Below, one piece after another: positions 1-44,622 of a stretch of DNA of 44,622 bases. The stretch comes from Gammaproteobacteria bacterium 13_2_20CM_66_19 (GTDB lineage: Bacteria > Pseudomonadota > Gammaproteobacteria > Steroidobacterales > Steroidobacteraceae). The notes beneath the pieces were generated by a model. That model had not been told where the DNA came from. It made no database searches and saw nothing but the letters and a program-made list of their open reading frames with translations. The stretch covers positions 1 through 44,622 of the forward strand of contig MNCZ01000133.1 in assembly GCA_001914695.1 (NCBI GenBank). Direction: 5' to 3'. The number at the start of each line of letters is the position of its first letter. Positions within the stretch are counted from its first letter, which is position 1. Position numbers and translations under genes: made by a program.

Positions 1-326
1 ACGTTCACCACCGGCACCACGCCGCCGATGATCATCGGGAACTGCACCAGTCCTGCTTCCTGCAGCTCCTCGGGCTTCAGGGGCATGTCCGAGGCGCCGA
101 ACGTGACGGTCTTCGCCTTGATCTGCTTGATGCCGCCGCCGGAACCGATCGACTGATAATTGAGTCCGATGCCGGTCTTCTGCCGGTAGGCGTCGGCCCA
201 TTTCGAGTAGACGGGATACGGAAACGTTGCGCCGGCGCCGGAAATGTCGGCCCCGTGCGCCGCGCCGGCGAGCCCGACGACGCCGGCCACCACCACCAGC
301 ATTCGCTTCGCATTGATCGAATTCAA
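1..326 (-). CDS. pstS: Phosphate ABC transporter substrate-binding protein PstS (N-terminal part)
   Basis: Periplasmic phosphate-binding protein that feeds the PstCAB transporter. Translation from the TTG at 326 gives a short charged start, a hydrophobic signal segment (about residues 9-25, ending AAHGA), then the PstS opening [18 protein letters not shown] and the phosphate-loop segment [13 protein letters not shown]. The part visible (about 108 codons) ends at [12 protein letters not shown], where the window stops, so the C-terminal two thirds are missing. The TTG start is chosen because AGGAG lies seven bases upstream and because the only nearby ATG at 313 is in the wrong frame; the in-frame ATG at 302 would cut into the signal peptide. 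The Pho boxes at 369-397 control it. The remaining pst genes are probably beyond the left edge (inference). Confidence 0.93.
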
Positions 327-368
327 GATTCCACTCCTAAGGCTTTTGCGGGAATTGGCGGGCATTAG

Positions 369-397
369 ATGACAATGATGTGACGCTCTGATGACAG
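369..397 (-). promoter_or_regulatory. Pho-box array upstream of pstS
   Basis: Read on the minus strand, three 7-base units CTGTCAT (397-391), GCGTCAC (386-380) and TTGTCAT (375-369) are spaced exactly 11 bases apart. That is the unit and spacing of PhoB-binding Pho boxes. The array lies 43-71 bases before the pstS start, the usual place for activation through the -35 region. A plausible weak -10 (TAATGC) follows the last unit. Confidence 0.82.
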
Positions 398-515
398 CCC
401 TTTGAGGCGCCACGCGACGCCCGGGCAACGCAACGGCCACCTCCCTGTGGCCGCGGCGCTAGTGGGCGCTAGTGTTACCGGGCGAGTTTGCAGGCGCGTG
501 ACAGGCTCATCAGGC

Positions 516-544
516 TTGCCCGTGGCGAGGCGAGATCGTATAAA
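516..544 (+). promoter_or_regulatory. Putative sigma-70 promoter for dapE
   Basis: TTGCCC at 516-521 and TATAAA at 539-544 are separated by exactly 17 bases, matching sigma-70 promoter geometry. Transcription would start near 551 and leave a leader of about 50 bases before the dapE GTG at 600. No other reason for a TATAAA in this GC-rich stretch is apparent. The promoter itself is inferred. Confidence 0.45.
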
Positions 545-599
545 CGCGCACGGCTTCTCATCGACGCGCGCGCCGAAGCCGCCAGGTTACCTCGAGTCA

Positions 600-1727
600 G
601 TGTCACAAGCCCTTGAATTAACTAAGGCTCTGATCGCCCGCCGCTCGGTCACCCCCGCCGATGAAGGCTGCCAGCCGATCCTGATGGAGCGGCTCGCTGC
701 GGCCGGTTTTGCCGTCGAGCGGCTGAGTTTCGGCAACGTCGAGAACTTCTGGGCGCGTCGCGGAGTCAAGGCTCCGGTATTGTGTTTCGCCGGGCACACC
801 GACGTCGTGCCCACGGGTCCGCTCGAGGAGTGGCGCAGCGACCCGTTTGCCCCGGAGATCCGCGACGGGCTGCTCTACGGCCGCGGCGCCGCCGACATGA
901 AGAGCGGACTTGCCGCCATGATCACCGCCACCGAGGAGTTCGTGGCGGCGCACCCGCGCCATTCCGGTTCGATCGCGTTCCTCATCACCAGCGACGAGGA
1001 AGGCCCGTCGGTCGATGGGACGAAGCGCGTGGCGGAGGTGCTCCGGGCGCGGGGCGAGCGGCTCGACTGGTGCGTGGTGGGCGAGCCCTCGAGCGAAGCC
1101 TCGGTCGGCGACACCATCAAGGTCGGTCGCCGCGGCTCTCTCAGCGGCCGGCTCACCGTGCACGGGGTGCAGGGGCACGTCGCTTACCCGCAGCTGGCCG
1201 AGAATCCCGTGCATGCGTTCGCGCCGGCGCTCGCCGAGCTCACCCGCCGCGAGTGGGACCGGGGCAGCGAGCACTTTCAGCCGACCACCTTCCAGATCTC
1301 GAATCTGAGCGCGGGCACCGGCGCACCGAACGTCATTCCCGGCGAGCTCAAGGCGCGTTTCAACCTGCGCTACTCGCCGGCGCAGACGCTCGAGAAGCTC
1401 GAGGCGACCGTCGAGGAGATCCTGCGCCGCCACGGCGTGCGCTACACGCTCGAGTGGTTCGTGTCGGGGGAACCGTTCCATACCGCTCCGGGGCGGCTCT
1501 CGGACGCGGTCGCCGAAGCGGTGGCGCAGGTGACCGGGACGCGCCCGAGGCTCTCGACCGGCGGCGGCACTTCCGACGGGCGCTTCATCGCGCCCCTCGG
1601 GGCGCAGGTCGTGGAGCTCGGCGCGGTGAATGCTTCGATCCACAAGGTCAACGAGTGCGTGCGGGTGTCGGACATCGATGCCCTGCACCGCATGTACGTC
1701 AACGTGCTGCGCTCGCTCCTCGCCTGA
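600..1727 (+). CDS. dapE: Succinyl-diaminopimelate desuccinylase DapE
   Basis: Hydrolyses N-succinyl-LL-diaminopimelate to LL-diaminopimelate and succinate in lysine and peptidoglycan precursor synthesis; cytoplasmic di-zinc enzyme of the M20 family. Starting at GTG 600 the protein has 375 residues, the same as E. coli DapE. Metal-site motifs are present: GHTDVV with H66 and D68, GRGAADMK with D99, the general base pair SDEEGPS (E133/E134) and the C-terminal SIHKVNE histidine. The frame is open upstream to 402, but that extension has low-complexity Arg-rich sequence with no family match, so GTG 600 is preferred although its ribosome binding site is weak. The 3' end overlaps the convergent dsbB gene by 29 bases. 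Confidence 0.95.
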
Positions 1728-2202
1728 GATTCGCCGCGACGCCGCAGACACCGAGGATCAGAGCCCAGATCAGCACCCAGGCGGGCATCGCGAGCCCGAG
1801 GAAGCGCCAGCTCACCTCGCCACACTCACCGCTGCCGGTGAGCACCTTGCGGATCACCTGCCAGAGCGGCATGAACTTCAGGAGCGATCCGAGCGGCGCG
1901 CCGCAGGAAGGGAGCGACCCGGGTGGCAGGCTCTGAACATACGCGTGCCGGGCGGCCACACCGAGCGTCGCAAGCGCCGCAGCTCCCAGCAGGCACGCGT
2001 AGACAGTGCCGCCGCGGCCGCGCGGGTTGTGAATGGCGGCGGCGAGAAACACAAGCCCGAGGAGCGCCACCCCGATGCGCTGGAAGATGCACAGCGGGCA
2101 GGGCTCGAGGCCCTGGTAGAACTGTGTGTAGAGCGCGTACGCGACGAGCGCCGCGCACGCGACGAAGCCCGAGAAATTGACGAGACGGCGGTCGGCTCGC
2201 AC
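1699..2202 (-). CDS. dsbB: Disulfide bond formation protein DsbB
   Basis: Inner-membrane quinone reductase that re-oxidises DsbA. The 167-residue product has four hydrophobic segments and both redox pairs: CPLC (C35, C38) after the first membrane helix, in the setting [14 protein letters not shown], and C100/C127 in the second periplasmic loop (SLPSCGAP and SGECGEV). The GTG at 2202 is chosen because it gives the usual length and follows a GGGAGA. The gene begins 26 bases after phoU in the same direction and is probably read through from it. The stop lies inside the 3' end of the convergent dapE. The order phoU-dsbB may be chance; DsbB has no known phosphate role. Confidence 0.93.
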
Positions 2203-2228
2203 GCGAAGCGGAAGTCTCCCGTCGCGCT

Positions 2229-2981
2229 CTAAGCCGAGGGTGCGGCGGCGGCGCCGGCCGCGCGCTGGCCCTCGCGCAGCTCGCGCTCCACGTCGTCGAG
2301 CGAGGTGTGGCGGATGTCCTTGCCGTGCACCATGTAGATGACGTACTCGCTGATGTTCTTGGCGTGATCGCCGATGCGCTCGAGGGCGCGCACCACCCAC
2401 ATGACGTCGAGCGCGCGACGGATGGTGCGCGGATCCTCCATCATGAAGGTGATGCTCTGGCGCTGGATGGCCTCGTACTCCTCGTCCACCACGCGGTCCT
2501 GCCGCGCCACGCGCAGCGCCGAGTCCACGTCCAGGCGCGCGAAGGCATCGAGCGCATCGTGCACCATCTCCGACACCACACGGCCGAGATGCTTGATCTC
2601 CCGGTACTTATCGGCGGGGCGTTCCATGGTCGCGAGCCTGGACGCGATGTAGCCGATCTTCTCGCCCTCGTCCCCGATGCGCTCGAGGTCGGTGATGGTC
2701 TTGATGATCGCCACGATGAGGCGCAGATCGCCGGCAGCCGGGGCGCGCGTCGCGAGGATGCGGCTGCATTCCTCGTCGATGGCGATCTCCATGTTGTTCA
2801 CCTGGTGGTCATCGAGCGCCACGGCCTCCCCGAGCGAGCTGTCGCCCTCGACGAGGGCGGTGATGGCCTTGCGCAGCTGCTGCTCGACGAAACCGCCCAT
2901 GCCGAGGACCTTGCTGCGCACCCGCTCGAGATCCTCGTTGAAGCGACGCGAGATGTGGTGGCTGAGGTCGGCGGTTTCCAT
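2229..2981 (-). CDS. phoU: Phosphate-signalling protein PhoU
   Basis: Cytoplasmic negative regulator that links the Pst transporter to the PhoR kinase. The 250-residue product from ATG 2981 has the two-fold repeated three-helix PhoU architecture, with the metal-binding ExxxD-type segments visible around DLERIGDEGEKIGY and ALERIGDHAKNISEY. Length is normal for the family. Its ATG overlaps the TGA of the glycosyltransferase (TGATG), so translation is probably coupled. In most gammaproteobacteria phoU follows pstB. Here it instead follows lipid-remodelling genes, which places it downstream of phoBR and away from pstS. Confidence 0.95.
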   Translation of the reverse strand: METADLSHHISRRFNEDLERVRSKVLGMGGFVEQQLRKAITALVEGDSSLGEAVALDDHQVNNMEIAIDEECSRILATRAPAAGDLRLIVAIIKTITDLERIGDEGEKIGYIASRLATMERPADKYREIKHLGRVVSEMVHDALDAFARLDVDSALRVARQDRVVDEEYEAIQRQSITFMMEDPRTIRRALDVMWVVRALERIGDHAKNISEYVIYMVHGKDIRHTSLDDVERELREGQRAAGAAAAPSA

Positions 2982-4075
2982 CAGTTGGCGTCTCCGCTCG
3001 TCTGCCGGCGCGCGGTGATACGCGCAATGATAACGGAACTGCGGCTGGCGGCCAGTGTCGCGCGCAGGGCCAGCGGGATGGGTGCGAGCCCGGCCAGGAA
3101 TTGCGCGCACGCGGCGTGCCAGCTGAAGCGCGCGGCGCGCGCGGCGCAAGTGCGCCGATCGAGCCGCAGTGCCGAGCGTATCGCCTCGGCGAGGTCATCG
3201 TGCAGGACGCCCGTCACATCCTGCTCGATGACATCGAGCGGTCCCGGCACCGGGAAAGCCGCGACCGGCACACCGCAGGCGTTCGCCTCGATCATGGCGA
3301 GACCGAAGGTATCCGTGCGGCTCGGGAACACCAGCACATCCGCCGCCGACAGGCAGTGCACGAGCTCCTCGCCGAAGCGGTACCCGGTGAACACCGCGCC
3401 CGGGTAGCGCGCCTCGAGCGTCTGCCGCTCGGGCCCATCGCCGATCATCACCTTGGTGCCGGGCAGGTCCAGGCCGAGAAACGCCTCGAGATTCTTCTCG
3501 ATGGCGAGCCGCCCGACGCAGGCCATCAGCGGCCGCGGCAGCCGGGAGAGCTCCGGGTGCGGCGGCAGCGGCCGGAAGGTGCGCAGATTGACTCCGCGCT
3601 GCCAGCGGTGCAGGTGCTCGAAGCCGCGCCCGCGCAGCTGCGCCTCGAGGGTGGCGCTGCTGACGAAGGTGCGGGTCGCGGCGCCGTGGAAGCGCCGGAG
3701 CCACGCGTAGCTCGCAGAGAGCGGGATCGGCCAGCGCGCCCGCACGTACTCCGGATAGCGCGTGTGGTATGAGGTGGTGAAGGGCACGCGCCGCGCCCGG
3801 CAGTAGCGGCGCACGGCCAGCCCGAGCGGACCCTCGGTGGCGATATGGATTGCGTGCGGGCGGAAGGCCTTGAGCTCGCGCGCGACGTACGGGCCCGGCC
3901 AGAGCGCCAGGCGGATCTCCGGATAGCTCGGGCAGGCGAAGCAGCTAAGGCCCTGAGGGGAGATGATGCGCACCACGTGGCCGAGCGAGGTCAGGGTTTC
4001 GGCCGTGCACTTGAGTGTCGTCACGACGCCGTTGGTCTGCGGCGCCCAGGCATCGCTTGCGAGCGCGATCCTCAC
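2981..4075 (-). CDS. GT4 glycosyltransferase, Agt-type (diacylglycerol glycosyltransferase candidate)
   Basis: Likely transfers a sugar to diacylglycerol at the inner membrane and so makes a phosphorus-free glycolipid. The 364-residue product has the GT4 two-Rossmann layout: N-terminal SDAWAPQTNGVV, acceptor-side TEGPLG and YHTRYPEYV, then the donor site with VGRLAIEKNLEAFL, GDGPERQTLE and FPSRTDTFGLAMIEA. These match the Agt-like group found beside plcP in phosphate-starved bacteria (family knowledge; sugar specificity cannot be read here). The GTG at 4075 overlaps the TGA of the upstream phosphoesterase (GTGA), and the stop overlaps phoU. Other GT4 roles, such as mannosyl transfer to other lipids, remain possible. 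Confidence 0.82.
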   Translation of the reverse strand: MRIALASDAWAPQTNGVVTTLKCTAETLTSLGHVVRIISPQGLSCFACPSYPEIRLALWPGPYVARELKAFRPHAIHIATEGPLGLAVRRYCRARRVPFTTSYHTRYPEYVRARWPIPLSASYAWLRRFHGAATRTFVSSATLEAQLRGRGFEHLHRWQRGVNLRTFRPLPPHPELSRLPRPLMACVGRLAIEKNLEAFLGLDLPGTKVMIGDGPERQTLEARYPGAVFTGYRFGEELVHCLSAADVLVFPSRTDTFGLAMIEANACGVPVAAFPVPGPLDVIEQDVTGVLHDDLAEAIRSALRLDRRTCAARAARFSWHAACAQFLAGLAPIPLALRATLAASRSSVIIARITARRQTSGDAN

Positions 4076-4884
4076 GCGGCGTCGGCCACCACGGGAGCCG
4101 CGGGGCGCAGCCGTGCGTGCGCAGTCTCGGGCCAGCGCAGGAGCGACAGCTCCCCGCACTCGCTCTCGGCGAGAGCGGTGCAGGATTCCACCCAATCGCC
4201 GGTGTTGCCGTAGAGCGTGCCCTCGATATGGCAGAGGTTGGCCCGATGGATGTGGCCGCAGACCACGCCGTCGTAGCCCTGCGTACGCGCGTGATGCGCG
4301 GCGAGCCGCTCGAACTGCTCGATGTAGCGCAGGCTCGCCCCGATGCTGAGCTTGACGCGCTCCGCGATCGGCCAGTACGGCCTGCCGAAGACACGGCGCA
4401 GATTGTTGACGCGGTGGCTCATCATCACGTTCGCACCATGCAACGCATCACCGAGGCGCGTCAGCCAGCCGGGGCTTGGCAAGGCGCCGTCGAACTGGTC
4501 GCCATGGAGAACCAGCAGCCGCTCGCCCCGGGCGGTCCGGTGCACCCACTCGCGGTGCACCTCGAACTGACCCTGCAGCATTTGGGCGAGCACGGCAAGG
4601 CTTGCATCGTGGTTGCCCGGTATATAGATGAGTCGACTCCCGGCGCGCTGCCTCGCGAGGAGCGTCCGCACCACCTCCGTGTGCTCGGCGGTCCAGAAGG
4701 CGCGCCGCGCAAGGCTCGAGGCATCCACGATGTCGCCGACCAGCACGATACGCTCGGCGTCGACCCCGTGCAGAAATTCGTTGAGCTCACGCACCCGCGC
4801 GTGCCGAAACCCCAGGTGGACGTCCGAAAGAAAGAGCGTGCGGGCACTCGTCCTGCCCGCGCGCGTGGATTTGCTGCCCGCCAT
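4072..4884 (-). CDS. PlcP-type phospholipase C (LpxH-like calcineurin metallophosphoesterase)
   Basis: Probable phospholipase that releases the phosphorylated head group from phospholipids and leaves diacylglycerol. The 270-residue product has the full calcineurin-like metal-site set: FLSDVHLGF, LVGDIVDA, IPGNHDAS, LVLHGDQFD and VCGHIHRA, followed by YGNTGDWVESC. The last motif and HGDQFD are features I associate with PlcP (COG2908 type) more than with LpxH. ATG 4884 is chosen; an in-frame GTG at 4911 is an alternative. It sits 116 bases after phoR and overlaps the glycosyltransferase by four bases. No clear Pho box lies directly upstream, so it may depend on phoBR read-through. UDP-diacylglucosamine hydrolysis is the alternative function. 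Confidence 0.82.
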   Translation of the reverse strand: MAGSKSTRAGRTSARTLFLSDVHLGFRHARVRELNEFLHGVDAERIVLVGDIVDASSLARRAFWTAEHTEVVRTLLARQRAGSRLIYIPGNHDASLAVLAQMLQGQFEVHREWVHRTARGERLLVLHGDQFDGALPSPGWLTRLGDALHGANVMMSHRVNNLRRVFGRPYWPIAERVKLSIGASLRYIEQFERLAAHHARTQGYDGVVCGHIHRANLCHIEGTLYGNTGDWVESCTALAESECGELSLLRWPETAHARLRPAAPVVADAA

Positions 4885-5000
4885 ACGCCCCTGGAGCTCC
4901 TGCTTTGCCACTGAGCGCCTCCAGGGTCCGCGGGCGGTGTTTCGCTTCCGTGACACCCGGGCTAAGTATTTCTTACGAATTATGGAGTTATGAATAATAT

Positions 5001-6326
5001 CTAAGCTGACACAGTAGTTACTGGACGGCGGAAGGCCCGAATGCGTCCGGGCGGGAAGTGGCACGTGAAGGTGCTGCCGCTGCCGAGCGTGCTCTGGACC
5101 TCGAGCGTCGCGCCGTGGCGCTGCAGCACGTGCCTGACAATCGCCAGGCCGAGGCCCGAGCCGCCGGTGGAGCGCGAGCGCCCGGCGTCGACGCGATAGA
5201 AGCGCTCGGTGAGCCGGGGAATGTGCTCGGCCGGAATGCCCATACCGGTGTCGCTGACGGCAAAGTGGCCGCCGTCGTCGTCCACCCACCAGCGCATCTC
5301 GAGCGAGCCCTCGGCCGGGGTGTACTTCGCGGCGTTGTCGACGAGGTTCGAGAATGCCGAGTGGATCTCCGGCTCGTCGCCGATCAGCTGCGCGTCGGAC
5401 TCGACCCGCACCCGGATATCGCGCGGGTGCACCGGCCGGGCCACGGTGTCCTTGCGCAGCAGCGCGAGCAAAGCCGCCACGTCGATCGGCTCCCCGCCGA
5501 GCGCCTCTCCGGTCTCCTCGAGCCGCGAGAGCTCGAGGAGGTCCCGGATGATGCCCGTCATGCGCTCGGCCTGGCGGCGCATCTCCGCGACCGGCCCCTG
5601 GAGATCCGAGTCGAGCGCGGGATCGTGGCTGAGAGTCTCGAGATAGCCCGAGATCACGGTGAGCGGGGAGCGCAGCTCGTGCGAGGCGTTGGCGACGAAG
5701 TCGCGCCGCACCGCCTCGAGCCGCATCTGGCGCGACACGTCGCTTACCAACAGCAGCAGCTGCCCGTCTCCGTAAGGGACCACCTGCAGCGACAGGTACG
5801 AGTCCGCGGGGGTCGTCTGCCGGATCACCACCGGGTTGGAGAGGTCCTTCCGTGCCAGGTAGCGCGCGAACTCGGGCTCCCGCAGCAGGTTCTCGATCCT
5901 CATGCCGAGGTCGCCGGTGCGCCGCAGATTCAGCAGCCGCGCCGCCATGCGGTTGAACCATACGATCTCGCGTTGCGCGTTGAGGATGACGACGCCGTTC
6001 GGGAGCGCCGCGGTCGAGCGCTGCAGCTGGCGCATGAGCTGCACGAAACGCTGCTTGTGGAAGCGCTTGCGGCGATGCAGCCGCACGACCTGAGCAATGA
6101 TCTCGCCCCCCACGCCGCCGGGGTCGGGCGGATCGGCGTAGCTGCGGTGGCGCAGCCACCACTCGAGTCGAAAAAGGTACATGAGCACCCACACGAGATG
6201 CAGCGCGAGCGCCCCCGCCAGTCCGACCCAGGGGTTGCCGAAGAGCCACCCGACGCCGCAGCCGATCACCACGGTGCCGAGCAGCCGCACCGCCGCGAAC
6301 CCCCACGCCTGCGTCGCCGGTTGCAT
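5001..6326 (-). CDS. phoR: Phosphate regulon sensor histidine kinase PhoR
   Basis: Membrane sensor kinase that phosphorylates PhoB when phosphate is low. The 441-residue product has two N-terminal membrane helices (about residues 10-30 and 35-55), an Arg-rich linker, a PAS domain (about 95-200, starting AALPNGVVILNAQREIVWFN), HisKA with the phospho-acceptor in ANASHELRSPLTV (H216), and HATPase with FSNLVDNAAKYT, SDTGMGIP and GGSGLGLAI. This is the standard PhoR layout with almost no periplasmic loop. It starts five bases after the phoB stop, so the two form one operon. Confidence 0.95.
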   Translation of the reverse strand: MQPATQAWGFAAVRLLGTVVIGCGVGWLFGNPWVGLAGALALHLVWVLMYLFRLEWWLRHRSYADPPDPGGVGGEIIAQVVRLHRRKRFHKQRFVQLMRQLQRSTAALPNGVVILNAQREIVWFNRMAARLLNLRRTGDLGMRIENLLREPEFARYLARKDLSNPVVIRQTTPADSYLSLQVVPYGDGQLLLLVSDVSRQMRLEAVRRDFVANASHELRSPLTVISGYLETLSHDPALDSDLQGPVAEMRRQAERMTGIIRDLLELSRLEETGEALGGEPIDVAALLALLRKDTVARPVHPRDIRVRVESDAQLIGDEPEIHSAFSNLVDNAAKYTPAEGSLEMRWWVDDDGGHFAVSDTGMGIPAEHIPRLTERFYRVDAGRSRSTGGSGLGLAIVRHVLQRHGATLEVQSTLGSGSTFTCHFPPGRIRAFRRPVTTVSA

Positions 6327-6331
6327 GGTGC

Positions 6332-7036
6332 CTACTCCGTGCGCGCGGAGAAGCGATACCCCGAGCCGCGAACCGTCTGCACGAAGCGATCGTACCCGAA
6401 ATCCTCGAGCGCCTTGCGCAGGCGGCGGATGTGCACGTCGATCGTGCGCTCCTCGACGTACACGTTCCCGCCCCAGATGCGATCGAGCAGCTGATCGCGG
6501 GTATAGACGCGCTCGGGGTGCGTCATGAAGAATTCGAGCATGCGGTATTCGGTGGGCCCGAGCGCGACCGTCTGCTCGCCGACCATCACTCGATGGCTCC
6601 CCTGGTCGAGCGCCAGACCCTCGAACTCGATCAGCTCGTCGACGCCGTTGGGACCGCTGCGGCGGAGCACCGCATTGATGCGCGCCAGCAGCTCCCTCGG
6701 GGAGAAGGGCTTGGTGACGTAGTCATCCGCACCGCCCTCGAGCCCGGCCACCTTGTCCCCCTCCTCGGCGCGCGCCGTGAGGATGATGACCGGCAGCTCC
6801 CGCGTCTCGCGATCGCGCTTGAGGGCGCGCGTCAGCTCGAGCCCGCTCATGTCCGGGAGCATCCAGTCCACCAGGATCAGGTCGGGGCGGGAGTCGGCAA
6901 GGGCGGCCCGCGCGGCCCGGCAGTCCTCCGCCTCCCGCACCTCGAAGCCGGCGCGCCTCAAGCCGAATGCAATCATCTCGCGGATCGGCCGCTCGTCCTC
7001 GACGATCAGTACCTGTTTCGCGGGCATGGTAGGCAT
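6332..7036 (-). CDS. phoB: Phosphate regulon response regulator PhoB
   Basis: OmpR-family transcription factor that binds Pho boxes. The 234-residue product has a receiver domain with the acidic pair VEDE, phospho-acceptor D57 in [12 protein letters not shown] and the conserved Lys in [15 protein letters not shown]-terminal winged helix follows (about 135-230, with [20 protein letters not shown] and [19 protein letters not shown]). ATG 7036 gives eight residues before the first strand; the ATG at 7027 is equally possible and neither has a strong ribosome binding site. Pho boxes in its promoter suggest autoregulation. Confidence 0.95.
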
Positions 7037-7058
7037 GGAAGCCGGCTGAGGCGCGGGT

Positions 7059-7125
7059 GTATTACAGAGGTTCCGTATTGCAGATTCATGACAGTGCCTG
7101 AAGCGGCATGTCAGTTTAATGACTG
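7059..7125 (-). promoter_or_regulatory. phoBR promoter with two Pho boxes
   Basis: On the minus strand a proximal box CTGTCAT (7094-7088) plus CTGCAAT (7083-7077) has an 11-base period. A distal pair CAGTCAT (7125-7119) plus CTGACAT (7114-7108) has the same period. The distal box overlaps the tsaB stop codon (7118-7116). A TGTAATAC extended -10-like element (TAATAC at 7064-7059) follows the proximal box at suitable distance, putting the transcript start about 16 bases before phoB. Together this looks like positive autoregulation by PhoB. Confidence 0.72.
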
Positions 7126-7817
7126 TTCCTGCTGCCGTGTGTCACGTCGTCCCGCAGGTATACCGGAACGGCCTCCTCGGCAGGGAAAGTCCGCCCCTGC
7201 GCGACTTCGGCCGCGGCCACAACCGCAATTTCATTCGCCCGGGGGAGCAGCCCCTCATGGACCTTATCCAGATGTCCTCCGAGGGCGGACCGCAGCTCCG
7301 GGTACGCCGCGAAGCCCGAGCCCGCCGCGTGCGGCGGGGCTCCGCCGTGCCAGCGCTCCGGAAGCGCTACCGCGGTCGGCTTTCCGACCCGCTCGTCGGC
7401 GAGCGCGGCGGCGATCCCCGAGGGCGAGCGCTCGAAACAACCCCAGTACACCTCGCGCATGCGCGCATCGCTGCACGCGAGCACGCGCGTTGCGGCCGGA
7501 TCGAGATCCATCACCCGCTGGGCGAGCGCACGCAGGTCAGAGACCGGAACCACGGGCACGCCGGCGCCGAAGGCCAGTCCCTGCGCGACGCTCGCGGCGA
7601 GCCGCACACCGGTGAAAGCGCCCGGGCCGCGCCCGAAGGCGATCGCGCCGAGCTCCGTGAGAGCGATGCCGGCCTCCTTCAGCAGCTCATCGACCATGGG
7701 CAGGATCCGTGCGGCGTGGTCACGCTCGAGAAGCGCTTCGCGCGAGCTCAGCCGCCCATCGATAAGGAGCGCCGCCGAGCAGTTCTCCGTGGCGGTATCG
7801 AGCGCGAGAATTCTCAC
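7116..7817 (-). CDS. tsaB: tRNA threonylcarbamoyladenosine biosynthesis protein TsaB
   Basis: Scaffold partner of TsaD in making t6A37 on ANN-decoding tRNAs. The 233-residue product opens with [15 protein letters not shown] and carries the ASKHA-fold segment [21 protein letters not shown] and the [12 protein letters not shown] strand-helix, all typical of TsaB (YeaZ). GTG 7817 overlaps the TGA of the upstream helicase gene (GTGA), so translation is probably coupled. The frame is open far upstream but that is a shadow of the helicase. The yoaA-tsaB adjacency matches E. coli. The 3' end contains part of a Pho box for phoB. Confidence 0.94.
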
Positions 7818-9832
7818 GGCGCAACGGCGGCGCGCGCACCCCCAGGTGCGCGTCGTGCGTGTCGGCGCAGGAAGCGCAGCGCCTCGCCCGCATCCTGCGT
7901 CACGCTCATGGCCGGCAGCGCCTCGAGAAACACCCGGCCGTAAGCGCGGCCGACGAGGCGCGGGTCGCACACGACCACCACGCCGTAGTCCTCCTCGCTG
8001 CGGATCAGCCGCCCCGCCCCCTGCTTCAGCGCCAGCGCCGCTTCCGGAAGCTGATAATCGCGAAACGCGTTGCCGCCGCTCGCGGTCAGATGCTCGATGC
8101 GCGCGCGCACCAGCGGATCCTCGGGCGATGCGAAGGGCAGCTTCTCTATGATGACCAGTCGCAGCGCCTCGCCCTTCACGTCCACCCCTTCCCAGAAGCT
8201 CGCCGTGCCGAGCAGCACGCCGTTGCCGTCGGCGCGGAACTCCTCGAGCAGCCGCTCGCGCGGCGCTTCCCCCTGCACGAACACCCGGTAGGGAGCCGCA
8301 TCCGCCCAGCGCGAGCGCAGGAGCGCCGCGCCCTCGCCGAGCGCGCGATGACTGGTGAAGAGCACGAACGCCCCGCCACCGGAGGCGGCGATCAGCGGCA
8401 GCGCGGTGTCGATCACCGCCCCCACGTAACCGGCGCACGCCGGCTCGGGGAGTCCCGCGGGGAGGTACAGCAGGCTCTGGCGCTCGTGATCGAACGGACT
8501 CTCGATCCTGAGCGTCGCCGTCTCGGCGAGTCCGAGACGGCCGGTGAAATGTCCGAACTCCTCGCCGAGCGAGAGCGTCGCGGAGGTGAAGATCCACGCC
8601 GCGCGGGGCGCCTCGATCAGCGCGCGGAATCGCTCCGAGATGTCGAACGGCATGAGGCTCAGCGTCAAGCCGCGCGCCGTCACCTCGAGCGTGCGCGCCC
8701 CTTCGAGCTCGTCAACCGCCGCGATCCGCGCGAGACTCGCGGCGAGCTCCGCGGCGCGCCCGCCGAGGAGCGCGAGCGCCCCGTGCTCCTCGGCACCGGC
8801 GCCAGCCAGGGCCCCCGGCAGCTCGTCCAGAGACCCGATCAGAGCGTGCACGGCGCGGCTCGCGACCGAGCCGTCGGGAGTCCACGGCCGCCTTCCCGGG
8901 GCGCCGCCGCAAGCGCTGCGCAGGTCGCGCAGGGCTTCGTCAGCGGCGCGCAGCGACTCGAGCGCCTGCTGCACCGTGGCGGCCTCGACCGCCGCCGCGC
9001 CCGCGAGCTGCGCGTGCTTCGAGAGCTCGAGGGCGAGATCCCTGAGGAGCAATTCCAGCTGACGGCTGCTCACGTGAGCGCCGAAGAACTGCGTGGCGAG
9101 ATCGGGAATCTGGTGAGCCTCATCCAGAATGACCGCGTCCGCCGATCCCAGCAGGTCGCCGAAGCCGTCTTCCTTCAGCGCCAGGTCCGCGAGCAGCAGG
9201 TGGTGATTGACGATGACGATGTCGGCATCGAACGCCTCGCGGCGCGCGAGCGCCACGTGGCAGCGCGAGATCTCGGGGCACCGCATCCCGAGGCAACTCT
9301 CGCGGGTCGAGGTGACCTGCGCCCAGACCGGATGGGAGTCCGACAGGCCGCGCACTTCCGCCAGGTCGCCGCGTCGCGTCGTGCGCGCCCAGCGCCTGAT
9401 GCGCGCGAGCATGGCGCGCCCGGCGCGCGGCGGCGCTGACGCCGGCTCGATGAGCGGAAGCTGCCCGTCGCTCTCCTCGGCGCGCGCCACACGGTAACGG
9501 CACAGATAGTTCGCGCGCCCCTTGAGAAGCGCCACGCGCGCCGGCCGGCCGAGAGCTGCGGCCACGAGCGGCAGATCCTTCGAGAAGAGCTGGTCCTGAA
9601 GCGTCCGGGTGCCGGTCGAGATCAGGACGCGCGCGCCGCACAGCAGCGCCGGCACGAGGTAGGCGAAGGTCTTGCCGGTGCCGGTTCCGGCTTCCACCAC
9701 CAGCGATTCGCGCGCGGCGAGCGCGTCGGCGACGCGCTGCGCCATGAGCAGCTGGCCGCGGCGCACCCTGAAGTCCGGCAGCGCCCGCTCGAGCGGTCCG
9801 CCGTGGCCGAAAATCTCCTCGAGATCCAACAT
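7814..9832 (-). CDS. yoaA: ATP-dependent Fe-S DNA helicase, YoaA/DinG family
   Basis: Superfamily 2 XPD-like 5'-3' helicase that acts in damage tolerance at replication forks. The 672-residue product has Walker A EAGTGTGKT (about residues 47-55), four cysteines placed for a [4Fe-4S] cluster (C111, C180, C185, C191), the DEAH box in VILDEAHQI (237-240), and the C-terminal helicase motifs FVLFTSHRAL, GTASFWEGVD and QGAGRLIRSEEDYG. YoaA is favoured over DinG because of the tsaB neighbour and the length. Starts at ATG 9832. A 224-base intergenic stretch separates it from the divergent pckG. Confidence 0.92.
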   Translation of the reverse strand: MLDLEEIFGHGGPLERALPDFRVRRGQLLMAQRVADALAARESLVVEAGTGTGKTFAYLVPALLCGARVLISTGTRTLQDQLFSKDLPLVAAALGRPARVALLKGRANYLCRYRVARAEESDGQLPLIEPASAPPRAGRAMLARIRRWARTTRRGDLAEVRGLSDSHPVWAQVTSTRESCLGMRCPEISRCHVALARREAFDADIVIVNHHLLLADLALKEDGFGDLLGSADAVILDEAHQIPDLATQFFGAHVSSRQLELLLRDLALELSKHAQLAGAAAVEAATVQQALESLRAADEALRDLRSACGGAPGRRPWTPDGSVASRAVHALIGSLDELPGALAGAGAEEHGALALLGGRAAELAASLARIAAVDELEGARTLEVTARGLTLSLMPFDISERFRALIEAPRAAWIFTSATLSLGEEFGHFTGRLGLAETATLRIESPFDHERQSLLYLPAGLPEPACAGYVGAVIDTALPLIAASGGGAFVLFTSHRALGEGAALLRSRWADAAPYRVFVQGEAPRERLLEEFRADGNGVLLGTASFWEGVDVKGEALRLVIIEKLPFASPEDPLVRARIEHLTASGGNAFRDYQLPEAALALKQGAGRLIRSEEDYGVVVVCDPRLVGRAYGRVFLEALPAMSVTQDAGEALRFLRRHARRAPGGARAAVAP

Positions 9833-10056
9833 GTCCTGGGCCGGTCGGTTCGCGCTCTCGGCGCCCCGGCTACGATCCTCGCGCCTGAGCCCTGGGCGTG
9901 TCGAGAGGCATATCTATCTGAATTTCCTGCAAACTGGTGCGCGCTGCGCCGATGGACGAGAATGGCGGCTGCATCGTTACTGTATCAGGGTCTGGGGGCG
10001 GCCCGGGATACACTTGCTGGTTTCTGCAGCATGACTAATAAAAGGGGAGCTACGGA

Positions 10057-11829
10057 GTGGCTACTGCCGCACGACAACTGACTCCGCTGCCCCAGTTGAG
10101 CCGCGCCGTGGCCGATTGGGTGAACTCGGTGCGCGAGCTGACGCAGCCGCGCGCGATTCACTGGTGCCAGGGGAGCGATGCCGAGGCCCGGGAGCTGACC
10201 GCGCAGCTCCTGCAACGCGGCGAGCTCAAGGCGCTCGACGCAGAACGCTTCCCCGGCTGTCACCTGTACCGCTCGGCGCCGAACGATGTCGCGCGGGTCG
10301 AGCATCTCACCTACATCTGCACGCGCTCGCAGGAGGATGCCGGCCCGAACAATCACTGGATTGAGCCGCAGCAGGCGCACGCCAAGATGCGCGAGCTGTT
10401 CCGCGGCTGCATGCGCGAGCGCACGCTTTACGTCATCCCCTACTGCATGGGGCCGCTCGACTCGCCGCTGGCGCGCTGCGGCGTCGAGATCACCGACAGC
10501 CCCTATGTCGTGCTCAACATGCTGATCATGACTCGCGCCGGCCGCGCCGCGCTCGAGCGCATCGCGCACGACGGCGCCTTCGTGCGCGGGCTGCACTCCA
10601 TCGGCGAGCTCGATCCCGAGCGGCGCTTCATCATGCACTTTCCCGAGGAGCACGCGATCGAGAGCTTCGGCTCCGGCTACGGCGGCAACGCGCTGCTCGG
10701 AAAGAAATGCCATGCACTGCGCATCGCGAGCTGGCAGGCGCGCGAGGAGGGCTGGCTCGCCGAGCACATGCTGATCGTCGGCCTCGAGAGCCCGCGCGGC
10801 GAGACACACTATCTCGCCTGCGCCTTTCCCTCCGCGTGCGGCAAGACCAATCTCGCCATGCTGATCCCTCCGGCCTCGCTCCCGGGCTGGCGCGCGTACA
10901 CCGTGGGCGATGACATCGCGTGGCTCCACCCCGGCGCGGACGGACGGCTGTGGGCCATCAACCCGGAGGCCGGCTATTTCGGGGTGGTGCCGGGCACCAA
11001 TCCCGAAACCAACCGCAATGCCTACGAGATGATCCGCCGCGACACGCTCTTCACCAACGTCGCCCTCACCGCCGACAACCAGCCCTGGTGGGAGGGCCTG
11101 TCGACCGGGAGACCCGTGATCGACTGGCAGGGACGGCCCTACGACCCGGCCAAGGGGCCAGCGGCACACCCCAACTCGCGCTTCACGGCATCGGCCCGGC
11201 GCAATCCCAGCTACTCGCCGCACGCCGAGGATCCCGCCGGGGTGCCGATCACGGCGCTGGTGTTCGGCGGCCGCCGCCGCGAGGTCGCGCCACTCGTCTA
11301 CGAAGCGCGCGACTGGCGCCACGGCGTCCTGGTCGGCGCCTCGCTCGCCTCCGAGACCACCGCCGCGGCCGTCGGTCAGGTAGGCGTCACGCGGCGCGAC
11401 CCGATGGCGATGCAGCCGTTCTGCGGTTACAACTTCGGCGACTACTGGCGGCACTGGCTCGACATCGGCGCCCGGCTCGCGCGGCCGCCGCGCATCTATC
11501 ATGTCAACTGGTTCCGCCGCGACGCGCAGGGCCAGCTCCTCTGGCCCGGTTACGGCGAGAACCTGCGGGTGCTGGCCTGGATGCTCGATCGCTGCGCCGG
11601 CCGCGCCGGCGCCACCGAAGCGGCCATCGGCTGCCTGCCGCGGACGGCGGATCTCGAGTTGCGCGGGCTCGACGTGAGCGCGGATCGGCTCGCGGGCCTG
11701 CTCACGGTCGATGCGGCGCTGTGGCGCAAGGAAGTCGCCGAGATGCGCGAGTACCTGGGCAGGTACGGCAGCCGCCTCCCGGCGGCGCTGCTCGCGGAGC
11801 TCGACTCGATCGAACGGCGCCTCCCTTAA
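10057..11829 (+). CDS. pckG: Phosphoenolpyruvate carboxykinase (GTP)
   Basis: Converts oxaloacetate and GTP to phosphoenolpyruvate, CO2 and GDP at the entry to gluconeogenesis; cytoplasmic. The 590-residue product has the PEPCK-specific P-loop AFPSACGKTNLAML with its reactive Cys, the metal and kinase segment YTVGDDIAWL, the substrate segment MGPLDSPLARCGVEITDSPY, and PFCGYNFGDYW in the guanine-binding part. This distinguishes it from the ATP-dependent PckA family. Start GTG 10057 follows GGGGAG by about eight bases. It is monocistronic, divergent from yoaA and convergent with the cyclase gene; only 16 bases separate the two stops and I see no terminator hairpin there. Confidence 0.96.
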   Translation: MATAARQLTPLPQLSRAVADWVNSVRELTQPRAIHWCQGSDAEARELTAQLLQRGELKALDAERFPGCHLYRSAPNDVARVEHLTYICTRSQEDAGPNNHWIEPQQAHAKMRELFRGCMRERTLYVIPYCMGPLDSPLARCGVEITDSPYVVLNMLIMTRAGRAALERIAHDGAFVRGLHSIGELDPERRFIMHFPEEHAIESFGSGYGGNALLGKKCHALRIASWQAREEGWLAEHMLIVGLESPRGETHYLACAFPSACGKTNLAMLIPPASLPGWRAYTVGDDIAWLHPGADGRLWAINPEAGYFGVVPGTNPETNRNAYEMIRRDTLFTNVALTADNQPWWEGLSTGRPVIDWQGRPYDPAKGPAAHPNSRFTASARRNPSYSPHAEDPAGVPITALVFGGRRREVAPLVYEARDWRHGVLVGASLASETTAAAVGQVGVTRRDPMAMQPFCGYNFGDYWRHWLDIGARLARPPRIYHVNWFRRDAQGQLLWPGYGENLRVLAWMLDRCAGRAGATEAAIGCLPRTADLELRGLDVSADRLAGLLTVDAALWRKEVAEMREYLGRYGSRLPAALLAELDSIERRLP

Positions 11830-11845
11830 GGCGCACGCGGCGCCC

Positions 11846-12748
11846 TCAGGCCTCTTCGCAGGCGTAGCCGATCGTCTGCGGCGAGCCCCGCTCGGGCAAG
11901 CGCCCGAGGCCGATCATGCCCTGGCCCTTGATCTGCAGGCTGTCGCGGCGCACGAACGATTCCTCGCCGTCGGCGCTCTGCACGAAGGTTCCATTGGTGC
12001 TCTGATCGATCAACACGAACTTGTTGCGGCTGATCTCGATGCGGGCGTGCAGGCGCGAGATGAGGTTGCCCTTCACCACCATGTCGTTGTCCTCGGCCCG
12101 GCCGATGGTGACGCTCGAATGGCGCTCGTCGACCAGCAGCTCGCGATCCTGCCACTGCAGGCGCAGGCGCAGGTGATGTCCGGAGCGCGGCTCGGTCGCG
12201 ATCCCCGGCACCATGCTGGTCACGTCCTCGGTCTGCCACAGCACCTCGTAGAGGGCGACCTCGCTTCCCTGGCCCTTGAGTGTCGCGACGTCGATCTGGC
12301 GGCAGGAGGCGCGCCACTCGGGCGACAGCTTCTCGACGGTAGCGGCCGTAGTCACGATCTGTCCGGCCTTGGCCTGACTGGTCATGCGGTTGGCGGTATG
12401 CACGGCGGCGCCGAACACGTCGCGGTTCTCGAGCATCACCGGACCGTAATGGCAGCCGATGCGGATGGCGACCGGCTGGCCGTCGACATTGAGCTGCGCG
12501 TGCGTCGAGATCTGCTGCTGCATCTGTGCGGCGGCGTTCAGCGCCGCGTCGGCGGTCGGAAAGGTGGCCATCACCTCGTCGCCCATGGTCTTGATGACCG
12601 TGCCCTGGCGCTGCTCGGTGGCGCCGCGCATCACGTCGATGCAGATCGCCACCATGTCGCGGGCCCGCAGATCGCCCATGGTGTCGTACAGCCGGGTCGA
12701 TCCGACGACGTCGGCGAACAGTATCGCGAGTTCGATGTCCTTGCCCAT
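11846..12748 (-). CDS. Class III adenylate/guanylate cyclase-like protein with C-terminal FHA domain
   Basis: Soluble 300-residue protein. The cyclase homology domain (about residues 1-175) has both metal aspartates, in AILFADVVGSTRL and in TMGDEVMATF. The segment that normally reads V-N-x-A-x-R is V-H-T-A-N-R here, so the transition-state Asn is replaced by His while the Arg stays. The FHA domain (about 205-290) has the phosphothreonine-binding set IGRAEDND, ISRLHARIEI and STNGTFV. This suggests a link from Ser/Thr phosphorylation to nucleotide signalling, or a cyclase used as a scaffold. ATG 12748 is preferred; a TATAAT box lies 14 bases upstream. Cyclase activity is uncertain. Confidence 0.85.
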   Translation of the reverse strand: MGKDIELAILFADVVGSTRLYDTMGDLRARDMVAICIDVMRGATEQRQGTVIKTMGDEVMATFPTADAALNAAAQMQQQISTHAQLNVDGQPVAIRIGCHYGPVMLENRDVFGAAVHTANRMTSQAKAGQIVTTAATVEKLSPEWRASCRQIDVATLKGQGSEVALYEVLWQTEDVTSMVPGIATEPRSGHHLRLRLQWQDRELLVDERHSSVTIGRAEDNDMVVKGNLISRLHARIEISRNKFVLIDQSTNGTFVQSADGEESFVRRDSLQIKGQGMIGLGRLPERGSPQTIGYACEEA

Positions 12749-12761
12749 GAGTTGCCTCGCG

Positions 12762-12767
12762 ATTATA
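12762..12767 (-). promoter_or_regulatory. Consensus -10 box for the cyclase-FHA gene
   Basis: A perfect TATAAT on the minus strand (12767-12762) lies 14 bases upstream of the ATG at 12748, which would give a leader of only about seven bases. The expected -35 position (GTAGCC) is poor, so this may depend on an activator. The perfect match in GC-rich DNA is why it is listed. Confidence 0.4.
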
Positions 12768-12798
12768 CGCGAGCGCTCTGGGGAGGCTACCGACGGGC

Positions 12799-13848
12799 TT
12801 AAACGCGCGGCGCCGCGGGAATCGCCTGTCGCAGCAGCTCCACCCCGGCCCCAAGCACCCGCGCGCCCTCGCTCAACGTGCGTCGGAAGTCGCGGGCTCC
12901 CGGCTCCCCGCTGTAGAGGCCGAGCATGTGGCGCGTGATCGCGGCGAGGGGCTCGCCGCGGGCGAGCTCGCGCGCGACATAGCGTTCCATGCGGGCGAGG
13001 TGCGCTTCGCGCGTGGGCATCTCGCCGGCCCCGGAATTGAGCGCGCAATGCAACTCCGCGAGCAGATAGGGGCGGTGATAAGCCTCGCGTCCGAGCATGA
13101 CGCCGTCGCACCAGGCGAGCGCGTCGAGCACCATTCCCGGCAGGCGCAGGCCTCCGTTGACCACGACCGGCAGAGCCGGAAAGTCGACCTTGAGGCGCCG
13201 CACGACGTCGAAGCGCAGCGGCGGGACCTCGCGGTTTTCCTTCGGCGACAGCTCGCCCAACACCGCCTTGCGGGCATGCACGACCGCGGCCTGACAGCCG
13301 GCATCGCGCACGCTCCCGACGAACCCCCACAAGCTCTCGGCGTCGCACTCGCTGAAGCCCGCGACCGCTTCCTGCAGGTCGCCGGCCCCCGCGCTGACCA
13401 CGCCGATGCGCATCTTCACCGTCACCGGCACGCGCACCGCGGCAACCATCGCGGCCACGCATTCGGCCACCAGCGCGGGCTCGTGCATCAGGCAGGCGCC
13501 GAAGGCGCCGCTCGCCACGCGCTCGCTCGGACAGCCGCAGTTGAGGTTGATCTCGTCGTAGCCCGCCTCCTCGCCGGCGCGCGCCGCCGCCGCCAGCTCG
13601 CGCGGCTCGCTGCCGCCGAGTTGCAGCGCGACCGGATGCTCCTCGGGATCGAAGGCCAGCAGCCGCGCACGATCGCCGTGCAGGATCGCCGCCGCCGTGA
13701 CCATCTCGGTGTAGAGCAGCACGTCCGGCGAGAAACCGCGCAGGAAATAGCGGCAGTGCCGGTCGGTCCAGTCCATCATGGGAGCCACGGCGATGCGGCG
13801 GTCTAACGTCGACGCGCCGAAGGAGTTACTACTCGGACGTGTCGTCAT
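12799..13848 (-). CDS. dusA: tRNA-dihydrouridine(20/20a) synthase DusA
   Basis: FMN enzyme that reduces U20/U20a in the tRNA D-loop using NADPH. The 349-residue product has the TIM-barrel start IAVAPMMDWTDRHCRYFLR, the catalytic cysteine in NLNCGCPSERV, the FMN-phosphate segments VTVKMRIG, VVVNGGLRLPG and GVMLGREAYHRPYLL, and HARKAVLGELSPKENR. The first 18 residues (from ATG 13848) lie upstream of the att-like repeat and have no family match. They appear to have been supplied by the inserted element. The start overlaps the 3' end of the upstream nucleotidyltransferase gene by 20 bases. Confidence 0.95.
   Translation of the reverse strand: MTTRPSSNSFGASTLDRRIAVAPMMDWTDRHCRYFLRGFSPDVLLYTEMVTAAAILHGDRARLLAFDPEEHPVALQLGGSEPRELAAAARAGEEAGYDEINLNCGCPSERVASGAFGACLMHEPALVAECVAAMVAAVRVPVTVKMRIGVVSAGAGDLQEAVAGFSECDAESLWGFVGSVRDAGCQAAVVHARKAVLGELSPKENREVPPLRFDVVRRLKVDFPALPVVVNGGLRLPGMVLDALAWCDGVMLGREAYHRPYLLAELHCALNSGAGEMPTREAHLARMERYVARELARGEPLAAITRHMLGLYSGEPGARDFRRTLSEGARVLGAGVELLRQAIPAAPRV
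13762..13788. repeat. dusA-proximal att-like direct repeat
   Basis: This stretch inside dusA encodes the APMMDWTDR region. It matches 15161-15187 in the same orientation: the first 16 bases are identical and 24 of 27 bases match overall. The 5' end of dusA is a known insertion target for a family of genomic islands and prophages, so this is read as one attachment-site copy. Confidence 0.65.
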
Positions 13849-14578
13849 CCAGTCCCTTGCCGGAGTCAGGCTCTAACTCGCTGCGCTTCGACGAATCACG
13901 CGCCCAAGTTGGATTGGAAGTCGGAAATGTCACGCCAACCTGTCGTCGCAGCTTCAACCACTCCGCCCGTCCACGTGCCTTGATAGCCTCCAGGTCCTCA
14001 ACCGCGCTAGCCGTCGGCGGTTGCTTCTCAGCTGCAGGCTCCTCGATACCTCGCTCGGCGTGAAAGTCGCGGGTGATCTGGTTGCGGATTCGACTGCGCA
14101 GGTGCTCCTCAATTTGGGTCTGGTCCAGCAACGTAAGTAATCGCTCCTCGGAAACGATCCCACGGCGAGCGAGTTCTCGGGTAAAGACAAGATCCTTGTC
14201 ACGGAAAGCGACGTACTTTGCGATTGCTAGGTCATGGGGCTCCAAACACAGTCCCTTGACCCCTTCTGTGTTCCCCGGAGGCAGATGCACCAATCGCCCC
14301 TTCCAGCCTTTGGGAAGTGTCGCGGTCTTCTCGTCAACCGGGTCAGCGTAGTAACCAAAAGTCTCGTGAAATTGCGAGTAAACGCCGATCGCATTCAGCC
14401 ACTCGGTTCGCTTGGGGCTCTTTGCAGCGAGCAAGTCCACCTCCGCAGACTTGACGATGTCGTCCGCAAGATCCGGGTACTTCCCGTGAAGAGCCTGGCT
14501 GCCGATTATTATGAATTGCTTCTCGCCAGTTATTCGGCCGGCAGCCCGCAGCACGTGATCAAGCTCCCGCTTCTTCAT
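13829..14578 (-). CDS. DUF6036-type nucleotidyltransferase (possible toxin)
   Basis: A 249-residue protein with a minimal nucleotidyltransferase fold: FIIIGSQALHGKYPDL supplies the GS motif and SAEVDLLAA the acidic metal motif (ExD). It is followed by KGLCLEPHDLAIAKYVAF, a helix common to AbiEii/DUF6036-like proteins. The C-terminal 70 residues are charged and low-complexity. Its ATG at 14578 overlaps the AbrB-like gene by 20 bases, the arrangement of a toxin-antitoxin pair; the toxin role is inference. GC content is visibly lower than in the flanking housekeeping genes, and it lies between the two dusA repeats, both signs of transfer. Its 3' end overlaps the dusA start. Confidence 0.72.
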   Translation of the reverse strand: MKKRELDHVLRAAGRITGEKQFIIIGSQALHGKYPDLADDIVKSAEVDLLAAKSPKRTEWLNAIGVYSQFHETFGYYADPVDEKTATLPKGWKGRLVHLPPGNTEGVKGLCLEPHDLAIAKYVAFRDKDLVFTRELARRGIVSEERLLTLLDQTQIEEHLRSRIRNQITRDFHAERGIEEPAAEKQPPTASAVEDLEAIKARGRAEWLKLRRQVGVTFPTSNPTWARDSSKRSELEPDSGKGLDDDTSE

Positions 14579-14999
14579 AGAGCTTCGTCACCTCGGCTTG
14601 CGGCAACAGTCCCACATACGGCATCGATTGCCGCAGCCTCACAGCTTCCTCATCGCGCCCCAGCATCGCGGCGAATAGCGTGCCGTCATCGCCACTCTGA
14701 GCGATTCTGCGCCACTCGTCGTAGGCGGAGACCCACACTCCTTGGCCCTCCCAGCGGTGGAGGTTTGCGAGAATCTGTGCGCGGATCTCGCGCGGCGTGC
14801 AACGCCGAACCACCGCAAGGGACAGTGCACGTCTGAGTTGGTCTAATTCCTGATGTGAAAATCCCCCGCGCGCAAGCGGGCGCAGGCCTTGCTCGCTGAG
14901 TTCCAACGCGTCGCCTTCCCCCACACCCCAGGCTTCGAGCGTCGCTCTTGGCAGAATGACTCCCAGGGAATTTCCGATGCGCCGTAATGATACTTTCAT
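14559..14999 (-). CDS. AbrB/MazE-like DNA-binding protein with extended C-terminus (possible antitoxin)
   Basis: A 146-residue protein. Residues 1-45 fit the SpoVT/AbrB swapped-hairpin fold (VSLRRIGNSLGVILPRATL, then WGVGEGDALELS), a DNA-binding form common in antitoxins. The remaining 100 residues are helical and include ALSLAVVRRCTPREIRAQILANLHRW and a segment GTLFAAMLGRDEEAVRLRQ. I have no family name for this part. It is first in a two-gene unit with the nucleotidyltransferase (20-base overlap). Palindromes directly upstream (15001-15029) could be its own operator. The antitoxin role is inferred from fold and gene order. Confidence 0.7.
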   Translation of the reverse strand: MKVSLRRIGNSLGVILPRATLEAWGVGEGDALELSEQGLRPLARGGFSHQELDQLRRALSLAVVRRCTPREIRAQILANLHRWEGQGVWVSAYDEWRRIAQSGDDGTLFAAMLGRDEEAVRLRQSMPYVGLLPQAEVTKLYEEAGA

Positions 15000-15000
15000 A

Positions 15001-15029
15001 AATATCCATATTATTACGCGTTATAACGC
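15001..15029 (-). promoter_or_regulatory. Palindromic candidate operator of the AbrB-like/nucleotidyltransferase pair
   Basis: GCGTTATAACGC at 15018-15029 is a perfect 12-base palindrome. AATATCCATATT at 15001-15012 is palindromic except for its two central bases. Both lie directly before the ATG at 14999 in an AT-rich patch that would also hold the -10 element (TATAAC or TAATAT on the minus strand). Autoregulation by the AbrB-like protein is inference. Confidence 0.45.
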
Positions 15030-15459
15030 TACTGGAAAGCCCTCGGAAATGACTGCGCTTGCGAGGGAGCGCACAGCAGTCCGTTTTCCACGCAGACGCA
15101 AAGGAGACGGGCCTTTTTCAGAGTGCATAAGTACCTGAGCGATAAAGCTAAATAGACTCTGTCGGTCCAGTCCATCGTAGGGGCCACCGATATCTTTCGA
15201 GATACCGATTCATGTTCTCTATCCGGTCATTTCTTATCCCTGTGGGAGCCCCTACCCCGCTACTGCGAGGATAACCGTCCCATTGGCTATGTACGTCGGC
15301 TGGTGTTTGCAAGTCCCGTGGGCCATTGGAACTAATGTGAGGAGCCGTATCAACCCACTGCGTGCGCGGCTCGGTACGGCCGCTCGACCTCCTGCTGATG
15401 AGGCCGCCGCCAGCCTTGCCGGCTTGCCGTCCGTCGAGTGCCGAGCGCACTATCCGGCT
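15030..15459. other. Intergenic stretch with the island end; no intact gene seen
   Basis: Between the AbrB-like operator and the small exported-protein candidate I find no convincing gene. It holds the second dusA-like repeat (15161-15200). Open frames at 15148-15450 and 15283-15459 show no domain, composition or ribosome binding site that supports them. Confidence 0.5.
15161..15200 (-). pseudogene. Displaced 5' fragment of dusA / distal att-like repeat
   Basis: On the minus strand this stretch reads ISVAPTMDWTDR in one frame, closely matching IAVAPMMDWTDR of the intact dusA. The DNA match is 16 identical bases followed by 8 of 11. No usable start codon exists in this frame (a TGA comes 14 codons before ATA-TCG), so it is not expressed as DusA. 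It fits the 5' end of an older dusA pushed away by insertion and now decaying. Confidence 0.62.
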
Positions 15460-15840
15460 GTGCGTCTCGCTGTTGCCTGCCTGCCGTGCGCGCTGCTGTG
15501 CGTGCTGGTATCGCCAGCATTTGCATCCGATGCTGAGGGCGGATCCATCGTAACCGGGTCCGGCAACGAGTCTTGGGGAAGGTTTGTCGCGGAACGCTGC
15601 GGCACACGAATCCGCTGTCCGCGCGCGCAGTATCCCTACATGCAGCTCCAGGTCTATGCCTGTTCGCGGCTCCAGCGCCGACCGCCCGTAATCAGACTCG
15701 ATCCGGCGAACTATGCTCGGCTACGGGCGGAGATGGAGAAGTGCGCAGGTCATCCCATCCCGGGGCGCATTTCGTTGTGCGGCATTCCGGTCGTCCCGGC
15801 CACGCCCGTAAAAGGCCGGGACATATTCGCCGACACATAG
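15460..15840 (+). CDS. Small exported protein candidate, function unknown
   Basis: From GTG 15460 a 126-residue product begins with a convincing signal-peptide profile: VRLAVACLPCALLCVLVSPAFA, with likely cleavage after AFA. The mature part (about 104 residues) has five cysteines (in ERCGTRIRC, VYACSRL, EKCAG and SLCGIP), consistent with a periplasmic disulfide-bonded protein. No family is recognised. The frame is open upstream to 15283, but that extension looks random. No clear ribosome binding site is seen. It could be a decayed gene. Confidence 0.4.
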   Translation: MRLAVACLPCALLCVLVSPAFASDAEGGSIVTGSGNESWGRFVAERCGTRIRCPRAQYPYMQLQVYACSRLQRRPPVIRLDPANYARLRAEMEKCAGHPIPGRISLCGIPVVPATPVKGRDIFADT

Positions 15841-16019
15841 CCTGAGCTCACTCGGGAGGCGCAGCCCCTGGCGGCGGCGCGCGGTCGGCGCAGTGCATCA
15901 CGGGCCGCGAAAGAAACGTATCTCCCATGACCTGGCCTTCGGCAACAAGACGACGCCACTCCCGACCAGCGTAGCGAGGGCAGATCCGGTGCTATCAGTT
16001 TTGAAGCGCATACGCAGTC

Positions 16020-16865
16020 CTATTGTGTCGGAGGGCTGGCGGGGACAGCCAGGCTCGCCGGCTCGTTTTCAGGAACCACCGGCGTCTGGGGGATGTACTT
16101 CGACGCCCAGGCCTCGATCACCCGCGCGGCATAGGCGGCAGCTGCGGCATCGGATAGCAGATGGTCGGCGCCGTCGAGCGAGACGAAGCTCTTGGGATGT
16201 TTGGCGGCCAGAAAAATCTTCGAGGCATTCTCGATGCCGACCACGGTGTCTCGCGGCGCGTGCATGACGAGCAGCGCTTTATGGAGTGAGCCGATGCGAT
16301 CCAGCAGGCGATGCTCCTCAGCGTCCGCGACGAAACTGTGCCGAATGCTGAACCGGCGCCCGGCAAGCGTTACCTGCGCCTCCCCCTTCTCGCGGATTTC
16401 CTCGAGCGAGCTGCCGAAGTGCTTGAGGACGTGGCCGACGTCGGCTGGTGCGCCGATGGTAACGACGGCGCGCGCCTCGGGAATATCGTGGGCGCCGGCC
16501 AGCACCGCCGCACCGCCCAGGGAGTGCCCGACGAGAATGGCCGGAGCAGCGAAATGTTCCCGCAGATGAATGGCGGCGTTCACCAGATCTTCGACGTTCG
16601 AGGAGAAGTTGGTGTTGGCAAACTCCCCTTCCGAAGACCCCAGCCCGGTGAAGTCGAAGCGCAAGACTCCGATGCCAGCCGCCGCCAAGCCTGATGCAAT
16701 GCGCTTGGCAGCGACCACGTCCTTCGTGCATGTGAAGCAGTGCGCAAACAGCGCGAAGGCGCGCACCGGGCCGGCCGGCAAGTCGACACGAGCGCTGAGC
16801 TCAAAACCCTGACTTCCCTTGAACGACGCACGGATAACGGACGTGTCTGGCCGCGGCGGCATCAT
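16020..16865 (-). CDS. Alpha/beta hydrolase (OsmC-partner type, without the OsmC domain)
   Basis: A 281-residue serine hydrolase with no signal peptide. The nucleophile elbow is GHSLGG (Ser near residue 113), the oxyanion region is FAHCFTC, and the acid and base are around MHAPRDTVVG and LDGADHLLSD. FAHCFTCTKDVVAAKRIA followed by RFDFTGLGSSEGEFANTNFSSNV is the pattern of hydrolases often fused to, or encoded with, an OsmC-like peroxidase domain. Here translation ends soon after the hydrolase fold with a Pro-rich tail, so the OsmC part is absent. Start at the double ATG 16865 with GGAG seven bases upstream. Substrate unknown. Confidence 0.85.
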   Translation of the reverse strand: MMPPRPDTSVIRASFKGSQGFELSARVDLPAGPVRAFALFAHCFTCTKDVVAAKRIASGLAAAGIGVLRFDFTGLGSSEGEFANTNFSSNVEDLVNAAIHLREHFAAPAILVGHSLGGAAVLAGAHDIPEARAVVTIGAPADVGHVLKHFGSSLEEIREKGEAQVTLAGRRFSIRHSFVADAEEHRLLDRIGSLHKALLVMHAPRDTVVGIENASKIFLAAKHPKSFVSLDGADHLLSDAAAAAYAARVIEAWASKYIPQTPVVPENEPASLAVPASPPTQ

Positions 16866-16920
16866 GTTCGCTCCGTTTCGATGGCGGGCCGAATTCGATC
16901 TTATCAAAAGGGCGTGGCGC

Positions 16921-17658
16921 TCACGGCTGCGCGGCCCGCACCGTCACGCCACTTGAGCGAAGCGCGTGAGCGGCTGCGCCGATGATCGGCGCCTGTCGAT
17001 GTGGCTGCACGAGAACCGCCGCGTCGGTGGCATCCGGCGGAAGCGCAGACACGGGCACGTCGAAGCCCCGGACCTCACCCTTCCACGTGCCCAGGGTGCG
17101 AATGCCACGCACAATATTGAACTCCTCGAGATTGCGGCCGGCGTTTTCCCCGCGTCCAATCGCGGAAACTGCATGGCGCAGGTACGTAACGAGCACCACA
17201 TCGCTATTGGGGGCGCCCGGGTGCGCACCGAGTTCGACCCGCACTTGCGCGGCACGCACCGTGACCGTGACGGGCACGCCGTCACGGTGCTCGCTCAGCG
17301 CCCTCGCAACTGCCTGTGGATCCCGGAGTGAATCGACCTGCCCATCGACGACGAGCTGCGGTGTGTATACCGATGAGCGGTGCAGATTTCGAGCGTAGAC
17401 GTTCTGCCGCTCTGCGGACTGCGGCAGGGCAAACCGATCACGCCATCCAAGGTCATCCCAGTAGTCCACGTGAAACGCCAAGGCAATAACATCGGACTGC
17501 CTGCTCAGTTGTCCAACGTAGGCGTCCGCCGGGGGACACGAGCTACAGCCCTGTGACGTGAAGAGCTCGACCACCACGGGCCGAGGTTGCGCGTGAGCGG
17601 CAAGAGCGCAGCCAAGTGTGGCGCCGAGCAGCAAGCATTGCCGAATCGGGCGCATCAT
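16921..17658 (-). CDS. Exported thioredoxin-fold protein, DUF1223
   Basis: A 245-residue exported protein: signal peptide (about 1-23, MRPIRQCLLLGATLGCALAAHA), then VVVELFTSQGCSSCPPADAYV with a CSSC redox motif (C38-C41) and the FHVDYWDDLGWRDRF segment typical of DUF1223 proteins. QNVYARNLHRSSVYTPQLVVDG follows, also family-typical. The CxxC and exported location suggest a redox role in the periplasm, but no substrate is known for this family. Start at the double ATG 17658 with GGAGA six bases upstream. It ends 55 bases before the hydrolase ATG in the same direction, so the two may be cotranscribed. Confidence 0.88.
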   Translation of the reverse strand: MMRPIRQCLLLGATLGCALAAHAQPRPVVVELFTSQGCSSCPPADAYVGQLSRQSDVIALAFHVDYWDDLGWRDRFALPQSAERQNVYARNLHRSSVYTPQLVVDGQVDSLRDPQAVARALSEHRDGVPVTVTVRAAQVRVELGAHPGAPNSDVVLVTYLRHAVSAIGRGENAGRNLEEFNIVRGIRTLGTWKGEVRGFDVPVSALPPDATDAAVLVQPHRQAPIIGAAAHALRSSGVTVRAAQP

Positions 17659-17840
17659 GGGGAGTCTCCGGAAACCGCGATGACCTAATAGACCGCGCAA
17701 CACCCGAGAACATTACACCTCGGCGGGGAATCCACCTCAGGCTGCGGATCGCCTTCCCTGTCCGGCCCTCACATTGTCGCTCGACAGCCCCGGACCGTCC
17801 TGTTCCGGCCGACCTGCCAGGAGCTGTAAGCTCCCACACC

Positions 17841-18479
17841 ATGCGAGTCGGCATCGTCGGTTCGGGCTTGATGGGCGCGAAGCTCGGAACGCTCTTCGCG
17901 CGCGCCGGACACGAGGTCGTATTCAGCTACGCCCGCAGCGAGCAGAAGCTGAGCGAGCTCGCACGGGAGGCCGGGGCTAAGGCCCGGCACGGCACGGTAC
18001 GTGAGGCCGCGCAGGAAGCGGACGCGGTATTGCTGGCCGTGCACTGGTCCCGGCTGGACGAAGTGCTGAGTCAAACGGGCGATCTGTCGGGCAAGGTGAT
18101 CGTGACGTGCTCCCTCCCGATGAACGACGACAACACCGAGCTCGTCGTCGCCCACAGTTCCTCCGGCGCGGAGATGCTGGCGGAGAGGCTTCCCAAGGCC
18201 AAGGTGGTCTCAGCTTTCAACACCGTTCCCAGCGAAGTGCTGTTTGCCGTCTTCGAAGCCCGGCGCAAACTCACCCGACCCAGCCTCGTGTACTGCGGGG
18301 ACGATTCTCGGAGCAAGAGGCTCGCCGCCGGGCTGATCCGCGACGTGGGTTTCGATCCCGTGGACGCGGGACCCTTGCGGATCGCCCGTCATACCGAGCC
18401 GTTCGCGCTGCTCGTCGCCCAGCTTGCATACGAGGGACAAGGCGGGCCGGAGCTCGCGTACCGCTTCGAGAGGTTTTGA
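17841..18479 (+). CDS. NADP-binding oxidoreductase, F420-dependent NADP reductase-like
   Basis: A 212-residue Rossmann-fold protein that opens MRVGIVGSGLMGAKLG, giving the GxGxxG dinucleotide site at residues 7-12. FSYARSEQKL then places positively charged residues where NADPH-preferring members bind the 2'-phosphate. AVHWSRLDEVL and KVVSAFNTVPSEVLF match the F420:NADP oxidoreductase/NPDX family. Most proteobacterial members do not use F420, so the substrate is unknown. It is divergent from the DUF1223 gene and convergent with the molybdopterin oxidoreductase (61 bases between stops, no terminator seen). Confidence 0.85.
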   Translation: MRVGIVGSGLMGAKLGTLFARAGHEVVFSYARSEQKLSELAREAGAKARHGTVREAAQEADAVLLAVHWSRLDEVLSQTGDLSGKVIVTCSLPMNDDNTELVVAHSSSGAEMLAERLPKAKVVSAFNTVPSEVLFAVFEARRKLTRPSLVYCGDDSRSKRLAAGLIRDVGFDPVDAGPLRIARHTEPFALLVAQLAYEGQGGPELAYRFERF

Positions 18480-18540
18480 CACGGCTGCGCGCACGTCGCC
18501 GGCGCGGGCGGAGGGGCTGCAGAGCCGCCAACTGAGCCTG

Positions 18541-20598
18541 CTAGGAGCCGGGGCCCGCCGGCGCGCTGGGTTGCGCGGCCTGTACCTCGACCCGAGTGTC
18601 GTTGAAGCAGGCGCCATCCGCGATGTCCGCCTTGTGTGTGGGAGCGAGCGCCGCCACGGTCTGTCCGTTGAGACTGGTGCGCAGCCAGGCGCCCTTCTCG
18701 GAGCACACCACCCCGGGTCGCACGGCCGGGGTGATCTGCAGCGGCAGGAATACTTCTCCCTGATCGTTCCAGACCTTTGCCAGCTCTCCTTCCTTGAGTC
18801 CCCGGGCAGCCGCATCCTCCGGATGCATCTCGAGCACCGGTGTCCCATCGCTCGCCGGGAGACCGCCGAAGGTCGAGGTAATGCGCTTGTCGGAGGCGGG
18901 CGTGATGAGTGTCAGGGGATAGGACGATTGCAGCGGCCGGAAACCGGGAAGCGGTGCGCCGTGGCGAGCTCGGAGCGTCTCTGACACGAGCTCGATCCTG
19001 CCGCTGGGTGTGCGCGGCCAGACCGTGTCGCACAGCACCGGCTCGACACCGCCGTACTCCATCTTGAGGGCGCTATCGAGCGGGAGCTGGCTCGGTCGCC
19101 GACCCTTGAGGCGCGGATCGTCGGCATTCATCGCCGCGTCCATCAGCTCGGCGTCGCTCGCCGTGAATGCCGGATCGCTGAAGCCGAAGCGCGCAGCCAG
19201 TCGCCGGAAGATCTCCGTGTTAGGAAGACTCTCGCCGACGGGTGGGATCACCGGCTCGGCGCGCTGCAGATACTGCTGTCCGTACGCGGGGTAGAGATCC
19301 GCGTGCTCGAAATGGGTACAGGCCGGCAGGACCACGTCCGCGAAGGCCATGGTGTCGGTCATGGCAACCTCGATGCCGACCGTGAACAGATCATCCCGCG
19401 CTAGTGCCTTTCTCATCCGATTCTGATCGGGATGAACGATGATCGGGTTGTGGTTGTAGACGAACACGGCCTTGATCGGCGGAGTCAACTGCTCATCCAG
19501 TATCGATTCCGCGACGTCCAGGATGTTGATCGTCCGGGTGCCGGGCGGCGCGAGATCGGGCCGCGTCAGCCGGTCGAGTGTCTTGGGGAAGGCATGGCTC
19601 GCGCCGCCGACCAGCCCGCCGCCGGGGACGCCGAATTTCCCCGCAAGCGCAGGCAGGGCCGCAATGGCGCGCAGCCCCGACCCGCCGTTGCGATTGCGCT
19701 CGAGTCCGTTCCCCCACGCGATGACCGCGGGCGTTGACTCCTTGTACCAGCGCGCGAGCGTGCGGACATCGTCGAGGCCGACACCGCAGATCTCCGCCGC
19801 GCGCTCGGGCGGATAGGCGCGGGCGGCTCGCATGAAGTCGTCGAACCCGAGCACGTGGCGGCCGATGAACTCCTGATCGAGGCCGGAGATTCTCTCGAGC
19901 TCCGTCGCGATGGCCCACGCCAGCACCACGTCCGTGCCCGGGCGGACGGGCAGAAGCAGGTGCGCCTGCTCGGCCACCTGGGTACGGCGAGGGTCGATCA
20001 CCACCAGCCGCGCACCGTGGCGCTTGGCGGCGTTGATCTGGCGCATCAGATGCAGATTGCACGCGCTCGCGTTGTTGCCCCAGACGATGATGAGCTGAGC
20101 GAGCGCCACCTGCTGTAGCGGCGTGCCCGGCGTCGCCCCGAAGGTCGCGGCATAGGCGGCGCTGCGAATGCCACCGCACAAGGGACTCCGGGCGAGGAGC
20201 GAAGCTCCCAGGCGGTGGAAAAATCGCAGCGACATCGAGTCGCCCGCCAGCATCCCGTGGGGTCCCGCGTAGTTGAGCGGCAACACGGCCTCGGGGCCGT
20301 AGCGCTCGATCACGGCGCCGACGCGCCGCTGGATCAGCTCGAGCGCACTCTCCCAGGTGGTCTGCCTGAACCTGCCTTCGCCCTTGGCGCCGATCCGCTC
20401 GAGCGGATGCCGCAGGCGGTTGGGCCCGTGGACAAACTGCGGATAGTACCGGGCCACCTTGGCGCAGATGGCGCCGTGGGTGATGGGGTTGGCCTTCGTT
20501 CCCCGCACGGCGAGCACCTCACCGTCGGCCACGGTGACGGCGAGACTGCACGTATCCGGACAGTCGAGCGGGCACACGCTGGGTTTTTGAACGTTCAT
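18541..20598 (-). CDS. Molybdopterin-dependent oxidoreductase (DMSO reductase superfamily)
   Basis: A 685-residue catalytic subunit. The N-terminal [4Fe-4S] site is CPLDCPDTC plus C45 in AICAK. The Mo-bisMGD domains follow, with WGNNASACNLHLMRQ and DPRRTQVAEQAHL, and the C-terminal MoCo-binding domain carries LITPASDKRITSTFG and LEMHPEDAAARGL. No twin-arginine signal precedes the cluster, so it is probably cytoplasmic. A Cys in SPLCGG could be the Mo ligand (inference). No electron-transfer or membrane subunit lies beside it, so it acts alone or with a distant partner. ATG 20598 is chosen because upstream sequence has no family match. The substrate cannot be told from sequence. Confidence 0.88.
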   Translation of the reverse strand: MNVQKPSVCPLDCPDTCSLAVTVADGEVLAVRGTKANPITHGAICAKVARYYPQFVHGPNRLRHPLERIGAKGEGRFRQTTWESALELIQRRVGAVIERYGPEAVLPLNYAGPHGMLAGDSMSLRFFHRLGASLLARSPLCGGIRSAAYAATFGATPGTPLQQVALAQLIIVWGNNASACNLHLMRQINAAKRHGARLVVIDPRRTQVAEQAHLLLPVRPGTDVVLAWAIATELERISGLDQEFIGRHVLGFDDFMRAARAYPPERAAEICGVGLDDVRTLARWYKESTPAVIAWGNGLERNRNGGSGLRAIAALPALAGKFGVPGGGLVGGASHAFPKTLDRLTRPDLAPPGTRTINILDVAESILDEQLTPPIKAVFVYNHNPIIVHPDQNRMRKALARDDLFTVGIEVAMTDTMAFADVVLPACTHFEHADLYPAYGQQYLQRAEPVIPPVGESLPNTEIFRRLAARFGFSDPAFTASDAELMDAAMNADDPRLKGRRPSQLPLDSALKMEYGGVEPVLCDTVWPRTPSGRIELVSETLRARHGAPLPGFRPLQSSYPLTLITPASDKRITSTFGGLPASDGTPVLEMHPEDAAARGLKEGELAKVWNDQGEVFLPLQITPAVRPGVVCSEKGAWLRTSLNGQTVAALAPTHKADIADGACFNDTRVEVQAAQPSAPAGPGS

Positions 20599-20765
20599 GG
20601 GGGCGGCAACCGATCGATGGGGGCATTCTACTCGCTGCCCGCGAGCGTCACCGACATGCCTGCAGCTCGCCATAACCCAGGTCAGGTTCAGGCGCGGGGT
20701 CGATGGTAGACAGGACGCGAGCCGATACCGGCATCCGCGTATACCGCCCGGTGGGGGTGGACCTT

Positions 20766-20794
20766 TTGCCGGTTGATAGCTTTTTAGCTATCAT
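20766..20794 (+). promoter_or_regulatory. Promoter with embedded inverted-repeat operator (antitoxin gene)
   Basis: TTGCCG (20766-20771) and TATCAT (20789-20794) are 17 bases apart. An inverted repeat with perfect 8-base arms (TGATAGCT at 20774-20781, AGCTATCA at 20786-20793) and a TTTT centre covers the spacer and most of the -10 box. Transcription would start at or next to 20801, the A of the ATG, which predicts a leaderless transcript. A repressor bound here would block RNA polymerase. Confidence 0.65.
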
Positions 20795-20800
20795 TTTACG

Positions 20801-21139
20801 ATGGCTGCGGCCCAAGCCTCGAGACTGCTGGCCTCCGCCCGGCGGCGTGCCGGGCTAACGCAACGCGATCTCGCGCGCCGTGCGCGCACCTCACAGTCCG
20901 TCATTGCACGCATCGAGTGTGGTGCTACCAGTCCAGGCTGGAAGACGCTGCTGCGCCTGGTGAGCAGTGCCGGCTTTGATTTGCACGTCGCTCTCAAACC
21001 GAGGGTTCGCGGCCGCTCCCACATGCTCGATGATGTCCCCCGCATATTGCGATTGACACCGGAGGAGCGCCTGCTTGAGCTGCGTAACGCGGCGCGCTTC
21101 CTCGCGGCTGCGGTGCGTGTCGACGATGGGCGCGTTTGA
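20801..21139 (+). CDS. XRE-family HTH regulator (antitoxin candidate)
   Basis: A 112-residue protein with a Cro/C1-type helix-turn-helix at about residues 5-60 (ARRRAGLTQRDLARRARTSQ then SVIARIECGATSPGWKTLLR). A C-terminal tail LTPEERLLELRNAARFL follows, a form I associate with antitoxins encoded before nucleotidyltransferase toxins. The ATG follows directly on the operator-promoter at 20766-20794 and has no ribosome binding site, consistent with leaderless translation. It overlaps the next gene by 14 bases. Autorepression through the inverted repeat is inferred. Confidence 0.8.
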   Translation: MAAAQASRLLASARRRAGLTQRDLARRARTSQSVIARIECGATSPGWKTLLRLVSSAGFDLHVALKPRVRGRSHMLDDVPRILRLTPEERLLELRNAARFLAAAVRVDDGRV

Positions 21140-21611
21140 CCCCGAGCGGATACTGCGTACCCTGTCGAGGCGGCGAGTTCGCTACGTGCTGGTGGGCGCC
21201 ACGGCTGCGCGTCTGCAGGGGTTTCCGCGCCTTACGGCCGATGCCGACATTGCGCCAGCCACCGACCCCGATAATCTCAAGCGCCTCGCGACCGCACTGC
21301 GCGACCTGCACGCGCGCGTTTACACCGAGTCCTTGCCAGAAGGACTGACCTTCAGCTGTGATGCCGAAACCCTGTCGCGGGCAGAGCTCTGGAACCTGGT
21401 GACCGACGCCGGGCGGCTGGATCTCGTCTTCAAGCCGAGCGGCACCGGGGGCTACGATGACCTCGCCAGGTCGGCTGTTAGCTTTCGGGCCTTTGGTGTC
21501 AAGGTGCGCGCCGCCAGCCTCAAGGACATCTTGCGCTCGAAGCTTGCATCGAATCGCCCCCAGGATCAGCAGGATGTGATCATTCTCACCGAGATGCTGA
21601 AGCGCCGTTGA
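21126..21611 (+). CDS. Nucleotidyltransferase, AbiEii/MNT-like (toxin candidate)
   Basis: A 161-residue protein with the nucleotidyltransferase fold. RYVLVGATAARLQGFPRLTADADIAP gives the G-x-T/S turn and the DxD-type metal pair (the turn reads VGAT rather than the usual GGS). The downstream helix VKVRAASLKDILRSKLASNRPQDQQDV resembles the AbiEii-type end, where Lys and Arg follow. It is short for AbiEii (usually 200 or more) but normal for single-domain partners of HTH antitoxins. Its ATG lies within the antitoxin gene, so translation is probably coupled. Toxicity is inference. Confidence 0.75.
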   Translation: MGAFDPERILRTLSRRRVRYVLVGATAARLQGFPRLTADADIAPATDPDNLKRLATALRDLHARVYTESLPEGLTFSCDAETLSRAELWNLVTDAGRLDLVFKPSGTGGYDDLARSAVSFRAFGVKVRAASLKDILRSKLASNRPQDQQDVIILTEMLKRR

Positions 21612-21674
21612 CAGCAGGTCACCGACTAGCCCGATGCGCTCCATCGGCTGAAGGACGAGGCCGCCGCGAAGCTC

Positions 21675-23594
21675 TCAGCGACTCGTTGCAGGCCCTGCGT
21701 AGCCGAGTGCCCGCAGCGCCTCGGCGATCTCCTCCAGAGTCCGCGGATCGTCGATCGTCGGCGGTACCGTGTACTCGTTCGAATCGGCAATCGCCCGCAT
21801 GGTCGCGCGCAGCACCTTGCCCGATCGGGTCTTCGGCAGGCGCGCCACGATCGCGACGTGCCGAAACGCCGCGATAGCGCCGATGTGCTCGCGGACGCGG
21901 TCGACGAGCTCCCGAAGCAGCTCCGGGTGGGGACGCGTGACGCCCGCCTTGAGCACCACGAGGCCGAGGGGGAGTTGGCCCTTGAGCGAGTCGGCGACGC
22001 CGATGACCGCGCACTCCGCCACGTCCGGGTGAGCGGCGAGCACTTCCTCCATGGCGCCGGTCGACAGGCGGTGGCCGGCCACGTTGATCACGTCATCGAT
22101 GCGGGACATGACCCAGACATAGCCGTCGCCATCGATGAAGCCGGCGTCGCCCGTCAGGTAGTAGCCGGGGTAGCGACTCAGGTAGCTCTCGCGGTAACCC
22201 TCATCGTTCCGCCACAGCGTCGGCAACGTGCCGGGCGGCAGCGGCAGACGGATCACGATGTTGCCGATCTGCCCGGCGGGCACGGCCGCGCCCGCCGCGT
22301 CCAGTACCCGCACGTCATAGCCCGGCACCGGCACGCTCGCCGAGCCCGGCTTGACCGGGAGCGGCGTGAGCCCCCGGCAGTTCGCCACGATCGGCCATCC
22401 GGTCTCGGTCTGCCACCAGTGATCGATCACCGGCACCCCGAGTTTCTCCTCGGCCCAGTGCACGGTGTCGGGGTCACAGCGCTCACCGGCGAGAAACAGC
22501 GTATTCAGGCTCGCGAGGTCGTAGCGCCCGATGAGCGCTCCGGCCGGATCCTCCTTCTTGATGGCGCGAAACGCGGTCGGCGCCGTGAACAAGGCGTTGA
22601 CCCGATGCTGCGAGACGACGCGCCAGAAGGCGCCGGCGTCCGGCGTGCCGACCGGCTTGCCTTCGTAGAGGATGCTGGTGCAGCCGGCGAGCAGCGGCGC
22701 GTAGACGATGTACGAGTGGCCGACCACCCAGCCGACGTCGGAGGCCGCCCAGAACACATCTCCCGGCCGCATGCCGTAGATCGCCTCCATCGACCACGCG
22801 AGGGCGACCGCATGCCCCCCGTGATCGCGCACCACGCCCTTCGGCTTGCCGGTCGTGCCCGAGGTGTAGAGGATGTAAAGAGGATCGGTGGCTTCGAGAG
22901 ACGCGCACGGGGCGGGCGCTGCGCTCGCGAGCGCCTCCGACCATTCCAGGTCGCGCCCTGGCGTGAGCGCGGCGCTCGCCTGCGGCCGCTGCAGTACGAT
23001 GCAGCCTCCGACCTCGTGGCTCGCGAGCTTGAGCGCCTCATCGAGCAACGGCTTGTACGGGATCACCCGCTGCCCTTCGATGCCGCACGACGCCGAGATC
23101 ACCATCACCGGACACGCATCGTCGATGCGCTTGGCGAGCTCGTGCGGCGCGAAGCCCCCGAACACGACCGAGTGCACGGCCCCGATGCGCGCGCAGGCGA
23201 GCATCGCCACCACCGCCTCCGGCACCATCGGCATGTAGATGACCACGCGATCGCCGCGGCCGACGCCCTGGGCCGCGAGGGCTCCGGCGAAGCGCGCAAC
23301 ATGCTCGCGGAGCTCCCGATAGGTGAGCCGCACGACCGTCCCCGTGACCGGGCTGTCGTAGATGAGCGCCGCCTGCTCGCCGCGCCCCTGCTCGACGTGG
23401 CGGTCGAGCGCGTTGTAGCAGGTGTTGATGCGCCCGCCGGTGAACCAGCGATAAAACGGCGCCCGGCTCGCATCGAGCACCCGATCCCAGCGGCGCTCCC
23501 AGTGGAGCGCTTCCGCCCGCTCGCTCCAGAAGCCCTCCGGGTCCTCGTGTGCGCGGCGGTAGGCATCGCGGTATGCATTGACCAGCGTGTTCAT
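21675..23594 (-). CDS. prpE: Propionate-CoA ligase PrpE
   Basis: Activates propionate to propionyl-CoA through an acyl-adenylate, at the entry to the methylcitrate or methylmalonyl route. The 639-residue product matches the acetyl/propionyl-CoA synthetase family. FTGGRINTCYNALDRHVEQG is the N-terminal signature, YTSGTTGKPKG (near residue 241) binds phosphate and is followed by VVRDHGGH as in PrpE, WWQTETGWPI is the A5 motif, YYLTGDAGF the A7 motif, and SRIDDVINVAGHRLS contains the hinge. The catalytic Lys is in KTRSGKVLRA (near 592). ATG 23594 is chosen on homology. No prp catabolic genes lie beside it. Confidence 0.9.
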   Translation of the reverse strand: MNTLVNAYRDAYRRAHEDPEGFWSERAEALHWERRWDRVLDASRAPFYRWFTGGRINTCYNALDRHVEQGRGEQAALIYDSPVTGTVVRLTYRELREHVARFAGALAAQGVGRGDRVVIYMPMVPEAVVAMLACARIGAVHSVVFGGFAPHELAKRIDDACPVMVISASCGIEGQRVIPYKPLLDEALKLASHEVGGCIVLQRPQASAALTPGRDLEWSEALASAAPAPCASLEATDPLYILYTSGTTGKPKGVVRDHGGHAVALAWSMEAIYGMRPGDVFWAASDVGWVVGHSYIVYAPLLAGCTSILYEGKPVGTPDAGAFWRVVSQHRVNALFTAPTAFRAIKKEDPAGALIGRYDLASLNTLFLAGERCDPDTVHWAEEKLGVPVIDHWWQTETGWPIVANCRGLTPLPVKPGSASVPVPGYDVRVLDAAGAAVPAGQIGNIVIRLPLPPGTLPTLWRNDEGYRESYLSRYPGYYLTGDAGFIDGDGYVWVMSRIDDVINVAGHRLSTGAMEEVLAAHPDVAECAVIGVADSLKGQLPLGLVVLKAGVTRPHPELLRELVDRVREHIGAIAAFRHVAIVARLPKTRSGKVLRATMRAIADSNEYTVPPTIDDPRTLEEIAEALRALGYAGPATSR

Positions 23595-23698
23595 TGTTCT
23601 GCACCCGTCCGGCTTCGGATCGTACCTCCAGCGCGGGTGCTCCGGCTTCGGTTTCGCACGACCCGAAGCCAAACACCATCAGAACGAGGGCGTCGTCG

Positions 23699-25963
23699 TC
23701 AGTGGACGATCTTTTCGGCAGGTTCGAGCGCGAGCTCGCCGGCCACCCGCGGCACCGGCGCGGCTGCACCGAGCAGCGGCAGCTCCGCAAGCACATCGAT
23801 GAGCGGCCGCGGCTTGCCGATGGCGTAGCCTTGCCCGTAGTCCACACCGAGCGCCGCAACGCGGGTGGCGATCTCGGCCGTTTCGACGTACTCGGCCACG
23901 GTGGTCAGCGACAGGCTGCGCGCGAGCTGGGCGATTGCGCCGACCATCGATTCGGCCCGCGGGTCCTTGAGGACATCGCGCACGAAGCTGCCGTCGATCT
24001 TCAGCATCGTCACGGGCAGCTGGCGCAGATACGCGAGCGACGATAGCCCGGTTCCGAAGTCATCGAGCGCCACGCCGCAGCCGAGCTGCCGGAGCTTGCG
24101 CATGAGCGTTTCGGCGCGCGCAACATTCGCGATTGCGGCGCTCTCGGTGAGCTCGAAGCAGAACAGCGCCGGGGCGAGGCCGCTCGAGCCGATCCGCTCG
24201 ATCACGAAATCCACGAACTCCTCGTCCTTGAGCGACTGCCCGGAGAAGTTGATGGCAAAGGACATCGAATGGGGGGCGAGCAGCTGGGCGTGGGGCTTCA
24301 GCATCTCGATCGCCTTGTTCATGACCCAGCGATCGATCTCGGGCATCAGCTGGTAACGATTGGCCGCCGACAGGAAGCGATCCGGCCCGACCGAGTTGCC
24401 GTCCCCGTCGATCATGCGTAACAGCAGCTCGAAATGCGGCCGCTGGCTCTCCGCGCCGGCGAACGGCAGGATGAGTTGCGCCGCGAGCCACAAGCGGCCC
24501 TCATCGATCGCCGTGCGCAGCTGTCCGAGGACCTTGATGTCAGTGAAACGGCGCACCAGACTCGCATCGCCGGACTCGTACACTTCGACCCGGTTCCGCC
24601 CCCGGTCCTTGGCCGCCTTGCAGGCCGTTTCGGCCGCCGCCAGCGAATGCATCAGCTCGCCCGCATCCGTGTCCAGCGGCGCGACCCCGATGCTGAGCGA
24701 CACGTCAAGGCGTGACCCGTCGTGCGAAGTGCGCAGCTGCTCTGCACCTTCGCGCAGCGCTTCGGCGAATTGCGCGGCGGTGTCCAGCTCGGTCGGCAGG
24801 GCCACCGCGAAACGATCGCCGGAGATGCGCGCCGCCAGCGCTCCGGGCGGCAGCCGCAGCCGGATGAGCTCCCCGAGCTTGCCGAGTACCGAGTCCCCGA
24901 CGTGCATCCCGAAGCTGTCGTTGATGATATGCAGCCGATCCAGATCGATGTACAGGGCGGTCCAATGCCGCAGGCCCCGGGTGGCGGGCACCACCAACCA
25001 CAAGCGCCGCTCGAATGCCGGCCGGTTGTACAGACCGCACAGGGCGTCGTAGCTGATCTCGATGATGCCGACCGCCTTGCGCGCGAGGATTCCCGTCAGC
25101 CGGGCATCGCGCTCGGTAAAGAGCTCGCCGAAATCCTCGCGAAACAACGCCAGTACCCCGATGGTCTTGCCGACGGTGGAGCGCAGGGCGCACGAGAGGA
25201 TCTTGTATGGAAGGATGCCCATGGCGCTGTCGGGCGCCAGCTTGTTGATGATGACGGGCCCGTGTCGTATCTGCGCCAGCGACAGCAGCTGCCGGTGAGC
25301 GCGGGCCACGAGCTGTGTATCCTTTCGGCTCTTGTTCTTCGAGCTCTTCGAGCGCAACAACGCAATGCTCTTGTCCGGGACGATCAGAGCGGCCGTGGAA
25401 GCGCCCACCTGCTCGATCGCCTGCAGCAGGATCCCCTTCAGCTCATCCCCGCCGTCGCTCGCGGGCTGGTCTGCCGTGCCGTTGCCGAGCAGCAGCTCGA
25501 GATCCCTGTCGCGCGATTTGACGGCGCGAGAGAGCCCCTCGATCGCGGTGCGCGACAGCAGCTCGCGGCGCAGGCACTCGAGCACCGGTCGCAGGAGAGC
25601 GTGGGCGATGGAGAAGCCGCGGGCCTCGGAGTCGGGATCGCCGCTCGCACGGCACACCACCACGACGACTGCGATCAGCTGCTCCCGGTCATCGCGCAGC
25701 CAGCACAGATACACCGGCTGCCCGCCCTCCAGCAGGCGCATCTGGCCTGGGCCCTCGGGACTTGCGGCCTGCAGCGCGTTCTCGATGAGATCGTGGAGAT
25801 CAGGCCCGGCCGTACCGTCCGTCGTCCACTGCAACCTGCCCGCGGCGTCGTAGAGCGCCACGCTGGTTGCGCGGGGAAGCACGGACCGCACAAGCTGCAA
25901 ATAGGGCTCGAAGGAGGCCGATGGCTCGACGGTCTCCTGAGCTTGATGGCTTCGGTCAGTCAT
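23699..25963 (-). CDS. Cyclic-di-GMP phosphodiesterase with degenerate GGDEF domain
   Basis: A 754-residue cytoplasmic protein. The N-terminal 290 residues contain a GAF-like region (about 185-300). A GGDEF-fold domain (about 310-460) reads SGDRF instead of GGDEF, so it should not make c-di-GMP and may act as a GTP sensor. The EAL domain (about 478-735) keeps the catalytic set: HFELLLR, INFSGQ, ELTES, LDDFGTG, KIDGSFV, AEYVE and YGQGY. It is therefore predicted to hydrolyse c-di-GMP. ATG 25963 follows a G-rich stretch; an upstream in-frame start at 26023 is possible. It shares c-di-GMP signalling with the receiver-GGDEF gene at 29628-30791. Confidence 0.88.
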   Translation of the reverse strand: MTDRSHQAQETVEPSASFEPYLQLVRSVLPRATSVALYDAAGRLQWTTDGTAGPDLHDLIENALQAASPEGPGQMRLLEGGQPVYLCWLRDDREQLIAVVVVVCRASGDPDSEARGFSIAHALLRPVLECLRRELLSRTAIEGLSRAVKSRDRDLELLLGNGTADQPASDGGDELKGILLQAIEQVGASTAALIVPDKSIALLRSKSSKNKSRKDTQLVARAHRQLLSLAQIRHGPVIINKLAPDSAMGILPYKILSCALRSTVGKTIGVLALFREDFGELFTERDARLTGILARKAVGIIEISYDALCGLYNRPAFERRLWLVVPATRGLRHWTALYIDLDRLHIINDSFGMHVGDSVLGKLGELIRLRLPPGALAARISGDRFAVALPTELDTAAQFAEALREGAEQLRTSHDGSRLDVSLSIGVAPLDTDAGELMHSLAAAETACKAAKDRGRNRVEVYESGDASLVRRFTDIKVLGQLRTAIDEGRLWLAAQLILPFAGAESQRPHFELLLRMIDGDGNSVGPDRFLSAANRYQLMPEIDRWVMNKAIEMLKPHAQLLAPHSMSFAINFSGQSLKDEEFVDFVIERIGSSGLAPALFCFELTESAAIANVARAETLMRKLRQLGCGVALDDFGTGLSSLAYLRQLPVTMLKIDGSFVRDVLKDPRAESMVGAIAQLARSLSLTTVAEYVETAEIATRVAALGVDYGQGYAIGKPRPLIDVLAELPLLGAAAPVPRVAGELALEPAEKIVH

Positions 25964-26224
25964 CCCCGGGGGCCGCTGCTGTTCCGTAGTTGAGGCCTGC
26001 ACGATCTCAAACCACGTGCGCACCGGGCCTTGCTCCAGTTGGCGATTCAGCCGAGTTCCGTGCGCGAGCTACGCACAAGCCTGGAACTCAATCCTCCAGG
26101 CCCGCAGTCGGTCAACATAACGCGCTGCTGACGCTACGCGGGTCACACTTTGTCGTATCGAAGTCGGGGGGGTCGGCGGGTGGGGTCGAAGCCCAACAGG
26201 CGGCCGACCCGCACTCCGGCACCG

Positions 26225-29200
26225 CTATCGAGCCGTGCTCGTCGCGCCGGCCCGCTGGCCCGCGCCCTGCGCGTGGGCCCGGAAGCTCGCGACTCCGCTC
26301 TTCCCCAGAGTGTTCCAGGCGGCAAGCTGCGCAACCAGCTGGGCGTGCAGGCCGGCGTAGGTTTCGATCTCCTGGGCGTTGGGGGCCGTGTCGGCGTCGT
26401 CGAGCAGACCGCTGAAGGAATAGATCTGCTCGTTCAGCATGCCGGGAAAGTTGAGGTTGGCTTCGGAGCCCTTGATGTTGACCTGCATCAGCAGCCCCTC
26501 GATCTGCGCGGCTTGCTTGATGAGCGCGCCGCCTTCGGCGGTGAGCGCCGCAGCCGAGGCCTTGCCGTTCGCCTCTTTCAGCGCAGTCGCGACTTCGCTC
26601 TTGAGCGCGCGAATGTCGTTCACGGCGCGATGCAACGCGTCCTGATCATGGTAGACCTGCATGGACAGCGCGAACTTCTGCTTCAGTCCCTCGAGCGAGC
26701 CCTTGACGCGCGGATCGACCCGCAGAGCGAGGGGCGCCGTGTGCGTCTCCCCGTTGTAGGTGAGCCGGACGCTGTATTCCCCGGGGAACGCGATCGGCCC
26801 GCGCGGCGGCAGCCCGGCATAGAACGCGCCCGGAATCTGCGTTGGATCGTCGTAGCGCAGATTCCACGCGAAGCGGTTCATGCCCTCCGACGCCGGCAGT
26901 GTATCCACCGGATGCACCTGGTCCGGCCATTCCGGCGGCTGCTCAGCCCCCTGCGGCTTCACGCTGGTGAGATGTCGCACCACGCTGCCGGCGGCGTCGA
27001 GGATATCCAGGCTGACCGTACCGGTCGGCCGCGACGGCAGGTAGTAATCGATGAGAGCTCCGGCGGGAGGGTTCTGACCCGCAGGCGGACGATCATCGAC
27101 CTGGTCGGGATAGTAGAGCCGATAGCCGGTCTCGGGCGTGTAGAGGTAGGCCGCCGAGGCGTGCGCCGCGGCCGAGACCTCGCGCAGCGGAGCCACGTCG
27201 CCGAGAATCCAGAATGAGCGTCCGTGGGTTGCGACCACCAGGTCGTCTCCCTTGACCACCAGGTCGTGAACCGGAGAGCGCGGCAGATTGAGTTGCAGGC
27301 TCTGCCAGTGTCGTCCGCCATCGAAGGATGCAAACACACCGGCCTCGGTGGCCGCATACAGCAGGTCGGGTCTGGCCGAATCCTCGCGCACCACGTGAAC
27401 GAAGGCGCCCTCCGGGAGGCCGCCGCCAATCGGCGCCCAGGTCTTGCCGCCGTCGCCGGTCCTGAAGATGTAGGGCTTGAGGTCATCGAGCTTGTGACGG
27501 TCGACCGCGACATACGCGGTGTTGGCGTCGTAACGCGACGGCTCGATCATGCTCACCGTGCTCCACGGCGGCATCTCGGGCGGCGTCACCTTGGTCCAGC
27601 TGCCGCCGTCGTTGCGGGTGAGGTGGATCAGCCCGTCGTCGGTTCCGACCCAGATCATTCCCCTCGCGAGCGGCGACTCGGCGATGGCGAAGATCGTGTC
27701 GTAGTACTCGACGCTCGTGATGTCCTTGGTGATGGGACCGCCGGACGGCTGCTGCTTGGATTTGTCGTTGCGGGTGAGGTCGGGGCTGATGGCCGTCCAG
27801 CTGCCGCCGTCATTGGTCGTCTTGTACAGGCGCTCCATGCCGTAATAGAGCGTGTCGCGATCGAAGGGCGACATGATGAGCGGTGAAGTCCAGTTGAAGC
27901 GATGCAGCAGGTCCTTGGCGGCGTGGCCCGAGGCGTCAATAGGCCATACCGAGACGACCTGCAGCTGCATGGTGTGCTTGTCGAAGCGGCCGACGAAGTT
28001 TTCGGCGCTGCCGTAGACGATGTCGGCGTCGCGCGGATCGGCGATCACGAAGCCGCTCTCGCCGCCGAACGCGTCATACCAGTCGCGCTCCACGATGGCG
28101 CCCTCATCATCCATGCTGGCGATCGCGACGCTCGTGTTGTCCTGCTGGGCGCCGTACACGTAATAGGGGAAGCGATTGTCGACCGACACGTGATAGAACT
28201 GCGCCGTCGGCTGATTGTGCTGCGTGGACCAGGTCTTGCCGCCGTCGAAGGAGATCGAGGCGCCGCCGTCGCTCGCCTCGATGATCCGGTCCGGATTGCC
28301 CGGGTCGATCCACAGTCCGTGGTGGTCGCCGTGCCGCGCCGGCAGCGAGGCGCTTCGGGTCGGCGAGGATCGTGGAAAAATACCAGGCGCGCTGAGTGAG
28401 CCGGCCGTCGTCGTTCACGCGCCCCCAGTGCTCGCCGGCGTCGTCCGAGCGGTAGAGGCCGCCGTCGGCCGCCTCGATCATCGCGTAGACGCGCCTTGAG
28501 TCGGCGCCCGAGACCGAGACGTGGATGCGCCCGAGTATGCCCGCGGGCAGGCCGTTGCCCGACAGGTGGGTCCAGCTCGAGCCGCCGTCGGTCGAGCGGT
28601 ACAGGCCGCTCCCCGGACCGCCGCTCGAGAAGTTCCATGGCAGCCGTCGTGCCTGCCAGAGCGCGGCATAGACGATGCTCGGGTTGTGCGGATCGAAGCT
28701 GACATCGATCGCGCCGGTCTGCTCGTCCTTGTAGAGGACCTTGCTCCAGGACTTGCCGCCGTCGGCGGTGCGGAACACGCCGCGCTCGGTGTTGGGGCCG
28801 AAGGCATGGCCGAGGGCCGCGACGAGAACGATATCGGGATTCTTCGGGTCGACGATCAGCGCGCCGATCTGGCGGGTGTCCCGGAGGCCGACGTGGCTCC
28901 AGGTCCTGCCGCCGTCGACCGACTTGTAGACGCCATCGCCGTACGTCATGTCGCCGCGCGGGGCCGCCTCCCCGGTGCCGACATAGATGATGTCCGGATT
29001 CGAGGGCGCGACGGCGAGCGCGCCCACGGACGAGATCGGTGTTCCGTCGGTCAGCGGCCGCCACGTGGCGCCCCCGTCCGTCGTCTTCCAGACTCCCCCC
29101 GCGACCGCACCGAAATAAAAGGTATTGACCTCGCCGGGAACGCCCGCGACGGCGAGCGCGCGACCGCCGCGATAGGGGCCGATGCAGCGCCACTGCAGCG

Positions 29201-29333
29201 CGTTGAAGAGGCTGGGGTTCACGGCGGAGGCAGTCTCCTGCACCACCGCAACCGGCGCGGACGCAGCCTCGGTGTCGATCACCGCCATGGCCAGCGGGAC
29301 CACGACGCCCAGCGCAACGTAACGAGATCGCAT
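26225..29333 (-). pseudogene. Exported BNR/sortilin-like beta-propeller protein, broken by indel
   Basis: The 5' part (ATG 29333, AAGGAGA ribosome binding site) encodes a signal peptide and blades rich in Asp-box motifs such as SVDGGRTWSH, TADGGKSWSK and STDGGSSWTH. The frame ends its homology at STILADPK (about 28353). Homology resumes one frame away at GDHHGLWIDPGNPDRII (from 28330) and runs to the stop at 26225, through further Asp boxes and a C-terminal helical part. Only 22 bases join the two parts, where family members usually have about 30 residues. A deletion with frameshift, or an assembly error at 28331-28352, explains this. The intact family is secreted and often linked to peptidase-like functions, but its role is not established. 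Confidence 0.75.
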
Positions 29334-29423
29334 GTCTTCTCCTTGGAGCCCCTGGGTCTCGAGTCCTCTAAAGGGCGTCGATCTTAATATCGATTGAACA
29401 GGCTTGCGCTCCCCCGTACCCCT

Positions 29424-29594
29424 GTATACCCGATTCTCCTTCGTCTCGAATCGGCCGGGTGGTTCGTGAGCCGATGGGACGCGATCGACCCGGTGACTGC
29501 CGGCCGGCCGCGTCGCCGGCTTTACCGTCTGACACCGAGCGGGCGCGCGCGCAAGCCAGCTGTTCGCGAGCTTCAGCTTCGGCAGAGGTATGCC
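29424..29594 (+). pseudogene. Remnant of a PadR-family transcriptional regulator
   Basis: This stretch reads VYPILLRLESAGWFVSRWDA, then GRPRRRLYRLTPSGRA, the wing and recognition-helix end of PadR regulators. The N-terminal helices that should precede it (about 35 residues) are missing, and the frame continues only into antisense of the GGDEF gene. A TTG at 29394 could start translation, but the product would lack half the DNA-binding domain. Treated as a truncated leftover. It fills most of the 294-base gap between the beta-propeller gene and the GGDEF gene. Confidence 0.6.
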
Positions 29595-29627
29595 GGCGTG
29601 AGCCTTGCTGAAATTTCCCGGGGCGCT

Positions 29628-30791
29628 CTAGGCTGCGTCGCCTGTCTCTTGCACCGGCAGCGTGGCCACCGCGCCTCGTGCGGAGACCGCCGTGCGACGC
29701 TCCGCGCCGGCCGGCTCCTGAGCGGCAGCCGTCCGCTCTCCGATCGCGACGCGGTTGCGCCCGCCCCGCTTGGCTGTCGCGAGCGCCTCGTCGGCAGCCT
29801 TGAGCAGCGCCTCGGTGCCGTCGCCGTGGTCCGGAAAGATTGCGATTCCCACCGACAGCGTGACCGGCCCGAGCTGCTGGTCGCTCCCCCCGACCTCGAG
29901 GCTGCGGGCACGCTGACGAATCAGCTCCGCACGCTGCCACACCAGCTCCTCCGACACGTTCATCATCATCAGTGCGAATTCGTCGCCGCCGTAGCGCGCG
30001 ACCAGGTCCTCGCCCCGTGACAGCGACACTATGCACTGCCCGACGGACTTGAGGATCGCATCCCCCGAGGTGTGTCCGAGCGTGTCGTTGAATTCCCTGA
30101 AATGGTCGACGTCGAACATCATGAGCGCGAGGGGTTGGCCGTGGCGCCTGGCGCGACTGCCCTCGCGGCTCAGTGATTCCTCGAGGAAGCGGCGGTTGTA
30201 GAGGCCCGTCACCGGGTCCCGCACGGCCTGATCGTCCTGCCGCTGCGTGGCGTGCATCAGATCGTGCTCCGCCCAGACGCGCTTCTTGATCTCGAGATCG
30301 AGGGCCGTCCGCGCCACCTCCAGCTGGGCGCTGCGCTCCGCGACGCGTCGCAGCAGCCTCGCGATCGGCTGCACCATCGTCTCGACCGGCTGGCCGTCGC
30401 AAGGCGGCGCACGCTGCTGTGGCGCCGGTTCCCCGACCGTGGCGCTCACCGTCGCGAGCAGCAGCTCCGGATTCGTCGGCTTCACCACGAAGGAGGCGCC
30501 GAAGGCATGCGCCAGGGCCCGCGCCTCGGCTTCGACGCCCGCGACCGCCCGCATCAGCACCCGCGGCTGCGGCAGGCGCGGCTCGCAGCGCATCTGCACC
30601 ACGAACCGGCAGCCGTCCATGTCGGGCGCGGCGATATCGACGATCAGCAGGTCGGGGCATTGCTCACGCACGAGCGTCAGGGCTTCGGACGTCTCGCCGA
30701 CTTCCCGCACGGCGTGTCCGTGATTGCGCAGCAGCGCGACTACGAAACGGCGACTGACCGACTTGGTGTCGAGAACCAGTATGTTAGCCAT
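29628..30791 (-). CDS. Receiver-GGDEF diguanylate cyclase
   Basis: A 387-residue response regulator. The receiver (about 1-120) has phospho-acceptor D52 in LIVDIAAPDMDG and the Lys in FVVKPTNPE; the first acidic pair is reduced to one Asp (VLDTK). A helical linker precedes the GGDEF domain (about 205-365), which has canonical ARYGGDEFA near residue 267. The allosteric I-site RGED sits exactly five residues before GGDEF, so product inhibition is expected. Predicted to make c-di-GMP when phosphorylated. Its ATG overlaps the preceding STAS-like gene by eight bases. Last gene of the signalling operon, so one of the two hybrid kinases is the probable phosphodonor (inference). Confidence 0.9.
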   Translation of the reverse strand: MANILVLDTKSVSRRFVVALLRNHGHAVREVGETSEALTLVREQCPDLLIVDIAAPDMDGCRFVVQMRCEPRLPQPRVLMRAVAGVEAEARALAHAFGASFVVKPTNPELLLATVSATVGEPAPQQRAPPCDGQPVETMVQPIARLLRRVAERSAQLEVARTALDLEIKKRVWAEHDLMHATQRQDDQAVRDPVTGLYNRRFLEESLSREGSRARRHGQPLALMMFDVDHFREFNDTLGHTSGDAILKSVGQCIVSLSRGEDLVARYGGDEFALMMMNVSEELVWQRAELIRQRARSLEVGGSDQQLGPVTLSVGIAIFPDHGDGTEALLKAADEALATAKRGGRNRVAIGERTAAAQEPAGAERRTAVSARGAVATLPVQETGDAA

Positions 30792-31182
30792 GCGAGCAGC
30801 GCGCATCACGCTCGATTGCGGGCCCGTGCTTGAGCCATTCGAGCGCCGACGGCTCGTCGCGAAAGTGCCGCACGTTGATGCCGTGCAGCCGGCCCAGCAG
30901 CGCGAGATACTCGTGGGAGTGATCGAGCTCCTGGTTGTCCGCGATCAGCGCGATCTTGTGCGCAGGATCGTCGCCGACACTCGTGAAGCGCGTGAGGAAC
31001 CCGGAGCGCTCCACGGTGAACACCGCCATGGAGGAATGCACCGAGATGAGGATGCACGAGCGCTGGTACCGCGAGGCGGAGTCGGCGACCGCTTCGAAGA
31101 ACTCCCGGGCCTCCTCGGCCGTCTCCCGGTTGAAGAGGTCCGCACGGAGGTAGTCTCGTTCGGCTGTAATCCGGTACACCAT
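30784..31182 (-). CDS. STAS/SpoIIAA-like protein
   Basis: A 132-residue protein with alternating strands and helices of the STAS/SEC14-like fold: MVYRITAERDYLRADLFNRE, ILISVHSSMAVFTVE, KIALIADNQELDHSHEYLALL and a final strand-helix INVRHFRDEPSALEWL, which is typical of small SpoIIAA-like proteins. No cysteine or histidine motif suggests an enzyme. It lies between the hybrid kinase and the receiver-GGDEF gene, overlapping the latter by eight bases, and so may modulate that pathway. ATG 31182 is chosen; the frame is open to 31269 but the extension has no fold. Confidence 0.72.
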   Translation of the reverse strand: MVYRITAERDYLRADLFNRETAEEAREFFEAVADSASRYQRSCILISVHSSMAVFTVERSGFLTRFTSVGDDPAHKIALIADNQELDHSHEYLALLGRLHGINVRHFRDEPSALEWLKHGPAIERDARCSHG

Positions 31183-31258
31183 GGGCGCGGGACAGCAAGA
31201 ATCCCCATACGGGTAGTACCATGCCTGCTGCGACGCAACGCACCACCGGGGATGGTTC

Positions 31259-33448
<2,190 letters not shown>

Positions 33449-33467
33449 CGGTCGGCGGCTCTCCGGC

Positions 33468-37673
<4,206 letters not shown>

Positions 37674-37965
37674 TGACCCTCCCCTGCGGAACGCCGCCGC
37701 CTCGGCGACGCGCCCCGGGGTCTGATGAGCATTCCTTTCATCCTAGTGGTTGCCCGCGCAGCTCACTATCCTTCGCACGCCCGATCGCCGTGTAGCAATT
37801 CAGTGTCAGAAAGTCGCTGTTCCGTTACAACACCGAGGCGCCCAGTCGCTGCGCCCCGGGGCCATGAACCGAACGGACCAGTCTGCGAGCGCAAGCGCAG
37901 GTGTGGCGTGCAGGTTGCCGCGCGTACTGTCGGACCGTGGCGAGCCCGCCACGGGAGATGAGCCA

Positions 37966-38994
37966 ATGCTTGCCGCACGCAATGATCTCGGACTCAGAAT
38001 CTTCTCGACCTGCCCGCCCTCGGCCCGCGCCGCGCGCGACGAGTATCTGCGCCAGGTGCAGGAGATTGCGTCCTGGAGTGAGGATGCCGGCTGCGAAGGG
38101 ATCCTGGTCTACACCGACAACGCTCAGGTGGACCCATGGCTCGTCGCGCAGGCGATCATTCGCGCGACGCGCACGCTCTGCCCGCTGGTCGCGATCCAAC
38201 CCGCCTACATGCATCCCTACAGCGTGGCGAAGATGGTCACCTCGCTGGCATTCCTCCATGGCCGCCGCGTGTACCTCAACATGGTGGCGGGCGGCTTCAC
38301 GAACGACCTCGCGGCGCTCAACGACCATACGCCCCACGATGAGCGTTACAGTCGGCTGGGCGAGTACACGGCGATCATCCAGGGGCTGCTGGCGTCCGCT
38401 GAGCCCTTCACTTTCAGCGGCAGCTACTACCAGGTCCACAACCTGCGGCTGACGCCGCCGCTGCCGCCCGAGCTGCAGCCCGGCGTCCTGATGTCCGGCT
38501 CGTCGGAAGCGGGCATGCAGGCGGCACGGCGCCTCGGCGCGACACCGATCGAATATCCGAAGCCGGTCGCGGAGTATGCGGCGGCGCGCCGGGGCGGCCC
38601 ATCGCGCGGACTGCGCATCGGCCTGATCGCGCGCGGCACCGAGGCCGAGGCGTGGCGCGATGCGCACGAACGCTTCCCGCCGGATCGCAAGGGCCAGCTC
38701 ACCCACGAGCTTGCCATGAAGACGTCGGACTCCTCGTGGCACCGCCAGCTCTCGAAGCTCGGCGCCCGAGCCCAGGGGGAGGCGGAGCAAAATCCCTACT
38801 GGCTGGTGCCGTTCGAGAACTACAAGACGTTCTGCCCGTATCTCGTCGGCAGTTACGCGGCCGTCGCCCAGGCGGTCGCCGGCTACGTCAACGCCGGCTA
38901 CCGCACCTTCGTGCTCGACGTCCCGGCGAGCCCCGCGGAGCTCTCGCACATCGGCAGGGTGTTCGGGCTCGCCGTCGATCGGGTGGCCGCATGA
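37966..38994 (+). CDS. Luciferase-like (LLM-class) flavin-dependent monooxygenase
   Basis: A 342-residue TIM-barrel flavoenzyme of the SsuD/luciferase group. LGLRIFSTCPPSA forms the first strand, EGILVYTDNAQVDPWLVAQA the next, then VAIQPAYMHPYSVAKMVTSL and the family-typical VYLNMVAGGFTNDLAALND with DERYSRLGEYTAIIQGLL. It should use reduced FMN and O2. The context (next gene an adenylation enzyme, overlapping by ATGA, then a carrier protein) suggests it oxidises a carrier-bound acyl or aminoacyl group rather than a sulfonate; that is inference. ATG 37966 follows GGGAGA. The 292 bases upstream are shared with the divergent kinase operon and I see no convincing promoter in them. Confidence 0.87.
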   Translation: MLAARNDLGLRIFSTCPPSARAARDEYLRQVQEIASWSEDAGCEGILVYTDNAQVDPWLVAQAIIRATRTLCPLVAIQPAYMHPYSVAKMVTSLAFLHGRRVYLNMVAGGFTNDLAALNDHTPHDERYSRLGEYTAIIQGLLASAEPFTFSGSYYQVHNLRLTPPLPPELQPGVLMSGSSEAGMQAARRLGATPIEYPKPVAEYAAARRGGPSRGLRIGLIARGTEAEAWRDAHERFPPDRKGQLTHELAMKTSDSSWHRQLSKLGARAQGEAEQNPYWLVPFENYKTFCPYLVGSYAAVAQAVAGYVNAGYRTFVLDVPASPAELSHIGRVFGLAVDRVAA

Positions 38995-40643
38995 GCGCTC
39001 ACCTGCTGCAGCAGGCGATCACGGAGCGGGCGCAGGCGCGCCCGGAAGCGGCGGCCGTGCTCGCCGAGGACGCCGCCCCGCTCACCTACGGCGAGCTGGA
39101 TGCCGGCAGCAACCGTCTGGCACACATGCTGCGCGAGCTCGGCTGCCGGCGTGGGGATCGCGTGGTGCTGCTGATGCCGAAGTCCCCGCAGGCGATCATG
39201 AGCCTCATCGGCGTGCTGAAGGCCGACGCCGCCTACGTGCCCCTCGATACGGCGGGACCCGCGCCGCGGCTGGCGCGAATGCTCGAGGTGTGCGGCTGTC
39301 ACAGCATCCTGGCCGCGGGGTCCGCCGCGCCGATCCTGCGTGAGGCGCTCGCGCGCGCCACGCTCGCGCAGCAGCCGCTCCTCGGCTGGCTGGACGCCGC
39401 GACGCCCTGGAACGGCGACCCGCCCCCGGCATTCACGGCGGCGGACCTCGACGGCCTTCCCGCCACGCCCGTTGAATCGCTCAACAGTGATACGGATCTC
39501 GCGCACATTCTCTTCACTTCGGGCTCTACGGGAGTTCCCAAGGGCGTGATGGTCTCGCACCGCAGCGTCCTGCGCTTTCTCGAGTGGGCGTGGAAGTACT
39601 TCGGCATCTCCCAGTCGGACCGCGCATCGCAGCACTCCCCGCTGCATTTCGATCTGTCGACCTTCGACATCTTCAGCACGCTCGGCGCGGGCGCGGAGCT
39701 GCACCTGACGCCGAGCGGAGTGAACCTCCTGCCGCACAAGATGGGGCAGTACATCCGCAAGGCACGCCTCACGCAGTGGTTCTCGGTGCCCTCGGTCCTC
39801 AACCTCATGGCGAAGCTCGACGTCGTGCGCCCCGGAGACTTCCCGGATCTGCGCCGGGTGATGTGGTGCGGCGAGGTGCTGCCGACGCCGACGCTGATCC
39901 ACTGGATGCGTCGCCTGCCGCACGCGCGCTTCACCAATCTCTACGGTCCCACCGAGGCAACCATCGCGAGCAGCTACTACACGGTGCCGCGCTGTCCGGC
40001 GCACGAGCGCGCCCCGATCCCGATCGGCACCGCCTGCGACGGAGAGGAGCTCATGATTCTCGACGACGAGATGCGTCCGGTGCGGGATGGCGAGATCGGC
40101 AATCTCTACATCGGCGGCGTGGGCCTGAGTCCCGGCTACTGGAACGATCCGGAGAAGACCCGCAGCGTGTTCCTGCCCCGCCCCGGGGGAGCGGGTCTCG
40201 ACGAGCGTGTCTACCGCACCGGCGATCTCGGGCGGCGCGGCGCGGACGGGCTGTTGTATTTCGCCGGCCGGACCGACACCCAGATCAAGAGCCGCGGCTA
40301 CCGCATCGAGCTCGGCGAGATCGAGAGCGCGCTGAATGCGCTGCCGGGCCTGCGCGAGTGCGCCGTGGTCGCCGTGCGGACCGAGGGCTTCGAGGGCTGG
40401 ATGATCTGCTGCGCCTATGTCACGGCGCGCGGCGCCGACATCCCGCCGTCGGGCCTGCGGCAGAGCCTGGCGAGCGCGGTCCCCGCCTACATGCTGCCGG
40501 CCCGCTGGATGCACTGCGACGCCCTGCCGAGAAACGCCAACGGCAAGGCGGACCGCCCGGAGCTGCAGCGGCGGTTCCTCACGGCCGAGGCCCAGTCGAG
40601 CGCGAGTACGCCGCGCCTCGCATCGGGCCCGGTGCTCACTTAA
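38991..40643 (+). CDS. Stand-alone amino-acid-type adenylation enzyme
   Basis: A 550-residue ANL-family enzyme that resembles an NRPS A domain without condensation or carrier domains. The core motifs are present: LTYGELDAGSNRLA (A1/A2), FTSGSTGVPKG (A3, residues 175-185), HFDLSTFDIF (A4, with D221 at the position that binds a substrate amino group in A domains), NLYGPTEATI (A5), YRTGDLGRR (A7), KSRGYRIELGEIE (A8) and NANGKADRP with the catalytic Lys K519 (A10). It likely activates an amino acid for the adjacent carrier protein. Specificity cannot be called. The ATG overlaps the monooxygenase TGA; the carrier gene starts 13 bases after the stop. Confidence 0.9.
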   Translation: MSAHLLQQAITERAQARPEAAAVLAEDAAPLTYGELDAGSNRLAHMLRELGCRRGDRVVLLMPKSPQAIMSLIGVLKADAAYVPLDTAGPAPRLARMLEVCGCHSILAAGSAAPILREALARATLAQQPLLGWLDAATPWNGDPPPAFTAADLDGLPATPVESLNSDTDLAHILFTSGSTGVPKGVMVSHRSVLRFLEWAWKYFGISQSDRASQHSPLHFDLSTFDIFSTLGAGAELHLTPSGVNLLPHKMGQYIRKARLTQWFSVPSVLNLMAKLDVVRPGDFPDLRRVMWCGEVLPTPTLIHWMRRLPHARFTNLYGPTEATIASSYYTVPRCPAHERAPIPIGTACDGEELMILDDEMRPVRDGEIGNLYIGGVGLSPGYWNDPEKTRSVFLPRPGGAGLDERVYRTGDLGRRGADGLLYFAGRTDTQIKSRGYRIELGEIESALNALPGLRECAVVAVRTEGFEGWMICCAYVTARGADIPPSGLRQSLASAVPAYMLPARWMHCDALPRNANGKADRPELQRRFLTAEAQSSASTPRLASGPVLT

Positions 40644-40656
40644 GGCGCGGGGCCGC

Positions 40657-41013
40657 ATGTCCGACCGCCGCGTCGCACTCGAGCGCCTGGGTGCCCTGTT
40701 TCTGCAGCACTTTCACGTGGAGGTGCCCTCCCCGGATACCGACCTGCTCGAGACCGGCATGCTCGACTCGCTGCAGCTCGTCGACCTGCTGCTGCTCATC
40801 GAGGAGGAGTTCGGCCAGCGCATTTCGCTCCAGGCGATCGAGCTCGATGATCTGCGCACGCTCGCGCGCCTCGCGGAGCTGGTCGGCACCTCTGCGGCGT
40901 CCACCCCGGATGCCCGCGCGGTATCGACCAGCAGCGAGGTCCGGCCTCGTCGGCCCGAGCCCGTGCGCGGCGCCGCCGTTGGAGGCCGGCGCGAGCTGAA
41001 TCACCGTGGTTAG
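40657..41013 (+). CDS. Acyl/peptidyl carrier protein
   Basis: A 118-residue protein. Residues 1-80 form a carrier four-helix bundle with the phosphopantetheine serine S38 in LLETGMLDSLQLVDLLLLIE, followed by EEEFGQRISLQAIELDDL. The remaining 40 residues are Arg/Pro/Ala-rich, longer than a normal carrier protein, and probably disordered. It presumably carries the residue activated by the preceding enzyme. The last eight bases overlap the next gene. No phosphopantetheinyl transferase is in the window. Confidence 0.9.
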   Translation: MSDRRVALERLGALFLQHFHVEVPSPDTDLLETGMLDSLQLVDLLLLIEEEFGQRISLQAIELDDLRTLARLAELVGTSAASTPDARAVSTSSEVRPRRPEPVRGAAVGGRRELNHRG

Positions 41014-42094
41014 GATCCGGCCGTTCACGGAGCAGGACGTGCCGGCGGTCGTCGCGCTGTTCGGGCAGGTCTATCCCGAGCACCGCTGGCCCACGCGTGC
41101 GGCGTGCGAGCAGTACTTCCGCGAGATCTTCTTCGGGAATCCTTGGCGACATCTCGACCTGCCCTCGTGGGTCGCCGATCAGCGCGGCGACATCGCGGGC
41201 TTTGCGGGAGTCGTGCCACGCCAGATGACGTTCGGCACACGGCCGCTGAAGGTCGCGGTCGGCTGTCAGTTCATCGTCCACCCAAGCGCGCGCCACAGCC
41301 TGATCGCGCTGCAGCTGGCGAAAGCCCTGGTCTCGGGCGCGCAGGATCTGTTCATCACCGACGGCTCGAACGACCAGGTGCGGCGGATGTGGCTCGGGAT
41401 CGGTGGCGCGGTGCCCATCCTGCCGAACCTCGACTGGACGCGCTTGCTGCGGCCCGCGCGCTACGTGCTCGCGCTCCTCGACAAGGCGAGGCATCGGCGG
41501 CCCCTGCTGCGCGCGGCGCTCGCGCCGTGCGTGCTGGTCGACGCCGTGGCGGCAAGGCTCCGCCCGAACCGCTTCGATCGCAGCGATGACGGACTCTCGG
41601 ACCGGCCGCTGGGCGCCCGTGAAATGCTCGCCCACATGACCGGGATCGCGGGTCGCAACGGGGCGCTGCGCCCCCTGTACGATGAGCGATCGCTCGCTTG
41701 GCTGCTGGAGCAGGCCGCGCACAAGGTCCGCCACGGTCAGCTGCGGGCGCGAGCGGTGTTCGAGGGCGAGAAGCTGCTCGGATGGTTCATGTATTACGCC
41801 CGCGTCGGCGAGGTCAACGAGGTCCTGCAGCTCACCGCGCGCGGCGATTCCTTCGACCGCGTGCTGCAGCGGTTGCTGGTCGACGCCTGGCGGCAGGGCG
41901 CCACGGCGCTGCGGGGGCGCCTCGATCCGCATCACGTCCAGGAGTACTCCGACCGGCACTGCTGGTTCCGCCGTGAAGGCGCCTGGACGCTGGTGCATTC
42001 GCGCCATGACGACGTCGTGTCCGCGATCGAGCGCGGCGCCGCCGAGTTCACCCGTCTGGACGGTGAGTGGTGGCTGCGGTTCCTCGGGGGCTGA
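41006..42094 (+). CDS. GNAT-like acyltransferase candidate
   Basis: A 362-residue protein. The N-terminal half looks like a GNAT fold: VRIRPFTEQDVPAVVALFGQ, then WVADQRGDIAGFAGVVPRQM, and VGCQFIVHPSARHSLIALQL, where the acyl-CoA pyrophosphate loop would lie. The C-terminal half (LLGWFMYYARVGEVNEVLQL and YSDRHCWFRREGAWTLVH) resembles a second, degenerate GNAT-like unit. In this setting it may take the acyl group from the carrier protein rather than from CoA (inference). GTG 41006 overlaps the carrier gene. Directly after the stop is a row of hairpins (42093-42147). Confidence 0.7.
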   Translation: MVRIRPFTEQDVPAVVALFGQVYPEHRWPTRAACEQYFREIFFGNPWRHLDLPSWVADQRGDIAGFAGVVPRQMTFGTRPLKVAVGCQFIVHPSARHSLIALQLAKALVSGAQDLFITDGSNDQVRRMWLGIGGAVPILPNLDWTRLLRPARYVLALLDKARHRRPLLRAALAPCVLVDAVAARLRPNRFDRSDDGLSDRPLGAREMLAHMTGIAGRNGALRPLYDERSLAWLLEQAAHKVRHGQLRARAVFEGEKLLGWFMYYARVGEVNEVLQLTARGDSFDRVLQRLLVDAWRQGATALRGRLDPHHVQEYSDRHCWFRREGAWTLVHSRHDDVVSAIERGAAEFTRLDGEWWLRFLGG

Positions 42095-42147
42095 GCCGCA
42101 AGGCTCAGCTGAGCCGAAAAGCTCAGTTGGGCCGAAAGGCTCAAACT
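42093..42147 (+). repeat. Three tandem 18-base hairpin units after the GNAT-like gene
   Basis: Units at 42093-42110, 42111-42128 and 42129-42146 share the core GRGCCGNAARGCTCA. The first is a perfect hairpin (GAGCC, GCAA loop, GGCTC); the other two fold similarly with cGAAAa and GAAA centres, so GNRA-type loops recur. The row starts inside the stop codon. No T-tract follows, so it is not a classic terminator. It could stabilise the upstream mRNA, separate expression of the two halves of the cluster, or be a simple slippage product. Confidence 0.6.
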
Positions 42148-42207
42148 GAGCGCTGCCGAGATTCGATCCGTGTAATGCACGGGCGCTAGGGTCTGGGGCA
42201 ACGTACC

Positions 42208-43392
42208 GTGACCACTCTTACGACGGCATTGCATCAACCATGGGATTCGACAGGGGCCGGAAGCGGCTCGGTCGTCGTGGTGCGCGACCTCCGCGGGCTC
42301 ACCGGCTTCATCCCCGACTGGGAAGAGCTGGCCGCGCAGGCGCTCGAGCCCAACGTCTTCTACGAGCACTGGATGCTGCTGCCGGCGCTCGAGGCGTTTG
42401 GCGCCGGCCTCGACATTGGGGTCGTGCTGGTATTGGCCGGCGGCGACCTCGCGGGTCTGTTCCCGGTGCAATTCACTCCGAGCTTCAGAAACCTGAACGT
42501 CAGCGCGGTGAGTGTCTGGCGGCACCTGCACTGCTATCTCGGCACGCCGCTGATCCGCACCGATCGTGCCGGCGACTGCATCACGACGCTCCTCGAGTGG
42601 CTGCGCCGCAGCCGCCAGGCGCGGTTCCTCGAGCTGCCGTGGATCTCGGGCGATGGTCGCTTCAGGGAGTTGCTGCTCGAGCGGTGCAACGAGCTGGGCC
42701 TGACGAGCTGGAGGACCGACAGCCACAAGCGAGGGCTGTGGCGGCAGGCGACCCACGCGACCGGCGGCGCGCACTCGGCCGTCTCGGGCGAGTTGCGGCG
42801 GCAGCTGCGCCGCAAGGAGCGGCGCCTCGCCGAGCACGGCCGGGTCGAGCATGTCGTCTTGAGCCCCGGCGATGACGTCGCGCGCTGGATCGAGGAGTTC
42901 CTGCGCCTCGAGGCGGGCGGCTGGAAGGGCGCCTCCGGCACCGCGCTCGCCTGCTCGGATTCCGGCCGCCGCTACTTCGCGGACATCGCGACTGCCGCAT
43001 TCCGCCGCGGCCGCCTGCTGATGGTCGGCCTTGATTTCGACGGCGAGCCGATTGCGCGGCGCTGCGCGTTCCGCGCGGGGGCGGGCTCCTTCGCCTTCAA
43101 GACGGCGCACGACGAGTGCTTTGCGAGTCACTCTCCGGGCGCGATCCTGGAGATCGACAACCTGACGCAGCTCGATGGCCTGGAGGGGTTGTGGTGGATG
43201 GACTCCTGCACCACCCCCGACAACACGCTCCTCAACCGCATCTGCAACGACTCGAGGACGATCGAGAGCCTCGCGATCGCCAGCGGACCGCTCGGAGAGC
43301 TCGTGATCTCGGGCCTCCGGCTGCTGCGCTGGACGAACCGGCGGCTCATCAAGCGAGTTTCAGACCCCACCTCAACCCATGTTGCTTCGTGA
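42208..43392 (+). CDS. FemAB/BioF2-like GNAT acyltransferase
   Basis: A 394-residue protein with the double-GNAT layout of FemAB-like transferases: LRRQLRRKERRLAEHGRVEH followed by FLRLEAGGWKGASGTALA is the central family signature, then LLMVGLDFDGEPIARRCAFR and FKTAHDECFASHSPGAILEI. Related proteins use aminoacyl-tRNA (Fem) or act in exopolysaccharide clusters. With a carrier protein and adenylation enzyme nearby, transfer of a carrier-bound aminoacyl group is plausible (inference). GTG 42208 is the only start before the conserved region. It follows the hairpin row by 61 bases, and the next gene follows four bases after its stop. Confidence 0.82.
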   Translation: MTTLTTALHQPWDSTGAGSGSVVVVRDLRGLTGFIPDWEELAAQALEPNVFYEHWMLLPALEAFGAGLDIGVVLVLAGGDLAGLFPVQFTPSFRNLNVSAVSVWRHLHCYLGTPLIRTDRAGDCITTLLEWLRRSRQARFLELPWISGDGRFRELLLERCNELGLTSWRTDSHKRGLWRQATHATGGAHSAVSGELRRQLRRKERRLAEHGRVEHVVLSPGDDVARWIEEFLRLEAGGWKGASGTALACSDSGRRYFADIATAAFRRGRLLMVGLDFDGEPIARRCAFRAGAGSFAFKTAHDECFASHSPGAILEIDNLTQLDGLEGLWWMDSCTTPDNTLLNRICNDSRTIESLAIASGPLGELVISGLRLLRWTNRRLIKRVSDPTSTHVAS

Positions 43393-43396
43393 GACC

Positions 43397-44311
43397 ATGG
43401 ACACCCCCCGCAGTTGTCTCAAAATCGATGCGGATACCTTCCGCAGCCATTTCAACCTCCGACCGTTCCTGTTCTCCCACAACCTGTCGCGGCACCCGCT
43501 GGTCCAGCTGCCGCGCCTCGTCAAGTTGGCGAAGACACTGGACCGCAGCTATGTCGACTACAACGCCGGGCGGATCCCGGTGAGCCTGCCGAACTGGCAG
43601 GACGCGCCGCACACCGGTCTCACGGCCGAGGAGACGATCCACAATACGGCGGAGATCTGCTCGTGGATGGAGCTCAAGCGCGCCGAGCATTGTCCCGACT
43701 TCAAGAGGCTGCTGGACGCGTGCCTCGACGAGATCGCTCCGCTCTCCGAGCCGATCGAACCGGGGATGTGCGAGCGCGAGGCGGCCGTCTTCGTATCGTC
43801 GCCCGGCTCCGTGACGCCCTACCACATGGATCACGAGATCAACTTCCTCCTGCAGCTGCGCGGCGCCCAGAGCGTGAGCGTATTCAACGCTGACGACGCC
43901 GCGGTGCTGTCGGAAGAGGACCTCGAGGAGTACTTCTCCGGCCCGGCGATCCACCGCAACATGCGCTTTGCGGAAGCTTACCAGGAGCGCGCCACGGTGT
44001 TCGAGCTGTGCGAGGGACAGGGCCTGCACATCCCGACCACCGCGCCGCACTGGGTAAAGCACGGGGACACGGTGTCGATCTCCTTCAGCGCGTCCTTCAA
44101 GACGCGCGCGTCGCTCGCGCGAGGCGACGTGTACCGGATGAACGCGGTGCTGCGCCAGCTCGGCGTCGAGCCCCTTCCCTGGAACAGCTCGCCGGCGCGC
44201 GATCGGATCAAGCACCACGCGTATCGCGCACTGCGCCGGGCTCACTGGCTGCCCCGGCCGCCGGTGGCGGCGGGCGAGGCGGACGCGAGCCGCGCTCACG
44301 GCAACGCCTGA
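43397..44311 (+). CDS. JmjC/cupin-like Fe(II)/2-oxoglutarate oxygenase candidate
   Basis: A 304-residue protein with a double-stranded beta-helix core. The iron-binding triad is H143 and D145 in VTPYHMDHEINF and H218 in TTAPHWVKHG. FLLQLRGAQSVSVFNADDA between them and TVSISFSASFKTR after them are the strands typical of cupin-like/JmjC hydroxylases. It may hydroxylate the cluster's product or a protein partner. ATG 43397 is four bases after the upstream stop with GTGAG before it; an ATG at 43379 in the same frame overlaps the FemAB-like gene and is the alternative. No signal peptide. Confidence 0.82.
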   Translation: MDTPRSCLKIDADTFRSHFNLRPFLFSHNLSRHPLVQLPRLVKLAKTLDRSYVDYNAGRIPVSLPNWQDAPHTGLTAEETIHNTAEICSWMELKRAEHCPDFKRLLDACLDEIAPLSEPIEPGMCEREAAVFVSSPGSVTPYHMDHEINFLLQLRGAQSVSVFNADDAAVLSEEDLEEYFSGPAIHRNMRFAEAYQERATVFELCEGQGLHIPTTAPHWVKHGDTVSISFSASFKTRASLARGDVYRMNAVLRQLGVEPLPWNSSPARDRIKHHAYRALRRAHWLPRPPVAAGEADASRAHGNA

Positions 44312-44338
44312 GCGCCCCCGGCACGACCCTTCACAAGA

Positions 44339-44622
44339 ATGAAGATCTGCTTCCTAGGTCTCGACAATCTTCCGGTTCTCTCGCCGGAGCACCGCGAGCA
44401 CTACGTCGGCGGCGAGTCGGTGCAGCAGACGCTGCTCGCGCGCGCCCTCACCGCGCGCGGCCACGAAGTCAGCATGGTCACGGCGGACTACGGTCAGCCG
44501 GATGGCGCGGTCTGGGAGGGCATCCGCGTTCACAAGGCGTATCGCCCCGAATCTGGACTTCCGGTACTGCGCTTCGTGCACCCGCGGTGGAGCGGCCTGT
44601 GGTCGGCGCTCGCGCGCGCCGA
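44339..44622 (+). CDS. GT4 glycosyltransferase (N-terminal part)
   Basis: The first 94 codons of a gene that runs off the right edge. The product opens with MKICFLGLDNLPVL, and GGESVQQTLLARALTARGHEV is the N-terminal nucleotide-sugar transferase signature of GT4 enzymes (glycine-rich turn plus helix). It starts 27 bases after the oxygenase stop in the same direction and so is probably part of the same operon, which ties the cluster to a glycan or glycolipid. The donor-binding half is outside the window. Confidence 0.82.
   Translation, partial: MKICFLGLDNLPVLSPEHREHYVGGESVQQTLLARALTARGHEVSMVTADYGQPDGAVWEGIRVHKAYRPESGLPVLRFVHPRWSGLWSALARA

Follow-up and report, generated by a model that had tools for sequence, protein, structure and literature searches.

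A luciferase-like flavin monooxygenase (LLM), a stand-alone amino-acid adenylation (A) domain and a free carrier protein form a gene core that recurs in Acidobacteriota and is rare among the proteobacteria sampled, and around which the transferase genes vary from locus to locus. In the window, by which we mean the whole stretch of 44,622 nucleotides analyzed here, this core opens a run of seven genes. Judging from sequence, we lean towards reading these genes as a module that would build an oxidised aminoacyl thioester on its dedicated carrier and pass it on to an amine or hydroxyl group, most likely on a sugar of a surface polysaccharide or exopolysaccharide, or alternatively on a lipid-linked or nucleotide-sugar precursor of it.

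The window spans an entire contig of a MAG that is 82.6% complete, and the last gene is truncated because the contig ends within it (Table 1). As the preliminary description had it, the genes run in one direction with overlaps of a few bases: the A-domain ORF overlaps the LLM ORF by 4 bases and the GNAT-like ORF overlaps the carrier ORF by 8, with 13 bases between the A-domain and carrier genes. The 113-base gap between the GNAT and FemAB genes contains three palindromic repeats (z -5.9), possibly an attenuator or an mRNA-stability element. Curated Pfam cut-offs were passed by the Bac_luciferase, AMP-binding, PP-binding and Acetyltransf_6 matches, and narrowly missed by those to GNAT (24.5 vs 25, gene 4), Cupin_8 (26.7 vs 27.4) and GT4 (Glyco_trans_4_4, 28.1 vs 29.7, E 3e-6). 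ORF calls, Pfam searches and alignments support seven same-strand ORFs with intact motif sets, including Asp221 of the A domain, Ser38 of the carrier and H143/D145/H218 of the JmjC-like protein; the earlier impression that each set looks intact breaks down only at Gln158 of the latter, on the strand after the HxD motif, which we take to be the site of the 2OG-anchoring lysine.

Table 1. Genes and repeats of the cluster, with the main support for each assignment.
Feature	Position	Strand	Support or remark
LLM flavin monooxygenase (luciferase-like), core gene 1	37966..38994	+	Pfam Bac_luciferase, 115 bits
Stand-alone amino-acid adenylation (A) domain, core gene 2	38991..40643	+	Pfam AMP-binding, 269 bits
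Free carrier protein, core gene 3	40657..41013	+	Pfam PP-binding, 35.9 vs cut-off 20.8
Tandem-GNAT acyltransferase, Eis / N-myristoyltransferase-like fold, GTG start	41006..42094	+	AlphaFold, Foldseek
Three 18-base tandem palindromic repeats	42090..42143	+	Between GNAT and FemAB genes
FemAB/CelD-like acyltransferase	42208..43392	+	Pfam Acetyltransf_6, 61 vs cut-off 22
JmjC/Cupin_8-type Fe/2OG oxygenase-like protein	43397..44311	+	Predicted fold, Fe triad
GT4 glycosyltransferase, N-terminal part	44339..44622	+	Pfam Glyco_trans_4_4, under cut-off

At all 26 LLM loci an A domain lies on the same strand within two genes after the LLM gene, the call being weak and NRPS-type at one of them, and the 4-base LLM/A overlap is shared by the window and nine other loci. 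Apart from four query rows, the LLM loci (22) were picked without regard to their neighbours. A free carrier protein was found near the LLM gene at 22/26 loci, window included (11 of these 22 had also seeded the carrier profile), and at three of the four remaining loci the contig ends. LLM relatives at 25 loci, whether other or own, are 54-69% identical, except for L163 (33%). Because the neighbourhoods are conserved, the seven genes are no chance assortment.

The window A domain scores 395 bits against TIGR01733 (cut-off 317) and carries the amine-binding Asp221 and the pocket code DLFFMCLIAK, and the pocket is near-invariant across loci, with all 22 complete codes following DL[FHL]F[LMIF]CL[IV]AK. 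The A domains fall into two clades with 31-35% identity between them, and both are joined to one LLM family. The carrier Ser38 sits in ETGMLDSLQLVD, and at a single locus (L160) a flavin reductase gene stands between the carrier and GNAT genes.

The genes beyond the core are more changeable, and the seven-gene unit first proposed survives as a recurrent core with exchangeable partners. A GNAT homologue occurs at 7/26 LLM loci (the window and six further), with another in L005, and no relative was found in the MAG G660. FemAB and JmjC form a separable pair, an add-on to the core, since G170 holds the pair without an LLM or A match; the two genes also adjoin each other in L004, L005 and L016. 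Elsewhere, carbamoyl-, formyl- or methyltransferases or ATP-grasp-like ligases take the place of the proposed transfer and tailoring enzymes. The fold predicted for gene 4 is a tandem GNAT (AlphaFold mean pLDDT 73) resembling Eis2 and NMT (Foldseek E about 1e-11, TM about 0.5), and we propose from this model that the protein is a transferase.

For the JmjC-like protein, the predicted barrel (mean pLDDT 89) matches YxbC, NO66 and FIH at E 1e-10 or better, with TM about 0.5 and rmsd about 10. The Fe triad is invariant in 13 aligned rows and position 158 is Lys in the 12 rows other than the window, such that the window protein resembles Fe/2OG oxygenases in triad and fold and departs from them at the anchoring lysine. 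JmjC matches were present in 20/250 genomes of an acidobacterial class; by BLAST, the 20 JmjC regions fetched contained no LLM relative and their contexts varied, making this gene a poor stand-alone marker of the cluster, and in nine of them an A-domain ORF lay within about 5 kb. In the one read of three plasmid matches, from Paraburkholderia, the JmjC gene lies near sulfatases.

Matches to the LLM profile were found in 22/339 genomes of the acidobacterial class and, in the order to which the window belongs, in 2/296 genomes (both counts include the query genomes); they were absent at E 1e-30 from a further 339 genomes in the class of the window and at E 1e-40 from 81 other genomes in the order of G660. 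Co-occurrence of the seven families elsewhere had been proposed as a check, and a lack of it, which would speak against the cluster, is not what we see, because G661 holds relatives of all seven, spread over three contigs, and G660 four (LLM, A, FemAB and JmjC). This bears on whether the genes are merely unrelated neighbours or the product of a misassembled contig, an explanation we regard as very improbable: the cluster does sit at a contig end in a single draft MAG and its LLM was unmatched in 20 listed genomes of the same genus, but a left-flank histidine kinase (77% identity across 251 residues), the LLM and the A domain follow each other in the same order in G660, and the cluster genes have a GC3 of 0.85-0.90, near the 0.91 of the flanking kinase. 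Conservation of gene order thus contradicts chance or misassembly.

Assignment of the LLM as an SsuD alkanesulfonate monooxygenase was rejected, with 116.9 bits vs a TIGR03565 cut-off of 518.2. In an alignment to 1m41, Cys54, His228, Arg297 and Tyr331, presumably the SsuD active site, correspond to Gln54, Gly219, Asn285 and Pro320, and the sole SsuD-site residue kept is Arg226 (Arg217).

Polysaccharide genes accompany the core at many of the larger loci, among them WcaJ, Wzx, Wzy-like, Wzz, GT2, GT4 and CapD-like genes. Immediately upstream of the core, L148 and L151-L153 carry same-strand genes for WcaJ, GT2, Wzy-like, GT4 and deacetylase proteins; in L151-L153 Wzx lies downstream. No glycan gene was found at 5/22 loci of at least 10 kb (L155, L159, L160, L163 and L166). 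An initial comparison (12/22 loci vs 5/30 controls) was biased because its queries came from the test loci, and is superseded by a leave-one-group-out version from which the near-duplicates L149, L151, L152, L153 and L159 and the NRPS-type L163 were dropped; in this version glycan genes accompany 8/16 loci vs 5/30 controls (p 0.036), with the window itself scoring 0. Returning L016, a 16 kb JmjC locus with a GT2 gene, to the controls gives 8/16 vs 6/31 (p 0.045), and restoring L163 as well gives 8/17 vs 6/31 (p 0.055). Four loci under 10 kb (L109, L112, L147 and L165) entered neither test. The glycan enrichment is marginal.

A marginal enrichment (p 0.036-0.055) leaves some room for a small, diffusible product resembling a siderophore, signal or antibiotic and made through the same tethered oxidation; the glycan neighbours would then reflect glycosylation of the metabolite, or coincidence. 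On plasmids, relatives of the LLM lie in NRPS, halogenase or similar clusters, L163 looks NRPS/PKS-like by eye, glycan genes are few or absent in the compact loci L158-L160, and natural-product pathways often include formyl- and carbamoyltransferases. The glycan genes immediately upstream of the core and the downstream Wzx described above weigh against this explanation, which we consider possible but rather unlikely.

On plasmids, relatives of the LLM lie in clusters with AMP-binding or A-domain genes at 5/5 loci read (of 15 matching records, of which two others repeat a species already represented and eight are weaker). Such pairings, together with the adjacency of LLM and A even where the transferases differ, argue against a D-alanylation-like decoration in which the LLM would act on a sugar or lipid partner rather than on the carrier-bound amino acid. 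The window shares with Dlt a stand-alone A domain and a free carrier, which in Dlt feed surface-polymer decoration, and its A pocket resembles that of DltA at several positions. However, the A domain and carrier, while scoring against DltA and DltC, stay below the cut-offs (289 bits against 560 for DltA, 29 against 52 for DltC), excluding membership; the window adds a monooxygenase, and Pfam found neither a DltB-type MBOAT nor DltD among the seven genes of a contig that ends at 44622. We consider this alternative improbable.

A close parallel for oxidation on a carrier, the chemistry we favor here, is butirosin, in which the AHBA amino acid is hydroxylated on an ACP by the LLM-superfamily enzyme BtrO and then moved to an aminosugar. 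The butirosin side-chain pathway comprises BtrI/J/K/O/V/G/H. The window likewise has a free carrier and an LLM-superfamily monooxygenase, but loads by an A domain rather than the ATP-grasp BtrJ, has a proposed transferase of GNAT fold rather than the papain-like BtrH, and its core is often set in glycan loci; a Pfam search of the seven proteins found no ATP-grasp loader or papain-like transferase, with the A domain and GNAT-type transferases present instead.

A second parallel is the N-hydroxypyrrole of chalkophomycin and hormaomycin (ChmG-J, hrmKLMN), in which an A domain, an ACP and a flavin enzyme oxidise a tethered amino acid. Among plasmid A domains (178 records), those nearest to the window's come from Streptomyces; both of those read have the code DLFYLALVCK, which the window code resembles, and one adjoins KASIII, ACP and acyl-CoA dehydrogenase genes, the other locus being without annotation. 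A thiotemplated pyrrole or N-hydroxypyrrole pathway would not fit the window, where an acyl-CoA dehydrogenase is missing from the Pfam matches of the seven genes on the cut contig. ChmG is reported to N-oxygenate prolyl-ACP and is compared with acyl-CoA-dehydrogenase-type pyrrole-forming enzymes, not with LLMs (PMC10849742).

Similarly, a published note predicts a SerRS-like amino acid:carrier ligase, ACP and redox system, tied to liposaccharide genes, whose tethered amino acid would undergo monooxygenation and be linked to an aminosugar of the cell surface; there, however, a tRNA-synthetase paralogue activates, the redox enzyme is of Rossmann fold and another ligase takes part (PMC2922099).

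Exosortase A (XrtA/PEP-CTERM) loci share AMP ligase, carrier protein, FemAB and amidotransferase types with the window, but the A domain scores 254.7 bits as ligase_PEP_1 (TIGR03098 cut-off 592). An exosortase locus in the window genome was discarded, PF09721 having no match in the available part of this one MAG (82.6% complete; control positive in 1/14), in line with the earlier remark that no exosortase is visible, and some relatives lie beside XrtA-like genes with matches below cut-off.

Combined, these observations partly support the preliminary interpretation, in which an amino acid is oxidised on its carrier before being joined to a surface glycan: the recurrent core, near-invariant pocket, L160 reductase and polysaccharide gene sets fit it, and the five of 22 loci without a glycan gene do not. 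We infer tethered oxidation, transfer and the nature of the acceptor as follows. The A domain would adenylate a small non-polar alpha-amino acid, its pocket being alanine- or proline-like, and, as is typical of its family, load the holo-carrier. The LLM, with FMNH2 from a reductase, would then oxidise the tethered aminoacyl group, for example by N- or C-hydroxylation, and the tandem-GNAT protein, the FemAB-like protein or both may move the acyl group from carrier to acceptor. In the window variant, further hydroxylation by the JmjC protein may follow, and the GT4 enzyme may extend the glycan. More tentatively, a mobile LLM-A-carrier core could make one conserved oxidised amino acid, which swapped transferases would use to decorate many surface polysaccharides.

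Limited term searches of the openly licensed PMC literature returned no description of an LLM-A-carrier module, and to our knowledge little has been reported on the surface chemistry of these soil bacteria. If correct, our reading would add a glycan-modification route without record in the literature searched, in which carrier-protein natural-product chemistry meets polysaccharide decoration in soil bacteria. The near-invariant A code poses one substrate question that can be tested across some twenty genomes, and the LLM would make it possible to test amino acid oxidation on a carrier outside assembly lines.

All seven genes of the preliminary description were found on the plus strand and assigned to families by Pfam: a luciferase-like flavin monooxygenase (LLM), a stand-alone amino-acid adenylation (A) domain, a carrier, a GNAT-like protein (its Pfam match under cut-off), a FemAB-like protein, a JmjC-like protein and a GT4 glycosyltransferase. 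The GT4 gene is a fragment cut at the contig end, since the window is a whole contig of a draft genome (82.6% complete). The LLM and A-domain genes overlap by 4 bases and the carrier and GNAT genes by 8. A tandem palindromic repeat within the cluster is strongly foldable as RNA (z -5.9), and the adjoining histidine kinase shows repeated HAMP-like stretches by eye.

Coordinates of features in the window and in related loci
Feature	Locus	Coordinates	Strand	Position or context
Seven-gene cluster	window	37966-44622	+	
Histidine kinase, 1401 residues	window	33468-37673	minus	adjoins cluster
Three 18-base tandem palindromic repeats	window	42090-42143		between GNAT and FemAB genes
Flavin reductase gene	L160	11921-12400		between carrier and GNAT genes
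Long open frame, LLM as C-terminal part	L108 (G661)	12372-14498		
JmjC relative overlapping an A-domain ORF	L032 (G546, window genome's family)	9316-12239		

A JmjC search in named genomes identified two metagenome-assembled genomes, G661 (Acidobacteria) and G660 (Betaproteobacteria). G661 carries consecutive FemAB, JmjC and GT2 (by Pfam) genes, with a GNAT gene adjoining on the opposite strand; G660 has the FemAB-JmjC pair, and a search there for a GNAT homologue found none. In a third genome, G170, the FemAB-JmjC pair is accompanied by flippase and GT2-like genes; searches there gave no A-domain match at E 1e-40 and no LLM match at E 1e-10. LLM-A pairs occur in both G660 and G661, on contigs other than those with FemAB-JmjC. 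The G660 LLM and A fragment are 69% and 58% identical to those of the window, and the same histidine kinase (77% identity) lies alongside. Two copies of the pair are present in G661. In one, the LLM gene is followed by an A gene interrupted by a single TGA and then by methyltransferase, carrier and FemAB-like genes, with GT4-type genes beyond; the other runs LLM, A, carrier and hexapeptide acyltransferase, with an ATP-grasp-like gene upstream. The N-terminal part of the G661 long frame (table) resembles a sugar deacetylase by eye, and the frame may be either a fusion or merely unbroken.

Searching with a profile built from four LLMs gave matches in 22 of the 339 genomes of G661's class (counting G661), in 2 of the 296 of the order to which the window belongs (counting the window) and, among 82 in the order of G660, in G660 alone. 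All 22 new loci were fetched, which with the window, G660 and the two G661 loci gave 26. In every locus (26/26) the first or the second gene following the LLM, on the same strand, gave an A-domain match, counting L163, where the LLM is weak (33%) and the match lies in an NRPS-sized protein. Carrier homologues were detected at 22 of the 26, 11 of these carriers having been seeds of the profile used; those without one were L163 and three loci that end at contig ends (L109, L147, L165). L146 and L149 encode the carrier on the opposite strand.

The genes around this core are exchangeable. By phmmer, with queries mostly drawn from these same 26 loci, we counted carbamoyltransferases in 10, window-type GNATs in 7, asparagine-synthase-like amidotransferases in 6, ATP-grasp-like and hexapeptide proteins in 5 each, methyltransferases and formyltransferases in 4 each, and a flavin reductase in a single locus. 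For every named family one member was checked by Pfam, the ATP-grasp match being under its cut-off, and some copies lie on the opposite strand (e.g. L146, L149, L156).

The window A domain retains the alpha-amine Asp221, with pocket DLFFMCLIAK, and the carrier retains Ser38. With pocket positions hand-mapped onto the GrsA scheme, the ten-residue code DL[FHL]F[LMIF]CL[IV]AK occurred in 22/22 complete A domains and is common to two clades; members of the second clade share 31-35% identity with the A domain of the window. With midpoint rooting, two Streptomyces A domains (DLFYLALVCK) fall on the same side of the tree as the window clade, and one of them adjoins KASIII, ACP and acyl-CoA dehydrogenase genes. 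The window-type code presumably falls between those of proline (PltF-like) and D-alanine (DltA), from which we guess that the substrate may be a small non-polar amino acid.

The closest solved structure to the window LLM is SsuD; the LLM scores far under that family's cut-off and has one of the five residues that we take to form the SsuD active site. Its tree is poorly resolved (14/26 inner branches open). A plasmid search matched 15 records, and in the five loci read (L089-L093; Tritonibacter, Gemmobacter, Rhizobium, Streptomyces) LLMs of 44-52% identity are clustered with AMP-binding or A-domain genes, variously joined by carriers, acyl-CoA dehydrogenases, tryptophan-7-halogenases, P450s and phosphopantetheinyl transferases. 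The LLM family therefore seems to be more generally a component of carrier-protein pathways.

The GNAT-like protein is predicted to be a tandem GNAT resembling Eis and N-myristoyltransferase (mean pLDDT 73, TM about 0.5). The JmjC-like protein, modelled with good confidence (mean pLDDT 89), matches JmjC proteins, YxbC, NO66 and FIH among them, but at a TM of about 0.5 and rmsd of about 10; its Fe triad is complete, and Gln158 stands where the 12 other aligned rows have Lys. The A-domain ORF overlapping a JmjC relative in L032 has the code DFWNIGMVHK, which we take to be a threonine code, and by eye a carrier domain too. A-domain ORFs also lie within about 5 kb of acidobacterial JmjC relatives in 9 of 20 loci fetched (L068, L070-L073, L075-L077, L082), and other oxygenase-like genes and transporters were seen by eye in L067 and L068.

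Four LLM loci (L148, L151-L153) are clearly polysaccharide loci, with WcaJ, GT2, Wzy-like, GT4 and deacetylase genes, and Wzx in three. Two L146 products score slightly under their NCBIfam cut-offs, one as a Wzz-type chain-length protein and the other as an ATPase close to the XrtA-associated family; L149 holds near-duplicates of both. Of the 22 loci measuring at least 10 kb, 17 carry a glycan-related gene by hand count. Weak matches were accepted in this count, namely the GT4 fragment of the window, the L156 ABC-2 exporter, the L150 nucleotide-sugar genes and a far-end GT2 match in L158. In L155, L159, L160, L163 and L166 there was none among the part of the genes that was scanned. When each locus was instead tested with queries taken from elsewhere, a fairer design, glycan genes occurred in 8/16 de-duplicated loci vs 5/30 JmjC control loci (p 0.036), rising to p 0.045 with the left-out control L016 restored and 0.055 with L016 and L163 both restored. 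Because of these values, we consider the glycan link of the module likely but not proven.

From this comparative evidence (gene content, conservation and predicted folds) we infer each chemical step and the acceptor: an amino acid would be activated and loaded on the carrier, oxidized there by the flavin enzyme, and passed to an acceptor via GNAT/FemAB. Precedents are BtrO from the butirosin pathway and a carrier system predicted to aminoacylate sugars (PMC2922099), and the N-oxygenation of prolyl-ACP in chalkophomycin biosynthesis (PMC10849742). The working principle is already known from butirosin and Dlt; on the features tested the module falls outside each of these systems. Searches of openly licensed PMC papers yielded no account of the module, and such evidence is limited. 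The flavin reductase of L160 is placed as a two-component flavin monooxygenase would predict, making it a good candidate partner for assays of the LLM.
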